64,000 bases of DNA, taken from contig BGKB01000124.1 in NCBI GenBank assembly GCA_003116975.1, forward strand, positions 140,745-204,744. Direction: 5' to 3'. A program made the position numbers and the translations under genes. Source of the stretch: Aurantiochytrium sp. KH105. Lineage: Eukaryota; Sar; Bigyra; Thraustochytrida; Thraustochytriidae. Positions 1-64,000 of this stretch are shown here, piece by piece (the stretch's first letter is position 1; each line of letters starts with the position of its first letter). Under the pieces are notes generated by a model. That model worked only from the letters and a program-made list of their open reading frames with translations, had not been told where the DNA came from and searched no databases.

Positions 1-2
1 GG

Positions 3-3000
3 AGCCGCAAGGATCGCGCCGCCAAAAAAGCCAAGGATGCCAAGAGTCCGCGTTCCAGTAAGAATGCCAAGTGGCGCGAGGAAGCGAAAAAGGCGAGCTT
101 TCGCCCGGGCAAGCATCGCCACGATCATGACGAAAACAGTAGCGATGAGGAAGCAGACGACGATGCCGAGGCCCGTCGCGGACTTGAGGACGATCCGATC
201 AACATTGGTCTCGACCCGCGCGAAGGCCTTCGCAGTCCACGACTTCGTGTCCCCGCAGAGCCGGAGCCACTCTGGCTCGAGCGACCACTTGATGACGATG
301 GAGCCGCTGGAGATGGCAACGGGGCCTCAGGCGGGCGGCGCAGGCACCGGGGCAAGACGCACGACGAAAATCGTCTCATCAAACGCAAGTTCAAGGACGC
401 CCCGACTTCTCAGAGTGAGATTACAGACTGTCGCTCCGTCATCACGCCCATTGACCTCGCGCACATTGGGGTACAACCCAAGCAACTCGACTTTGGGACT
501 GTTTGTGTGAACTCCAAGAGCGCAAAGTGTCTCGCGATCGCCAACGACCTCATGCAGAACATTCTCGTGGAAATTTGCGTCGATGGCGTCGACGAACTCT
601 CCCACTCGACGCCAAAAGCGCAGGTCATTCCCCCGGGCTCGCAGGCCGGATTTGACATCATATTCTCCTCCTCGACACAACCGGCCGCCAATCAGTCGAA
701 TCGTTTCCGCAAATCCATTACATACATTATCAATGGGCATCACAAGTTCAAGTATAGCATCGTGGCCGAGGTGATCCCCATCAGAATTGCGCTTAGCACG
801 AGCTGCGTGGACCTACGCTTTGATGAAACCAACCTCAATCGGTCCGTCAGTGAGACTGTCACGCTCACCAACACGGGTAACGCATCGGCTTACTTCTCCT
901 GGGTCGCCGCTGCGCCTTCTTCCTCCGCCGCGACCTCGGATGACGCCAACAGCAATGCTGGGAGTAAAAAGCGCGGTGCAACCGAAGCACCGACCTTCAA
1001 GATTGAGCCCGAAACCGACGTCATCGAGCCTTTTGAGACGAAAGATGTCATCGTCACCTATGCGCCAGTCGTTCGCGGCGAAAAGACAAAGAGCTTGGCA
1101 CTTCGCGTCCGCGGTGGCTATGATGAAATGCTCGAGTGTGTCGGTCACCACGAGGAACCGACGTGCATCTTTACGCAAAAGAAACTCGACTTTGGCTTCG
1201 TCTCCGTGGGTCGCGAACAAACGGCCAAGCTCGATGTGAAAAATACTGGCAGCTATGTCGCCGTCCTCTTTGCTGAAGATGCACCGCCTGGAATCAGTGT
1301 CTTGCCGGAAACGTGCAAGATTCCCCCAGGCGCGACGGCAACGCTCGAGGTTCGCTTTGAGCCCGCCTCGCCCTGCAAACTCGACCCGTCCAAACACCAA
1401 CTACGACTTGCGCTGCGCGGGGGGCGTGACTTGCGACTTCCGCTGCACGGAGAAGCTGTCGTCCCCGTCGCAGAGGTTCTTCAGGCGCAGACGGACTTTG
1501 GAGGCATTACGATTGGCTCCAAGGCTGTGCAGACGATAACCCTTTCGAACTCGGGCGATGTTCCTGCCGTCCTCACGCTTGACCTCAGCGAGCACTTTGA
1601 ATTTGAGGTTGCCCTCGCGCCGCTTCCGACAGCTTCTGGCCAAAGACGCAACTCGAGTTTTGCAAAGAGCACGAACAGTGCAAGCGCAAGCAGCAGGCGA
1701 AAGAGCATCGGAGGAACGTCGACCACCAGCTCGTCTAGTTCCAGAAATGAAGCTGCTGACACTGAAAGCGAAGGGAAGAACGATGCACAGGCCCTCGTGC
1801 ACGAGGATGACGAGGCCCTAGACGCCAACAGCGTTGGCGAAATCGTTGATCCAGACGATCTCGAGAATTTGCTTCGACCAGTGAGCGCAATCTCAAACAC
1901 CCGTGCTCCGCTTGGAACCTTTTTAGAGGACGAGCCGGCAGAGGATCTTGCTGTGGATGACATTCGCGACCTTGACGAAGAATGCGTGTACTTTGAGATA
2001 CAAGTTCCGGCGAAAAAGCGTCTTCACATTCAGCTCATCTTCGTGCCCAAGAATGAGCGCTCGCACGCTTTTCAGTTGCCGCTCGCACTCGCAGGCACGT
2101 CGGAAGTCTTACAGCACGCAATCACGGGTGAAGGCCTGCGGCCCAAACTGCTTCTTAGCTCCACGCTCGTGAATTTTGATACAAAGGTTGTATCCAAGGA
2201 TCGTCTGAAGAAGGTGCCAACGTACCGTGAGATTTCGGTCACGAACCATCATGAAGAAACGCTTCGGTGGGAAATCGGGACGGAGCCACTCAGCAACATG
2301 GATGCTGGTGCAGACGACCAGAACGCGACCAAGTTTTTTTCGGTCAAGCCGACAGGCGGGGTACTGCAGCCAGGCGACACGTGCATGGTCAAAGTTGGCT
2401 TTCTTCCGAGCGGCGAGGAACAATACTGCGTTTCGCTTCCGGTATTCATTGACGAAGACCGCGAGCGTGAATATCTCTCGCTCGAGCTCCTAGGTATGGG
2501 AGTCTACCCCAAGCTGCGCTTTGACACGAGTGAGGTCGTTCTTCCGACAGTACCGCTGGGCGTCAAGGCTAAAGGCGTCTTCTATATCCAGAATGACGGC
2601 TATGACAGCCTTGATTTACGCTACCGTTTGCCCGCGGAGACGCAGCGCGTCCCGCTCGCCATATCGTTTCCGGAGGGAAAGAACATCGGTCTGAGTCGCC
2701 CGCAAATTCCCGTCGAGGTAACCTTCACGTCGCGCAAGCCAATGTCCTTCACTGCAAAAGTAGACTTTGTCGATACGGATGGCAATGCCTTTGGCATTTA
2801 CATTACCGGCACGGCCGAGAATTGTCTTCTCACCGCATTTCCTTTTGTGGCAGCCGTGCGCGCTCAATTTGACTACACTGCAACGGCATCCGACAGATCT
2901 GTTCAATTTGTGCCCCGCCCCAACGCGCAATTGCTCTTGCAATCGAAAAAGACGCACCGGGAGTCAACGATGAGTTTGGCAAGTCAGCTTGACTTGAAGC

Positions 3001-6000
3001 CACCAAGTGCCGCGGAATCAAAGGAAAAGCCCGGCGACGAAGCAAAGAACGAGCGCAAGGGAACTTCAAAGCCCGCAGTGGACTTTGTTGCCGATGCTTC
3101 GCTCGTGGAGACGGCCTCGGCGAGCGCAACATCGGTCCACACCCTTGTTCGCTTTCTCAACGTCACAGCACTGCAAGTTCCCATCACGGATTTTCCCGCG
3201 GATTTGATCTCCTCGAGCGGAAAGCAGGTCTTCGAGCTCATTCAATCCCTCTCAGGCAAGGCTGCCCCGGGACGTATGAAGACAGGGGGTGCAAAAGGCA
3301 AGGCCGCAGCCGTGAAGAAGGATTTGACCAAGGATCTACTCATGCAGTACGAGGCTCTTCTGAAATTCCTCAAGTCCCGAGGTGCTCTTCTCCATGACAT
3401 TCGTCCCGAACACTTTCTGCCCCGCGATGAGTACATTCGTCATCGCGCGCGGACCGACCCAGAAATGGGGCTCGGAGACGGCGCGGGTGGCTCGTCCGGC
3501 ATGACAATGATTCTGCAAGGCTCAGGAATGTCTTCGTTCAGTGCATCGAATTCGCAGGCGCACGCCCGAATTCTCCAGCAGCGACACCAGCTCGAGCGAG
3601 AATTTCCGCCCGTATCTACCAACGCATGGGCCAGTGTCATTCTTCAGATTCTCAAGTTGTTTGTACTGAACCGTGTTACAGTCAAACAGCTGCGAGGTCT
3701 ACCGGGCTGCGCAGATGCTATTTCTCCGGAAGATGTGCGCGCGCTTTCGTCCAGCAGCAGCAATATTTACAGTGTACCGGAGGGCATCCTTTTGCACTGG
3801 CTGAGCTTGCATTGCTCCCAAGGTTCCAACACAATCCTCAGCTCTGGGGGCGGGGGTATGCCTGCCGCAGATGTTCTTATGCCAGGACAAGAGAACCCCT
3901 ACCGACACAATTCGCCAATTGTCAATCTGGATACAGATCTGGGCAGCGGCGTGGTTCTCGCGACGCTTCTAGCATCGCACATCCCCACTCTCATTCGCCC
4001 TGGCTGTGCACTCGCCTCGGTGATTCTGGAACCTACGGATGAGACTCAATGTGTGGCGAACCTCACGGCTGTCATGAATGCGATGCAGGAGCTTGGACTC
4101 CACTACACACGAAACCCAGAAGACATGCTTCCCACGGTGGCCAACGCCCGAGACAATCTTCTCTTTGTCCTATACCTCTATCAGAACCTTCCTCAGTTTG
4201 TCCCCAAGGCGACAATTGAGTTTAGCTGCTCATTGGGTTCCAAGGTCACCAAGGCCATCGAGCTGCGCAACCCTTCGAGCCAGCTCGTTTCTTACGATGT
4301 CCAGCTCGATGGCTCATTCGAGTTTAGCGTGCCGGTACGAACTGTGTCGATTGAGGCTGGAGAGACGGCAGAGCTCCCTGTCGAGCTCACCAGTCGCTTT
4401 TCGAGACCCGCAGAGGCCATTTTGTCCCTGAAACCGGACCGCGCTGCAGGTGGGGGTAGTGGCGGTGGGCCTGGCGGTGCACCGTCGGCCCTAGTCTTCA
4501 AGCTCACTTCGCAAGTTCATTCTCGAAGGTCGATCCGGACCATCAAGTGCGCCACGCGAGCGTACGAGCCGCTTCCTGTGGAGGTACAAGTGACCAACCC
4601 ATTTAGTCAGGACGCGCGATTTGTTGTCGAGCTGGTGCAGGAGCGCACCAAGGAAGAACTTCGCGCCCCACGTGGCAAAGCTGGGAAAAAACGAGGAGGG
4701 AAGGCCGGTGCTGGTGCTGGTCTTGCGCGTGGTGCGTCTAAGCGGGGGTCTGGTAAGGCATCGAAGCGGCCCATGAGCCGTGAGGGCACGGGAACCTCCA
4801 TGATGAGCACGCCTTGCAACGAAACTCTTCCTGACGCCTTCCACTGCAAGCTGTCGACACTCAAACTTCGCGCAGGTGAGACCGCGACGCTCTCCTTGCA
4901 ATACCTTCCGTTCCTTCCTGGTGAGTACCGCTGTCAGCTGGTTTTTATCGACGAAAAGGTCGGCGAATTCCTCTACGAGGTAATCGGAGAAGCCGCTCGC
5001 CCCGTGCCTTTGGAGAAAATCACCTTTGCGACTGAGGCGAAGAGCGTTTTTAGCAAAAGGATCGCTCTCGGAATGGGCAACAAGTTGCTCGAAAAGGCAA
5101 AGACCGCTCTGGCAGCTGTTTCTTCGGATGGTGCCGGCATTGAGTTTACGGGTCAGACATTCAAGAACCCCGACAGCGTGGACTTTGAGGTTGAGTTTGA
5201 GTCACCCTTCTTTTCCGGTCCTTCATCTGTGACGGTGACTGCTGCTTCTTCTTCTTCTTCTTCTTCTTCATCGGGACCAACCAAAGCGTACGGGGCCGCT
5301 AGCAGCAGCCTTGCAGGTAGCGAGGATCGCGAGAGCGTCGCGAGCACCAAGGAGTCGGTTCTCGCCGTAACAAATGCCCTTACTGTGGACTTTCAGCCAC
5401 AAAGTGCTGGTGTATACCCTTGCTACGTGATTCTTCGCTCTCCAAAGCAAATTCGCATCATCGAGCTCGAGGCCACAGTCTCCAACCCAACAGTGACCTC
5501 CGAGCTGGACTTTCTCGCCCCTGCCCGGCAAAAAATCAAGCAGGGCATTCCCATTCTCAATACCACAGATGCCGTGTGGAATATTCAGGCCAGACTTGAA
5601 GGAAGCGCGTGCTTTACGGCCCCACGCTCTTTGTCGGTGTCCCCAGACGGTGGCGCTGCCGATTTCACGCTCGAGTTTGCACCAACATGGGTCGGAGAAT
5701 TCTCAGGGAAGCTTATTTTGCACAACGCGACCACCAATGAGGATATGATTTACGTGCTGTCCGGTGTAGGCCAAGAGCCCCTGGCAGAAGATCATATTGT
5801 GATCGAGTGCAAGGCGCGGGAGAAGGTATTTCAAGCTTTTGCTGTGAGCAACAACTTTGGGAGCTGCTCAGATGTGTACACAACGTTTGCGGTGGAGTCA
5901 GACTTGCCACACGTTGGTGGAGACCCAACCATTTCAGTAGCCAAGGGTGCAAGCGCGGACTATATGCTGACGGTGAATCCACTTCTGGGCGGGACCTATA

Positions 6001-7694
6001 CTGGCTCAGTGACCTTTTCACTCGGACCGGAGCGTCCCTTTCTTTGGTATACTGTGGAGATTCGCGCGACCAGCCCTGCCCCAGAGGACACGTTGGAAAT
6101 CACCACCTTTGTACGCAAGGCTGTGGCTGTGGAGATCACCTTGGTGAACCCACTCGACCAGGCGGTAGAGTTCGAGGTCAGTCTCCAGGGTCACGGACTC
6201 TTGGGCGAGCCTCGATTCGTCCTCGAGGCATCCGAAGCTGCCTCGTACGAGCTCATCTACTCGCCTCTCGTGGCAGGCGAGGTTGAAGGCGCGGTGTCAT
6301 TCGTCAACGATATGGTTGGAGAAGTTTGGTATAAGCTTGCGCTCTCTGCGCAGGCAGCTCCGCCTGAGTCGCTCGAACTCTTTCGGTGCGCTGTTGGCAC
6401 GCATATCCGTCAAGCCGTGGTGCTCGAGAATCCAACCGACGAGGCTGTTGAGCTGCGCGCAGTGTTGTCAAATCGCCGAAACTTTTCCGTGCGTCCGGCC
6501 AACCCCACGCTCGCACCGTACGCACAGACTTCTGTCGAGATTGAGTACCTGCCCAGCAGTATTGGAGAGGAAGAGTCTGGCGTCGTCAAGTTCACAAGCC
6601 CCAAGCTTGGCGAGTGGGAGTTCCATGTCGTTGGCGAAGGCACAATGCCAAGCATCATGGATAATGTGGAAGTTTCGACCAGCGTCGGGAACTCGGACAC
6701 ATCATCGGTGGTGTTTAGAAACCCTTTTCAAGACCCGCTTCAGGTGGTGGTCGAGATCGAGACGGATGGCTCGGACACCCTTCGAATGCTTTTGGGCAGA
6801 GCGCGGCAGACTGTGGCTCCATTTGCCAATCTGATGATTCCATTTTCCTTCACACCGCTCGAAATGTCAGAACAGACGGCGAAGGTACGAGTACATGCGC
6901 CAGACCGGGACACAACATGGGAGTTTCCCATCCGTGCCTTTGCGGAGGCCCCGCCGCACCCGGAGATCTTTTACCTCACCACACGGGCACGCGACGCTCT
7001 CATGGAGACAGTCGAACTTCCGCTTCTAGGCTTGAACAAAGTGGCTGCCCCAGAGCCGTTCATGCATGAGCTCATAGTACCCGAAGCCATGCAAGGGCTC
7101 GTGGCGCAATCACTGACGCTGACGCCGCTCGAGACACGGATTTCGAGGCCCAACCAGGTAATTCCATTCAAGGTGTCCTTTCATCCGCTCAAGCCCTTTT
7201 CCACGAGTGTAGATCTGTTGATCTCGAAGCGATCAGGTGGGCGCTGGCGTTTTCAGATTCGCCTCGATGCAGCGGAGCCCGTGATTGATGACGTCATTGA
7301 GGTCCAGGCCAGCTTGCATCACACAGCCTCCGTCTCGTTCCAGCTCAAGAATCAGTTCAACGTGCCTGCTCCCTTTGAAGCGTACCTTACTGTGGAATCT
7401 GCGTATCAATTTTCGGTGTACCCGACCAATGGCGTCTTGCCTCCTGTGGACGGTCAAGAAGGATCGACGTTTGTGGTGAGTTTCACACCTACAGAGTACG
7501 GTAAGGTCATCAAAGCCAAGCTCGTCATTGTTACGGATGAGATGCAGTGGAGCTACCTTTTGCGCGGCACGCATCCGGACTTTAAGCCTCCGGCAGGCGA
7601 GGCCAAGGTTGTGTCTCGCCCGGATACAGGGGTACTCAAGGCGCTTCAAGATGCACAAGCAAAGCGCAAGACTCGCAGGAACTCAGCCTTGTAA
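3..7694 (+). CDS. CFAP47: CFAP47-like axonemal protein with ASH/MSP-type repeats and a calponin-homology domain, 5' partial
   Basis: The frame is open from base 3 with no in-frame ATG before the first ASH-like strand (LDFGTVCVN, about base 490), so the true start lies left of the window; at least 2563 residues are present. Most of the protein is a string of about 100-residue beta-sandwich units with the ASH/Hydin signature (LDFG or VNFD, then NTG, then PPG, then a VRFEP-like strand). A calponin-homology-like helical domain lies at about residues 1210-1400 (PIVNLDTDLGSG, then NARDNLLFVLYLY). Long ASH arrays around one CH domain characterise CFAP47, a sperm/ciliary axoneme protein of about 3000 residues. 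Low-complexity Ser and Lys/Gly inserts, including a TCT-repeat polyserine near 5240-5270, interrupt the array. It converges on CFAP58, 233 bp away. Hydin is the alternative, but Hydin is longer and lacks this CH placement. Confidence 0.8.
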   Translation, partial: SRKDRAAKKAKDAKSPRSSKNAKWREEAKKASFRPGKHRHDHDENSSDEEADDDAEARRGLEDDPINIGLDPREGLRSPRLRVPAEPEPLWLERPLDDDGAAGDGNGASGGRRRHRGKTHDENRLIKRKFKDAPTSQSEITDCRSVITPIDLAHIGVQPKQLDFGTVCVNSKSAKCLAIANDLMQNILVEICVDGVDELSHSTPKAQVIPPGSQAGFDIIFSSSTQPAANQSNRFRKSITYIINGHHKFKYSIVAEVIPIRIALSTSCVDLRFDETNLNRSVSETVTLTNTGNASAYFSWVAAAPSSSAATSDDANSNAGSKKRGATEAPTFKIEPETDVIEPFETKDVIVTYAPVVRGEKTKSLALRVRGGYDEMLECVGHHEEPTCIFTQKKLDFGFVSVGREQTAKLDVKNTGSYVAVLFAEDAPPGISVLPETCKIPPGATATLEVRFEPASPCKLDPSKHQLRLALRGGRDLRLPLHGEAVVPVAEVLQAQTDFGGITIGSKAVQTITLSNSGDVPAVLTLDLSEHFEFEVALAPLPTASGQRRNSSFAKSTNSASASSRRKSIGGTSTTSSSSSRNEAADTESEGKNDAQALVHEDDEALDANSVGEIVDPDDLENLLRPVSAISNTRAPLGTFLEDEPAEDLAVDDIRDLDEECVYFEIQVPAKKRLHIQLIFVPKNERSHAFQLPLALAGTSEVLQHAITGEGLRPKLLLSSTLVNFDTKVVSKDRLKKVPTYREISVTNHHEETLRWEIGTEPLSNMDAGADDQNATKFFSVKPTGGVLQPGDTCMVKVGFLPSGEEQYCVSLPVFIDEDREREYLSLELLGMGVYPKLRFDTSEVVLPTVPLGVKAKGVFYIQNDGYDSLDLRYRLPAETQRVPLAISFPEGKNIGLSRPQIPVEVTFTSRKPMSFTAKVDFVDTDGNAFGIYITGTAENCLLTAFPFVAAVRAQFDYTATASDRSVQFVPRPNAQLLLQSKKTHRESTMSLASQLDLKPPSAAESKEKPGDEAKNERKGTSKPAVDFVADASLVETASASATSVHTLVRFLNVTALQVPITDFPADLISSSGKQVFELIQSLSGKAAPGRMKTGGAKGKAAAVKKDLTKDLLMQYEALLKFLKSRGALLHDIRPEHFLPRDEYIRHRARTDPEMGLGDGAGGSSGMTMILQGSGMSSFSASNSQAHARILQQRHQLEREFPPVSTNAWASVILQILKLFVLNRVTVKQLRGLPGCADAISPEDVRALSSSSSNIYSVPEGILLHWLSLHCSQGSNTILSSGGGGMPAADVLMPGQENPYRHNSPIVNLDTDLGSGVVLATLLASHIPTLIRPGCALASVILEPTDETQCVANLTAVMNAMQELGLHYTRNPEDMLPTVANARDNLLFVLYLYQNLPQFVPKATIEFSCSLGSKVTKAIELRNPSSQLVSYDVQLDGSFEFSVPVRTVSIEAGETAELPVELTSRFSRPAEAILSLKPDRAAGGGSGGGPGGAPSALVFKLTSQVHSRRSIRTIKCATRAYEPLPVEVQVTNPFSQDARFVVELVQERTKEELRAPRGKAGKKRGGKAGAGAGLARGASKRGSGKASKRPMSREGTGTSMMSTPCNETLPDAFHCKLSTLKLRAGETATLSLQYLPFLPGEYRCQLVFIDEKVGEFLYEVIGEAARPVPLEKITFATEAKSVFSKRIALGMGNKLLEKAKTALAAVSSDGAGIEFTGQTFKNPDSVDFEVEFESPFFSGPSSVTVTAASSSSSSSSSGPTKAYGAASSSLAGSEDRESVASTKESVLAVTNALTVDFQPQSAGVYPCYVILRSPKQIRIIELEATVSNPTVTSELDFLAPARQKIKQGIPILNTTDAVWNIQARLEGSACFTAPRSLSVSPDGGAADFTLEFAPTWVGEFSGKLILHNATTNEDMIYVLSGVGQEPLAEDHIVIECKAREKVFQAFAVSNNFGSCSDVYTTFAVESDLPHVGGDPTISVAKGASADYMLTVNPLLGGTYTGSVTFSLGPERPFLWYTVEIRATSPAPEDTLEITTFVRKAVAVEITLVNPLDQAVEFEVSLQGHGLLGEPRFVLEASEAASYELIYSPLVAGEVEGAVSFVNDMVGEVWYKLALSAQAAPPESLELFRCAVGTHIRQAVVLENPTDEAVELRAVLSNRRNFSVRPANPTLAPYAQTSVEIEYLPSSIGEEESGVVKFTSPKLGEWEFHVVGEGTMPSIMDNVEVSTSVGNSDTSSVVFRNPFQDPLQVVVEIETDGSDTLRMLLGRARQTVAPFANLMIPFSFTPLEMSEQTAKVRVHAPDRDTTWEFPIRAFAEAPPHPEIFYLTTRARDALMETVELPLLGLNKVAAPEPFMHELIVPEAMQGLVAQSLTLTPLETRISRPNQVIPFKVSFHPLKPFSTSVDLLISKRSGGRWRFQIRLDAAEPVIDDVIEVQASLHHTASVSFQLKNQFNVPAPFEAYLTVESAYQFSVYPTNGVLPPVDGQEGSTFVVSFTPTEYGKVIKAKLVIVTDEMQWSYLLRGTHPDFKPPAGEAKVVSRPDTGVLKALQDAQAKRKTRRNSAL

Positions 7695-7927
7695 GAAGGA
7701 CACTTGATACAAGTTTTAAGAAAAAAGAAGACAATTTTTCCGAATCGCCGTAGGCTTTGGTACAACGGGTCTAAAATTTGCTATGGGTTATCCTTTCCGA
7801 TACAGCAGCTTTGGAAGAACACACCAAAAGACGAAAAAGCAAAACGAAAATATGGCCCTTTTCCTTTTTCAAGTTCTTCTTGTAACACGACGAACACGAC
7901 GGAATCTTCTTATTTGTCAAAGCGTTA

Positions 7928-10684
7928 CTATGACTTCGTGTCCTCTTTCGTCTCTTCTTGTTCTTGATTCGATGTTGGCGCTGCTGGCACTGAATGAGTG
8001 CTCTCTGACGCAATGTATGGTTTGCTCGCATGTGATGCTCTTTTAAGGGAGGAGCGAGACGCTGCAGCAGATGAAGACGACGACGCCGACGAAGAAGAAG
8101 ACCCGGAGGATGAAGACGAGGAGCCAGAAGAGGTGGACTCGTTGTCCGAATCATCACTCGAGTCAGACTCCTCACCAGAATCGTCGGGGCTTCGGGCTCT
8201 GGGACGACGGCCCTGACGACGGAGATGACGGAGGTTTCTGCGGATATAATCCTTTTTGAGGCCTCTCATTTGGTTGTTGAGCGCTTCAATTTCAAACTTG
8301 TATTCATTCACCTTTGCGCGATGTGTTTCGAGATCCGCTTCCATTTCTTTAATCTGGCGTTGCTTGTCCTTGAGGTTTTGCTGATACACGACAAGCTGTT
8401 CGGCCACTTCGGGGCCTGGCTGACGCGCGAGAACGTTCTTTAGTTCGACGTAGAGTTTCTCCTTCTCCTCAATCTGCTTGGCCTTGAGGGCAACCTCCTC
8501 AGTCTTTTCGATGAGCTTGACTTGGGTCGACTGAATTTTCTTGATCAGGGCGAATCGCTCTGGGTCAGAGCTTTCAAGTTTGCGCCATCGATGGACATTC
8601 AGAGGTCTCTCCATTTCATCGGAGAGCGCCTTAACTTTGGAGCGTTCCTGGGCAATTTCACGCTCGAGACGGATGATCTCTGTGTCAAGCTCCGGAATGC
8701 CGGAGACCTGCTCGTTGAGCTTCTTTCGCTCGCGGTGCAACACACGCACCGTACGCTGAAGACTGCGAAGATCGCCAGAGAGCGCATTAAACTGGCTTTC
8801 ACCCTTGCGGAGTGCCGACATCTGCAGCTTGATTTTCTCGTACAAGGATGCCAATTCTTCATTGCGACGAATGAGCTGTGAGCCGAGAATGTCGCGCTCG
8901 CTAATAATGGCCCGGTATTCCTTTTCTTGGCGAGCTCGCTCCTCCTCGGCCTCGCGCATGATTTGCGTCAGTTTTTGGATCTCAAACTCTTGATTGTTGA
9001 TGATCTGCTCGGAGGACTGCGTCTGCTTCCGAATCTTGGTGAGCTCATTCTTGAGTTGTTCCTTTTCCTTTTCAACCTTTTGATGCGAAAAGTGTTCCTT
9101 CACCAGCGAGTGGTCTTTTGTGGTAATTTCCTCTTTGAGTTGCTCGATCTGGTGATTCATGATCTTGAATTTGCGCTTCATTTCAGCAATCTCTTCCTGG
9201 GCCTCGATGAGGTTCTTGGAGTACAGGTTGCGATCCGAACGCACGGCCTCGTAAAGGTTTTGCTGCTGTTTGAGCTTGCCTTCGCCCTCGGCAATGCGCT
9301 TTTGCAGCTCTGAGATTCGCGCATCCTGAAGTCGAACTTCCTCGAGTGCGTTGGCGAATCGCTGCGATTCGAGAGCGGCCTCCTTTTCATACTTTTGGAC
9401 TTCCTCTTCGAGGGCCTCGATGCCTTGCCGGTCGGTGATGGCGTCGGTTTTGTAGCCTTGAATCTCGTTCTCGAGATTTCGCTTCGTGTTGTTGTACATA
9501 CTGATAAGGTCGTGAACCTGCTTGGTGCGGTCTTCGGCTTTCATCAGCGTCTTGTTAAGGACCTCGCGCTCTTTGACGAGGTCATCGACCTGGCGCTGCA
9601 GCGTGTCGTTTTCTTTTCGCGCGACACGGATCTCACGCTCTACGGTCTGCGTTCGCTCGCGGATCTGGACGCGATGGGCCTCGGCCTTTTCGCGGAGTCC
9701 ATCGGTTTCAGCAATACGCTTTTCGGCATGTGCCATCATACGTTTAACCCCATCCATTTCTTTTTTCACGGCCTTGGACTCTTTGCGCTTGACCTCGATG
9801 TCGGCCTCGCGCTTGCCAAGCTCTTCCGTAAGGAACTTGTTAATTCGCGTTTGGTCATCGAGGGCGCCGGTGAGACGCTGCGTTTGCTGGAAAAGGTTGT
9901 CGTACTCATTGAGGTAGTGTTCCATTTTGGTTTTTGCAGCCTTGAGCTTGTTGTCCAGAGCGTCGATCTCCGCGTTTCCGCTGGCGACCTTGGTTTCTTT
10001 TCCGCTCAGCTCGAATTGTAGATTCTCTACCCTGGCCTTGAGCGTTCGGAGATCCGTATCAACGCGGTCGCGACGCAATTGTGCTTCTTTGCAGCTGTGT
10101 TCGTTGTCTTCGACTTGGGCACGAAGGTCGGCAATTTCATCTTCGAGTGTGACGCGTTCGGCTTCTGCTTTGGCAACCGTTTCGCTGATAATTTGAACAT
10201 CCTGGCGACTCGTCTGCAGCTTGGAAATTTTTTGCTCAAGGAGATGCTCAAGATCGACCTGTCGCTTTTGCAGCTGAGCAAGACGCTTTTCTTGCTCAGG
10301 GGTCCATCCGGGGCCGATTTCGACCTGCTCTTCAAGTTCTGCGATTGCCCTCTGCAGCTCTTCGAGCATGGTGGACTTTTCTCGATGCAGCAGCTTTTGC
10401 ATGCCGATTTCTCGCTGGTTCTTTTCGATCTCGTCTTGAAGATCCTTTTTCTCCATTTGTTGAAGTTCCTCCTCGGACTTGGCGCGCTGCACTTTGTCGG
10501 ACTGTGCGAGAACTTCGGCCTCGAGCTCTGCGGCCTTTTGCTGCAGCTTTTGGTTGCTGTCATTCGACTTGATGAGGGCTTTCCACATTTTGTCGAACTC
10601 GTTCTTTAGCCTGTCCTGACCCTCAAGTTTGCTTAGGGCAGCGTTGTAGGCCTCCTGGCAGGCCTCCATCCTAGGGTCCGCCAT
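7928..10684 (-). CDS. CFAP58: CFAP58 (CCDC147) flagellar coiled-coil protein
   Basis: 918 residues from the ATG at 10684 (MADPRMEACQEAY). The frame stays open 120 codons further upstream, but that stretch is compositionally unlike the protein and has no coiled coil. Almost the whole chain to about residue 825 is continuous heptad coiled coil. Family-typical words include YNNTKRNLENEIQGYK, RSDRNLYSKNLIEAQEEI, KIMNHQIEQLKEEI and MERPLNVHRWRKLE. Human CFAP58 is a similar size (about 870 residues). The family is needed for sperm and ciliary axoneme/mid-piece organisation. The last roughly 95 residues are an acidic, serine-rich tail (DDSGEESDSSDDSD, then polyserine) that looks lineage-specific. 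It converges with the CFAP47-like gene, so two flagellar genes sit tail to tail, and it diverges from the hydrolase gene at 11559. Confidence 0.93.
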   Translation of the reverse strand: MADPRMEACQEAYNAALSKLEGQDRLKNEFDKMWKALIKSNDSNQKLQQKAAELEAEVLAQSDKVQRAKSEEELQQMEKKDLQDEIEKNQREIGMQKLLHREKSTMLEELQRAIAELEEQVEIGPGWTPEQEKRLAQLQKRQVDLEHLLEQKISKLQTSRQDVQIISETVAKAEAERVTLEDEIADLRAQVEDNEHSCKEAQLRRDRVDTDLRTLKARVENLQFELSGKETKVASGNAEIDALDNKLKAAKTKMEHYLNEYDNLFQQTQRLTGALDDQTRINKFLTEELGKREADIEVKRKESKAVKKEMDGVKRMMAHAEKRIAETDGLREKAEAHRVQIRERTQTVEREIRVARKENDTLQRQVDDLVKEREVLNKTLMKAEDRTKQVHDLISMYNNTKRNLENEIQGYKTDAITDRQGIEALEEEVQKYEKEAALESQRFANALEEVRLQDARISELQKRIAEGEGKLKQQQNLYEAVRSDRNLYSKNLIEAQEEIAEMKRKFKIMNHQIEQLKEEITTKDHSLVKEHFSHQKVEKEKEQLKNELTKIRKQTQSSEQIINNQEFEIQKLTQIMREAEEERARQEKEYRAIISERDILGSQLIRRNEELASLYEKIKLQMSALRKGESQFNALSGDLRSLQRTVRVLHRERKKLNEQVSGIPELDTEIIRLEREIAQERSKVKALSDEMERPLNVHRWRKLESSDPERFALIKKIQSTQVKLIEKTEEVALKAKQIEEKEKLYVELKNVLARQPGPEVAEQLVVYQQNLKDKQRQIKEMEADLETHRAKVNEYKFEIEALNNQMRGLKKDYIRRNLRHLRRQGRRPRARSPDDSGEESDSSDDSDNESTSSGSSSSSSGSSSSSASSSSSAAASRSSLKRASHASKPYIASESTHSVPAAPTSNQEQEETKEDTKS

Positions 10685-11558
10685 GGGGCCCGTTCGTTTG
10701 GCTTTTTCTCCAAAGCTCTTGCTGGCGAGCGAGAACGCTTGCCCGCCCTTGTTTCCAGCACTTGCTTGCTTCTTTGCTTGCCTGTCTGCTCGCACCTTGT
10801 GTACGAGTCGAGCGAACGCGAAAACAAGAGGCGCGCAAGTGGTCGGTCCCTCGGCAGGCAGGTCGTGGCCGTTCGCCACCTCTTGCGTTTGGCTCGGCCA
10901 ACTGAGCCACGAACAGCGCTGTAGACTGGTGTAAGCTACGACAGCAGCAGCAATACCTGTCAACTTGGATAGGAGGTGAGCAGATGCCCCTCTTACCTTC
11001 GTGGACCTACTGCGGTCAAGAAGCGCTGCGACAAGAGGCAGCAAGCACTCCTTCGCTCCTCCTGCAAAAACCAGCGAATCGAAAATTTCCTAGGCTCGAC
11101 CTATTATCAAAACGCGAATCCGCAAGCCAGCACGCCGCACGTTGACCATAAACAAACAAGCTAATCAACCAAGAATAAAAGCGCAAAGGGAAAATAAGGA
11201 AAGAAAGAGAGACTGAGACTCTCGTGCAAGTGTCCTTGAAGTTCAACTTCGAAAAAGGTCTAACGGATAGGAGGTTCTCTCTTCTTGGACCACTAATGAC
11301 CGTGGTAAGCCTGTCTTCCATTCCTTCATTGATCCGAATCATGCTGCAACTCGCAGACCTGGGTCGCCGCGGGCCGCGGCGAGCGAGCGATAAGCCAGGT
11401 TAGTGTACTGGCCAATGGGCCTTCGCGACGGTGGTCAAGCAATCGCCGTTCTTCCCAGGTCGGTGTCTTGCGCATTTGACAGCGACAGCTGCGAGGGATA
11501 GAGAAGAAAAGAAGCCGCTGAGCAAGCCCAGGTCGTCAAGACTCTGAGCAGCGCGGCG
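10685..11558. promoter_or_regulatory. Divergent intergenic region between CFAP58 and the ABHD-type hydrolase
   Basis: 874 bp between two divergent start codons, so both promoters should lie here. The frames on both strands are open but compositionally random. The central part, about 11090-11340, is AT-richer and purine-rich (runs of aaagg and gaaagaga). I see no clear TATA box, repeat array or RNA gene. Confidence 0.4.
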
Positions 11559-12749
11559 ATGGCGAACTTGAAGCCGCCGCGAAAGCCGTGGCCGTGGTCG
11601 TGGACGACGCTTGCCTGCGCCTTTGCAGCAGTGTACTGCGCAGACGGTCTCGTTCGCAAAGGATGGCTCCGTGGCAAGGTCCGTGTGTTGCACAAGGAAG
11701 ACGACGAACGCATGTCGCGGATCCTGCGGCGCATGACGACCGTGCACGGTCGATTCTGGCCCGTGTGCTGGGCGCATGACGCATACGCCCAGTTCGGCGT
11801 CTTTATGCTGTACAAAGCCCTGCATCGCAATAGCCTGCCGGTGCGCCGGCACACCGTGAAGTGCGAGGACGGGGGAGAAGTCGCCGTCGATGTATATGGA
11901 CCTCCCCGCGGCAAGCCAGAGCTGCCAGACGAAGCGCCGCTGATGCTCATCATGCACACGATTACAGGCACGACGCAGGACGAGATGGAGCTTGCGGCGG
12001 CGGCCTATGCAAAGGGATGGCGAGCTTGCTTGCTCGTCCGGCGTGGACACATGGGGACCCTTTCGCACCCCAAGTTCAATCTCATGGGATGCGTCGACGA
12101 CTCGCGACGTATGATCGCCAAGGCGCAGGAAGTGTTCCCGAAGGCCAGTTTTATCGGCGCGTGTGGTATTTCTGCAGGATCGGGCCAGGTTGTTTCGTAC
12201 ATCGGCCAGCAGCCCGCGGGCGGACCGGTGCAGGCGGCGGTCTCGCTCTGCCCCGCGTACAGCATCGAGAACGCCTTTGCGAACTTTCAGCAGCGCAGCC
12301 CGCTGCTGGCTGCATTTATCCTTGCGAGTCTGAAGTCTTTTTTTCTGGCGCCCAACGAGCACGTTCTGCGCGACAGCAAGGGTTTTCAAGAATGCCTGGA
12401 AAGCACCTCTGTGCAGAACTTCATGCAAGCTCACGCGCAACTTGCTGGCTTTCCTGATTTTCAGACATATCTTGCCAATTCCAACCCGATGCAGCACTAC
12501 GCTGGCTCCCGCGTGCCGTGCCTAATTCTCAATGCGCTCGACGACCCACTCTGCGTCGAGGAGAACATCCATTACGACATCGCGAGTGAGACTGAGAATT
12601 ACTGTCTCTGCCTCACGGACTACGGCTCCCACGTCACCTTTCGCGAGGGTCTTCTCGGCCAGTCTTCCTTCATGCATCGTGTGGCGCTCGACTTTCTCGA
12701 GGCCGCGCGAAGGGACTCTCTCCACTCGTCTCGTGGCTCGAGCCAGTAG
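11559..12749 (+). CDS. ABHD1/ABHD3/EMB8-type alpha/beta hydrolase, membrane-anchored
   Basis: 396 residues from the ATG at 11559. The N-terminus has basic/proline residues and then a hydrophobic anchor (WTTLACAFAAVYCADGLV). The alpha/beta hydrolase fold follows: an oxyanion-loop strand LMLIMHTITGTT, a nucleophile elbow GISAGSG (Ser about residue 205), an acid after strand 7 in NALDDPLC (about residue 328), and the catalytic His in YGSHVTF (about residue 357). The RRGHMG motif and the DDSRRMI helix preceding the elbow are typical of the ABHD1/2/3 (plant EMB8, yeast Eht1/YMR210w) family, whose members act on phospholipids, monoacylglycerols or acyl esters at membranes. The length is normal for the family and the triad is complete, so it should be active. 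The substrate cannot be inferred. Confidence 0.85.
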   Translation: MANLKPPRKPWPWSWTTLACAFAAVYCADGLVRKGWLRGKVRVLHKEDDERMSRILRRMTTVHGRFWPVCWAHDAYAQFGVFMLYKALHRNSLPVRRHTVKCEDGGEVAVDVYGPPRGKPELPDEAPLMLIMHTITGTTQDEMELAAAAYAKGWRACLLVRRGHMGTLSHPKFNLMGCVDDSRRMIAKAQEVFPKASFIGACGISAGSGQVVSYIGQQPAGGPVQAAVSLCPAYSIENAFANFQQRSPLLAAFILASLKSFFLAPNEHVLRDSKGFQECLESTSVQNFMQAHAQLAGFPDFQTYLANSNPMQHYAGSRVPCLILNALDDPLCVEENIHYDIASETENYCLCLTDYGSHVTFREGLLGQSSFMHRVALDFLEAARRDSLHSSRGSSQ

Positions 12750-13452
12750 AAGATCCTGAATCCGCAGGAAAGCCGTCACGATCGTTCGGCAGGCCACGCA
12801 AACGGGCTCATATTTTAATTTTAATGCATCAATTTTCCTCACTCCGCAGGCTTGCCGACTGACCTAGACCTGGCTGGGGCTCGCCGTTCGTCCTCCTCGC
12901 CTTGTCATCATCAAGCGCGTTCTTGCTTGCAGTTGCCAGCTTGCTAGATTCGACTAGGTTAGGTTCCCTTCATCAATCTCGGGACAATCTCGCCCGACCG
13001 CAGCCCACGAAAAACGCTGGCTCGGCCTCGCTGCTCCTCGTCGCGGCCGCTGCTGAATCGCCGGCAGCTTCCGCGCGGGCTTCTTTCTCTCTGCGCAGGC
13101 AGGGTCGCATGTAGTAGTGCGCGCGTCCGCATCGTGAGCGCTTCGCCGCGCGTCTCCGCGGCGGGAGCCAGCCGCGCAGAACGTGCCGAGTTGCAGCGAC
13201 GGACCCGCTGCTGGCACGATGACCCCGCCCACGGCCCCCCTTCCCCTCTGCAGCCATCGCGCGACTCGACGGCGCCCTCGGCGCAGCAGACTCGCATCCG
13301 CCTCGCGACCTGGCTGGCGCCTATCCTCCACTGCGCCGCGTCCTCGACGCGCAACTTGTGCTGCGCCATCGTCGCAGCCCGGCCCGTCGTCCATCATCCA
13401 TCGTCGCAGCCGGCCAGCGAGCCGACCATCACCTCCACGCTGCGACCTGACC

Positions 13453-13538
13453 GCAGAGCAGAGCAGAGCAGAGCAGAGCAGAGCAGAGCAGAGCAGAGCA
13501 GCGCAGAGCAGAGCAGAGCAGAGCAGAGCAGAGCAGCG
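13453..13538. repeat. AGAGC pentanucleotide microsatellite
   Basis: About 17 near-perfect copies of the pentamer agagc, with two gcgca interruptions near 13501 and 13535. A shorter run of the same pentamer lies at 58684-58706, 5' of another gene, so the unit recurs in the genome. The period is not a multiple of three, so every frame on a strand translates to the same cyclic peptide, which explains the spurious open frames here. Confidence 0.95.
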
Positions 13539-13587
13539 CAGTCGCTGCAGCCGCGCCGTCCGTGCTGCCCTCTCGAAGGACCGGCGC

Positions 13588-13643
13588 GTGCTTTCTGCTT
13601 TCTGCTTCCTGCTTTCTGCCTTCTGCTTTCTGCTTCTGCTTTG
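13588..13643. repeat. Degenerate CTTTCTG heptamer tract
   Basis: A pyrimidine-rich run of about seven imperfect copies of tgctttc/tgcttcc/tgccttc, just after the AGAGC tract. It is 365-420 bp before the ABCA start and may be part of the promoter or simply slippage DNA. Confidence 0.8.
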
Positions 13644-13725
13644 TCCCGCACTGCGACCTTAATTGGTTCCAACAGTTTCCAGCGCGGACGCGGGACACGG
13701 ATTGGTGAGAGTACTTCTCCCCGAG

Positions 13726-13802
13726 GTTTGAATTCAAACCCGGGTTTGAATCGATTTGACTGTGAATTCGAATTCGAACTCGAGGTTGGTTTGAATTCAA
13801 AC
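13726..13802. promoter_or_regulatory. Cluster of perfect palindromes upstream of the ABCA gene
   Basis: Two identical 14-bp perfect palindromes, gtttgaattcaaac, lie at 13726-13739 and 13789-13802 with centres 63 bp apart, about six helical turns. Between them are two 12-bp palindromes, aaacccgggttt (13736-13747, overlapping the first) and gaattcgaattc (13764-13775). Half-sites (tttgaat) recur at 13744 and 13825. Repeated symmetric sites about 200-280 bp before a start codon resemble binding sites for a dimeric transcription factor. The role is inferred. Confidence 0.45.
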
Positions 13803-14008
13803 AAACCAAACCTGGCTGGCAAGGTTTGAATCTGGGCACGCGAAGAAGTCCCCGGCGGGCGGGTGGGCGGGCGGCAGACCTCGATCGGTCGCCGCGGGGC
13901 CGCGCTGGGCGGCTGGCCGAGGCTGCGCGGCGACGCCTTCGCGAGCGGAGACGGGCTGGGCTGGTTGGGCTTTGGGCTTGGGCTCGCGGACACAAAGCGA
14001 GGCCCGCG

Positions 14009-17000
14009 ATGCCGCGCGTGCAGGCGGAGCCGAAGGCCGCGGGCGAGGACGAGGCGCGCACGAAGGTGCCCTCGAGCGCGCAGCGGCTGCTCATCCTGGT
14101 GCGCAAGGAGGTGCGCGATGATCTGAGGGACACCGGCAGCGCGCTGAGATTTCTCGTGCGCGTGGTCATGGGCTGCGTCTTCGTGGCCGTTTACGGAGTG
14201 TCCTTTTTGAGCGCATTCAACCAGTACGGAGACACGGTCCGCGGCGGAAGCGAAATCTCCAGCGCGGACGCGTACCCGCAAACAGCATTCGCCTACGGTC
14301 TCGCTGATGTCTCGCCAGGTGCGCTCATCTTTGCCGGCGCCGACGGCAGCGCCGTAGATGACCTCGCACAGGAAATGGTCAGCCTCGGCTTCGCGACGAA
14401 CGAGCAGGTGAACTTTGCGTCGGGCAACTCGTCCCTCGATACCTTTGAGTCCTTTCTCGAGGCAGAAGCTACGCCAGACAACTTTGCAGTCGGCATCTTC
14501 GTTTCACAGGGCTCCCCCGACTGGGCGTACTCCATCATCGTCAATGGAAGCAGCCTCCCAGACGTGGGCTCGAGCTCGAGTACCTCGTACTTTGCGGAAT
14601 GGATGGCTAGTCGCGTCCTTAGCGCACAATTTGCAGCTGACCAGAGTATCGCCAGCCTCGAGGGCGTCGCCAGTTCGGCCATGGCCTCCTCGCTCGTTTC
14701 CTACGTGCAAGGTCTGCCCGAAGCCGGCGGAAACGACATCAGCATCGAGCTTATTGCGCTCCCCGGACTCTATATTCTGCTCGGCGCTCAATTCGCCATC
14801 AACATGTATCTGGTACCCATGATGCGGGACAAGCGCAAGGGGGTGGTGCGTGGGCTCACGCTCATGGGCGTCCCCCCAGCAGTGTATTGGACTCACTGGG
14901 TCGTATATCACATCATTGATGGCGCACTCATTGCTGCACTCATGACCGTCTTCTTTTTCGTGTGCCGCTACGTTGTGCTGGCCAATGGCTTCTTTGTCTT
15001 CTTTCCTTTTTTCCTTTTTATGGTCGGCACCGGGCAGTTCGCTGTTCTCATCACGACCGTCGTGAATACGGACACCGTTGCGAGCATTGTGCCTTTCATG
15101 GCATGGCTTGCTTTTAGCGGTGTCTCGACGGTCGTCATCATTGCCAATGTTTCAAATGCAGTCTTCTCCGTTCTAACCTTTTTACATCCCTGGTTTGGGC
15201 TCTATCAGGTGGTCTCCATTCTCATTCGCTGGGACTGGGCAGGCAAGGACCTTGGCGTTGATGCCTCAACTGCCATTGAAAGCGGCATGGTCGGTGCAAT
15301 CTGTGCTCAAATTGCGCAAATCATTTTCTACCAGACCCTCATTCTCTGGAAGTTTCGCGAGGGGTCATCTGCGAAGCGAGGCGAGTCGATTTCTAGCGAG
15401 CCTTCAGAGGACGATCTGGGCGCGCGGCCTGAGTTCGAGGCTCTCCCACAAAACACAGAGCCGCTCCTGCGAATTCGAGGACTACGTAAAGAGTTCTCCC
15501 TGGGCTCTTCCGGCATGTGCAACAAGGCATCGAAAACTGTCAAAGCTGTCAACGGCCTCGACATGACCGTGCTAAAGGGCGAGATCTTTGGTTTTCTCGG
15601 TCACAACAGTTCCGGTAAAACTACAACGCTCAAGATGATCGCAGGCGAGTACCCGCCCACGGCAGGTGCTGCAGAACTACACTTTGCCCATGGCACGTAT
15701 CGTGTCGGAGCTGGGGCCGACAACGAAATACGGAATCGCATTGGCGTCTGCGCTCAAGAGGATCTTCTCTTTGATCAAATGACGTGCCGGGAGCATCTCG
15801 AACTCTTCGCTAGGCTCAAGGGCGGCATTCCGTGTGCGGCTGGGGAGTCCGAAACAGAGGCCATCGCAGCCGAGGTGCAGCGCCGCATCGACCAAGTCAA
15901 CTTTACGACACCGTCGGATGTCGACAAGCCTGTCAGTACGTACTCGGGCGGTATGAAGCGCAAGGTGAGTATTGCGGTCGCCTTTCTTGGTAACCCAGAG
16001 CTCGTCATGCTCGACGAACCGACCGCTGGCGTTGATTCGTACGGCCGCCGCGCCATCTGGGACATGATTGCTGCTTCTAAGGCCGGTCGCAGCATCATTC
16101 TCACAACTCACTTCATGGACGAGGCCGATGTGCTCTCGGATCGCATCGGAATCCTGAATCACGGCAAGCTCGTTACGTGCGGCACGAGCCTCTTTCTCAA
16201 GCACCACTTCGGAGCTGGGTACACGCTTAAATTTGATGCTCCGAACAAATTGGCCATGGACGCGACCGCTGCGTCGGTGCGCAGCGCTGTACCCGGGGCC
16301 GAATTCAAGTACTCAAACCAGCTCACGCAACACTGGAAGCTGCCCACAGGTGCCGAGCAGGCTTTTGCAGGACTTCTTGAGCGGCTTGATGGTAGCGGAT
16401 GCGCCGCGGTCTCGCTCGAGCTCACTACACTGACGGACGTCTTTCTCAAAACCGGGGCAGAAAACCCGTCTCGGGATGAAGAGGGAGACGAACCTGCAGC
16501 AAGTCAATCCACAGAAGATCGCTTTCTCACGAATGACGCACAAAAACACATGAACGAAGCGGGAAGTGACGAGCACATCATTCCCAATATGGATTCTCTT
16601 ACGGAGAAAATTCGGCTCATCTGGACCGACCCACGTGACGCGAGTCCTGGGGCGCCGGCATCGGTGTCGACCTGGAAAAAAATCCTTGCTATTTCGCGCG
16701 CACTGTACAAACAGTCGCTTCGATTTATCGAGTTCAAGATTTTTAGCGTTGCCATGCCAATGGCGTACATTGTCATAGCCTTTGTGCTCGTCTACGTATA
16801 TGAGGAATCTGATGAAGTCATCACCGTCGCCCCCCTCTCGCTCAATGGGGCCGCCTTCTTTGAGGCCGCGGACATTTCCAGCGGCAGTGCTGCACGAGTC
16901 TTCGACCTTCCCAATATGGCAGTCTCCACACAGCCTGCAGGAAACGGCAATGTGATCGACTTTGTCGATGAGGCTCCACCCAGCGCAAACGACCTTTCTT

Positions 17001-19111
17001 GGTACGTCAATCAAGGCCTCGTCGCCGGCGGCTACCTCTCCACGAATGCGACGCTCATGTACAATCGTACTGTGTCGACCTCTCTTCCTCTCATGTACGC
17101 GTTTTTGTCGAACGCAAGCCTTGGCACGATAGGAGGATCCATTGCATCGCAGGTGCGCGGCCTTCCTTACCCAGCAAACTCCAGTGGTTACAGTTTCCCT
17201 CAGTTCATGCTTGCTTTGTTCATTGGTTTTGGCTTCGTTTCTCTCGGCTACCTGGTCATTACCCTCGCAGAGTTCAAGGAAGCCCGTCTCTACACATTTT
17301 GTCGACTGCACGGCATCAAGCGTCTGCACGTTTTTATTGCCGCATCACTCAACGGCGTGGTGGTTAGTTGGCTTCCTTTCTTTGTGGTGTGCTTAATTTT
17401 CGCCTTTGGCTTCAGAAATCCGATTGTCGGCAATGGTGGGCGAGGCCTCGCCTTCTTTTTGCTTAGTGTTTCGTATGCCTTTGCCATGATCCCGTTTGGC
17501 TTCCTGTTCGAGCCACTCTTCATGACCGCTGAGCAAGCGAGAAACTGGGTACCTCTTATCATGATTTTCCTCATTGCCGCCCCATATGCGGTCTACGGAA
17601 CGATGATCATTTACACAACCGTCGAAGTGCAGCAAACAGTGGGTGACATCATCTCCTTTTTACCGGGTTTTTCGTTTCAGCGCGGCCTCAGCGAGCTGTT
17701 TGCAATCTCACCCAAATTCGATGATCCCGCGCTCACGTGGGCTGATACCTGGGCTTGGAATGCCCGTATATCTTATTCGATTGTGCTGTTATTTGCCTCT
17801 GGATGCTTTTACTGGATTATGGTTTACCTCCAAGTGCGTCACGCGAGCTATCTTGCCGTGCCTGGCAACGCCGAGGGCGAGATTCCAACTGATGAGGACG
17901 TTGCACGCGAGCGCGAATTGGCAATGGATGGCGTCGCGGCAGGCGACAAGATGCTGCGCGTCCAGGACATTGTCAAGAACTTTCGCATTGCGCCCGACTC
18001 CATGAGTTACCGCTTTCGCTTTCTCGACCTGGGCTACTGGTTTCAGCGGCTTTTTACTTGTGGGGCCGATCCCTTCGAGAGCAAGTACAAAATCAACCAC
18101 GCCGTCAAGGGACTCTCCTTTTCCGTGCGCCCGAATGAGATTTTTGCCTTGCTTGGACCAAATGGGAGCGGCAAGTCTGTCACAGCGTCCTCTATTTTGC
18201 GAGACTTGCCGCTCAATGGTGGGGACGTTGCTCTCGACGGCATTTCCATCCATAACGTGTCGGCGACAGAACAGCTGTATGCTGAAGGTCGTGTTGCATA
18301 CTGTCCTCAACACGATGCAGTCTTCAACAAACTCAACGTAGCTGAACACGTTGACTTTGTACTGGCCGCACACGGTCTGGACAAGAAGGACCCGCGTGTT
18401 GCGGCGCACGTGAGTGCTGTGCTGGACACGCTAAACCTCACGCAGCACTTGCACAAGCTTGCTGTGGACCTCAGTGGCGGCTACAAGCGGCGTCTCTGTC
18501 TGGCTCTTGCACTCATTGACAAGGCTGAGCTCATGCTCATTGATGAAGTTTCCTCCGGCATTGATCCTGCAGGTCGTCTCCAGTTGTGGAATGTGCTCAA
18601 GCCGGAGCTCGCCATTCGGAATGCGTCAGATGCTTCTCGGGTAGAGAACTTGCAACTACCTGGGATGCTCCTTAGCACGCACTACATGGACGAGGCTCAG
18701 GCACTCGCCAACAAGATTGGCATCATGGTCAACGGTTCGATGCTTACGGTTGGGTCTCTTGATCGTCTTCGCGACAAGCACTGCAGCAAAATCTTTGTCG
18801 ATCTCACCTTTCAAAATCCTGCGCCTACCTCGGACGAAGTCGAGGCAGCCTTTGGCAAAGCGGACTTTGATGCCTCGATTGTGGAAGTCTTTCAGAACCG
18901 CATGAAGCTGCAGATCAACTTTGAGGATCACGACTGGTCTCGCGTGAGCATGGCGCGCGTTTTGGCTTCTGCCTTTCGCTTCGTAGAGTCCGCCAAAGCA
19001 GCACTTAATATCGAGCTCTACACTCTTGCAGTCATGGATCTCGAGAAGATCTTCATCGAGCTGTCTAAAGAGCAGTTTGACCGCGAGTCCGGCGTCGTAC
19101 CCGGAATCTAG
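14009..19111 (+). CDS. Full-size ABC transporter, ABCA subfamily
   Basis: 1700 residues from the ATG at 14009 (MPRVQAEP); upstream codons are GC-rich leader. Order: membrane helix at about 42-67, a large extracytoplasmic loop, a block of helices at about 250-470, NBD1, a second membrane helix with loop and helix block, then NBD2. NBD1 has Walker A GHNSSGKT (about 531), signature YSGGMKRK (about 647) and Walker B LVMLDEPTAG. NBD2 has Walker A GPNGSGKS (about 1382), signature LSGGYKRR (about 1487) and Walker B LMLIDEVSSG. Both keep the catalytic Glu, so both sites could hydrolyse ATP. The TMD-NBD-TMD-NBD order with big first loops is the ABCA plan; ABCA proteins move lipids across membranes. 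Oddities: NBD1 has SS where GHNGAGKT is usual, and NBD2's D-loop reads SSGIDP. The cargo is unknown. Confidence 0.93.
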   Translation: MPRVQAEPKAAGEDEARTKVPSSAQRLLILVRKEVRDDLRDTGSALRFLVRVVMGCVFVAVYGVSFLSAFNQYGDTVRGGSEISSADAYPQTAFAYGLADVSPGALIFAGADGSAVDDLAQEMVSLGFATNEQVNFASGNSSLDTFESFLEAEATPDNFAVGIFVSQGSPDWAYSIIVNGSSLPDVGSSSSTSYFAEWMASRVLSAQFAADQSIASLEGVASSAMASSLVSYVQGLPEAGGNDISIELIALPGLYILLGAQFAINMYLVPMMRDKRKGVVRGLTLMGVPPAVYWTHWVVYHIIDGALIAALMTVFFFVCRYVVLANGFFVFFPFFLFMVGTGQFAVLITTVVNTDTVASIVPFMAWLAFSGVSTVVIIANVSNAVFSVLTFLHPWFGLYQVVSILIRWDWAGKDLGVDASTAIESGMVGAICAQIAQIIFYQTLILWKFREGSSAKRGESISSEPSEDDLGARPEFEALPQNTEPLLRIRGLRKEFSLGSSGMCNKASKTVKAVNGLDMTVLKGEIFGFLGHNSSGKTTTLKMIAGEYPPTAGAAELHFAHGTYRVGAGADNEIRNRIGVCAQEDLLFDQMTCREHLELFARLKGGIPCAAGESETEAIAAEVQRRIDQVNFTTPSDVDKPVSTYSGGMKRKVSIAVAFLGNPELVMLDEPTAGVDSYGRRAIWDMIAASKAGRSIILTTHFMDEADVLSDRIGILNHGKLVTCGTSLFLKHHFGAGYTLKFDAPNKLAMDATAASVRSAVPGAEFKYSNQLTQHWKLPTGAEQAFAGLLERLDGSGCAAVSLELTTLTDVFLKTGAENPSRDEEGDEPAASQSTEDRFLTNDAQKHMNEAGSDEHIIPNMDSLTEKIRLIWTDPRDASPGAPASVSTWKKILAISRALYKQSLRFIEFKIFSVAMPMAYIVIAFVLVYVYEESDEVITVAPLSLNGAAFFEAADISSGSAARVFDLPNMAVSTQPAGNGNVIDFVDEAPPSANDLSWYVNQGLVAGGYLSTNATLMYNRTVSTSLPLMYAFLSNASLGTIGGSIASQVRGLPYPANSSGYSFPQFMLALFIGFGFVSLGYLVITLAEFKEARLYTFCRLHGIKRLHVFIAASLNGVVVSWLPFFVVCLIFAFGFRNPIVGNGGRGLAFFLLSVSYAFAMIPFGFLFEPLFMTAEQARNWVPLIMIFLIAAPYAVYGTMIIYTTVEVQQTVGDIISFLPGFSFQRGLSELFAISPKFDDPALTWADTWAWNARISYSIVLLFASGCFYWIMVYLQVRHASYLAVPGNAEGEIPTDEDVARERELAMDGVAAGDKMLRVQDIVKNFRIAPDSMSYRFRFLDLGYWFQRLFTCGADPFESKYKINHAVKGLSFSVRPNEIFALLGPNGSGKSVTASSILRDLPLNGGDVALDGISIHNVSATEQLYAEGRVAYCPQHDAVFNKLNVAEHVDFVLAAHGLDKKDPRVAAHVSAVLDTLNLTQHLHKLAVDLSGGYKRRLCLALALIDKAELMLIDEVSSGIDPAGRLQLWNVLKPELAIRNASDASRVENLQLPGMLLSTHYMDEAQALANKIGIMVNGSMLTVGSLDRLRDKHCSKIFVDLTFQNPAPTSDEVEAAFGKADFDASIVEVFQNRMKLQINFEDHDWSRVSMARVLASAFRFVESAKAALNIELYTLAVMDLEKIFIELSKEQFDRESGVVPGI

Positions 19112-19653
19112 CTCGCTCGTCCGTTCCCTTTTATGTCCTCGTCACAGTCATTGTTGATCGATTTGTTGTTGTCATCACTCAGAACTTGCCTTTCGTTGCT
19201 ATCGTTGTTCAATCTTGCACGGAGCAGAGACATATTTCTGCCTTCCAGTCCGAGCGTATATTTTCATTGTGCTTCGTGGGACCTGGTAGATAATAAGGTA
19301 AAGCACAACCTCCGCTCCACTTCGATTCGTCGCTCGGCACAGGTTTGTGTGCTCTAAAGTAGGTAGAAGAATACATTTGGCTCTTCGCAAATCTCGACGT
19401 CCCTCTGCAAGCACGAGTGTTCTCCCTCCGCATGCACCTGCTGCTCGTCACTCGTAGGCCCTTCGCGTTCTTCGATGCTGCGTTAGCCAGCAACTCTGGG
19501 GCAATGCGACAAAGCGCAGTCGCAGTAGGCCTAGACCTAGGCCTAGTGCCTCCACATGTCCGCCAAAGTATAACATAGGGACGATCGAAGCAAACCGTCA
19601 AAAGCAAGCTCGAGTTGGTCGGTGGTTTTTCCCGCCTCGGCCTCGACCGCGCG
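19112..19653. other. Intergenic region between ABCA and GAF-protein genes
   Basis: 542 bp separating two co-directional genes; it must hold the ABCA 3' end and the GAF-gene promoter. The first 200 bp are T-rich (ttgttgttgtcatc), as expected of a 3' UTR. Near 19528-19550 there is a ctag-rich palindromic patch (cctaggcctag). No gene or RNA recognised. Confidence 0.5.
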
Positions 19654-22600
19654 ATGCGCGCGGGACCAGGACCGGGACCGGGACCAGGCCCAGGCGGCGC
19701 GGGGGGTCGAGGCCCAGGCGCGCGGACTGCGCCTGGGTTCGCAGCGCCCTCTCGCTTAGGCGCGACGGCGGGCCGCCAGGACGCGTCGAGGATGAGGTCG
19801 CTGCTGGCACCCGACCAGGTGGGCCGCGACGCGCGCGCCCGGACCGAGGAGGCGGCCTCGAGGACCTCGAGCGTGACGAGGCCGCGGGGCATGGACGTCA
19901 GCGGCGTCTCCGTCTCTGTCTCGGGCGCGGCCATCCCTCGCAGCCCGGCGAGCGACCTCGCCGTGGAGGCTCCGTCAGGAGAATGGTCGCGGACTTCCAC
20001 GACGCTCCAGGACATCCTGGGCAGCGCGGACAACGAGAACCATGGCGCCGCCGCCAGCGAGGACATGTACTCGTATGGGAGCGAGCGCATGATAAGCGGG
20101 ATATCGGACGACCAAGACGACGTCGCTGACGTCGTCGACGATTTCGGGGCCAATGGGGAGCCACCTTCTGAAATTGTCGAACTCGAGAATCGCCTCGCCC
20201 TGCTTCCCGTCCTCGTGAAGCAGAACAGCGATCTGCGCGGACTCTGGGACGCCGAACGAGAGCGCGCAGGTACCCTTAGCGAGGCCATTGGGCACTTGCA
20301 AAGCGAAGTGCGCGCCGTATCTGCAGCAAGAGACGAAGCTCGGCTCTGGGAGGGTCTGTATCGCTTTCGTCTCGAGCTTCATCAGCGAAGAGCTTGCGGA
20401 GAGGTCATGGCTCTCATACGCGCGGATCTTCCTGCTCTCTTGCAGGTGCCGTCCTGCGAGCTCATCATGGCTGACGATGCTGATTCCACAAGGCCAACCC
20501 GCCTTACGGAAGCCATCGCATTTGTACTCGAACATCGCGAGACGCTCGAGAGCGATGGAATGCGTTTTGTTCCAATCTTTGCAGACGCGCACGGGGTGTG
20601 CGCTGTGCTTCGTATTGAGGGCACATCTTCTCGCCAACCAGAGGCAATTGCGCAGTCGGCGTGCGAGGAAATTGGCGTTGTGCTCGCCTATTGCCTCGTG
20701 GATCGTCTCAAGGACGAAACGCTTGCGAGCGTTAACAAAGCCCTCGCAGACGCCGAACACCGCCTCGGAAGCTCGGACGACGATATTGACCGGCGAGCAG
20801 AGGCCCTTCGTATTGGTGGCGAAGTCATTGCCGAAGCCATAGAGCAAACCACTCTCCACGACTCGGAAATTCATTTCATTGAGCTCTTGGAGCGAGGCAT
20901 ACGCACGTGCGTTCAGGCTGATCTGTGCGCGCTTCAATTCATGGACAAGCGCATTGAAGTTCAAAAAGCGTTAGCAGTGAGCACAAGTCTCCAGGTCACG
21001 CTAGGTGATCGACGCGCCGAACTCATCCTGGGCCGACGTCAACGTATCCATGGTCCCTTTGAGCCTTGGGAGCAAGCAGTAGCACTCAAGCTGGCTGAAA
21101 ATGTCTGGGGCCTCTACGAGCTGTCAAAGAAGCTTGCGCAGAAAACAGCAGAGATCCAGGATCGCAAGACGGACCTGCAACAACGTCTCGAGGCTGCAGA
21201 AGCGCGGATTGGCCAAATGCAATCCGCGCACAGCCGCGCGGCGCGCATCGAGGCTCTCTATACACTGGTGAGCAGGCTTCTGGCATCTGACTCGGAAGAG
21301 AGCCTCGTCAAGATTGTCCAAGATCATGTCCCTAACGTACTTGAGGTCACTTCCGTTCGTCTGGTGTTGCGGCACGAATCTTCTTCCAAGGACTCGTCTT
21401 CATCATCAACACAAGCGTTCCATATCCACGAAGATGCTCATCTATTTGTTGACGGGAAACCCAACGTCGAATGGGCCGACACCGTCGTCGACCTTGTGGG
21501 CTGCGCGCTCGACCAAGCTCGCAAGCGCAATCAAAATGCCGCCTCCATTGCCTCCCTAAGTGCCGCTTGTGCAAGAAGTCGTGACGACGCTCAGGCGAAT
21601 GAGTCGCTTCGTCTTCGCGCTGAAGCTGAAAGTGTGCGCATCGCAGAGACGGCACGGGTTATTTTGGAAAAACTTGCGAGCCCAAAGCCACCCTCGCTCG
21701 AACAAGTTTGCCTCATGGCGCAGGAGAGCGTCAATACGGTCGTCGCACCGGACGAGCATGCTGTTGGCCATCGCCAGTGGGTTCGAGTTCTTATTCTCGA
21801 TCTCGATAGCATGGACGAGAGCAATCTTTTCGAATTAAATACGGACCAAGAGGACACGATCAGCGCAAGAGCATCGACGCGCGAGCCTATTGCACGTGTT
21901 GTTGTGCCATCAAATCTACAAAATATCAAGGTTCGACTTGGTCAGGGACTTGTCGGTCGCGTTCTGAGCTCGGGACGGACTCACATTGTCACCGGTGACC
22001 GCATTGCACGTGAGGAAGCCCTGGTTCGCGATCTCGATCGCCCAGACACAAGTGCGCTTCTTTGCGTGCCTATTGTCGGAAGCCGAGCTGCGGAAGCGCT
22101 AAGCCCCGCGCAGTCGAATGATGGCGATGCACAAAGGGTTTGGGCGTCCTCGTCTGGACTCGCTTCTGGCGTGCTTGGCTGCATTCAGGTTGCAAGAGTT
22201 GCCGCAGGCTCGAGCTTCGGCGAGCTTGACGGCAAGCTTGTTCGCATGATTGCAGGGCATCTTGCGCGCCAGATCGAACTTGCGCGCGCACAGACACGTG
22301 CAGATGACTCCTTTACGCAGAGCGCGACGGCCCGCAGCGAGATCGCTGATTTTGCTGCCGTCCTGTGCGCGCTCGAAGTTCCCCGGTCTTCCGGGGTCTC
22401 CCTCCTGCATTCTCACATTATCCCACTTGTCGAAAAGCTCGGATGCCGATTGCGCGTGGCTGAAGTCGGTTCTTCTCCATCAGCAGGCAAGCAAGAGCAC
22501 GTTCGGCGCTTTGAGACACGCACACTTGAGTCGAGGCATCAGGGAAAGTCAGATCACGTCCTTTTGAGCTGCTCGAAGCCAACGGCGGTATTCCATTACT

Positions 22601-25600
22601 TGTGTGATGTGATGCCTCTCGCTCTACGTCTCGCGGACGCTTTGGAACAGATTGGAGCCGACGCTTCTTCTTTGCGCTCTCGGGACTCGGACCTTTCACA
22701 AGTTCAAGCAGAACGTGATGAGCTCGCCTCCAACGTCGAGCGATTTCGCAAGCTTGTTGCCATTGCCGCAAGCGTGGGTGGCAGCAACGCTCCAGCGAAG
22801 ACGTCAGAAACCTCTTACGCCGCCGTTGTGTCATCCGAGGAAGACCCCGTCGAGCGTCTGAGCTGGTATGTCGAAGAGCTTTTTGGATCTCAACTACATG
22901 GAATCTGGTACAGCAGGAACGCAGTACCTGCCATCTTTAAGTCTGCATGCGAGGAGGCCGTCAATGCGCCTCACTGGGCAGGGGTGCCGGCTGGCGAGGC
23001 TCATGTCCTTGTTGTCGAGGAGGACCGCGAAAGTGAAGTCCCCTTCAGTCCGGGGAGACGTCTTCTCGGCCGAGACGACTTGGAGATTCTCATTCTTCTT
23101 GCATCATGGCTTGGACGCGCACATCAGCGATTTGCGCAAATCTCGCAGTTGCAGGTTGCACTCCGTGACGCATCGCAGGGTCTAAGCGACACCCGCGCTG
23201 GTGCCGAGGGGGCCGCGTCATCGCTGTCCATCACTTCCGAGGCAATGCGTATGATAATTGCATGCACGGAGGTGGGTTTCCTCGAGCGGCATACCTTGGA
23301 CGTGGAAACACTTCGGGATGAGCTGCCGGCTTGGATATCTCGTGGGGCACCCGAAGGCCTCTCCTGCACGCTTCTTGATAATGAGAAAGCTCTCGAGGCA
23401 GCGATTCGAGCGGGCCATGTTATCATCGAGTCTCCCTGTGAACATGAAACCGGGTTGATGGTGTCCGTTGCCGGCGCAGAGGAGGCTCACGTCACAGCAG
23501 CCTTTGCTGTTGCGCATGTGCATGCGTTTGCACTCACACGCGCTCTGGAGGCCCAGCGGGAGAGCGCGGATCGGGAAGATTTGTCTGTACAGCTCCATCA
23601 AAGCCGTCATCACGTCTTTTTACAAGATCTTGCACTTCGCATGGGTGCTGGGGCAAATGTTGCAGATGCTATTGGCACAGAGGGCATACTTCGCAACCAG
23701 TGCGCGGACCTCTGTGCAGAGCTCGGAGCGAGTTTCGTACACGCTTTTGAGCTGGGGCCTGGCGGCGTGCTCACCTGCCGGACGCTTCCATCGTCTTTGC
23801 AGGCTGCCATGCCCAATGTGGGAGAAAGCTGCTCTCTTGTCTTGCATCCGCCGCTCCCAGCTGATTTTCGCAAGCTGGTTGACGCGAATCCTGTGAGTCC
23901 TCATCCCATTGATGCTGGCGCTCCATGGGTGGAGCGCTGCACCCTTACGCTGGCGCACAATGTATTTGAAAGGTGCAGGCTCGTTTTTGTAGCGGGGCAT
24001 ATTCTGAGCGAGGGCGAGACACTCAATGCTGAGCATGTGCGAGACTTTTTGGAGCGTGCTGTTTGCCTCATTGGCAATGCCTTTGAAACGAGACAGGCCC
24101 TTGAAGATCTGCGAAGCGAAAAGGCGCGAGCTGAGGAGGGCCTGCAGTCAGCCATCGAGGCCCACACGCGCCTCGAAGCCGCCAAAGAGGATCTCGAAAA
24201 ACGTTTTATTCAAGCAAAAGCTTTGGATGAAACATTGTCGGCTTTGGCGAGTGCCAGCACGGTGGAGGAGATCGCAACGCTTATTCTCGCGCATCTCGAA
24301 AGCGGCCACCCTGGACGATGCTGTCTCTTTATTCGTCAAGACATCACGGCGTTCCAAGAACAAGAATGTGACGCGACTATGGTCGACTGGACGGAGCCTG
24401 CGCGTCAAACGAGCGATGATGGCTTGGTGGGCGTCTGTTCCAAATCACAATCTGTAATTTACATTCGAGAGGACCTCGTTTCAGACGCGCGCTATGTATA
24501 TCGAATTGATGGGGCCGGCATGGCATCGCATCCCTCAAGTCTTGTCTGCGTTCCGATTCTTGCTTCGCTTCACGCGGAAGAGAATAAGTCGACTCTTGGC
24601 GTCATCTGCGTGGCGAATCCAGAGCGTTCTAGAATCGACAGTCTGAGCGTTTTAGCCTCAGCAAGCGCATTGGCCCTTGCAGGCCAGACCCTTCACCATG
24701 CTAAAGAAGCGGCACAGGAAGCGTTGCGAGATATCGAGAGTGCCATGGTCGATGTGAAACGGACTGCGGTTACCGGCGAGGATCTAGCGCGTCTTCAGCG
24801 TCGGAGTGAGGATATGATCAAGGAAGTTGACACGGCCATAGCCAGAGCTGTCAGCGTTGCCACAAGCGGTGGCGGTGGAGAGTATGAAAACAAGGACGAC
24901 GTGGAGCGAAAAAGCGAAAGCCAGAGACCCCCCATTATAGTAACATTGCTTGGACACGTACTTTGCGAAATGCAAGAGCTACTTTCTTCTTGCGCAGAAG
25001 AAACAATTGCGATGATGATGCCGTCCTCAATTGATAAGCGCAAAGATGTATGGTGCGTCAATCGAAAGAACCGTCAGTGGGCATTTTCACAAAGCACATT
25101 GGAGCGCAGCGTTGTCATTGCATCCCTGGAGGAAAGAGAAGTAGCTGCCGTTGCCGAGGACGACCCGCTGCATGCTTGTGTTCTACGGCAAAGTACGCAT
25201 CTGGCGCAAAGCCAAGAGCTCTTTGCTTGCGCGTTGCGCAATGCAGATGGCAGCGCAAACGGCCTGCTTCTCTTTTGCAATCCCCAGCCCGCGACCCGCG
25301 ATCGTTTAGGATGGGAGTTCGCTCGCGCGCTTCGCCCCCTCTTGGCGCACGCTCATTTGCGAGAGGAGAACGAGCTCGCAGCAGACGCAGTACGCAAACA
25401 AAAGTCAGAAATTGCACTTGTGCAAGAAAGTCTTCGCGCGGAAACAACCTTGGCCAAGAACGAGGCCTCGCTGCATTCCGCACAAGCAAAATTTGGCAAG
25501 TTGCTCCTCGAAGGTGTCCTCAAAGGGAAGCAAGCTCTTTGCGAGATTGTGCAACATGGATTTGTGGAGCTTTTGCACGGGCCAGACCTTTGCGCAGCAC

Positions 25601-28566
25601 ATCTTTTCCTCCCTCAAACACACATGGATCAGGACGACGAAGCGATCGGTCAATCACACCCGGTCTCGTCCTCGCTGGGCCTCTTTACGTTCACGGATAA
25701 TATGGGCAAGGCAAAGAAAGCGTGCAAGGTTGTTGAGTACGTAGCATCCATGGGTCAATCGGTAAAGTCGTCGACCCGAATGACCTTGCCAGTGATCGAG
25801 GCAGAAAATGGGCGCGTCCTCGGTGTTTTGGACCTGCATGCCACGGAGGATGACCAAGCTCAAGGATTCGACAATGTTTCATCATGCTTTACAAGAAATT
25901 TGCGCGCAGGCCTCGAATGGTGTGCGTTGGCCATCGAGAATGTACAATGTAGAGCGAGTGACACGGCTGCGCTTGACAGATACGAGGAGCTTCTAAATGT
26001 GCGAGACCTAGAAATTGCGCGTTTGGAAGAGCACGCACAAAATCAGTCAAATGCTCAGGAGGAACGCGCTCTACAACGCGACGTTTATTGGGAAGCAGTT
26101 ACAAGCGCGCTCGGACGCATTGCTGCAAGCACGGGATCTGTCGACTCGCACGAAGATCTACGTCATACGTGCCGTGCTACAGAGCGCGAGCTGGATATTA
26201 TTTGTGGAGCGGAGCAGGGTAGCTGCCGTGTGGTATTAAGCTCGCAAAACGCGTCAGCGCAAGGCTTGCTTGCGGGCTGCGTCATACCCCTGCACCCCTA
26301 TGGAGAGGAGAGTGAGCCAGCAATTGGGTTTCTGAGCGTTCCGCTCGACGCTGAAAACCGACGCGCCGCGGAGATGCTTGCGCCTGCGCTCGCGGCACTC
26401 TTGAGGGCAGCGGGGAGTCTCGCGAGCGCAAAAGCGGCTCTGGCAGATCAGGCGTCGCGGATTGCTGTTTCGGAGGCTTCTGCACAACGTTTTGAGTCAC
26501 GTCTTTCAGAACTTGAGGAAACGGCAGGGATGCAGCAAGCGAAGGAGACTCTTCTCCGTCATATGGTATCTTGCCGCAGCATTTACGAGATCCGCGAAGC
26601 AGTCCGCGCACACGCGTCAGCGTACTTTTGTCCGGGCACGAGCAGCACCTGCGTTGCGGAGTTGCACTTACAAGGTGCAAAAAACCAGATGCGGGAAGGC
26701 CTTGGTGCAACAGCATTGTCTACGGGTCAGATTGTGTGCGCTCGTGATGTTCTCGAAGACGCTCGTTACAACCCTGATGCGGATGCACGCGTCATTTGCA
26801 AGCAGCAGGCACGGGGTCTGCTTGCGGTGCCACTTCGCTCTCAAGGATCCAGTCTCCAAGCATTCTCATCCAGCATGTCAGCACGACGAGCTGCCTCGTC
26901 CATTCAACCATGGGAGCGCGATCCTCTTGGGGTTCTGATAATTTGGACTGTTGACGTTTTGAGCGCTGCGGACATGGAGCAGATGCAGGCGCGGTGCGAG
27001 TCTCTTCGTCGTGAGCTCGTGTTTGTTCTGTACTATCTGCTCGCGCAAGACCAGTTGACCCGCCGAAAGGGAATGGATGGGCCATGGGCTAGTCTGTGTC
27101 GCGAGCTCTGCGCGGATAAGACGCGCCCAGGACCGCTCAAGCGTTGCCTCGAGGAGCTTTGCGCAGACGAGGCAAAGTGTACTTTTGAGGGTATCTCTGT
27201 GGCATCCCCAGATCGCGCTGGGGTTTTTCTGTACTTGCTCGAGGATAGTGCCAAGGCCCTCAAGGGAGATGCCGAGGTCGTTTGCAAGTCAAAATCACCG
27301 TATATGGCGAGTCGCAGCCGCCGCGTTGCAATTCCCTGTTCGTATCGTGATTCGAGGGGAGTTGTGCGTGTGGTGGGCGTCTTACACGTCTGCCGTGGCG
27401 GCGGCTTCGATGCTACCTCAAGTTTAGCAGCTCTGCAGCACATTGGCGAGCTCTTGGGCGCATTCATGCGGCGTGTCCTTCGCGAGCGCGCAAGCCTAGC
27501 AAAGTCAATGGCGTATGAAAAACGAGTCTCACAGCTTGAGCACCTCGCAAGTACCCGCAAGTCGTCTGCCAGCCCTGGTCGTCCAGGCACTGCGCAAGTG
27601 GGTGGAAGAGATGCCGGTTCAAGCGGGATGCTCTCGCGTGATTTGCTAGAAAAGTGCAACAAGCTCGAAGACCAGCTCATGGACGCTGAATTGAGTCTTG
27701 AACGCGCTGATCGCGACCGCGCCTCCTTGCGGACGGCCTTGCAGCACGCCGAGAAGAAGGTCGAACAATTGCGAACTGCTGTGAAGCGTGCAGATGCGCG
27801 GCAGCACGAGATTGAAACCAATGCTGCTGTCGTTCTCGAATCAGCGCGCAAGATGAAGGCAGACGCCGAAGTAAAGCGTCGCGAGCTTGAGCGCAGGCAA
27901 GCTGATATGGAGGAAGAGCGCGCGCGAGCGCAAGAGAGGTCCCTTCAAGAGCGCCAACTTGCCCTTCAAGAACGTGAAGCGGTTGAGCAAGAGCGCCAAC
28001 TTGCCCTTCAAGAACGCGAAGCGGTTGAGCAAGCGCGTTTGCGGGAGTCGGAGCTGCACGTCGAGCGGCCAAGACAGCGTGCTCAAAGGGTTTGTGCAAG
28101 TGACAAGAGCAGCGGCACAGGCAGGGGAAATGGTGCTGATAGCGACTGTGAGCTCTTTGATGAGTCCAAGGTGATGATTTCGGAGAACCTTTCGCGCTCG
28201 GCTTTGTCGGGAGGGCCTGCCATGACCGCCGTGGCCGCAGCCATGCGTTCTCGTCCGCTGCCCCCGCCGCATCCGAGTGGAACCCTCAAAGAATTACAGC
28301 GTGTTTGTGAGCAGATGCGCGAGTCGCAAACTAAGCGTGCCGCATCAATTCGCGAGCTCATCAATCTCGAGCAAGTTCAACTTGATGGCGAGGCGAAATT
28401 ATCTGCATCGCGACTTCCAACCCCTTCTCAGCTGGGCACCCCTATTCAGACAGTTCCATGGTCAACTGTGAAGCGTGTGGCGCAGCGATCGGCGCAAAAA
28501 GCAGCATCGCAGCAGCGCCGAGAGCGAACCAGGACAAGGCCACAGCCACAGGAAGAGCCGAAGTAG
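19654..28566 (+). CDS. Giant multi-GAF-domain coiled-coil protein
   Basis: 2970 residues from the ATG at 19654 (MRAGPGPGPG). The proline/glycine leader means a later ATG (19795 or 19891) is possible. At least four GAF or GAF-like modules are readable: about residues 663-880 (VRLGQGLVGRVL, then SALLCVPIVG), 1530-1680 (SDDGLVGVCSKSQ, then SLVCVPILAS), 2296-2470 (GLGATALSTGQIV, DARYNPDADARV, GLLAVPLR) and a weaker one at 2546-2606 (VAIPCSYRD). Further degenerate GAF-like units fill the N-terminal half, separated by short coiled coils. Residues 2663-2806 are a long charged coiled coil. I see no kinase, phosphodiesterase or cyclase domain. GAF domains bind small ligands such as cyclic nucleotides, so a sensor/scaffold role is likely but inferred. 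It converges on a cyclic-nucleotide-binding gene. I cannot assign a named family. Confidence 0.8.
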   Translation: MRAGPGPGPGPGPGGAGGRGPGARTAPGFAAPSRLGATAGRQDASRMRSLLAPDQVGRDARARTEEAASRTSSVTRPRGMDVSGVSVSVSGAAIPRSPASDLAVEAPSGEWSRTSTTLQDILGSADNENHGAAASEDMYSYGSERMISGISDDQDDVADVVDDFGANGEPPSEIVELENRLALLPVLVKQNSDLRGLWDAERERAGTLSEAIGHLQSEVRAVSAARDEARLWEGLYRFRLELHQRRACGEVMALIRADLPALLQVPSCELIMADDADSTRPTRLTEAIAFVLEHRETLESDGMRFVPIFADAHGVCAVLRIEGTSSRQPEAIAQSACEEIGVVLAYCLVDRLKDETLASVNKALADAEHRLGSSDDDIDRRAEALRIGGEVIAEAIEQTTLHDSEIHFIELLERGIRTCVQADLCALQFMDKRIEVQKALAVSTSLQVTLGDRRAELILGRRQRIHGPFEPWEQAVALKLAENVWGLYELSKKLAQKTAEIQDRKTDLQQRLEAAEARIGQMQSAHSRAARIEALYTLVSRLLASDSEESLVKIVQDHVPNVLEVTSVRLVLRHESSSKDSSSSSTQAFHIHEDAHLFVDGKPNVEWADTVVDLVGCALDQARKRNQNAASIASLSAACARSRDDAQANESLRLRAEAESVRIAETARVILEKLASPKPPSLEQVCLMAQESVNTVVAPDEHAVGHRQWVRVLILDLDSMDESNLFELNTDQEDTISARASTREPIARVVVPSNLQNIKVRLGQGLVGRVLSSGRTHIVTGDRIAREEALVRDLDRPDTSALLCVPIVGSRAAEALSPAQSNDGDAQRVWASSSGLASGVLGCIQVARVAAGSSFGELDGKLVRMIAGHLARQIELARAQTRADDSFTQSATARSEIADFAAVLCALEVPRSSGVSLLHSHIIPLVEKLGCRLRVAEVGSSPSAGKQEHVRRFETRTLESRHQGKSDHVLLSCSKPTAVFHYLCDVMPLALRLADALEQIGADASSLRSRDSDLSQVQAERDELASNVERFRKLVAIAASVGGSNAPAKTSETSYAAVVSSEEDPVERLSWYVEELFGSQLHGIWYSRNAVPAIFKSACEEAVNAPHWAGVPAGEAHVLVVEEDRESEVPFSPGRRLLGRDDLEILILLASWLGRAHQRFAQISQLQVALRDASQGLSDTRAGAEGAASSLSITSEAMRMIIACTEVGFLERHTLDVETLRDELPAWISRGAPEGLSCTLLDNEKALEAAIRAGHVIIESPCEHETGLMVSVAGAEEAHVTAAFAVAHVHAFALTRALEAQRESADREDLSVQLHQSRHHVFLQDLALRMGAGANVADAIGTEGILRNQCADLCAELGASFVHAFELGPGGVLTCRTLPSSLQAAMPNVGESCSLVLHPPLPADFRKLVDANPVSPHPIDAGAPWVERCTLTLAHNVFERCRLVFVAGHILSEGETLNAEHVRDFLERAVCLIGNAFETRQALEDLRSEKARAEEGLQSAIEAHTRLEAAKEDLEKRFIQAKALDETLSALASASTVEEIATLILAHLESGHPGRCCLFIRQDITAFQEQECDATMVDWTEPARQTSDDGLVGVCSKSQSVIYIREDLVSDARYVYRIDGAGMASHPSSLVCVPILASLHAEENKSTLGVICVANPERSRIDSLSVLASASALALAGQTLHHAKEAAQEALRDIESAMVDVKRTAVTGEDLARLQRRSEDMIKEVDTAIARAVSVATSGGGGEYENKDDVERKSESQRPPIIVTLLGHVLCEMQELLSSCAEETIAMMMPSSIDKRKDVWCVNRKNRQWAFSQSTLERSVVIASLEEREVAAVAEDDPLHACVLRQSTHLAQSQELFACALRNADGSANGLLLFCNPQPATRDRLGWEFARALRPLLAHAHLREENELAADAVRKQKSEIALVQESLRAETTLAKNEASLHSAQAKFGKLLLEGVLKGKQALCEIVQHGFVELLHGPDLCAAHLFLPQTHMDQDDEAIGQSHPVSSSLGLFTFTDNMGKAKKACKVVEYVASMGQSVKSSTRMTLPVIEAENGRVLGVLDLHATEDDQAQGFDNVSSCFTRNLRAGLEWCALAIENVQCRASDTAALDRYEELLNVRDLEIARLEEHAQNQSNAQEERALQRDVYWEAVTSALGRIAASTGSVDSHEDLRHTCRATERELDIICGAEQGSCRVVLSSQNASAQGLLAGCVIPLHPYGEESEPAIGFLSVPLDAENRRAAEMLAPALAALLRAAGSLASAKAALADQASRIAVSEASAQRFESRLSELEETAGMQQAKETLLRHMVSCRSIYEIREAVRAHASAYFCPGTSSTCVAELHLQGAKNQMREGLGATALSTGQIVCARDVLEDARYNPDADARVICKQQARGLLAVPLRSQGSSLQAFSSSMSARRAASSIQPWERDPLGVLIIWTVDVLSAADMEQMQARCESLRRELVFVLYYLLAQDQLTRRKGMDGPWASLCRELCADKTRPGPLKRCLEELCADEAKCTFEGISVASPDRAGVFLYLLEDSAKALKGDAEVVCKSKSPYMASRSRRVAIPCSYRDSRGVVRVVGVLHVCRGGGFDATSSLAALQHIGELLGAFMRRVLRERASLAKSMAYEKRVSQLEHLASTRKSSASPGRPGTAQVGGRDAGSSGMLSRDLLEKCNKLEDQLMDAELSLERADRDRASLRTALQHAEKKVEQLRTAVKRADARQHEIETNAAVVLESARKMKADAEVKRRELERRQADMEEERARAQERSLQERQLALQEREAVEQERQLALQEREAVEQARLRESELHVERPRQRAQRVCASDKSSGTGRGNGADSDCELFDESKVMISENLSRSALSGGPAMTAVAAAMRSRPLPPPHPSGTLKELQRVCEQMRESQTKRAASIRELINLEQVQLDGEAKLSASRLPTPSQLGTPIQTVPWSTVKRVAQRSAQKAASQQRRERTRTRPQPQEEPK
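27946..28029 (+). repeat. 42-bp in-frame tandem duplication in the GAF protein coiled coil
   Basis: Two adjacent 42-bp units (27946-27987 and 27988-28029) differ at one base (gaacgtgaa versus gaacgcgaa) and each encode QERQLALQEREAVE. Fourteen residues equal two heptads, so the coiled-coil register is kept. Near-identity implies a recent event. Confidence 0.95.
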
Positions 28567-28744
28567 CCGCATGAGAATTTCTCCATGATGATGACTTTTT
28601 GTAGTGAATGTGTAAAATTTTGGTTTCATTGCTGGTATAACAGTAGAGTGAGCGAACGTCTGATGAGGGCGGCGTGTTCCTGGAGCAATATTTTTATTTT
28701 ATAAAAAATTGTGAGGCTTTAGATTTGCAATGAAGCGCATTTGT

Positions 28745-28800
28745 TTTTTCTGCCCCCAATGCAAGCGAGCGGCAGTAAAAGATAGCGTGCTTCTGGAGTG
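28745..28800 (-). repeat. Partial duplicate of the 3' end of the cyclic-nucleotide-binding gene
   Basis: This segment repeats the terminal coding bases of the neighbouring minus-strand gene (28855-28911). The core gcaagcgagcggcagtaaaag matches gcgagcgagcggcagtaaaag at 20 of 21 positions, flanked on both sides by ttctgccc-like and gcgtgct-like similarity with a 3-bp insertion (ata). It lies just beyond that gene's stop codon, so it is a tandem copy of the gene tail in its own 3' UTR. The insertion and other changes show it is not constrained as coding. Confidence 0.7.
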
Positions 28801-28846
28801 TATTTGACGCATGATTTCCCCCAAGAAATAAAAGTGCAATCATGTT

Positions 28847-31174
28847 TTAGGTCGTTTCTTCTGCCCAAAACGCGAGCGAGCGGCAGTAAAAGCGTGCTCC
28901 AGGACTGAGTGCATTTTCGTACACGTGCCTCGTGAGCATGAAGCCATCCGCGAGAAGGCCATCAAGTTCGTGCGCCCCCTCTTTGAGACGGCTCCGCAGC
29001 GCCTCGCGATTCTTGGCGCGAAGTTTGGATCGCTCAAGGGAAGTGAGCGTCTTGTACTGCCCAGCAAGCACCGAGGCTCGCTTTGCATTGAGAAGTTCGG
29101 GCTCGACCTCAGTTTCGTGCCGACTTGCGTCCTTGACATCTGCTACGCAGGCATAGGCCTTGCGAATCGGCGTTTCGTCAGAATTCTTCTCTGCAAGCTC
29201 ACACCCCGCGGCGGTGGCAGCCTTGTGGGCTGAAGAGGCCCTTCGGGCACGCTCAAAGCAGCTAATGCGGTTTGGATTGCGCCGCTTGCCGCTCGAATTC
29301 AATAAACTAGCGCGCGTGTTTCGTCGCGCCTTTGAGCTGGAGTCGCGTCGCTGTGCGTTTTGCTGTGCTCGAGGACGCGCAATTTCAAAATCGACAAGGC
29401 GCGACTGCAGCCTCGCTCCTGTCTCGGGCGCTGTGTAAGGACTCAGACGCGCAAAGCCGGCAGGGCCCTTTTTTTCTTTGTTGGCGAGAATCTCGCAAAC
29501 GAGACTGGCCTTGTACGCTTCCCAGCCACGGTTCACGGCAAAAGCATTTCGCAAGAGACGCGTGCTGGGGAAGTGCGATATGCGTTCCTGCACCGTCGCC
29601 AGAGAGGCTCGAGAAAGCTTGCCAAAGAGGTCGTGCTTTGAGATCGAGTAATACTCGCATAGCGTCTTGGCAACGACCGTAAAGGGGTATTTGTAACTTG
29701 TATCTTCTCGACTCGTGAGCGTCTGGTGGTCGCAAATGCTCTCTGTAGGCCCCATCAAGCACAAGGTCATGACCTTTGTGGCGCGGTGGACATTCTTTGC
29801 CGTATCCTCTTTCGGGATGTACCCAAGATGCGAACCGGATTTGGATGTCGTTTTGGCCATCGTCGAGGGACTTTGCGCGACCAGCTTGCGAACTTCAAGT
29901 TCACCGCGTTTGACGATGACGAAGAAGCGAAGCGGGTCGAGGGAATCGCCCTCTTTCATGATGGAAGTGCCGACGCGGGCGCGATTCGTGTGGAGAGAGA
30001 TGCACAAATTGAAGAATTCCTTGTCCGTGAGATCCTGAAGTGCAGGAACGGATTTGAGGAATCGCATCTTACGATCAAAAACTTCCTGATGTGTATTTTG
30101 AAGAATGCGCTGATAATCATCCTTGTGGATGACGAGGAGAACGCAAGGCTCAATAGTGACGACGGCGGCCGTTCGCACTGTGTACTGTGTGGACAGTGCG
30201 ATTTCCCCAAAGCTTCCCCCGGCCTCGAGTTTGGCGACGGTGTGAGCGACCCCCGAATTGTCAACGTCTCGCTGAACGAGAACAGATCCTTCGAGAATAA
30301 TGAAAAACTCCTCGCCCGTGTCCCCTTGATGGAAGATGAATTCATGCGACTTTTTGAACGTGCGCATTTTCATGATGCGACAGATTTCGCGGTGCTGCGA
30401 GTGGGTGAGATGGGCCCCGACCGTGACGTCAGAGGCGGCGACATCTACGGATGCCTTGCCGAACGAGCTCACCTTTGACGAGAAAATGGCCAGATGCGAA
30501 GTGGATGCCATCATGAAATCGAGGTCTGCGTCCGAGCGCGAAGCAGGATGCGTGTCGAGAAGTTTGATGAAGCGAGTATAATTTTTGATGCCGACCTGGC
30601 TGTCCGCCTCGGCCTGTCTGTTTGTAATGGCTGAGAGCGAGAGCGCGGCTCTCGCGATCTGCCTTGCAAGGTCCCAGTTTCTTCGTACTCGCTGGCGGCG
30701 CGCGCCCACGGATTCTTTGTTAAGATGCCCAATTGCAGATGCGACCTTGACAGCCGCACGGACCCGCGACCACATTTCGGCTGTTCGACGCTGCATCGCG
30801 GCGTGATCGCTTGCAGGGCCTGCATGGTTCGAAAGCGAGTGCTGTGACCTTGCCACGGACCGCGTGGTATCGGCGCGTCCAAATTTTGGTCTCGAGTCTG
30901 TGCGACTTGTCCCCAAGTTTCGCGTTGTGCTTTCCTTGCGGAGTCGCTGGTCCAGTATGCTGGGCCGACGTGGCCGTGAGGCGTTCTGGGGTCGCTTCGG
31001 CGCATGGTCGCTGCCCTGCTCGCTCCCGCTGTTCCTCGGTTCTGCCGTGGCTCTCAAGTCCGCGAGCCCCGCGTTTCGCTCGGTTTGCTGGCGCTGGAAT
31101 GGCGTCGCTGCCGAAGCGGTCCTCGTCTCGGGGTCCGTCTTGGACGGTGTTGCAGGTGTCTGTGACGTGGCCAT
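28847..31174 (-). CDS. Tandem cyclic-nucleotide-binding-domain protein (CNBD2-like)
   Basis: 775 residues from the ATG at 31174. The first about 150 residues are disordered, Arg/Ser/Thr-rich. A helical region precedes CNB domain 1 at about 255-365: FIFHQGDTGEEFFIILEGSV, then the phosphate-binding cassette FGEIALSTQYTVRTAAV at about 321, with the Glu and Arg that contact cyclic-nucleotide ribose and phosphate both present. CNB domain 2 at about 385-490 (SIMKEGDSLDPLRFFVIVKRGEL) has no recognisable FGE cassette and may not bind ligand. A basic tail follows. There is no kinase, channel or GEF domain. The layout resembles CNBD2/CRIS1-like proteins, cAMP-binding and tied to sperm flagella in mammals, so a ciliary role is possible but inferred. 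The stop lies 280 bp from the convergent GAF gene, and its last coding bases are duplicated beyond the stop. Confidence 0.82.
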   Translation of the reverse strand: MATSQTPATPSKTDPETRTASAATPFQRQQTERNAGLADLRATAEPRNSGSEQGSDHAPKRPQNASRPRRPSILDQRLRKESTTRNLGTSRTDSRPKFGRADTTRSVARSQHSLSNHAGPASDHAAMQRRTAEMWSRVRAAVKVASAIGHLNKESVGARRQRVRRNWDLARQIARAALSLSAITNRQAEADSQVGIKNYTRFIKLLDTHPASRSDADLDFMMASTSHLAIFSSKVSSFGKASVDVAASDVTVGAHLTHSQHREICRIMKMRTFKKSHEFIFHQGDTGEEFFIILEGSVLVQRDVDNSGVAHTVAKLEAGGSFGEIALSTQYTVRTAAVVTIEPCVLLVIHKDDYQRILQNTHQEVFDRKMRFLKSVPALQDLTDKEFFNLCISLHTNRARVGTSIMKEGDSLDPLRFFVIVKRGELEVRKLVAQSPSTMAKTTSKSGSHLGYIPKEDTAKNVHRATKVMTLCLMGPTESICDHQTLTSREDTSYKYPFTVVAKTLCEYYSISKHDLFGKLSRASLATVQERISHFPSTRLLRNAFAVNRGWEAYKASLVCEILANKEKKGPAGFARLSPYTAPETGARLQSRLVDFEIARPRAQQNAQRRDSSSKARRNTRASLLNSSGKRRNPNRISCFERARRASSAHKAATAAGCELAEKNSDETPIRKAYACVADVKDASRHETEVEPELLNAKRASVLAGQYKTLTSLERSKLRAKNREALRSRLKEGAHELDGLLADGFMLTRHVYENALSPGARFYCRSLAFWAEETT

Positions 31175-32077
31175 GATGGGCGCCTTGTCATTTGCTGGCT
31201 CGCCAGCCAGGCAGGCGGGCCTCGGGCCTCAGCAGCAGCAACAGCAGCTGCAGCAGCGTCGGCAAGCTCGAGCGACACAGCTTGACGCTCTTGGGTTGGC
31301 GCGGACCTGGACCAGCTACTCGCGAAGAAACGGTGTGTACCTCGCAAAGTCTGCATTCTATGACCCCCAATTCCCTTTATGCGGGGATCTTGTGGGGGGC
31401 ATGACACGCGCATCAGGGATGTCTCGATAATCTTGGAACGCGAAAGCTATGGACGACTGGATCCTACTTGTATGCAGCTGCAGAGCAGCTTTTGCCAGAG
31501 GAAGCATGCAGAGTGCGTTGTGGGCATTTCCTTTGGAAAGAAAGCGTTTGACTTTTCGTTTGTATCTGATCTCTAAGAGTACTGTGTCGCTTCTTTACAG
31601 ACGGGCAGAGACGGACTTGGCATTCCAACGAAGAGTTCACGAGAGGCTGCTTGCACTGCAAGCTTGAAGCGGAAAGTCGACGTTTGTAGAAGCAGGTTAG
31701 TTCAAGTCGTGGTCGAGCTCTATGCTCTCTGCAGCTGTTTTCAGTCTGCCAAGAAAAAAATGGCATAGACTAATCTTCCTGCATGATGACATACATTGTT
31801 CTATGCTCACGCGCCCCCACCTCGAAACAAGCACACCAATCCTGCGCTGCCAGCCAGCCAGCCCCTACGAAGTCTCTCCGCTCGGGAGGCGCTCGATCTG
31901 TGCCAGGATGAAGAACAAGAAGACGACGAAGCCGCCGTTTGTTACAAGTCCGCGACGCTCGCCTCGCAGACCGATTGATTGATACATATCCCAAACCGCG
32001 GCGGCTGCCCTGGACGCGGGCGGGCGGGCGGGCGGGCGGGCGGGCGCGCGCGCGGGCGGGCAGGCAGGCGGGTAGCG
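31175..32077. promoter_or_regulatory. Divergent intergenic region between the CNB protein and RGP1
   Basis: 903 bp between two divergent starts. A CAG-type run (cagcagcagcaacagcagctg) lies near 31230-31258, AT-richer DNA in the middle, and a (GGGC)n array directly before the RGP1 ATG. No supported gene. Confidence 0.45.
32019..32073 (+). repeat. GGGC tetranucleotide array in the RGP1 leader
   Basis: About seven perfect gggc units, then gcgcgcgcggg and gggcaggcaggcggg, ending five bases before the RGP1 ATG. Runs of three G on the sense strand at regular spacing could fold into a G-quadruplex in DNA or the 5' UTR. The fold is inferred from base pattern only. Confidence 0.8.
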
Positions 32078-33524
32078 ATGTCGTCGTTCGCGTCGCCGGC
32101 GTCGTCCTCTCGGCGCGCCGCGGGCGCCAGCTTCCGAAGACAGGCCTCACGCCTTGGCGATGGCGTCGTGACCTCGGGCACAACGTCGGCGTCTTCGTCG
32201 GGGCCAGCGTCGGGGCTGAGCGGCTCGCAGGGAACCCAGGGCGTGGGTCTGGACGTGGTGGTCTCGCAGCGGTCGTACTTTGCAGGAGACGTGGTGAAGT
32301 GCCGGATCTACTTTTACTTTCCCGAGTCTTTGCGTGAGCCCGTGTTTTTAGAGTGGGCAAGCGCGCAGCTGCACGGGCACGTGGCCTTCGACCCGCACCT
32401 TGTCTCGCCCAAAGACGCAGAGCTCGTCGCCGAGGCCGCCGAAGGCGCTCATCTTGACTTTGAGGATCGTGAAAAGAGGCTCCGCCAGCAGCATGAGGCG
32501 AATGCGGTTTTACATAGGGCGCGGGACAGCATGCGCGTGCTTCGTCGCACGAAGTCCGAGGTTCAGGTTGGGCGCAGGGATCGCGCGACAGGCCAGGGCG
32601 CCCCAGCAGGAACTGCTGCGGACGAAACGAGCCACGATGGCTATGAGGCGACCCTCGATTTTCTGTCGCAGGCTGCCTCGCTGCCCACGCCCAGTATGCC
32701 GGATGTGACGCTTCTAGCGGGCAAGTACGGAAGCTGCCTCTTTTCAAGTCCACCAGAGGTATTCGCTTGTGCATATGAAGGTCGCCCTGGACGCGAAGTT
32801 GCCTTTGCTTTTGAGGCAAGATTGCCTGCAGAGTTGCCACCATCCTTTCGTGGATGCGCAGCTCGATACTTTTACGTCCTCAGCGTCGGGGCCAAGCTGG
32901 ACCATCACGAGACGGCGCAGGTCTTGCATGTTCCAATCCGGATATGCTCAACGATCGATCCAGAGCCGCCCTTGCGTGGGAGTCGGGCGCGACGCACCAA
33001 ATCGCGAGGCTCGACGTATTCGCGAGGCTCTTCGCAGTCGCTGGCGCAGCGACTTTCTCGCAATGATCGTGTGCGGTCTTTTTCGTCCTTTCTCGTGGAG
33101 GAACACGACTTTAATGCGCGCAGCTACATGCTCGGCGAGACGCGTTTTCGGCGCAAGGCTGGACCTGGGCCCAGCGAGATGTTCAAGGTCGCATCTGAGG
33201 ACCTGCCCCTCAATGTGCGACCCGGTGCCGTCAGCCTCAAGGTTGTCGATTATGACTGCACCGGAATTGCACTGGAGGAGCGCGCAAGCCAGCACGCTCT
33301 GGCGGCCGGCGAGCGTCATAGAAGCACTAATGGTCGTTCGTCGCTAGCACATCGGGGAAGTTCGGCCGGGTCCTACAAGTCAGATCTTGACAAGGGCATT
33401 GGCGCCCTGGGTCACGGCTCAGACGACGGCAGCGCGAACGAGGCTCCGGACAGTGAGGCGGGCGAAGACGAGAACGAGGGTGAAAATGACAATGCGAATG
33501 ACGATGACGATGACGACGGCGACA

Positions 33525-33555
<31 letters not shown>

Positions 33556-34303
33556 CGAGAGCACTGCTGGCGCCGGGACACGCATTTTTCGCATTGGGAG
33601 CGAAGCTCGACACATGGCTCTTTTGCACATGTTTCGAGATGCTGTGCGACCCGGCGACCAAGTTCTCATGTCTTTTGACTTTCGCAACGCAGACGTGAAC
33701 TGCTACCAGGTCACGGTCGCGCTGGAGATCGAGGAACGCAGCAAGTGCCCCCCGTCGTTGCAAGCAGCTTTAGATCCATTGACAGACGCAGATGGCTTTG
33801 GCATGGGTCCATGGCAGCGCGTCCTGACCTCACGGACGGTGCAAGTGGGCTTTAATTTGCAACGCAGCGTTATTTTGACTGTGCCTACGGAGACAACGCC
33901 GGACTTTGAAACAGACTTGGTGTCGGTTCATTCTTTTTTGCGCTTTGAGTTTGTCACTGCTCGCGAGACTCCCAACGAAGGGGATGGCGCGAATGGAAGC
34001 GAGGGCGATGGGGAGAATGAGGAATGGGTCGGCCCGGGCGCTGTTCAGGGCGGGCTTCCCGTGACCAACTCGCGCACGCAAACTTCCCCGTGGCGAATCC
34101 CGCTCAAGGTGTTGCCTCCTTTTGACCGACATGCCCGGCACAAGGCGGCCGCGCGTGCCAAGCAGGTTGTAAATGCGATCGAGGGCAATAATTCTATGGG
34201 CTCTTTGTCTGCTGTGGGAAGCGAAACGTCCTACGATAGCGGAATCCTGATGTTGAGTAGCAGCACACAGGCATCCATGCTTCATGTGCACGTATGGTTC
34301 TAG
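32078..34303 (+). CDS. RGP1: RGP1-like arrestin-fold subunit of the Rab6/Ypt6 exchange factor
   Basis: 741 residues from the ATG at 32078 (MSSFASPASS), just after the GGGC array. Residues about 45-110 (VVVSQRSYFAGDVVKC, then EWASAQLHGHV) match the first beta strands of Rgp1, including the WASAQ-h-H motif. About 240-290 match its second block (PPSFRGCAARYFYVLSVGAKL, then VLHVPIRI). The C-terminal block, about 360-741, carries the rest of the Rgp1 domain interrupted by a hyperacidic insert (about 465-525, polyaspartate). Rgp1 pairs with Ric1 to activate Rab6/Ypt6 at the Golgi. Yeast Rgp1 is about 660 residues and the human one about 390, so the extra length here is low-complexity inserts. The last 125 coding bases and the 3' UTR are copied downstream (34608-34893). 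Confidence 0.85.
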
Positions 34304-34464
34304 ACTTTGCATGATATTTTGACTTTTCTTTGTTCTTCTTTTACAAATAAATATCAAAGGACAACGGAACAAGTTCGGGTGAACTGATTTGGTTGCTGGA
34401 CAAATACTTATATATATAAAATTGTAGAAACGCAGCGAGCGTCGTGCTCTCCTCATCTCCTCCC
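34179..34464 (+). repeat. RGP1 tail duplication, copy 1 (native)
   Basis: The 286-bp native segment spans the last 41 sense codons, stop codon and proximal 3' flank of RGP1. It matches 34608-34893 at 281 of 286 positions without gaps. The five differences (34217, 34237, 34252, 34294, 34392) are all transitions. Confidence 0.97.
34346..34351 (+). terminator. Polyadenylation signal AATAAA of RGP1
   Basis: aataaa begins 43 bases after the RGP1 stop codon, in an AT-rich tail. The duplicated copy has the same hexamer at 34775. The assignment rests on position and motif only. Confidence 0.55.
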
Positions 34465-34613
34465 TGCCCGTGCTTACCATGCCTAACGACGACATCGCCC
34501 ACCCGATTCCCGATCTTACGGGATAAATTACGGAGGGTCAGATTTACGTCGACCGCGCGCTCCAGAACGCCCAGGTCTAGCCTCCCATCAACCTTCTCCC
34601 CTCGCTCTCGAGG
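34464..34613 (+). pseudogene. Fragment of V-ATPase subunit B (50 codons, two stops)
   Basis: Read in the frame of 34479, these 150 bases give [20 protein letters not shown], a stop (taa, 34524), ITEGQIYVDRALQNAQV, a stop (tag, 34578), then PPINLLPSLSR. This is the highly conserved nucleotide-domain stretch of the vacuolar H+-ATPase B subunit (VMA2/ATP6V1B family). Both stops replace tyrosine codons expected in the family (TGY and QVY), while the Tyr of QIYVDR is intact. No other part of the gene is present. It sits exactly between the two RGP1 tail copies, and tcgagg is shared at the right junction, as in microhomology-mediated joining. It is a dead fragment; an intact copy must exist elsewhere. 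Confidence 0.85.
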
Positions 34614-34893
34614 GCAATAATTCTATGGGCTCTTTGTCTGCTGTGAGAAGCGAAACGTCCTACGACAGCGGAATCCTGATATTGAGTAGCAGCACACAGG
34701 CATCCATGCTTCATGTGCACGTGTGGTTCTAGACTTTGCATGATATTTTGACTTTTCTTTGTTCTTCTTTTACAAATAAATATCAAAGGACAACGGAACA
34801 AGTTCGGGTGAACTGATTTGATTGCTGGACAAATACTTATATATATAAAATTGTAGAAACGCAGCGAGCGTCGTGCTCTCCTCATCTCCTCCC
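34608..34893 (+). repeat. RGP1 tail duplication, copy 2
   Basis: Second copy of the RGP1 C-terminal codons and 3' flank, 429 bp downstream of the first. If translated in the RGP1 frame it would carry G-to-R and M-to-I changes and the same stop. It has no start codon and is out of frame with the V-ATPase fragment, so it is presumably non-coding. It ends 31 bp before the stop codon of the convergent Nudix gene, so both genes' 3' flanks are affected. Confidence 0.95.
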
Positions 34894-34924
34894 ATTCTCT
34901 CTCTTCAGCTCGCCATAGATTGGA

Positions 34925-35998
34925 TCAAAGAGACGCCGCGCGCTGCTTGCGATTGAGTTCACGTTGCCGCACGATAAAATCTAGTGCTTTGAAGCTGGGG
35001 TTGACAGTTTCGGTTTCGCCGAGACGAGCAAGAAAGGCCTCTTCAACATCGTCGTTGGTCATGCCAGGAAAAAGCCATTGCTCGCCCTCACGCAAGGCGT
35101 CAAGGTTGGTGGACGAGCAGAATGCGCGGAGCGCGTCAAAATCAGGAAACATTTCGAGCTCGATGAGTGCCGCTCCAGTCATGATCATGGGGTCACGGCG
35201 GGTGCGGTTGAGTCGCTCGAACTGCTCGCGTTGCCAATCATTGACATACGAGATACCTTCATCCATGACGGATGTGAGGCAGTATTCGACGGCCTCCTCG
35301 AGCGGAACCCAGCGCACCTCATGGACCTCGGGGGAGATTTCTTCCTTTTCTTCGACGGGCATGGACCAGTAGGGAGATTCGGTGGACTCGATGAGCTTGT
35401 AAAACTCCCTGCGACGTGCGCGCAGAGACTCATTGACCTCGTCAATGTCGAGGTTCGCAAGCCAGGGATTCTCCTCAGCAATGGCAACAAAGTTGTACAT
35501 GAGGTTGGATCGACTGCGGATCGGGCGCGTTTGCTTGACGCTAAAGGGCCGCAAAATAATGTCCTCGAAGGGCACCTGCGTTTCCGCCGGCCGAAGGAAC
35601 TCCTCGCTGAGTTCCCGCTTGGCGGCTTCCTCGAGTGTTTCGCCCTTGTCCACATTGCCACCGGCGAGCTTGTACTCGCCGGGATACCGCATGGTGGTGA
35701 TTTTTTCAGGGGTGCTGCGAAGCCAGTTGATGACCTCATTCTGGCCAAGCAGGACCTCCCAGCCACTCTCAAAGCACAAGTTCTTCTCCGCGTCCGACCC
35801 CTTGAGGTATCCCTTGAGGAAGGCGTTCTTGGTCGTCAAGGCGTCTCCATACTTATCTTTGAGCCGCCTCGCAAAGGAGACAGCTTCTCCCGGCTTCTCC
35901 CCCTCTGCCTCGCAGCGTCTGCGCACGCAGATCACCGTCGCCGCCTCCCTCACGGCCAGCTCTCCGCGCACCTCGAACGGGTTCGTCGCCGCCGCCAT
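34925..35998 (-). CDS. Nudix hydrolase-domain protein
   Basis: 357 residues from the ATG at 35998 (MAAATNPFEVRGEL). A Nudix box lies at about residues 111-134: GGNVDKGETLEEAAKRELSE followed by EF. This fits GX5EX7REUXEEXGU except that the late Gly position is Leu (EEFLR). The three Glu residues that bind the divalent metal (RE-L-S-EE) are all kept, so activity on a nucleoside-diphosphate-linked substrate is likely. The preceding YKLAGGN and the strand WEVLLGQNEVINWL fit the beta-grasp of the fold. Extra residues of about 150 follow the fold (VHEVRWVPLEEAVEYCL belongs to it). The substrate is not predictable. The start was placed after a short (AATC)n tract; the frame remains open 12 codons further without an ATG. 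Confidence 0.82.
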   Translation of the reverse strand: MAAATNPFEVRGELAVREAATVICVRRRCEAEGEKPGEAVSFARRLKDKYGDALTTKNAFLKGYLKGSDAEKNLCFESGWEVLLGQNEVINWLRSTPEKITTMRYPGEYKLAGGNVDKGETLEEAAKRELSEEFLRPAETQVPFEDIILRPFSVKQTRPIRSRSNLMYNFVAIAEENPWLANLDIDEVNESLRARRREFYKLIESTESPYWSMPVEEKEEISPEVHEVRWVPLEEAVEYCLTSVMDEGISYVNDWQREQFERLNRTRRDPMIMTGAALIELEMFPDFDALRAFCSSTNLDALREGEQWLFPGMTNDDVEEAFLARLGETETVNPSFKALDFIVRQRELNRKQRAASL

Positions 35999-36594
35999 CT
36001 CGCCGCGTCGCCAGTCCCGCCCGCGCCCAATCAATCAATCAATCAATCAACCAGCGCCCGCGCGCCGCCTGCCCTCGCGACGCCGCACGCCTCGCGCCGC
36101 TGCGGCGACCTGCACGCTCGGGCTCCACGCCGCGCGCCCTTCCGGCATTGCCGTCGACCGAGATCGCGATCGGGGCGTGCGAGTCCGCCTCCCCGCGCCG
36201 CTGCCGCGCACGTTATAGTCCCCGACTAGATCCGACTAGTCGTCGCGCGCAGGATCGCGCCGGGCTTGTTCAAATTCAAAACATCATCATCGACAGCGAC
36301 AACAACAGCAGGAAGGGCGACCGCAGGAACGACGCGGGGGAGGACGACGACAGCGAGCACGAGCGGGGCCGCGGGCGGAGAAGCTCCGGACGCGGGCCTC
36401 GGGGCAGAGCGCGGCCGCCGCTGCCCGGCGCGGCGCGAGCCTTGGTGCCGCTGAGGCGCCGCGACCGCGGGCGAGGAGACGACCTCGCTGCGCAGGCCCG
36501 CGAGAGGAGGAGCGAGGGCGCCGAGGGAGGCCAGGCCCTGGCGGACGCGGGCGCAGACGCGGGAAGCTCGTTGCTGAGGTTGGCGCGCAGCGCG
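35999..36594. promoter_or_regulatory. Divergent intergenic region between Nudix and DIX genes
   Basis: 596 bp, GC-rich, with an (AATC)5 tract at about 36030-36050 and short repeats of CGACAGCGACAACAACAG type near 36290. It should contain both promoters. The plus-strand frame stays open through the last 447 bp without an ATG, giving Arg/Gly-rich translation that I treat as leader. Confidence 0.45.
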
Positions 36595-37608
36595 ATGAGC
36601 TCGACGAGCGTGTATTACTTTGTTCCGGAGGACGGAGATGACGAGGCGCACCCGAACTTTTTCTCGTTGAGCAAGCCGGCGGCCAAGGTCCGCGCCGCAG
36701 ACGTGCGCGCTGCATTTCCTCTGCCGGGGGCCTACCACCTCCGCTTCAAAAAGGCTTTTAAGAACACATATGTGTGGCTGGATGCCGTCGACGACGGTCA
36801 GATTGTGCCACGTTTCGAGGGGCAAATTTTTGCCAAGATCTCGCGGTTATCTGCACAGCATGGCGCGGCAGGAGCGGGTGGCAGCAGGACTGCAGCTGCA
36901 CGCGCAGGCTCTTCAGGCGCAGAAAATCGATCTGCAAGGCCAGTTTCGTCGTCATCGTCATCATCTTCGTCGTCGACTTCTTCTTCGGCGGCAGCAGCAA
37001 GATCAGCACCAGGTTCATCAGCGCCAGCAGGAGGCAACGCAGCCCCTCGACGAGCACGGGCTCCGAGCGGAGGCGGTGCATCCTCGGGCGGGGGAACGCC
37101 TCCTCTGCAGGCCGCTCGGTCAACTCGTATGCCAGAAAAGATGAACAGTGGAGATTTGCTAGGTCTGCATTCATCGGCTGGGACGGCGTCCGGGGCGATC
37201 GCTGCGCCTGTTCCGGTTCGTGGCGGTTCAGCAGGGCAAATGGGCTCCGGAGGATCGTCTTCACCAGTTCCGTCACCAACGCTGGTGAGGCCGGGCTCCG
37301 GCACCGGGTCTGCTGGGGCAGCGGCCGGTGCAAGTTCAGGACTCCGCAAACCCCCGTCCGCTGGCGGGTCCATGTCCTCCTCTTCGGCGGCGGACGCCCT
37401 GCACAAGATGGATCTTGATTGGTCACCCTCAGCCCCGTCACCAACGCCCTCGCCGCCAATGATGCCGACTGGATCGACACCCATGCCCATGAACGGTGCG
37501 CGGTCATCGTCACCGGTGCGTAGGCCCGCGTCACGGAATGGCGCGACCAAAAGTAGTCTTTCCATCCCGAGCGATTTGTCAAGCGCTGCCAAGGACTTTA
37601 AGTTGTGA
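36595..37608 (+). CDS. DIX-domain protein with low-complexity tail
   Basis: 337 residues from the ATG at 36595 (MSSTSVYYFVPED). Residues about 5-86 read as a DIX domain. VYYFVPEDG aligns with the first strand of Axin/Dishevelled DIX, VRAAFPLPGAYHLRFKKAF with the GxYRYYFKK region, and DDGQIVPRFEGQIFAKI with the DDxxVLPxFEGKIxGKV strand. DIX domains polymerise head to tail into dynamic filaments that build signalling condensates (Wnt signalosome) or polarity complexes (plant SOSEKI). The remaining about 250 residues are Ser/Gly/Ala/Pro-rich with no domain, which fits a scaffold that needs partners. No DEP or PDZ domain is visible, so it is not Dishevelled. The function in this organism is unknown. 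Confidence 0.72.
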   Translation: MSSTSVYYFVPEDGDDEAHPNFFSLSKPAAKVRAADVRAAFPLPGAYHLRFKKAFKNTYVWLDAVDDGQIVPRFEGQIFAKISRLSAQHGAAGAGGSRTAAARAGSSGAENRSARPVSSSSSSSSSSTSSSAAAARSAPGSSAPAGGNAAPRRARAPSGGGASSGGGTPPLQAARSTRMPEKMNSGDLLGLHSSAGTASGAIAAPVPVRGGSAGQMGSGGSSSPVPSPTLVRPGSGTGSAGAAAGASSGLRKPPSAGGSMSSSSAADALHKMDLDWSPSAPSPTPSPPMMPTGSTPMPMNGARSSSPVRRPASRNGATKSSLSIPSDLSSAAKDFKL

Positions 37609-37710
37609 ATGTTATTTTTCCCCTTGTGCAAGAAATGGTCCCATCGCGCCAAAGAATGCCCCCTCGTGTATTCATTCTTCTCTGGTTCTGAATTTCTAAC
37701 AGGAGATAAA

Positions 37711-38384
37711 GTTTGATGTCGTCATGGCAAAGTCAGGCTCTTCGATGAGTTAATAAAGACTATAACTGGACAACTGAAAGTGAGGCAAAGTTTGATGTCG
37801 TCATGGCAAAGTCAGACTCTTCGATGAGTTAAGACGAGCACTGGACAACCGAAAGTGAGGCAAAGTTTGATGTCGTCATGGCGAACTCAGGCTCTTCGAT
37901 GAGTTAGGACTAGAACTGAACAACCGAAAGTGAGGCAAACTTTGATGTCGTCATGGCGAGGTCAGGCTCTTCGATGAGTTAGGACTAGAACTGGACAACC
38001 GAACATGAGGCGAACTTTGATGTCGTCATGGCGAAGTCAGGCTCTTCGATGAGTTAGGACTAGAACTGGACAACCGAACATGAGGCGAACTTTGATGTCG
38101 TCATGGCGAAGTCAGGCTCTTCGATGAGTTAAGACGAGCACTGGACAACTGAAAGTGAGGCAAACTTTGATGTCGTCATGGCAAAGTCAGGCTCTTCGAT
38201 GAGTTAAGACGAGCACTGGACAACCGAAAGTGAGGCAAACCTTCGTCATGGCGAAGTCAGGCTCTTCGATGAGTTAATTAAGACTATAACTGGTCAACTG
38301 AAAGTGAGACAAACTTTGTTGTCGTCATGGCGAAGTCAGGCTCTTCGATGAGTTAGGACTAGAACTGGACAACCGAAAGGCGAA
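37711..38384. repeat. Nine-unit 75-bp minisatellite
   Basis: Units start at 37711, 37790, 37865, 37940, 38015, 38090, 38165, 38240 and 38314. Six are 75 bp, the first is 79 bp (extra taat-type bases) and the eighth 74 bp, with tgatgt lost near its start. The shared core is gatgtcgtcatggc, then tcaggctcttcgatgagtta, then ggacaaccgaa. All three frames on both strands are closed within a unit, so the array is not a coding repeat, although each unit contains a nine-codon ATG-to-stop reading frame. It begins about 100 bp after the DIX stop codon. It has no spacers, so it is not a CRISPR. Confidence 0.95.
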
Positions 38385-38454
38385 CCTGATCAACAGAAAA
38401 TCCAAAGTAAAATTTCAGATGCTCGCGCCGCATGACAGCTCGAAAGAGTAGTTA

Positions 38455-38670
38455 CTAAAGAGCAACAACATCCTCGACCGCGCCATTGGAAAGAAAGAAA
38501 CGTAGCTTGATACAGCTCGCATCCCGCAATTCTTCCTCAAGACTTCTTATCTCACCAACACGTAATGGACGATGCTCTTGCGATCCGTCTGCACTCGCTT
38601 TACTCTTCAGCACTAAACGTTTGGTCTTCTCTTTCAACCGCACGAGCGTTCGTGGGAATGGCGCTGCTCG
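38455..38670 (-). pseudogene. Possible orphan exon or gene remnant of unknown family
   Basis: A minus-strand open stretch of about 72 codons, ending in tag at 38455, runs back to an in-frame stop just above 38670 and has no ATG. It translates to a protein-like, charged sequence (RLKEKTKRLVLKSK, then RSLEEELRDASCIKLRFFLSNG). The composition looks more coding-like than its surroundings, but I recognise no family. It could be the last exon of a gene whose start is spliced in, a dead fragment, or chance. Confidence 0.25.
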
Positions 38671-39039
38671 TTGTTTGTTTTCATCGCCAGCTTACGCCGA
38701 GCACGCAGCCATTCTAGTCATTCTTCGCGCGAGCGATGACTTGCCATCACTGCTACATATGTATTAGGATGTTAGAGCGAGCCTCCTTTGAAAATAGAGA
38801 CTTATTTCTAGTTAGGTCCGTTCGAAGAAAGCTGCAAGTTGCCAGTTGTAAGTTGTTTGGAGGTTTCTTTTGTTGTCTTGGCAGCGGTGGCGGAGAAAGG
38901 AAGGTTTCAACATTGCACATCGTGGGAATAATAATCGTACTATCTCTATTCTATCTAGGTAAATCAAGTCAAACAAACACAGGTCATTCAGGTGATCAGG
39001 CTCAGGCACAACAAGGTCGCTGTCGGCAGCGGGCGGCGC

Positions 39040-39393
39040 TCAGACGCGGGTGGCGGTAAAGTAGCGCGCGCGGGTGAAGCGGCTCACGCGCTTGGGCTTC
39101 TTAACGCTACGGACCTTGTCTCCATTGGGCATGACCTGGTTTCCTGCGACAACAACGGTCTTCATGGCCTTGTTCTCGAGCTTGCGCTCGCGATCGGCGG
39201 CGGCCTGAATCTCAAGGACTTGCTTGAGGTCGCCAAAGTTGAAGCTGGCGGCGCGCGCGATCTCGATCTCTGCGTCTTGCTGGCGCGCCTCGGGCGCGCT
39301 GTTCTTGCGGCCATCCTTCTTCATCTCCTTCTTGGCAGGCTCTGCCCGGCGCACGGGCTGCTCAATGTTCATTCTGTGGCCGCGGAGGAGCAT
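39040..39393 (-). CDS. Small basic protein of unknown function
   Basis: 117 residues from the ATG at 39393 (MLLRGHRMNIEQPVRR); the inner ATG at 39372 is an equally good start. It is basic, with a helical middle (DAEIEIARAASFNFGDLKQVLEIQAAADRE, split here by me for reading) and a Lys/Arg-rich C-terminus (KKPKRVSRFTRARYF). Codon use is C/G-ending like other genes of the window, which supports reality. The upstream open frame is only an AGCAA simple repeat. I do not recognise a family. The abundance of basic residues would suit an RNA- or ribosome-associated protein, but that is a guess. Confidence 0.5.
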   Translation of the reverse strand: MLLRGHRMNIEQPVRRAEPAKKEMKKDGRKNSAPEARQQDAEIEIARAASFNFGDLKQVLEIQAAADRERKLENKAMKTVVVAGNQVMPNGDKVRSVKKPKRVSRFTRARYFTATRV

Positions 39394-39394
39394 C

Positions 39395-39486
39395 TTGTGC
39401 TTGTGCTTTGCTTGTGCTTGTGCTTTGCTTGTGCTGTGCTTTGCTTTGCTTGTGCTTTGCTTTGCTTTGCTTTGCTTTGCTTCTGG
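39395..39486. repeat. CTTTG pentanucleotide microsatellite
   Basis: A run of ttgctttgcttgtgctttg-type units (agcaa on the other strand), directly upstream of the small basic protein start. Imperfect at its left end and perfect (tttgc)n at its right end. It resembles the other pentamer tracts that precede genes here. Confidence 0.9.
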
Positions 39487-42400
39487 TTCTTGCTCTTGCT
39501 TCGTCTCCAAGGTTGCGGTTCTGCTTCGTCCCGCGCCGCGCCCTCGGCCTCTCGCTGTCCCTCGGGTCGCTGGCTGCCCCTGGCCGCCGTCAGATTCGCC
39601 CTTCGACTCTTCCTTTTCGGCCGCCGCCCTTGTGTCGCGTCCGGCACTTTCCCGACGGCCGCCGACCGACCGCGCGAGGCGCTCCCGGCCGTGATCAGCG
39701 ACCGCCCCGAGAGCGCCGCCGCGCCGCGCAGCTGCCCCGGACCGTTTTCCGGACGCCGCCGTCGCGCCGCGTCTTCACGCTGAGGCGCTTCGCTGGACGC
39801 CGCGCTGTCTTCCTTCCTTGGCGCATTTTGCGTTGCGCACCCCCTCTCTTTCGCCTGGAATATGCTGGCGTGGCTGGCGCCGCGCCGTGCACAAGGCCGC
39901 CCGCGAGAAGCCGGACGCGCAGCGCGGCGCGGCAGGACGGTACGTCTGCCGGGCGGTACGTCCTGCCGGCCGGCTGCACGGGCCGCAGAGTTTGCGGCAA
40001 GAGGGTGCAGCAGCGCAATACTGTGCAGTGCAGGGCAGTGCAGACGCAAGCGTGGGCGGCGGCGTGCGCAGACCAGGCTGCAGAACGGCCGCCGCTGCTC
40101 GCGCGTTCGCTTCCTCGTATGATGCGTCCAAGGGCAGGTCGAACTCCCAAGTCCGCTCTGCGTGCACGACCAACCAACCAAGCGCAACCACGAGACGACT
40201 GACCAAAATTACTTTCCGAAAGAAGGTTACGTACGCCTTTTTGGCCCACTGACCTTGCAAAAAAACCGCGGCGTGTGCGCGCGCGTGCTCTCGTGCGTCC
40301 GTGCGTCTCCAGCTGGCTGCTGCTGCAGCTGCAGATGCGCGCGGTCGATGGCGATTCAAGCCGCGAAGGATGGAGACGGATGCGTCTCGAGTCCTCCCTC
40401 GCCCAGCCAGCGCGGCGACCTGCCTCACACCCGTGCGACCGGCCCGCTGCGGCCAGCCTCGGCACGCGGTACGGCCCGGATTCGGGCCGCCGCGCGTCCA
40501 CCCGAGGCCGTGGCCGCAGCCGCCTGCAGCCAGCTGCGCCTTGCCGCCGCCGACCATTCGCGCCGCCGTCGAGCCTCGCCGACTCTCGCTGCCGTGAGCC
40601 TGCTGTGTTTTCCTCTTCCGTGCACACCTCGCTGACGGTTTCTCCCGCCTCGGAAGCGCCTGCCCCGTCTGCCAAACCACGCGGCTCTGCTTGGTCTTGG
40701 CTGGCGACTCGTGTCGCTCTCGCTCGATCGCGCAGCTGCCGCCGCTGCCGGCACGGCCGTGCAGGCGTGGCTCCGCGGCGGCGAGACCGCAGGCGCTTGT
40801 GGCGTCGTGGCTCATGGCGAGTGGCCCGAAGCAGGGGTACAGGGAGAAATAACTGGCCCTCGGTGGTTGAGCGAGTCACTCACATTCGCATGCCGCGTTG
40901 CGCCGACCGACCGACCGATCGATCGATGGCCGAGGGACGGCTGGCGGGCAGCATGCCGCATTTTAGCTGCAGCGCGGAATGGTCGCCGAAAGGCGATGCA
41001 AGACCAGGGGCCGGCGCACGTCGTCGCTTCTTGCTGCGGCCACTGCCAGCATGCGAAGCAGTGCTTTTGTCTCTTAAGCTGACGAGCGTGCCGACGGAAT
41101 TCTCGCGAAGGCCGCTCTGCGTCATACACGAAGCGTAGCTTCGATTGACCCTGCTGACCAACGATGAGCGTCGCGCCTCAGCCGTACGTCGCCCGTCCGT
41201 CCGCTGCCGTCCGTCGTCTGTCCTGGCCGCGCGGTTTGCGCCGCCGTCGTCGTCGTCGTCAGCTCGCGATAGACGTTACCATCGTCGCGCCGCGGCGCAC
41301 GTCCCTGGCCTCAAACCGTGGCCGTTGCTTGCAGTTGGTTGCCGTTGCCATAGTTCATGATGCCGCTGCCGCGTGTGACGACAGCCCGAGGATGACGGCG
41401 ATGCAAAGTGCGCGCAAAGACAGCGCGCGCATGGTAGTCCAGGCCTTCGAGGCAGCAGTAGCATTGCAGAGCTCGCACTGCGGTCGGTCTCGGCAGCCGC
41501 GGTCGCTTCGCTGCGCCCCGCATCGCACAAAAGCGCGCGCGGCCATCGGAAGAAGAGCCAGAGAGGGAGAAGAAGCAGCCCTTGTACTGATGAGTGGTTG
41601 CAGCTTTTGTTGGTTGTCCGGCGCCCCGACGCACCGCATCTGCGGCCACTCGTTTGCCTGTGTTTTCCTCTGCCTCCCTGCACGCGCTGCCAGCAGCAGC
41701 AACGGCTGGCTGTGGCTAGTGGCCAGGGCATGGAGATGCGGTAGCGGAGACAGCAACTCTGCAGCCAGCAGCCAGATGCATAGGCAGGCTATGGCTCGTG
41801 TAGTGTAGGCAGTGGCGGTGCGCCCTGCTGCAGCAGTCTGATGCAGCCGCAGCTGTCGACCGGGGCGGCCGCACCTGGCTGTTCAGGACGAGATGCGATT
41901 CGGCGCGCGCCGGAAGCCAAGCTGACCTAATCTAATAATGCCCAGGGCGAGATTGGCGGGAGATTCGGTGAAGGAAATGAAAAAGTTCTTTCACGCGAGT
42001 CGGAGGCGCTCTTGGTCATCCCGGGAAATTCGCGCCAACCTGCAGGGCACTAACAGACGTGCGTCCCGGATTGATGGCGGGCGGGGAGCGCCGTGCCGCG
42101 AGCGAGACCCGGGCCAAGTAAAAGTAGTAGTAGTGACGAGGAGGCTGGAGACAGGACTTGCGAATCTTCAAGACCATGTAAACGATGCAGCAGTCGCAGT
42201 CAGGAGTCAGGCATGGGGAAAGCAAATACTTTTGTTACTTGGCAATTCGTTGGTCTTAAAACTGTAAGTCGTTCACATCATGTGGAGTTGAATGGGCCTA
42301 CGGCCGGCCACATTGGCGTGAGGACGTCACTTTTTCCTTGTGGCAGCCAGATCAGCCAGCCAGCCAGCCAGCTGCAGATTGGCGCCAAGTCGGGAAATCT

Positions 42401-43539
42401 AGACTAGGTAGGCCTTGGTCCATCACTCATTCACGCACTCACTCACTTACTCACTCACACACTCATTCGTCTCACCCAGGCCGTGCTGCCGAGCCGAGAT
42501 GCATATCCTCTTGGATGGATGGACGGTTCCCCGAAGCGACCCGGCCGCTGCCGTCACCGGTCAGTCGGCCGATTCCCCGGCGCCTCCAGATTAGGTCTTC
42601 GGGTCCAAGACGTTTCACAAGTCCAGGCTCCATCCCGGACGCGTTGCCCGCCGTTGCCTGCTGGTGCTGCTGGCCGCATCGCTACTGGCCATGCTGGCAG
42701 GGCCGGCTGGCTGGTTGGCTGGTTGCCAATCGTCCGTTCACGTAATTCTGTCCCCTGGAAGAGGCCGTCTCGCTTACTTAGGCACGGCCTACCGCCGCAG
42801 TGGCCGGTAACAGGCCAACGTCTCGTGCCGTCCGTCGTCGTGATTTCCATGACGGTCACTGTCAGTGCAGCTGCAGATGCCGGCTTTCCGCTGGCTAGCG
42901 CGCCATGGCTGGCTGTGGCTGGCTTGTGACCACGGATTCGGAATCTCGGGGTCTGTGTTTTCCTGCATCTGCTTGCGGCTTTTTCTGAAACCAAGGCGAA
43001 CCGCCGTCCTCCTTTGCAGGTCACACTTTTCTGGGTCCGTGCATCTCGTCGCCGTCGCGCTACAGTCCGATTTCACTCAACCGCAATCGTCGCAACCGAC
43101 GCCAACCGTAGCTGCGCTCGCCCGGCAGTTTTCCCACCACAGGTCTTCCTCCTCATGGTGCCTCCTCATGCAAACACCCAAACGCGGCCTTCTACTGCTG
43201 CTGCAGCTGGCAGTGAGTGTGGCAGCTCGTTTCACATGCAGACCACATGATGGCGAGCGGCCTCTCGCTTCGTGAGCCACACCAAGCACGAGACCCGAGG
43301 CCCCGTCGTACGCACAGGCATCGCACGTCTGCCCTTTTCCTCCGCGACATCGTCTCTCCTCGCGCGTAAAAAGAAGACGTGTGCGCTCCTCATCCCATCT
43401 CATCTCCTCCATCTCCCGACGAGTCCTAACCCAGGAAACGCACCCCGCGCGAGCGCAGCGGCATCGGGAATGGAGCGGCGCCGCAGACGCCGCCCGCCGA
43501 GCCCTCCGCGCCGGCCGTCCCTGTGAAAGCGGCGCCGCG
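39487..43539. other. Gene-poor 4.1-kb divergent interval
   Basis: Between the small basic protein and the CYB5R4-like gene I see no supported gene. Long open frames occur on both strands (for example 39695-40879 minus and 40275-41138 plus), but they are Arg/Ala/Ser-rich, overlap each other in antisense and contain no domain. The DNA is GC-rich with many short direct repeats: gatcgatcgatcga near 40915, ccagccagccagccagc near 42354-42372, cactcactcactt near 42435-42455, and ctggctggttggctgg near 42706. It may hold long 5' UTRs, a non-coding RNA or a fast-diverging gene. Confidence 0.45.
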
Positions 43540-45171
43540 ATGAAGAACGACGGCGCGGACGATGACGATGCCGGTGTCGAGGACGCCTTGGCGGCGAGCA
43601 AAGCAGAACAAACCTCCAACGGAGGAGCCTCGGCACGTGCGAGCACGCGCAGTGCGGGCGCGCGTGCGGGCGCGACGGGCGGGCCCGGCCGCGCAGAGCC
43701 GCAGAGCCGCAGCGGCGGCGGCGCGGGGCGCGGAGGGGCGGGCATCAGCGACGCCGCGGCGCCGAGGAAGCTTCAGCGGAGCATGGCGACGACGGTGACG
43801 CCCGCGCCCAAGCGCGGCGGCGGCGGGCGCGTCCACCTGGGGCCCGGCTTCAGCCAGCTCGACTGGTTCAAGCTGGCTGTGCACGCGAGCGACCCGGCCG
43901 GCAGGAATGGCGCGCCGCTGCGGCCCATCACCATGGCCGAGCTGCGCGCGCACAACAGCACGAGGACGGATTTCTGGATGGCGCTCCGAGGGAAGGTCTA
44001 CAATGTCACCAAGTACGTGCCATACCACCCCGGCGGTGCTGACGAGCTCGCGCGCGCGCTCGGCGAGGATGCCACCCTTCTCTTTGATGAGGTCCACCCC
44101 TGGGTCAGCGAGAGCATGATCAACTCACTCGAGGTCGGCTGGCTCGTCGATGGCGACGAGAATACCGGCGCCGCGGCATCCAGTGCCAAGGCGTCCAACG
44201 TCAAACCTCCTGCCTCTCGCGCACGACTACTTGCGCGCGCGGTGGGTCTGTCTGGGAACCGCGGCGCCGAAACCGCGACGGCAAAGCCACGGGCGGGCCC
44301 GACTTCTGGACCAGGGGAATCCAATGCTTGGCTCGACTGCTCGCTTGTCTCGGCCGAGCCAAGCGATACCAAGCATTGCTTTTGGATCCGTGTTCGCGTT
44401 GATGACCTTGCACAAGATGCGCAAAAGCTTCTCGCCACGCCAGGCGTCTATGTCAAGCTGCTTGCAACCATTGGCGAAAAGAAAATTGAACGACCTTTTA
44501 CACCCCTTCTGTCTACAAGTACGCTTACGAGCAGACCTGCCTGCGAACCGGGAGAAATCGACATGCTCATCAAGCTTTACGAAGATGGAATGATGACGGC
44601 GCACCTTGCGGGTGCGCTCGCAGACGGAAACGCGCTCGATGGTCTCAAGGTACAGCTTCGTTCTGCTCCTTACCGAGTTGGAATCGTGGACGGCCGTTTT
44701 GCTATGGCTGCATATGGCGCTGCTTCATTCCGTCGCGCCACGCCTGATGTACGAATCAAACATGTGTGTATGATTGCGCAAGGCACTGGGGTGATGCCGT
44801 TTACGCAGCTTCTTGACGCAGCTTCGACAAGTCTCGAGTCCTCAACCGACGAGGAAATGGACTTCCCTACGTTTTCCATGCTTCTTGCTAGTCGCACCCT
44901 CGACGAAGCGCCGTTGCACGAAGAGCTTGCGGCTTCCGATTTGCTTCAAGACTCCTTGGAGCTCGTCTTGAGCGAAGAGGACAATCGCATCACTGAGTCG
45001 CTCTTGAACCTCCATTTGGAGAAATTTTATGGCTGCACTGCACAAGAAGAGTCTTCCAGTGCGCCAGGACTTCGTATTGTGGTGTGTGGCTCCTTTTTCT
45101 TTGCTGAAGCAATGCAAAAGGTCATTCTCAAGGCTGGTTGGCCCTCAAGCTGCGTCATCATTCTTGACTGA
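43540..45171 (+). CDS. CYB5R4: Cytochrome b5 / cytochrome b5 reductase fusion, NCB5OR (CYB5R4)-like
   Basis: 543 residues from the ATG at 43540 (MKNDGADDDD). After a disordered Ala/Gly/Ser-rich N-terminus (about 1-95) comes a b5 domain (about 130-205). FWMALRGKVYNVTKYVPYHPGG holds the first heme ligand, His163, and FDEVHPWV the second, His186; the spacing and VH-WV context are those of NCB5OR rather than microsomal b5. The C-terminal half is a ferredoxin-reductase-like module: ERPFTPL (flavin-binding RxFT/S, about 318), IAQGTGVMP (NAD(P)H-binding GxGxxP, about 416) and VVCGSFFF near the end. Animal NCB5OR has a CS domain between the modules; I cannot see a convincing one here. NCB5OR reduces heme acceptors with NAD(P)H at the ER. 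Confidence 0.8.
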   Translation: MKNDGADDDDAGVEDALAASKAEQTSNGGASARASTRSAGARAGATGGPGRAEPQSRSGGGAGRGGAGISDAAAPRKLQRSMATTVTPAPKRGGGGRVHLGPGFSQLDWFKLAVHASDPAGRNGAPLRPITMAELRAHNSTRTDFWMALRGKVYNVTKYVPYHPGGADELARALGEDATLLFDEVHPWVSESMINSLEVGWLVDGDENTGAAASSAKASNVKPPASRARLLARAVGLSGNRGAETATAKPRAGPTSGPGESNAWLDCSLVSAEPSDTKHCFWIRVRVDDLAQDAQKLLATPGVYVKLLATIGEKKIERPFTPLLSTSTLTSRPACEPGEIDMLIKLYEDGMMTAHLAGALADGNALDGLKVQLRSAPYRVGIVDGRFAMAAYGAASFRRATPDVRIKHVCMIAQGTGVMPFTQLLDAASTSLESSTDEEMDFPTFSMLLASRTLDEAPLHEELAASDLLQDSLELVLSEEDNRITESLLNLHLEKFYGCTAQEESSSAPGLRIVVCGSFFFAEAMQKVILKAGWPSSCVIILD

Positions 45172-45926
45172 TGCGTTTTTGGCTCCTTTGTTCATCTGCA
45201 CGTGTTATATCACATCCACATTGTTCGGACGTTAGTTCTCTCTCTTCCTTCTCTCTCCCTTTCGCACACACACATATACAAACAAACAAAAAAGCAAGCT
45301 TGCGTTCCTGTCTTCTTTCATCGTCATAAACGCAGCAAACATTCTGCGCAGAGCCCTTCCTCTCCATTCATGACAAACCAAGGTGGAGGCGTTTCAATCC
45401 TTTTTTCAACAAAAAAAAAAGCCAACAAAATTTGCGAAAAGAATAACACGACTCTTGCTTGTCCACATAGTTGCAGTGCACCTCACGAGGATGCGAACAA
45501 AAATGCAGCTGTGGTGCTTGGAAGAATGCACGGCGTATGCTCTACATGGATGAGTGGAATCAAGTAGAAATGGTGATTCTTTAGATAAAATTCGAATCGC
45601 GAAAAAATGATGAATTTTTGAGGTCTAATTATCGAACACCCATGCAACGCTGCCGTTAGGAAAGAAATAGAGTACGAAAGGAAGAAAAAGAGAGAAGAAA
45701 AAAGATCGAGTGATTCCGGCTTTCCCAATCATTAAAATTGACCTGGCTCTCGGTCGGTAGTGTCGTGGGTTATTTGAACAGAGTACTTTCCATCGTCCGA
45801 TATCCTTTCTGCGTCTGCTGCAGGCGTTTGCTGCCGAGACGACCGGCCACCATATCATCTTCATCATGCTCATCATTCAGCTGGCATCATTCATTACCTT
45901 GCCAACTAGAGTGAGTTTGAAGGCAT
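45172..45926. other. Convergent 3' region between CYB5R4-like and Ig-like genes
   Basis: 755 bp, clearly AT-richer than surrounding genes, with T- and A-runs (a 10-bp A-run near 45411), gaaagaaataga and a degenerate cacaca tract near 45266. Consistent with two 3' UTRs facing each other. No gene or structured RNA recognised. Confidence 0.5.
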
Positions 45927-47825
45927 TTATGCGCCCGTGAGTGCACTGAGCACCAGGCCTACGAACCTGGTACGAGCGTCGGAGCCTGTGCGATCTGAAG
46001 ACGTTGACGCGCACTGAGGCGTACTTGCGCAAAAAAGGCCAGCCTGAAAAGCAACCCGTGTGAGAAGGTCATCGTGATACCGAAGCAAGGACGCATCTTG
46101 CTGCGCATCGATACGCGCCTTGGCAAGATCATCGAGGGCGGCAAACACATTCACAAGCAGCGAACGCTTCTTTGATGTACCGTGCAGAGCGCGCAGCATA
46201 TCGAGTGCTTGATCCTGTTTCTGAACAAGCGCTGCGTCCGAGTGCGCTTGCAGCAATAGAGATTGCAGCGACGGAAAGCAGTCGAGATATTCAGCGCGAG
46301 GCCCTGCGGCAATGACCGCGGCTCCGCCATCAACAGATGCCGCTCGCATAATGTTGTCTGGAGCGTGGCGGAGCAAACAGGTTCGGACCTGGCGCACGCG
46401 CGTCGAGTCTCCGCGCTTGGCCTGCTCCTCAAGCTCAATCAAAGACGGGACGAGCATGAGAGGAGGCTCAACGCCAGGCAGAGGATCTTGGTGCGGGACC
46501 TCAGATACCACCTCGGCGGCATCCCTTGAGGGCCGAGTTTCCTCGCCGTCAAGGACATTTAGATATCCCTCCTCCCAAACGAGCCTGCCGGCCTCGTTCT
46601 CGACGACACACGAATACGTGCCGCTGTCTCGCATCGTTGCACCCCGCACGCGGAGCACACGGTCTGTGGCGCCGGCAACGTTGACACCGTTGAGACGCCA
46701 TTGGAAAGCCGGAGCCGGCTCGCCCTCGGCCTCGAGTTCGAACTCAAAGGTCTCGCCCAGGCTTACAGCGTGGAAGAACGACTTGCTTGAGGCCACGGGG
46801 GCGACCGGAAGGGGACCGGCATTGGCCCATTGGTACGTCGCCCCAGCGATGGCGGCCACGACGGCGAGCACAGCTGCGAGAACGCCAAGAGTGCGGAAAG
46901 AGGTACGGGGACCCGAGGCCGGTGCGTCGGCATGATCATCAAGAGCTGACGCTGCGGCACTGCTGTCGCCATGCGCATGTCGATCAAGATCCTTCTGTTT
47001 CGTGTCGGTGCTGCTGGCGGTTGCAGCGGCGACGCCCATGTCGCACTCTGCGTGTGAAACATTCAGCAGGTCTGTCTTGGTCTTGCTCGCCTTGCTCTTG
47101 GTCTTGCCATTAGTCCTGATCTTGGGGGCGGCACTCTCTTGGGCGTCCTGCTTCGTCAAGGCCGGTGCATTGATATCTGGGATCTTTGCGCGCGCATCTA
47201 TTGCGGCTACATTTTGATCGTGTTGCTGTTGTTGTTGTTGTTGTTGTTGGAAGTGAAGGTGAGTATCCTTCTTGTGGACACGATTGTCGTCAAGGGTCTG
47301 CAGCGGACGCAAGGCGCTTCCATTGGATGCTGGTTGTAGCGCTGCTGCAGTCGATGTCGACGCGGCCCGGCGACCCACGCCGTTGGAGAGCTTGCCTCCT
47401 CGGACGGCCTTGCGGGCGGTCTGACGGCGCAAGTCTGGCGCTACGTTTTCCCGGCGGATGTTTTCTGCATCATGCCCATTTTCGTCCCAAAGCTGAGCCA
47501 TGGCTCCAGCGCCCTGCCGCCTGCCGGGCAACGCGTCTTCGTCGCTGCTGCCGCCGTTAGACGCGAGGCCGTTGGCGTTCGGATGGTGTGAGTTGCCCAG
47601 ACTGATCTCCCCGAGCGGGGCCGACTTGCGCGCCATCGACCGCGTCGTCGCCTGCTGCCTGCGCTGCTGCTGCTGCTGCTGCTGCCGCTGCCGCTGCTGC
47701 TGCTGCTGCCTGCGGCCGCCCAGCTGCGCGTCGCCGCCGCGCTGCTGCGGCTCGTCCTCGTGCTTCACCTCGGTGGTCTCCTGAATCGCGTCCTGGGCCT
47801 GCGCGGCGAGGACGCCCGTCGGCAT
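45927..47825 (-). CDS. Single-pass membrane protein with polyglutamine tracts and an Ig-like domain
   Basis: 632 residues from the ATG at 47825 (MPTGVLAAQAQ). Residues 1-305 are disordered and contain two Gln runs (about 45-65 and 190-205). One hydrophobic span at about 307-332 (LGVLAAVLAVVAAIAGATY) follows, with no signal peptide, suggesting a type II orientation. Immediately after it an I-set-like immunoglobulin domain (about 350-425) shows GEPAPAFQWRLNG (core Trp) and DSGTYSCVVENEAG (the D-x-G-x-Y-x-C motif). The partner cysteine of the usual disulfide is replaced by Leu (FELEAEGEP), so the fold would lack the bridge. The C-terminal 200 residues are helical and unrecognised. Ig-like modules usually mediate adhesion or recognition; the role here is unknown. 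Confidence 0.72.
   Translation of the reverse strand: MPTGVLAAQAQDAIQETTEVKHEDEPQQRGGDAQLGGRRQQQQQRQRQQQQQQQRRQQATTRSMARKSAPLGEISLGNSHHPNANGLASNGGSSDEDALPGRRQGAGAMAQLWDENGHDAENIRRENVAPDLRRQTARKAVRGGKLSNGVGRRAASTSTAAALQPASNGSALRPLQTLDDNRVHKKDTHLHFQQQQQQQQQHDQNVAAIDARAKIPDINAPALTKQDAQESAAPKIRTNGKTKSKASKTKTDLLNVSHAECDMGVAAATASSTDTKQKDLDRHAHGDSSAAASALDDHADAPASGPRTSFRTLGVLAAVLAVVAAIAGATYQWANAGPLPVAPVASSKSFFHAVSLGETFEFELEAEGEPAPAFQWRLNGVNVAGATDRVLRVRGATMRDSGTYSCVVENEAGRLVWEEGYLNVLDGEETRPSRDAAEVVSEVPHQDPLPGVEPPLMLVPSLIELEEQAKRGDSTRVRQVRTCLLRHAPDNIMRAASVDGGAAVIAAGPRAEYLDCFPSLQSLLLQAHSDAALVQKQDQALDMLRALHGTSKKRSLLVNVFAALDDLAKARIDAQQDASLLRYHDDLLTRVAFQAGLFCASTPQCASTSSDRTGSDARTRFVGLVLSALTGA
47222..47250. 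repeat. GTT/CAA trinucleotide run encoding polyglutamine
   Basis: Nine consecutive Gln codons on the minus strand, read mostly as caa, in the Ig-like membrane protein. A second, CAG-type run lies at 47662-47712. Such tracts are length-variable in many protists. Confidence 0.9.
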
Positions 47826-49741
47826 AGCCCCGCGCAGCTGCGGCCGCTCGCGCCGCGCCGCGCCGCGCGCGCTCGCGCCGCTCCGCGCCGCTCCGCGCCG
47901 CTCCGCTCCGCGCCGCGCCGCGCCGCGCTCGAGGTTCTGCGCCGCCGGGACCGGGTCGCGGCGCCCAACCACCTCGATCTGCGCGATCTCAACCCCCCGT
48001 AACGCACCCGCGGCCTCGGCTCGGGCCGCCTCGCTCGCCCGCGCGGGCTCGCGGCGGGCGCGCGGCGGGGGCGGCGGGCGCGCGGCGCGCCTGCGCTCGC
48101 GGGTCTGCTCGCGCGCGCGCGCGGGTCTGTCGCGGCCGCCTCGATGGATGATCGATCTGCTGCGCGATGCGGCGGGATGAAGATAAGACGGAGAAGGCCC
48201 AGCCTGCGGCCCGGGCCGCTCGCGCGGAGGCCGGGGCCCGCCTCGCGAGGCGTGGCGCGGCGCGGCGCGGCGTGGCGCGGCGCGGCGAGGCGTGGCGAGG
48301 CGAGGCGAGGCGTGGCGTGGCGTCGCGTCTGTGCGGGCAGCTATGATTTTGAGGCGCGAACGATTGATTGCCTGGGACGCGCCCCCGCGCCGCCCACTGC
48401 GCAGCGGCCCCCCTGGCCGCCGCCGCTGTTGCGCCGTTCGCCGGCCAACAGTCGCGTCGCGCACCCCAGCTTCCACTGCCGCCGTTCAAGTCGGGGTTTG
48501 GCTAGTGAGGAACCGTCGCAAGATCTGGGGAATAGATGTCTGGCTCGACTAAAACACACTGGGACGGAATCAAGGGGGGGAGAGGAGGGTTTGAAGACGC
48601 AGGGGAAGGCCGCTCAACTCAGCCTCCACTGGAACACTTTTGCTAACGGTCAAAGTTCCCCTTTTTTTTCTTTTTTTTTTTGGACCTTTTTGGGACGAAT
48701 TACAGCTGCGACGACGACGTGCCACTGCTGGTGCTGGGGCTGCTTTGGTCGCGAGAAAGCAACCTCGCGGGGCCGCGGGCAGGTCAAGATCGGGCTCTGA
48801 AGAGCCCATTTGGCTGATGTGTGCTGTATACCTTGCCGGCGACAGTCTGCAAGACCCGTAGGGTCAATGTCGTCTACGAGCAGAATGACTCCGACTGTTG
48901 GGCCTGACAGAGACGCTAACGTTCGAAAACGCATTGCTCAGCGACAGTGCATAGCCTACTTGCCGTAGTGGCAGGCCACCCACCTCGCAGCGCCACTGCC
49001 AGGATGCAGTACACTCGGGGCCTTTGTTGGAAGCCTGCGGACATGGTGACCGCAATGGTGAACCATGGCCTTTTCTTTGGATCGCCGCCTCTGGACACCC
49101 TCATGATCGATATGGTTCGTACTTGCGTGCTCGACAAGCATTGCTTGGCAAGCTGAGCAGTGATGGATGCACGTGTAATAAGGCTCTCCTTTGAAACGAC
49201 AAACAAGTCATTGACGCGTCAACTAGCCGGAGGGAAATAGCAACGGTGGGACAGTTGCACGTTTGCTTTGAGTCAGCTTCTAGCGGCATCTGCGTGTCAC
49301 TATCAACGCTGCTGCTGCAGAAAGAAAAAGATCAAGCTCGTCAATATTCGCATTCTCCTTTGAGTGTGCAACGTGCCCAGCATGGCATATGCCCAACACG
49401 GCATATATGCGCAAAGGCAAATGTGTTAGATCTCGGCGATGAAACAAACGAAGTGCTTGCCTGCGCGCCATCGCATAGCGCCTTTGGTTTCGCTCATAGA
49501 GCTGCTACCGAAAAATAAGAGCAAGGTCAGTATTCACATGCCTAGATGCAATAAGACGATTTCATGCTCAATGTCTAAGTGAGCTAGTGACGCGCGCAAT
49601 GAGTACAATCGAAACCAGCAAATGAAGTGTTTGCTGGCACAGTAGCGCCCATGAATACGTTTTACTGAATTATTTGCGCGGCTGCAAGAAAAACAAACAA
49701 AAGAAAAACCCATTCGTAGCTTGCCAAGTGCATGTGTGACT
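47826..49741. other. Intergenic region 5' of the Ig-like gene and 3' of the acid phosphatase
   Basis: 1.9 kb without a supported gene. The first 500 bp are extremely GC-rich with pentamer arrays (gcgccgctccgc near 47870-47935, and ggcgt/ggcgc/ggcga units at 48240-48330) that create spurious open frames. From about 48640 it contains T-runs (up to 11 T near 48670-48680) and then mixed-composition DNA. The minus-strand promoter of the Ig-like gene must be at its left end and the 3' flank of the phosphatase at its right end. Confidence 0.5.
48238..48330. repeat. GGCGN pentamer array
   Basis: About 16 copies of ggcgt, ggcgc or ggcga in tandem, 400-500 bp 5' of the Ig-like gene start. The fifth base varies while the first four are nearly invariant. 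It is flanked by another pentamer patch at 47870-47935. Confidence 0.9.
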
Positions 49742-51166
49742 TCACACCCAGGACGACTTATGCACATGAGCCGAAGGCAAGGTCTGCAGCAAGAGAGGTC
49801 TGGGGCGATTCATGCACATGGAGACAAAGAGGCCCAAGAGACCCAAATTTACGAGAAAGAGCCAGAAGCCAGCACTCATACAGTCAATTGCTGGCCTTGC
49901 GATGGGAAGAGACGCGATGTCCTTGACTGCACACTCTGCTACAAAATCCTTTGGGATCATGGGATCCATAGAATCCACGAATTCGTCCAAGGTACAAAGC
50001 GACTTGCCCGCGCAAAGCGAGGCGAGCGGAGCAGCAAATAAGGAGTCGAGCGCACATCCCTTGTTGTAAAAAGCTCGCACGTACCTCTCGCCGTTGATTT
50101 CAGTCGAGTCCCGCAGCAACTCGAAGACTACTGTTGAGCCATACGGCGGATTCTCGTCGTCAAAGACGCCGAGAGCACCAAGCAATGCAATAAGGGTTGA
50201 GTCGTGTGCCGAGTAGTGAGCGATGGGCACCTTGGTGCCAGTGCGATCGTTGAGCTTCGGCGTCTTCGGAGTTGGCTGTGTTGGTACAGTAATCGGACGG
50301 TCTGCCATGACCTGGAAACGCGAAACGACCTGGGCCAGCATATTGCCCCCAACGAGGCGACTCAGCTCTTTAGAGCTTGCATACGCCGGTCGAAGCGTAG
50401 AGCGACTCAGTGCAAGAATCTCGTCATAAAGTTCGGGATCCTCGGAGCGAAAGGGCTCAATCCACGTCATGTTATTGGCCCGGTCGCAGAGTAGAGCATC
50501 TTGGACGGTGGTGACATTACGCAGGGAAAGGCTAGCAAAGCCAGCCGCTTTGGCAGCTCGGTTCAGGGCATCTGCGTGCGCTGCTTCTCGCTTGCGCCAG
50601 TTCGAAGAGTGCATCGCAGCTTCTCGCAGTTCGTGTGCACGAGGACAATTATGGCCCGAGTAGCCGGCGAGAACATCGTCGAGCTCACTTGGCATGACTG
50701 TAGTCGGTACAGGCTGTTCTTTGTTACGGAGACCGCCCGCGGGCCCACTGCCGGGCGGGAAGAAACCTTGCAAGAAGCTTAACGCGGACTGCTGCGTGCG
50801 GTCAAAATCCGTAGTTCGCACCACGTACTCGCCGTGCTTGTATGTAGGCGAGAGGACCTGAAAAGGCTCGCCGAGCACGTAGCGCTCGCGAAAGGCAGAG
50901 CCAAGGGCCTCGAGCTGGGCCATGCCCTGCGGCGTGAGCATGCCTAGGCCCATCTCCGTCCAACGCTTGTTGTTGGCCTCGTCCCGGGGCATCAGCGCGG
51001 TTGGGGACCGGTCGCCATGTCTATGGAAAAACACTACCGCCTCTGCCTCAAGTTGGTTCGCTGTTGCCACTGCGCATGCGGCCACGCACGCCGTCAGCAC
51101 GAGCGCGCGCGCACATATCGCTCGCGGCGACAGCATCCGAAACGTTGACATCCAAAGCAAGGTCAT
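49742..51166 (-). CDS. Histidine acid phosphatase, membrane-anchored
   Basis: 474 residues from the ATG at 51166. The N-terminus has a hydrophobic signal (ALVLTACVAACAVATA) ending near residue 36. The catalytic motif RHGDRSP follows at about residues 47-53 and the proton-donor pair HD in YSAHDST at about 319. Both are diagnostic of branch-2 histidine phosphatases (lysosomal/prostatic acid phosphatase, phytase-like). Several cysteines in the mature part could form disulfides. A second hydrophobic span at about 428-450 (FWLFLVNLGLLGLFVSM) and a short basic tail make it a type I membrane protein, as in lysosomal acid phosphatase, so a lysosomal or cell-surface location is likely. It cleaves phosphomonoesters. 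It follows the WD40-Roc-COR-TIR gene on the same strand, 186 bp away. Confidence 0.88.
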   Translation of the reverse strand: MTLLWMSTFRMLSPRAICARALVLTACVAACAVATANQLEAEAVVFFHRHGDRSPTALMPRDEANNKRWTEMGLGMLTPQGMAQLEALGSAFRERYVLGEPFQVLSPTYKHGEYVVRTTDFDRTQQSALSFLQGFFPPGSGPAGGLRNKEQPVPTTVMPSELDDVLAGYSGHNCPRAHELREAAMHSSNWRKREAAHADALNRAAKAAGFASLSLRNVTTVQDALLCDRANNMTWIEPFRSEDPELYDEILALSRSTLRPAYASSKELSRLVGGNMLAQVVSRFQVMADRPITVPTQPTPKTPKLNDRTGTKVPIAHYSAHDSTLIALLGALGVFDDENPPYGSTVVFELLRDSTEINGERYVRAFYNKGCALDSLFAAPLASLCAGKSLCTLDEFVDSMDPMIPKDFVAECAVKDIASLPIARPAIDCMSAGFWLFLVNLGLLGLFVSMCMNRPRPLLLQTLPSAHVHKSSWV

Positions 51167-51352
51167 GCTTTCTTTTTTTACAAAATCTTGTTGTCGCTTT
51201 GGTTTTTGCGCGCGTTTTTAAGCCTGGAAACAAGTATACGGGAAAAAATTGCTTCAAACCAAGGCTGGATAGGATGGGTATAAAACGACAGTACAAATGC
51301 ATGCCGTGCCTTTGCCTTTGCTTGAGAACAACAAACTTGCAACTTTACTTGA

Positions 51353-54300
51353 TTATCTGGCAGCTCTGATGCGCTCAATGAGCTCCTTGTAGAAGGCCTC
51401 TGCCAGGTACCGGCGACGCTGGAAAGGCATGGACTCTTTCTCCTTGAATAGATGCTTGGCCGATGCCGGAGCAGCGTCAATGTATGCGGAGAAATAGGCA
51501 AACCCAGGACGATTCGGGTCACTCTCGTGCACAACCAAGATAGGTTTCTCCTCTTGCAATGCCGTCTCCAGCTCCATGATCACCGCGCCCTTGAACACAG
51601 TCTTGGATAGGAAAAGGACATAGCACTTGGACTCTCGAATGCCTTGCTTCATTTCATCTTCTGCGAGGTTGCCCTCGGCCTCCTGGTCAATCCAGACACG
51701 AAGTCCACGGTTCTGAAGCTTGTCCGCCATGAGATTGCAAGCATCGCCTGCGTCATACTGGCGATGACTCAAAAAGACGTGGTACTTGAGCCCAGCAGCA
51801 AGCGGAATATTCGCCTGCTCCACGGTCCCCGTGTCCTTTTCATCTTCGGTCAGCGAACCATCCTCGAAGAAGGCGTCAAAGTCGGCGACAGAAGCATTGG
51901 TCATGCCGACTGACGCAACCACACGAGACTTTGCCTCGCGAGACTTGACCAACGCATCGTACTTGACTTGTGCCAATGGGTCGCGAGGTGACTGCAAAAG
52001 CAGTTGCCAGGGCAGATCCTTGAAAACAGCGTCGCGAGCTCCGAGGAACATGCTAATGAGCGTCTTGATCGTGCTAGCCGGGCTCTCAGTTTCTGGAACC
52101 ATGATAAGTCGGATCTGGTTGTCTTTTTCCTCCAGCGCAAACATCGACAAATCAAATCGGATGACGGCTTGGTGTCCTGCGAGACGCGGTGCACCCGAAC
52201 GTGTGCTCAGGTCGCCGCTGTGCTTGGCACAAAGCGAGAGAAGACGTGCAAAGACACCATCGGGAAGAAAGAACTCGGAAAAGTCCAACACGCATGTCAA
52301 CCCACTCTGAATACTCGCAATGTCTTGTTCGAGTTTGCGGTCCGTTGAGTTCTTGAGCAGACTGCTCACCAAGAAAAGCGTCTCGTCTTGGCGGCCACTC
52401 GTCAGCGCCTCTTCTGGAAACGCCCAGTCTGACATCAGCATCGTCTCGTGCATAAACTCCCGCAGGTAGTCGACTTCTTCGTTCTTCCACAGAAACTTCA
52501 GCAGACTGAGCGTGGCGATGCCGCGTTTGCGCAGCACCGCAAAGTCTTTCTTGAGACCGGCATTCTGCAGTTCGCGATCGTATCGCATCTGCTTGACGTG
52601 AATCTTGTCCGCAATCACGCGTGAAAGCTTGTCCAGGAGCCACTGCGGATTCAGAACGACCTTGTCGTGCAAGGTGTCTGTCGCGCGGAGATGGACGAGC
52701 ATGCCGAGCTCGTGGAAAAAGCTCAGGAGCTCGTCGGTCTGATCACCGGCGTGGTACTTGGTCGCGAGCTCTTGCACTGTATCAAAAGGCACATAATCGC
52801 AGTCCAGCTTCAGCAGGTCGTCCAGCACCTTGAGCCACCGCAACGAGATCTTCCGCGAGACGGCCTCGAGCGACGACGCGCTTGCTTCGACCGCAGCCCT
52901 TAACTCTGAGGCATGGCCCGGCGCGCGGCTCATGTTGTCGATAGGGAAGAAGCTCAGACTTTTTGCAGAGTTTGGGACAATGTTTTCATTTGCGTCAACC
53001 GACAGATTCTCGACGAGGATGTCCTCAACCTCGTTGACGTCAACTGACGCCTCGTCATAGTGTGTGCCCACCAGCATGATGGGTGCATTTGACGCATGCA
53101 GCTTGATCGAATTGAGCCAAAAGGAAAGATACTCCACGGCTTTCTCTTGCTTGATGAGGAGTTCTTGCATGTCGAAGACGACCATGAAGACGCCGCCCTC
53201 GCGCGTGAGGAAAATGTGGTGCAGCGCGTAAAAGACGTCCTGACCCGCATAGTCCCAGATCGTAAAGATGATCTTCTGGCCCGACTGCGTCTTGCCGGCC
53301 ATGTTCCTGATCTCCGCCATGTCGAATCGTCGCGCCACCTCGGCCTCTGGCACCAGTTCCACCTGCACCTCTGCCGCGAAAGGCCGCGCGGCAGAAGAAC
53401 GTCGGCGTCCAAAGACGACATTTGAAATGCCTTGGGAGACGCGCTTGGGCAGCGATTGCCGCTTCTTGCTTCTGGGTCGCTCCGCTTGCGCGGCCATGCG
53501 CAGCGCCGCCACGCGGTACGCCTGGCGTTCAAACCCACTGTCGAATTCCTCTTCCCGCCACGACTCTGCATCGGTGCGCTTGAGCTCGACGCCCACCGTC
53601 GAGAGGTGCTCCGCCACGGGCGGCATGCCCAGCAGCGAGCGCACCGTGGACGTCTTGCCGGCGGCGCCCTGGCCGACGACCATGAGCTTGCAGCGGCCCA
53701 GCTCCGCGGGGTCCCCGTTCGCCAGCGCCGCCTGGAGCGCCTCCTTCGCCGCCGCAGTCGTCGCGGGGCCGCCGAGCACCTCCTCGATGGGCCGCACGGC
53801 CTCCGTGCCGTCCAGCACGCGCGTCGAGGCGCCCGTCTCCGCGTCCCAGATGCGCACGCTGCTGTCCGAAGATCCGCTCACGATCTCCGACCCCAAGAGA
53901 GAGACCGACTTCACCCAGTTCGAGTGTCCTTGCAAGACGTGCAGCGCGTCTCCGGTGCGCGCGTCCCAGAGTCTGACCGTGTTGTCCTCGGACCCGCTCA
54001 CGATGCGGTCTCCCTCGAGCGCGACAGAGGTCACCCAGTTGGTGTGTCCTTCGAGGACGCGGACGAGCTGGAAGGAAGGCACGGCGTAGACCCTCACCTT
54101 GTTGTCGCGGGACCCGCTCACCATGCGCTGCGCGTCGATCGCGACCGCGTAGACCTGGCCTGTCGCCTCCGTGAGGACGTGGCGTGGGCCGCCGCTGGCC
54201 CGGTCGAAGACGCGCACGGTGTTGTTGCGCAACCCGGCCACGAGCAGGTTCTCGTGGGCGGCAACGCTCCAGACGAACGCCCCGGCGTCGATCCTCAAGG

Positions 54301-54661
54301 TCTCTCGGCCGCTGATCTTGTCCCAGACGCGGACGGTCTGGTCGTTGTACCCGCCGGAGATGATCTCGTTGCCGTCGAAGATGACGCTCAAGACAATGCC
54401 GGTGTGGCCCTGGAGGGCGTGCAGGACGGAGGCGGTGGCCAGGTCGATCAGGAAGAGGCCGCCTTCGAGAGTCCCCACGGCGGCGAGGTTGCCCTGCACG
54501 GCCACTGTCCAGGCTGCCTTGTTGTTGGGCGTCTTCATCTCCAAGACGAGGGCGCCGTCCTTCTTGCTCCATGCTCGCAAGGCGCAGTCGGTGTAGCTGG
54601 CGGCCAGCACGAGGTCGGCGGACTGCGCGACGCCGAGCACCTCGCCTTGGATGCGGCCCAT
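51353..54661 (-). CDS. WD40-Roc-COR-TIR multidomain protein (ROCO/NLR-like)
   Basis: 1102 residues from the ATG at 54661 (MGRIQGEVLG); upstream open frame is proline-rich leader. A seven-blade WD40 propeller fills about 1-300 (IVSGSEDNTVRLWDARTG is typical). A Roc GTPase follows: P-loop GQGAAGKT at about 328, switch II IWDYAGQD at about 466, and specificity motif GTHYDE at about 530 in place of NKxD. A COR-like region runs about 590-900 (VVLNPQWLLDKLSRVI is its hallmark). A TIR domain spans about 955-1095: KYHVFLSHRQYD, then RGLRVWIDQ, then FKGAVIMELETALQ, whose Glu aligns with the NADase glutamate of SARM1-type TIRs. The plan is sensor-switch-effector, as in innate immune receptors, so a cell-death or defence role is plausible but inferred. 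A decayed WD40 paralogue lies about 1 kb upstream. Confidence 0.88.
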   Translation of the reverse strand: MGRIQGEVLGVAQSADLVLAASYTDCALRAWSKKDGALVLEMKTPNNKAAWTVAVQGNLAAVGTLEGGLFLIDLATASVLHALQGHTGIVLSVIFDGNEIISGGYNDQTVRVWDKISGRETLRIDAGAFVWSVAAHENLLVAGLRNNTVRVFDRASGGPRHVLTEATGQVYAVAIDAQRMVSGSRDNKVRVYAVPSFQLVRVLEGHTNWVTSVALEGDRIVSGSEDNTVRLWDARTGDALHVLQGHSNWVKSVSLLGSEIVSGSSDSSVRIWDAETGASTRVLDGTEAVRPIEEVLGGPATTAAAKEALQAALANGDPAELGRCKLMVVGQGAAGKTSTVRSLLGMPPVAEHLSTVGVELKRTDAESWREEEFDSGFERQAYRVAALRMAAQAERPRSKKRQSLPKRVSQGISNVVFGRRRSSAARPFAAEVQVELVPEAEVARRFDMAEIRNMAGKTQSGQKIIFTIWDYAGQDVFYALHHIFLTREGGVFMVVFDMQELLIKQEKAVEYLSFWLNSIKLHASNAPIMLVGTHYDEASVDVNEVEDILVENLSVDANENIVPNSAKSLSFFPIDNMSRAPGHASELRAAVEASASSLEAVSRKISLRWLKVLDDLLKLDCDYVPFDTVQELATKYHAGDQTDELLSFFHELGMLVHLRATDTLHDKVVLNPQWLLDKLSRVIADKIHVKQMRYDRELQNAGLKKDFAVLRKRGIATLSLLKFLWKNEEVDYLREFMHETMLMSDWAFPEEALTSGRQDETLFLVSSLLKNSTDRKLEQDIASIQSGLTCVLDFSEFFLPDGVFARLLSLCAKHSGDLSTRSGAPRLAGHQAVIRFDLSMFALEEKDNQIRLIMVPETESPASTIKTLISMFLGARDAVFKDLPWQLLLQSPRDPLAQVKYDALVKSREAKSRVVASVGMTNASVADFDAFFEDGSLTEDEKDTGTVEQANIPLAAGLKYHVFLSHRQYDAGDACNLMADKLQNRGLRVWIDQEAEGNLAEDEMKQGIRESKCYVLFLSKTVFKGAVIMELETALQEEKPILVVHESDPNRPGFAYFSAYIDAAPASAKHLFKEKESMPFQRRRYLAEAFYKELIERIRAAR

Positions 54662-55629
54662 GGCGGCGGCGAGGGGAGCGAGCGCGGGCGGGCGGGCTGG
54701 CGGGCAAGCGACGCGAAGAGGCGGCGCGAGCGAGCGGGTGGGGCGGAGAGGGAGCACGACACCAGAGAGAGAGAGAAGACTCGGGCGAGGGAAGGGAAAG
54801 GAAATAGGGGCGCGAGGGGAGAGCCTGGCTTGGCTGGCTGCTGATGCGATGATGCGGCCTTGGCGCGTTCTCCGCGGAGGCGCGCGCGGACGGAGCGTGT
54901 CGCGCGGAGAACGAGGGGGGGAGGGGGGGGGAGGGGAGCTAGGGGGTTGCTGGCTTGCGCCTTGCGGGTCTGCCTGCCTGCCTACCACGCGGTCGCGAGG
55001 GCGAACAGAGAGGGGGAGGGGAGGTGTTAGGTGTTTGGGCAAAGGCCGAGCGTGTGCACACGCTGGCACGCGCGGACGGTGCACACGCGCTGTGCTGGCT
55101 CAGGCTTGCCTGGCCTGGAGGAGACCGCAGTCTGCGAACCGTCAATGGTCATCAACGCGGCCAGTGCTGCAAGCGAACATATGTGCGATGTTGGAGATGC
55201 CAAAACAATAATCCCACGCTTGACATGAACGAAAAATAAAACGTTTATGGCACGTTTTCTGAACGAAGGCTGGTGAAAACGACTCGTATGTGAGCGGAAA
55301 GGAGCATGCATGTCTCCCTGTGCTATAATTGACATTTTCATACCAACACGATTGCACGTGTCTACTGCATTTCTTCGTTGAGATCAGCTTGTCGAAGCAG
55401 CTAGGGATTTCACCACGGACACAAAATGAATTGCTTGACATAAATCTTTGTGACTTTGCCACAAGCATGCCAAGTTTGAGAGGAAAGCTTATCGCTCTCT
55501 TTTCCTCTGTTCCGAAGATTACAAAGTTGAACAAGCAGGGCACAGCTTTGCAGTGCGGGGGGTCGTCGTCATCTATCCGTGCAGTCTTGAGATCTGCTTT
55601 AACTTTCCCTGGCGATCCAAGTTCTTTTT
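54662..55629. promoter_or_regulatory. Upstream region of the WD40-Roc-COR-TIR gene
   Basis: About 970 bp. The first 400 bp are strongly strand-asymmetric: G- and GA-rich on the plus strand (gggggggaggggggggg near 54915-54930), so C/T-rich on the sense strand of the gene, as often seen in leaders. Beyond 55140 the DNA becomes AT-richer and leads into the WD40 remnant. No other gene seen. Confidence 0.4.
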
Positions 55630-55765
55630 CTTTGATGGGACGCACGGCCTTCGTGCAGTCCAGCACGCGCATCAATGCGCCCGTCTCCGCGTCCCACAAA
55701 CGCACAGTGTTGTTGTTAACTCCGCTCACGATCTCGGACCCGATGAGAGAGACCGATTTTACCCG
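55630..55765 (-). pseudogene. Decayed WD40-repeat fragment of a paralogue of the WD40-Roc-COR-TIR gene
   Basis: On the minus strand this reads VKSVSLIGSEIVSGVNNNTV, then RLWDAETGALMRVLDCTKAV and RPIKE. It parallels the last blade and linker of the intact gene (VKSVSLLGSEIVSGSSDSSV, then RIWDAETGASTRVLDGTEAV and RPIEE). Nucleotide similarity covers about 135 bp (intact copy near 53790-53925) and stops abruptly near 55765. Downstream codons (GSPGKVKADLKTARIDDDDP) may still echo the intact linker before similarity fades. NNNTVRLWD is closer to another blade of the intact protein, so the source was probably a separate family member rather than a fresh copy. No P-loop, COR or TIR part remains. Confidence 0.75.
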
Positions 55766-55779
55766 TCTGGCTGTCACGC

Positions 55780-58700
55780 ATTGTCATAGGATGAAGAAAA
55801 GGCTTGCGTGCAATAAGGCGGAACCTGTCAGTCTCGCGAGTGTAGCGACCGTAAAAGCTGTCTCATTTTGTACCAAAAGCCGCTGCCGCAATTAATCGAA
55901 AATGGAAAACTTCGATCATCGTCATCCCGCGGTGGACATGGCCTTCGCGTGGTATTTCGCTTCAGAATTACAAATTCCTGCACGCGGTCATTTTGGTTTT
56001 CATTTCATGCGGATACGAGTGTTCGTCATCGCGGATGATGTGTAAGTTACGTCGCTCGCTACTCCTCCGCCTCCCTACTTTGGTCAACTCTGCTTCAAGT
56101 TGCGATGATTGACTTTTGGTCTTGCATTATGGGCTTTCTCTCGAACACAACGGAAGTCTTAGCATGCTGCCACTGGTCGTGGCGCCATGTGCAGCCGCGA
56201 CGCGGAGGTGCACGCCAACGACCAGCACGTTGCACGTCTGCTCGAGCCCCCCGGACCTCGAACCTCCCCTCCACCCACCCCTCCAAAGATGAGGTCCTCC
56301 GATCAGCGAGCGATCAACCGAAAGAAATTTAACCGCCCATCAAACAAAGGGGAAACAGAGAAATTCCCGGATGCAGCTTGCGTCGGTCGGGGCAGGCGAG
56401 ATCAGCTGATACGAGGTGAACAACAGCCAAAATCTTCCGTCCGTGGACTCGAGCTCCCAATTTGTGGCAAGCTCTGTACCCAAAAGACGGGTCCAGGTCC
56501 CCGTATCATACGATGAAAGGGAACGGTGTCTATTTATCGCAGTGCAGGCTACGTGGGTCGAATCCTATTGATCCAGTCTGCATTCTGAAAGCCGTTTCCG
56601 GGACAAGGCAGTCCTAACGCAAGCTTCATCGAAGCCTCGTTGAGTCTTTCCCTTTCATCCATTTTTGAAGGTTATGCCATGCCATGCCACGCCATGGCTA
56701 TGGCTATGGCTATGGCAAGATCAGACAGTCATACCTACATGGGACGAGATAGGTCGACCCACCTGTCCTTTACATGAAACCTGGTTGGTTGTAGGCCTAA
56801 TGTGAATTGGCCGGGCCATCATATTCGGGTTTACGCGGCGCTCGCCTGCCAGCGTCTGCGTCTCAAAACGCAGGCGTTGAAGCGAGCTTCGCGCAGAACG
56901 CGCTGTCCACGCTGGTGATCCCGCTCTCTCCTCGCTTGGCGCAGCGTGCGTGCTGCAGCGTGCTCCGCCTCTCTGTCCTCGCATGCATGCCCCTCATGTA
57001 TACTAACGTCTCAACGGCCCTCTCTCTCGCGCGAGACTGAGGGCCGTCGTCGGTCAATCCCGCTGTGCAGGCGGGGCCGCGCGCCGGACCGGCGGGCCGC
57101 GCCTGGCTGGCCCTCCGCCGCCGCCTCCCGCCCCTCCGCCCTCGCGGCTCGAGCGTCGCGCAGACGCGGCACGACATGACATGGATGGATGGATGGATGG
57201 ATGGATGGATGGATGGATGGTTGCATGGCGTGGCATGGCATGGCATGCGGACCCATGTCGCCATCCCGCGGCTCGTCGAGCTCGCCCGCGGCTCGCGGCG
57301 GCGTCCGCGAGGGCGGGCGGCGGCTCGGGCCCGCGCGTGCGCGCCGGAGCCGCGGGGCGCCGCGGCGTCTGCGGCCTGCGCTGCCGCAGGGCGGAAATGT
57401 CGCGGCAGGAAGGAGGCGGCGGCGCGCGCCCGGAAGCGGAGCCGCGCCCGCCTCCGCTGCGCAGCCCCGCTCGCCGCGGCCGAAGGAAGGGCTCGCTCGC
57501 TGCGGCCGGCTGCGCGCGGGAGGCAGCGCCCGCGCCCGAGGGCGGCGCGGGCCCGCGGGACCTGCCTGGGGAGGGAGGCTCGCGGGGCGCAGGGCGACGA
57601 AGGAAAGAAAGAAAGAAGGAAAGGCGCGAGAACGGCGCCAGATTTTTATTTATTTTTTGAATGGAATGTTTTTATTTTTGTTTTTGTTTTTGGAGAATCC
57701 ATCCACCACCGACGCGCTGGCCATGGTGGAGCCTGGGCAAGCGTCGAGGCAGGGCCTTTGCTTCTCGCGCCTTCTTTCTCGGCGTCGAGAGTTCTGCTCT
57801 CTCTCGCTTTCTCACGCTCTCTCCCGCCAGCCTCGGCGACTCCGGGCCGGCGCGGCGGCTTCCCTTCGAACTTCACTTCCGCGCTTTCTTTCGTCTTCCC
57901 CTTGCTCCGGACTCACTGTCAAGTCCAGCCTGGTGAGCCTTGCGCGGAAGGAGCACAAAAGCGCGGCGCGCCGACACTCCGCAGAAGCTTTCTTCTCGCG
58001 CCGCAGCCCTCGCCGGCGACTCCGCTCGACGCGAGGACCACGCGCCCCGCGCGCGCTCGGGCGAGCTCTGCGCTCGCAAGCATGCCGCAGCAAGAGCGTG
58101 AGCAAACCTGGACCAAATCTGCGCGTCTTCTCTGCCTTTCCTGCCCGTCTCTTTTCTCCCCTTTTCTCCAGCCTGCCCTCCCGAACCGGCCAGCACAGCC
58201 CTGCCTGCTCCAGGCAGGCAGGCAGGCAGGCACGCCGCGTCTGCCTGCAGAGGGCCTCCGCAGCTGCAGACGCGGCTCGGGGCGCAGAGCCTGCTAGCGG
58301 AGGGATCCCTGGCGCCGCGCGCGAGCTCTCGCGTCGTGCCGCAGCGACGGCGGCTGCGACTGTGCCTGTCTCGCCGGGAAATACTTTTCTTCTCCTTTTC
58401 TTCCTGCGCCGCTGCCTTGCTTTTATTTCCCCACTTGGCCGGCCGGTTTTGTTCGTGTCGCGGCTGCTTTTGGTCGACTTTGGCGGCTGCGGGCGCTGCT
58501 TTTGTTCCTGGACGCGGCTTCCGCGTCCTTATTCTGCCTCCCTAAAAAACAACAAAGAAAACCTAGAAAAAGAAAACTTTGATCGACCAACTGCAGCTTG
58601 CAGAAGAAAAGAAAACTTTGAAAGAAGGAAAGCTTTGAATGAAAGCTTTGAAAGAAAGAAGAAAGAAAGAAAGTGAAAGTGCCTTGCAGAGCAGAGCAGA

Positions 58701-59032
58701 GCAGAGCAAGCAGCAGCAGAGCGCGAAAGCCGTGGCACCCAACCGACCGCCGCCGTTCGCGCCGAGAGACGCGCGCAGCGAGCGAGCGAGCCCCGCCCGC
58801 GCGAGCCCCCGCCCGCGCGCGGCGCGTCTGTTTCTTCTTCGTCGAGCGCGCGCCTGTGCGGCAGGGCGCGCGAGCTTGAGCTCGAGCTTGACGCGCGCGA
58901 GATCGCGGTTCTGACCGACGAGGCCGCGCAGCACAACGACGTGAGCGTCAAGGAGAGCGGCGGCGGCAGCGGCGGCGAGGCGGAAGGAGCAGGAGCAGGG
59001 AGAGCAGGCGCAGGAGGCGGGGGAGACCCGCG
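55780..59032. other. Gene-poor region with ATGG, ATGCC and AGAGC microsatellites
   Basis: 3.25 kb without a supported gene. About 55800-56700 is of mixed composition. From 56670 come a short (atgcc)n and (tatggc)n patch (56675-56715), a perfect (atgg)10 tract at 57181-57220, and then GC-rich DNA with long Arg/Ala-rich frames that carry no domain. The last 450 bp contain aaag/gaaag runs (58560-58680), an AGAGC run (58684-58706) and a GC-rich leader before the ATG at 59033. The large plus-strand frames at 57065-58676 are, I think, artefacts of the tetramer repeat. Confidence 0.5.
57181..57220. repeat. Perfect (ATGG)10 microsatellite
   Basis: Ten uninterrupted atgg units followed by degenerate atggc units to about 57246. 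A long perfect array like this is expected to vary in length between strains. Confidence 0.97.
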
Positions 59033-59857
59033 ATGGCGAACATGACCGCGCGCCAGGTGAGCCGCGGGACCAGCGGACTCTCCGAGTGGGACGTGGTCTC
59101 TGAAGGTGCACTCTCGCAAGAAAGGTACAGCACCGGGTCTCTCACGAGCGACGAGTCGGACGCCGTGGTCATCTTCGGAGGCCGTGGCGCGCAGGCGAAC
59201 ATGAGCCCGAACTCGCTCTCGTTCAGAGAGTCCGCGTCCACCATGGCCGACATGGGCCCCAACTCCGGGGTACTTAATCAGTACTTGCTCGATGCCGATG
59301 ACGACGACGCGAAAATGGGCCAACTCCAACGCCATCCCTCTGGCGAGGGGAACCGTCCCTGGCAGCAAAAGCACCAGCGCCTGCTCTCGGCCGTCTCAGA
59401 CCTGGCCTCCGACCCAGGTCTCAACCGCGTCAACGCGAGCCTCTTTGGGGGGATCGAGCAGTCTATGCCCATCGAGCAACGTCTCTTGGATCAGATTGCC
59501 AAGCTCGCCGAGGATCTCGACGAGTCCCAGGAACAGACCAAGGTTCTCCTTTTGCAAAACGACCGTCTCATGACGCAAAATGAAAGCCTTAAGAAACAGT
59601 TGCAAGAGTCTCTCTCGCAGGCCTCGCGCAGACTCCCGCGTGGGGCTGCGGGTATCACGGACGACAGTGAGGAGAGCCCCGACCGCATGCGTGTAACGCT
59701 GGCTGTCGCCGCCGGTTTTCTCATCATCGGTCTGGCCAAGAAGCGTCTGCTCATGAACAGCTTTGGACTGCTGGGCGCTGCCATAAGCTGCGTTGGCTTT
59801 CTTCACTTTGTGCAAAACACCAGTGAGCCCACCAAGCGAGATCATCGCAACCTGTAA
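59033..59857 (+). CDS. Small coiled-coil membrane protein with C-terminal hydrophobic segments
   Basis: 274 residues from the ATG at 59033 (MANMTARQVSRG). The N-terminal about 140 residues are Ser/Asp-rich and probably disordered. About 144-200 is a coiled coil (IEQRLLDQIAKLAEDLDE, then LLLQNDRLMTQNESLKKQL). Two hydrophobic stretches at about 222-236 and 245-259 near the C-terminus suggest tail anchoring or a hairpin with the bulk in the cytosol. Residues 17-24 contain EWDVV, a W-x-x-V core with acidic and serine neighbours that fits an LC3/Atg8-interacting motif. This is suggestive only, since such short motifs are common by chance. I do not recognise a family. It converges with the Rab gene. 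Confidence 0.65.
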   Translation: MANMTARQVSRGTSGLSEWDVVSEGALSQERYSTGSLTSDESDAVVIFGGRGAQANMSPNSLSFRESASTMADMGPNSGVLNQYLLDADDDDAKMGQLQRHPSGEGNRPWQQKHQRLLSAVSDLASDPGLNRVNASLFGGIEQSMPIEQRLLDQIAKLAEDLDESQEQTKVLLLQNDRLMTQNESLKKQLQESLSQASRRLPRGAAGITDDSEESPDRMRVTLAVAAGFLIIGLAKKRLLMNSFGLLGAAISCVGFLHFVQNTSEPTKRDHRNL

Positions 59858-60371
59858 ACACGATACTTTGACCCCCATCAATCCCTTTTGTGCAGCGTGC
59901 ACGAATCGTTGTAGAAATATGAAGTAAAAAGTCATTGCCCATGCCTTTACTTTCGCCAAAGAAAGAAGAGTTCGTTCAGAATCGCAAAACAAGCAAAGGT
60001 TCGACGTTTTTCAACTTTTGATCGACGTGTGCTCGCCACACAACGCAAACACCAAGAACAAAATAGCACGTTCCGGTCGACCATCAGCAGCAGAAGTTCA
60101 ATCGAGACGTTTAGAATAAAATAGCGAGCGATCGACCTGAGCAAATTAAAATCGAATACGAAAGAGAAAGAATTGTGTCGCTCTTGAGCGAGCAAATAAA
60201 ATCCCGAGCAAGTGAAATCCTGACCAATTGATCAAGCAGGCAAACAGAAAAGTATTCTTGACATTTATTTATAAAAAAGAAGAAGAAGAAGAAGAAGAAG
60301 AGAAATGCAAAAGGCAAAAGCAAGATCAACAAGTAAAAAGGAAGCAGGCATCAGGTAACGCCGTTAACTAT
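59858..60371. other. Convergent 3' region between the coiled-coil protein and the Rab gene
   Basis: 514 bp of AT-rich DNA with aataaa-type hexamers on the plus strand near 60115 and 60195, and an (aag)n run at 60278-60300. It looks like facing 3' UTRs. No gene seen. Confidence 0.5.
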
Positions 60372-61670
60372 TTAGCAATAGCAGCCACCCTCGTCAGGTT
60401 CGTTGCCAAGCCGATTGCCATTCACATTAAGCTGATACGGCCCCGACGCCGAAGGACCGCTCTTGGAACCGGCGCCAGTGCCACCCACCGCGGGCGCAAA
60501 GTCACCCCTGCGAACGCCCTGCGAAGGGTCAGAAAGGTCGATAAGACCCGCGTCAATCTTTCGCATCACCGCATCAGCAGTGCGCGCGAAAACGTCGTGC
60601 ACGTTCTCCCCCGAGAGCGCAGACGTTTCCAAAAAGAGAAGGCCGTTTTCACGCGCAAAAGTCTCTCCCTCCTCCGTGGTGACCGCGCGCTCGACCTCTG
60701 GTTTGTCGCACTTGTTCCCCACCAGAGTAATGACAAGCGAGCGGTTCGTGGCTGAGCTCCGAACATTGTCGAGCCATACCTTGATATCATTGAAAGTTTC
60801 GCGATTGTTGACGTCGTAGACGATGAGTGCAGCGGCCGCTTCGCGAAAATACGTGCGCGTAATGGATTGAAAGTACTCTTGGCCCGCCGTGTCCCAAATT
60901 TGGACCTTGACGCGCTTGTTCCGTACACGAATGGTCTCCGTGCCAAAGTCGACGCCGATTGTGGCCTCGTGCGCGGGCCGGAACCGCTGATCAGTGAATT
61001 GTAGCAAGAGACAGCTCTTGCCCACGGCCACGCTTCCCACCAGAATGAACTTGAACAAGTAGTTGTACTCGAATGAGTTGCCACGAATGAGTTCGCGAGG
61101 AGACGCGGTGCCCGCCGATCGCGGCGTGTGTCGCCGTCGCCTCGATCGTGTGCTGCCCACGGAACTCGTCGATCCGAAAGAGGTCCTCGTGCTGCTGCGA
61201 GCTGTGTTCGATGCGTTTGCGGTTCTGTAGTTACTCCCTGCCGTAGGAGGTGAGACGCCGCTGACCCTTCCGCTTCGTGTCGCAGCGCTTGCGCCAACGT
61301 TGTTGTCGTCAGCGTTGCTGCTGGCGTTGGCCCCTGTGCTCTGCGAGGCTCCGCGGCCGCTGCGTTCCGTGGTGCCCATAAAAGGTCTGCCGCGTGGCTC
61401 AAAGTAGAGAACTTCGCCCTCAATAATCTCCTCTACATTATCCACCTCAATCCCTTGCTTGGTGTACACCTTGGGTGCAGGGCACTGCAGGTCGAGCTTG
61501 AGTTTATGGGCGATTCTCACGGCATTCTCGGCGAGCGATTCTGCACGATCGAGCACGACGCGGCGGCCCGCAGCGCCGGACCCCGTACCGTTCAGGTACA
61601 CGCTCACGCGGATCGGGTTGCCCGTCACCGACGAGGCGTACGAGGACCCAAAGCTCGTGGGCGTCGCCAT
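60372..61670 (-). CDS. Rab2/Rab4-like GTPase with N-terminal doublecortin-like domain
   Basis: 432 residues from the ATG at 61670, twice the usual Rab length. Residues about 18-93 form a beta-grasp module best read as doublecortin (IRVSVYLNGTGSGAAGRRVV, then APKVYTKQGIEVDNVEEI, then EGEVLYFEP); a KHA domain is an alternative. A Ser/Arg-rich linker (about 95-195) follows, then a complete Rab: YNYLFKFILVGSVAVGKS (P-loop about 210), IGVDFGTE (switch I Thr), WDTAGQE (about 257), GNKCD (about 318) and ETSALSGEN (about 348). It ends in CYC, a CxC double-geranylgeranylation signal, so it is membrane-targeted. KSCLLLQFTDQRF is nearest Rab2, with Rab4 second. Doublecortin domains bind microtubules, so this could tie a vesicle Rab directly to microtubules; that is inference. 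Confidence 0.82.
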   Translation of the reverse strand: MATPTSFGSSYASSVTGNPIRVSVYLNGTGSGAAGRRVVLDRAESLAENAVRIAHKLKLDLQCPAPKVYTKQGIEVDNVEEIIEGEVLYFEPRGRPFMGTTERSGRGASQSTGANASSNADDNNVGASAATRSGRVSGVSPPTAGSNYRTANASNTARSSTRTSFGSTSSVGSTRSRRRRHTPRSAGTASPRELIRGNSFEYNYLFKFILVGSVAVGKSCLLLQFTDQRFRPAHEATIGVDFGTETIRVRNKRVKVQIWDTAGQEYFQSITRTYFREAAAALIVYDVNNRETFNDIKVWLDNVRSSATNRSLVITLVGNKCDKPEVERAVTTEEGETFARENGLLFLETSALSGENVHDVFARTADAVMRKIDAGLIDLSDPSQGVRRGDFAPAVGGTGAGSKSGPSASGPYQLNVNGNRLGNEPDEGGCYC

Positions 61671-62118
61671 CCTGCGCGCGCTGTCTGCCTCGCCTCGGAC
61701 TCACAGTCAAGTCAATCCCCGGCGTCGTCCGGGCGGGAAAGAAAAGGGAACCGGAGAGGGAGGCGACCACGGCGGGAGGAACGGGCGCGCGCGAGAGGCT
61801 TGCAGTGCGCCCCGCGCGCGCGCGCGTCTCGCTCGCTCGCGGTCGGCGCGCGGGCGAGGTTTGCTCTCGCGATCGATCGATCAATCGGCCGAGGTATTTT
61901 GAGTGCCCCGATTTAGGGGCTCCGGCCCGGCCAACGGAGGAGCTGCCTAACGACGGAGAAGGCGCGAGCGCGCAGAGCCCGAGCCCGAGCCCGAGGACAA
62001 GGCGCAGGAGAAGAGCGCGCGCGCGAGGACGGAAGGCAGTTCGACCGGCCAAGCCTGAGTGCCCCGCGCGGAGTTCGAGACTGGCAAGAGAAGAGAAGAG
62101 TCGGGAAGAGAAGATAAG
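61671..62118. promoter_or_regulatory. Divergent promoter region between the Rab and the 148-residue protein
   Basis: 448 bp between two divergent ATGs. It contains gcgcgcgcgcg (61814-61830), a gatcgatcgatc patch near 61871, and aagagaagagaag-type purine runs just before the ATG at 62119. No gene on either strand. Confidence 0.45.
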
Positions 62119-62565
62119 ATGAGCGGCCACGGCTCGCCGCCCGAGGGGCTCACGTGCAAGGCGACGTGGGAGGACATCACCGAGGAGGAGGGCAACTACT
62201 GCGAGTATCTGAGCATGCCTTCCGGGCAATGGCTGCCGTCCCACTTTGGAGCCGACACGGTGCGGCACCTGCTCAAGACGCAGTTCCCAAAGTACCTCGA
62301 GGATGTGGAAAAGGCCGCCAAGGACTGCGCAGCGGCGGTACGCAGACTGGTGACCAAGGGTCCTCCCGTGTACCTTTCGGACGCGGAGGCTCTTCCGCTT
62401 CCCGAAGGAGACACGCATATTGAGAAGATCTGGTTCGCTGCGGATGACGAGGAGATCAGTGCAAAGCTAGCAGGCGCTTTGGAGGGCGACGCGCGCGAGG
62501 AGCTCTGGGCCTCGCAGCGCGAAACCTTGGCCATGATGGAGGCTGCCGAGGCAGGCCAGACCTAG
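62119..62565 (+). CDS. 148-residue acidic protein of unknown function
   Basis: Starts at the ATG at 62119 (MSGHGSPPEGLTCKATWEDI), preceded by a purine-rich leader. It is acidic and mostly helical (FPKYLEDVEKAAKDCAAAV, then DDEEISAKLAGALEGDAREE), without membrane span or signal peptide. The WEDITEEEGNYCEYLSMPSG segment and HFGADTVRHLL look conserved-protein-like, but I recognise no family. C/G-ending codons match the confirmed genes around it. It is probably a soluble cytosolic protein. Confidence 0.6.
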   Translation: MSGHGSPPEGLTCKATWEDITEEEGNYCEYLSMPSGQWLPSHFGADTVRHLLKTQFPKYLEDVEKAAKDCAAAVRRLVTKGPPVYLSDAEALPLPEGDTHIEKIWFAADDEEISAKLAGALEGDAREELWASQRETLAMMEAAEAGQT

Positions 62566-63136
62566 ATCTCTCTCTTGCTGTTCGCCTTTCTCTCGTCTCT
62601 GCTTTCTCTGCTTTCTTCCTTTCTTCTTCTCGCGAATCAGAGCATGGGACGCCTGTGAACTGCGAAGCGAATGACTTGTGGCATTGGATTTCATCGCATT
62701 TTATTTCCCCGAAAAGGTGTCATCGTTTCGTTCGTTCGTTCGTTCGTTCGTTCGTTCGTAGCATAAAGAACTTCTACCCACTTCCGACGCTCGTGAACCG
62801 CACGGAGGACAACAAAGTACGCCATGATCCTTCTTTGTTTTGTTTTGGGGAAAATGAGACGCGGGCCACGTAGTCTTCTCTCCGTGCCCAATTGTCTCAA
62901 AGCAAAAGGGAAAAGACAAAAACAACACAAGAATAAGGATGGTATGACTCTGATTCGACTTGGTTGAGCTTCTTCGGACAATACAAAGAATTATCAAACA
63001 GCACCGGCGCTCTAATGGCGCGCTGCTGCGCGGCACGCTCAGAGGAATATATACCTTGCTAGTTCTTTTTTAGATGGAGTTTCAATCGTAGGTATAGTTT
63101 TTAGTACGAATCAGGAGAAGGGGCAATTTTAATGTG
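62566..63136. other. Convergent 3' region with a TTCG microsatellite
   Basis: 571 bp between two convergent stop codons. It holds pyrimidine-rich DNA after the first stop, a perfect (ttcg)n run of eight units at 62726-62758, and AT-rich sequence beyond 62880. No gene recognised. Confidence 0.55.
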
Positions 63137-63910
63137 TTATTTTCGAAGGCCAAGCATTTTTAAGATGCTTTTTGGGTCCTTGAGCGCCTGCTCAATGTAC
63201 TTGTTGTGCAAGAGCACTCGATTCAAAAAGGGGCTGTTAATAGCCTGTACCGTGGACGTGAGCCATGGCGCCACGAGAATGGTAAAACCGAACCTGGCCG
63301 GTCCCGAAGCCAGCGTGAGCGCGTAGGCAATGGCAAACTTGCCGTAAACAGAGTGCGCAGCCTCGAGCAGGCTCTTCTTACGATCCTCGTCAACGATGGA
63401 GTCTGGCGCGTAGTCGAGCAAAAAGTCAACGTCGGCAATATCGTACTGCAGCGTGACAAAGAGGCCCACCAGGACCAGCGCCCACACCGTCGTGTGGAAT
63501 ACTACTACAAGCGGGCCGTACTTTTGCACGAGCACCTGGTATGAACTGGGTTTCTTTCCCCTCTTTTTCTTGTCGTGCTCCTCGGTGGTCTTGTGGATCG
63601 TGGTCTCCTTACTTTCGGTAGCCAACGTCCTCTTCGCCAAGATTCGGACGGGCGAATTGTGCCACGACGCCGGCATCGACCTCGTCGCGCGGGTCAGCGC
63701 CAGCGCCCGCGTCGGGCCCGAGCCCGCGCCGGCGCCGGTGCATGCGCCCAGCCGCCGCGGCGCCAGCGAGGACGCCCAGGCGCGGCCGCCAAAGAGCGCC
63801 TGTTGCCAGGGCGACGCGGCCACCTTGGCCGTCGCGCCTCCGCGGCAGCGCGTCAGAGCGTCAGCGGCCTTGCGGGTCGCCGTGGCCGTGGTCATCGTCA
63901 TCGCCCGCAT
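63137..63910 (-). CDS. FAM210 (DUF1279) mitochondrial inner-membrane protein
   Basis: 257 residues from the ATG at 63910. The frame stays open through the last 90 bases of the window with no stop, so a further-upstream start cannot be excluded. The first about 95 residues are Arg/Ala/Thr-rich and nearly free of acidic residues, as expected of a mitochondrial targeting sequence. The DUF1279 core then reads SSYQVLVQKYGPLVVVFHT (about 122-140), a membrane span VWALVLVGLFVTLQY, and TLASGPARFGFTILVAPWL (about 200-220), followed by the helix FLNRVLLHNK. FAM210A/B proteins sit in the mitochondrial inner membrane and affect mitochondrial translation and respiration. Length and layout are normal for the family. 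Confidence 0.83.
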   Translation of the reverse strand: MRAMTMTTATATRKAADALTRCRGGATAKVAASPWQQALFGGRAWASSLAPRRLGACTGAGAGSGPTRALALTRATRSMPASWHNSPVRILAKRTLATESKETTIHKTTEEHDKKKRGKKPSSYQVLVQKYGPLVVVFHTTVWALVLVGLFVTLQYDIADVDFLLDYAPDSIVDEDRKKSLLEAAHSVYGKFAIAYALTLASGPARFGFTILVAPWLTSTVQAINSPFLNRVLLHNKYIEQALKDPKSILKMLGLRK

Positions 63911-64000
63911 GGGCGCCCTCGTCCCCGCCGCGAGCCTGCGGCCTCCCGCGGCGACGGGATCCCGCGCGGCCGCCGCTGCCGCCAGCGCGGGCGTCGCCGG

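Follow-up and report, generated by a model that had tools for sequence, protein, structure and literature searches.

Introduction

Large hypervariable receptor repertoires are found in plants, animals and fungi. In the NWD genes of P. anserina, according to the portion of the published report used here, repeat codons 7, 9, 25 and 27 diversify and codons 8 and 26 are constrained, at what is modelled as the top of the WD40 propeller (PMC1805685). The fungal HET-E and HET-D proteins, in the excerpts available to us, combine a NACHT switch with an N-terminal effector and carry near-identical WD repeats that are exchanged as units. In brown algae, candidate LRR-ROCO immune receptors have been described (PMC11378527), for which the part of that work considered here reports shuffled LRR-encoding exons and a simple LRR-ROCO architecture.

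The gene analysed here is located on the minus strand at 51353..54661 of the window, that is, of the whole stretch of 64,000 nucleotides under study, and encodes a protein with the order WD40, Roc, COR and TIR. Its family shares with the fungal NWD, HET-E and HET-D genes, within the sections of the sources seen, hypervariable top-face codon pairs around constrained codons, a uniform framework and membership of a multi-gene family (PMC1805685, PMC12222747). Unlike HET-E and HET-D, it has a Roc-COR switch, a C-terminal TIR domain and blades that, in the window protein, are 10-60% identical to one another. With the brown-algal proteins, as presented in the same excerpt, it shares the ROC-COR switch, a diversifying repeat sensor and positively selected sites on a putative binding face (PMC11378527), but the sensor is a WD40 domain, the protein is encoded in one ORF and a TIR domain is present. 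The TPR-ROCO-TIR protein of the red alga Chondrus crispus, also taken from that excerpt, has the same repeat-ROCO-TIR order, with TPR where the present family has WD40, and the excerpt describes no repertoire for it (PMC11378527).

Results

Domain organization of the receptor gene

The frame from 54661 to 51353 is open over 1102 amino acids, begins with MGRIQ and has no interruption; most intact copies of the family have an MGRI-like start in the same place. The domain order proposed in the initial annotation was recovered by Pfam search, with E values of 2.6e-29 for WD40, 5.8e-19 for Roc, 5.7e-13 for COR-A and 1.1e-13 for TIR_2. When the Roc-COR-TIR half was searched alone, Roc and COR-A were again matched (3.5e-19 and 2.9e-13). 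Roc followed by COR, the order of ROCO proteins, was found both by Pfam and through matches to Roc and Roco structures in the PDB (4wnr, 3dpu and 6hlu). In the same half, COR-B gave no match at E<=1, and it reached 0.003 in loci L041 and L042, below the cut-off. Neither NACHT nor NB-ARC was among the eight Pfam families matched there at E<=1, and AAA_22, at 0.041, was below the cut-off.

The WD40 propeller covers residues 1-295 (53777..54661, minus strand) and contains 28 hypervariable codons. Seven blades can be read in the sequence from a periodicity of about 40 residues, as proposed earlier, although the Pfam WD40 model counts four repeats. The Roc GTPase was assigned to residues 326-600 (52862..53686, minus strand) and the COR region to residues 601-860 (52082..52861, minus strand), with COR-A at 608-750 by Pfam; the outer limits of Roc and COR were set by us. 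Roc carries the P-loop GQGAAGKT at 330-337 and WDYAGQ, the expected DxAGQ switch, at 469-474.

The motif THYD at 533-536 had been regarded as a departure from NKxD that raised a question of nucleotide specificity. It is no oddity, because the Roc domain of LRRK2 carries THLD in the same position, and the question loses its force since THxD is common to LRRK2. A Roc domain is present in both LRRK2 and bacterial Roco, and GTHLD aligns with GTHYD; LRRK2 differs in having a kinase, which the present family lacks, bearing a TIR domain instead.

A large family in the same assembly

The protein had been suggested as a possible stand-alone receptor, but the window gene belongs to a large family in the same genome. 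At least 53 of 78 selected Roc sites in the assembly had WD40, Roc and TIR markers in the correct order, strand and distance, and nine further sites had the TIR marker only; these 62 sites were spread over 51 contigs. The assembly is 76 Mb in size and holds eukaryotic gene types, as well as a PfaA-like synthase that scored below the cut-off of its model and whose PDB matches pointed to no particular lineage; a thraustochytrid origin is our guess. Intact copies were obtained from 32 of 40 fetched loci, giving with the window gene a set of 33. All 33 rows were used for motif conservation, domain pN/pS, four-fold divergence, face strings and face-difference counts, and the near-duplicate rows L002, L007 and L012 were removed for the entropy, linkage, inter-codon, face-shift pN, nearest-relative and third-base analyses and for the comparison of the window gene with L032.

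The P-loop, WD[YF]AGQ, the ROCO-type [TS]H[YF]D and the TIR glutamate E1030 were fixed or nearly so across the 33 copies, and the ratio of median pN to median pS was 0.41 for Roc, 0.29 for COR and 0.26 for TIR. The switch and the TIR domain are under constraint.

Related architectures are also present in the same genome: two Roc-COR-TIR genes that were read lack WD40, one TIR gene, read in part, carries a NACHT-like NTPase, and one further gene that was read has WD40 only. PADLOC returned three matches only, all weak and of TIR type. No homologues were found in plasmids and phages by tblastn, nor in genome-contig and viral-contig collections by a search that, because it relies on short peptide patterns, may let distant prokaryotic Roc-COR-TIR proteins escape.

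The TIR domain

The TIR domain occupies residues 956-1102 (51356..51796, minus strand), with TIR_2 at 962-1063. The glutamate of MELETAL previously aligned with that of TIR NADases could be identified in the family TIR profile alignment as the first of the two, E1030 (codon 51572..51574, minus strand), which matches the AbTIR glutamate at what we take to be the catalytic position of TIR NAD+ hydrolases. This residue is invariant in 33/33 copies and is kept in two aligned WD40-less relatives, and S965, H966, W990 and D992 are also invariant in the 33; the second glutamate, E1032, varies, being E in 20/33. The family profile matches the NAD+ hydrolases AbTIR, tir-1 and, weakly, SARM1, as well as plant TIR resistance proteins. 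Both the TIR profile and the putative active-site glutamate of a TIR NAD+ hydrolase were found, but the tryptophan at Glu-4, present in AbTIR and in 3h16, was absent in 33/33 copies, the residues there being A in 23, E in three, R in two, K in two, and N, T and D in one each. We read the domain as a probable NADase.

A hypervariable propeller face

A set of 21 contact residues on the predicted top face was defined by a sequence rule (PMC3419727) and assigned by eye; the variable positions had been seen before the rule was known, an order that carries a risk of circularity. In blade 2, the residue preceding R1 is A, where the rule has V, L or I. When the 290 WD40 positions were ranked by variability, all 21 residues came within the first 30 (p 3e-25), and of the 30 most variable positions in the whole protein, 10 were outside WD40. 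Median pN was 0.613 at the contact positions compared with 0.084 for the remaining WD40, and fell to 0.04-0.19 when the set was displaced in twelve control shifts of -6 to +10 codons, without +2 and -2. At the hotspots, with selection measured through pairwise counts, median pN was 0.61 compared with a framework pS of 0.12. For the 28-position set pN/pS is inflated, because the set was chosen by its variability, and the 21 positions give the fairer measure.

The 28 face residues formed 31 distinct strings among the 33 copies. Some pairs share a face (0/27 differences between L001 and L002, 0/28 between L003 and L007 and 2/28 between L009 and L012). At these residues, 3/528 pairs were nearly identical and 525/528 mostly different, with none between 10% and 50%. 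At each of the seven codons lying between paired hypervariable codons, 25-29 of 30 copies had the same codon. A hypervariable top face on a uniform framework, as in the HET-E type, was found, the face being that given by the rule. A scaffold that is alike and an expected binding surface that differs in almost every copy suggest a diversified recognition repertoire, and this family-wide pattern supports the earlier proposal that WD40 senses more strongly than could be known when it was made.

Apparent movement of cassettes and possible rewriting of the face

Four-fold silent divergence per 20-codon window was 0.07-0.24 over codons 1-360 compared with 0.34-0.63 over codons 521-1100, and the nearest relative by WD40 framework disagreed with that by COR-TIR in 29/30 copies. 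Ectopic conversion or recombination appears to have placed WD40 cassettes on signalling halves that have diverged. A haplotype partner of the window gene was located on contig C137 by three collinear anchors, with flanks 95% and 84% identical, and 24/28 hypervariable residues differ between the two. Between the window gene and L032, 46/84 bases differ at hypervariable codons compared with 9/780 in the framework.

We rejected whole-blade shuffling from a small pool as the principal origin of the diversity: each blade had 26-31 distinct strings in 33 copies, and sharing at neighbouring hypervariable codons was barely correlated (mean r 0.034, with joint sharing 1.22 times expectation; variable framework codons equally far apart gave r 0.21). 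The exchange of repeat units inside the array is also an unlikely source, since the blades of the window protein are only 10-60% identical, in place of the highly identical repeats of the HET-E type. Old diversity followed by later conversion of the framework does not fit well with codons that are nearly uniform between paired hypervariable ones. Two observations point the other way: codon 26, which lies between hypervariable codons 24 and 27, is itself variable, and four-fold divergence is somewhat higher close to a hypervariable codon (0.14-0.17 at a distance of 1-3 codons) than further away (0.06-0.09 at 7-11).

A dedicated process that rewrites top-face codons in bulk and with single-codon precision, with an outcome like that of diversity-generating retroelements or antigen-receptor diversification, is pointed to by the fact that most hypervariable codons differ while cassette frameworks differ by 1-2%, by the conservation of the intervening codons and by the all-or-mostly distribution of face differences. 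Two pairs with an unchanged face despite silent framework divergence argue against it, and we consider such a process quite improbable. The third-base test did not discriminate between targeted mutation and selection: the observed heterozygosity of 0.40 compares with about 0.67 in a selection-only simulation without codon preference, 0.49-0.60 with the preference of the Roc-COR-TIR half and 0.30-0.39 with that of the WD40 framework.

Proposed function of the family

With a probability of roughly 0.65, the window gene belongs to a large recognition family of NLR-like type, probably intracellular, with a WD40 sensor, a Roc-COR switch and a TIR executor predicted from sequence. The top face of each copy would bind a different foreign or modified protein, and binding would lift the autoinhibition of Roc-COR and alter its nucleotide state and oligomerization. 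Oligomerized Roc-COR could then bring the TIR domains together, and these may hydrolyse or cyclise NAD+, leading to cell death or another response. Selection would maintain diverse top-face residues while cassettes move. The targets may be proteins of pathogens or, within the species itself, non-self variants. The sensor, switch and executor scheme put forward in the initial annotation fits the domain set and the hypervariable face, but its NADase and cell-death steps are ones that we infer.

The executor step would be different if the TIR domain were a scaffold or adaptor that recruits other TIR proteins, many of which exist in this genome (150 TIR_2 matches scored of 258 candidates). The missing tryptophan at Glu-4 agrees with such a role, which has an appreciable, though minority, chance of being correct; the invariance of E1030 in the family and its presence in the WD40-less relatives, together with the four other invariant residues, argue against it. 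It is very improbable that this is an ordinary lineage-specific family, whose loop residues are under relaxed constraint, and no recognition repertoire. The top-face residues do lie at loop and bulge sites that may tolerate change, and only 173/435 pairs had a hotspot pN above the pS of residues 561-1099; however, relaxed constraint alone does not give a hotspot pN above framework pS in 435/435 pairs, and N, Y, R, W, E, S, G and D are abundant among the hotspot residues.

The repertoire could also serve allorecognition and not pathogen defence, with WD40 faces that, as in HET-E and HET-D, read polymorphic self proteins after fusion and trigger death. We know of no fusion biology in the source organism, which counts against this proposal, and both haplotypes, if present in one cell, must tolerate each other, although the different faces of haplotype partners in one assembly speak in its favour. 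Comparable positions diversify in the P. anserina NWD genes, but those reported there number 10, fewer than in the present family, on the evidence of the part of that report used (PMC1805685). Allorecognition is, on balance, rather unlikely. Mate or clone recognition would likewise agree with the hypervariability, as would a role outside immunity. The best reading of the repertoire is one of convergence with the fungal HET-E receptors and the brown-algal ROCOs.

If the recognition reading is true, another eukaryote, probably single-celled, built a repertoire in which a GTPase acts as switch, a propeller as sensor and a TIR domain as executor, and LRRK2-type GTPases would be linked to TIR signalling. 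The family could then be used to study what repertoires of this kind recognise and how a WD40 face diversifies sharply on a fixed scaffold, and would raise the question of whether Roc-COR can replace NACHT or NB-ARC as an immune switch.

A decayed fragment of a WD40-only relative was found 5' of the receptor gene at 55461..55777 (minus strand); it contains the last blade, plus the tail AKLCPACSTL in another frame.

Results

A WD40-Roc-COR-TIR gene and its start

On the minus strand, the frame from 54661 to 51353 contained no stop across 1102 amino acids, and Pfam searches with the encoded protein returned, in order, WD40 (2.6e-29), Roc (5.8e-19), COR-A (5.7e-13) and TIR_2 (1.1e-13). Upstream of the start, the frame was still open as far as 55084. 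An MGRI-like start was present at the equivalent site in most of the intact copies and is likely the true one, a grade kept at that level because the start position was ambiguous in some copies (L016 and L035).

Copies in the same assembly

The searches covered the assembly from which the window comes, 76.03 Mb in 367 contigs. With the Roc and TIR_2 profiles, the best 150 of 381 and the best 150 of 258 candidates, respectively, were scored as matches, lists in which ordinary small GTPases and further TIR genes are included. Querying the assembly with the window protein gave 43 rows at 69-100% identity for the best 42 of 622 candidates. Among the Roc matches listed, 78 places (the window's included) were chosen as possible relatives, and each was tested for two DNA patterns, one for WD40 blade 5 lying upstream and one for the TIR end lying downstream, both on its own strand and at the expected distance. 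Both markers were found at 53 of the 78 places, the TIR-end marker alone at nine and neither at 16. Across the assembly there were 68 occurrences of the blade-5 pattern and 77 of the TIR-end pattern, with 0 hits for the reversed controls; 15 places with the blade-5 pattern and 15 with the TIR-end pattern lacked a Roc partner among the 78 chosen, and these could possibly be relics, WD40-only genes or silent donor cassettes. Many GTPases occurred as equal-scoring pairs, so both haplotypes seem to be present in the assembly, and a haploid set may therefore contain about half as many loci as counted.

Forty of the 78 places were fetched and read, all of which aligned to the window protein across most of its length (best stretch, ~63-91% identity). 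By our own criterion, 32 were intact single ORFs and eight were partial, frame-shifted or internally deleted; the intact ones plus the window's formed the comparison set of 33 sequences. In one copy, L010, an insertion ahead of the TIR repeats an acidic linker motif.

Conservation of the GTPase and TIR domains

In all 33 sequences the P-loop residues AAGKTS (333-338) were invariant, preceded at 332 by G (28), A (4) or C (1), as were W469, D470, A472, G473 and Q474, with Y (32) or F (1) at 471. The departure from NKxD seen in the initial annotation extends to the whole family, where G4 reads T/S-H-Y/F-D in 33/33; the question of nucleotide specificity raised from it has a precedent, since the GTHLD of LRRK2 aligns with the GTHYD of this family.

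The TIR residues V962, S965, H966, W990, D992, M1004, I1008, E1030 and A1034 were likewise invariant (33/33). A profile built from 13 family TIRs matched best 7uwg (1.7e-9), an entry labelled 'Molecular chaperone Tir' and aligned over the same stretch as 8g83 (AbTIR, 3.5e-9); it also matched Cat1, 3h16 (which we take to be PdTIR), RUN1, Roq1 and tir-1, and more weakly SARM1 (0.0037). In the profile alignments, the Glu of AbTIR and 3h16 fell on E1030. A single-sequence search with the window TIR gave only a weak best match (0.0012) that stopped short of this Glu, and the Trp present at Glu-4 in AbTIR and 3h16 is absent from the family. Judged from these alignments, the family TIR is likely an NADase.

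Variability is concentrated on a predicted face of the WD40 domain

The variable columns of the WD40 domain recurred ~40 residues apart. According to the accessible part of PMC3419727, the top-face contact residues of each blade are R1-2, R1 and D-1; assigned by eye, this rule gave 21 residues, all of which ranked in the top 30 for variability among 290 WD40 positions (hypergeometric p 3e-25), with a mean entropy of 2.92 versus 0.51 in the WD40 comparison. When the whole protein was ranked, the top 21 positions included 13 of these residues, the top 30 included 16 and the top 40 included 17; the top 30 comprised 20 positions within the WD40 domain and 10 outside it. From 435 pairs of 30 sequences, median pN and pS were 0.613 and 0.333 at the contact residues, 0.084 and 0.115 in the remainder of the WD40 domain and 0.204 and 0.679 in residues 561-1099. 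Displacing the contact set by twelve shifts (-6 to +10 codons) gave pN of 0.04-0.19.

Face diversity was close to all-or-none between copies. The 28 positions picked by variability formed 31 distinct strings in 33 copies, and the share of these residues that differed was below 10% in three of 528 pairs, 10-50% in none and at least 50% in 525. Between the window gene and the copy L032, 9/780 framework bases and 46/84 hypervariable bases differed. When hypervariable codons were compared within the 30 closest pairs, there was no base change in 156 cases, one in 237, two in 313 and three in 134. Codons 8, 50, 90, 130, 170, 210 and 250, each flanked by paired hypervariable codons, were a single codon in 25-29 of 30 copies, the exception being codon 26, which lies between 24 and 27 and is variable.

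Cassette exchange and the origin of the diversity

Four-fold silent divergence per 20-codon window was 0.07-0.24 in codons 1-360 and 0.34-0.63 in codons 521-1100, and for 29 of 30 copies the WD40 framework and COR-TIR pointed to different nearest relatives. Many copies also have ~400 bases 5' of the start in common, so exchange may involve a segment stretching from the 5' region to the P-loop inclusive.

The haplotype partner of the window gene lies on contig C137. Three anchors there are collinear with those on C124, the contig of the window, at coordinate offsets of 522, 1339 and 1297, and the receptor flanks are 95% identical downstream and 84% upstream. Between the two partner genes, 24/28 hypervariable residues differed, at a TIR pN of 0.013. 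Faces also differed in L010/L034 (22/27) and L025/L038 (21/28), both with matching flanks, and in L004/L014 (20/28), where the downstream flank matched in part. Other pairs with matching flanks had kept theirs: L001/L002 (0/27), L003/L007 (0/28) and L009/L012 (2/28), the last with a pS of 0.28 in Roc and 0.50 in COR versus 0.03 in the WD40 framework. As such pairs go both ways, faces can be retained as well as altered.

Selection together with cassette exchange is taken as the default source of face diversity. A process targeted to the face, analogous to the diversity-generating retroelements of prokaryotes and phages (accessible part of PMC7159879), appears unlikely. A third-base test gave it no support after codon preference was included; the pairs with unchanged faces speak against constitutive hypermutation.

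Discussion

We consider the window gene a member of a large, probably intracellular NLR-like recognition family, with a probability of about 0.65. At the sequence level, the domains, their conservation, the diversified face and the mobility of the cassette are established; in a mechanism built on them, a ligand would bind at the WD40 face, Roc-COR would act as a switch, and the TIRs would cluster and consume NAD+, leading to cell death or signalling. The target recognised could be either pathogen or non-self.

Fungal HET-E-type receptors follow a like logic at comparable WD40 positions, as far as the accessible parts of PMC1805685 and PMC12222747 describe them. According to the accessible part of PMC11378527, the LRR-ROCOs of brown algae are candidate immune receptors in which sites on the putative binding face are under positive selection, several other SAR species have at most four ROCOs each, and one TPR-ROCO-TIR occurs in a red alga. 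No description of a WD40-Roc-COR-TIR repertoire was found in the titles and abstract openings listed by the literature searches, most subscription literature being out of reach. What appears to be new is the hypervariable NLR-like repertoire on a ROCO-TIR base, the kind itself being already known.

Related and neighbouring genes

Two further loci of the assembly, L041 and L042, encode Roc-COR-TIR; the ORF read gave no WD40 match in either and is 33-34% identical to the corresponding half of the window protein. A third, L043, read in part, combines a TIR with an NPHP3_N/NACHT-like NTPase (NPHP3_N 1.1e-16; NACHT below cut-off). Many more TIR ORFs of varied length were among the matches listed. 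The genome thus appears, from its ORFs, to hold a broad TIR repertoire, these kinds included.

The locus L044 (938-1963; G000:C26:114800-117500 in the window's own assembly) holds a WD40-only ORF of 341 aa from the same cassette family, with its own face. Its C-terminus, CPTCSIL, resembles a prenylation CaaX box, and the protein is possibly a membrane-anchored partner or decoy. L001, L002, L035 and the vicinity of the window gene contain decayed DNA similar to this tail; 5' of the window gene a decayed relative reads AKLCPACSTL.

Elsewhere in the window, an ORF at 36148-37608 has a DIX domain (8.4e-9), a domain known mainly from animal Wnt signalling, and another at 45927-48476 an immunoglobulin-like domain (Ig_3 2.3e-9). 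A PfaA-like polyunsaturated fatty acid/polyketide synthase, possibly a pointer to lineage, was matched at L045 (G000:C72:311448-314582) with 930 bits, short of the model's 1010-bit cut-off, and contig C155 carries a match of nearly equal score.
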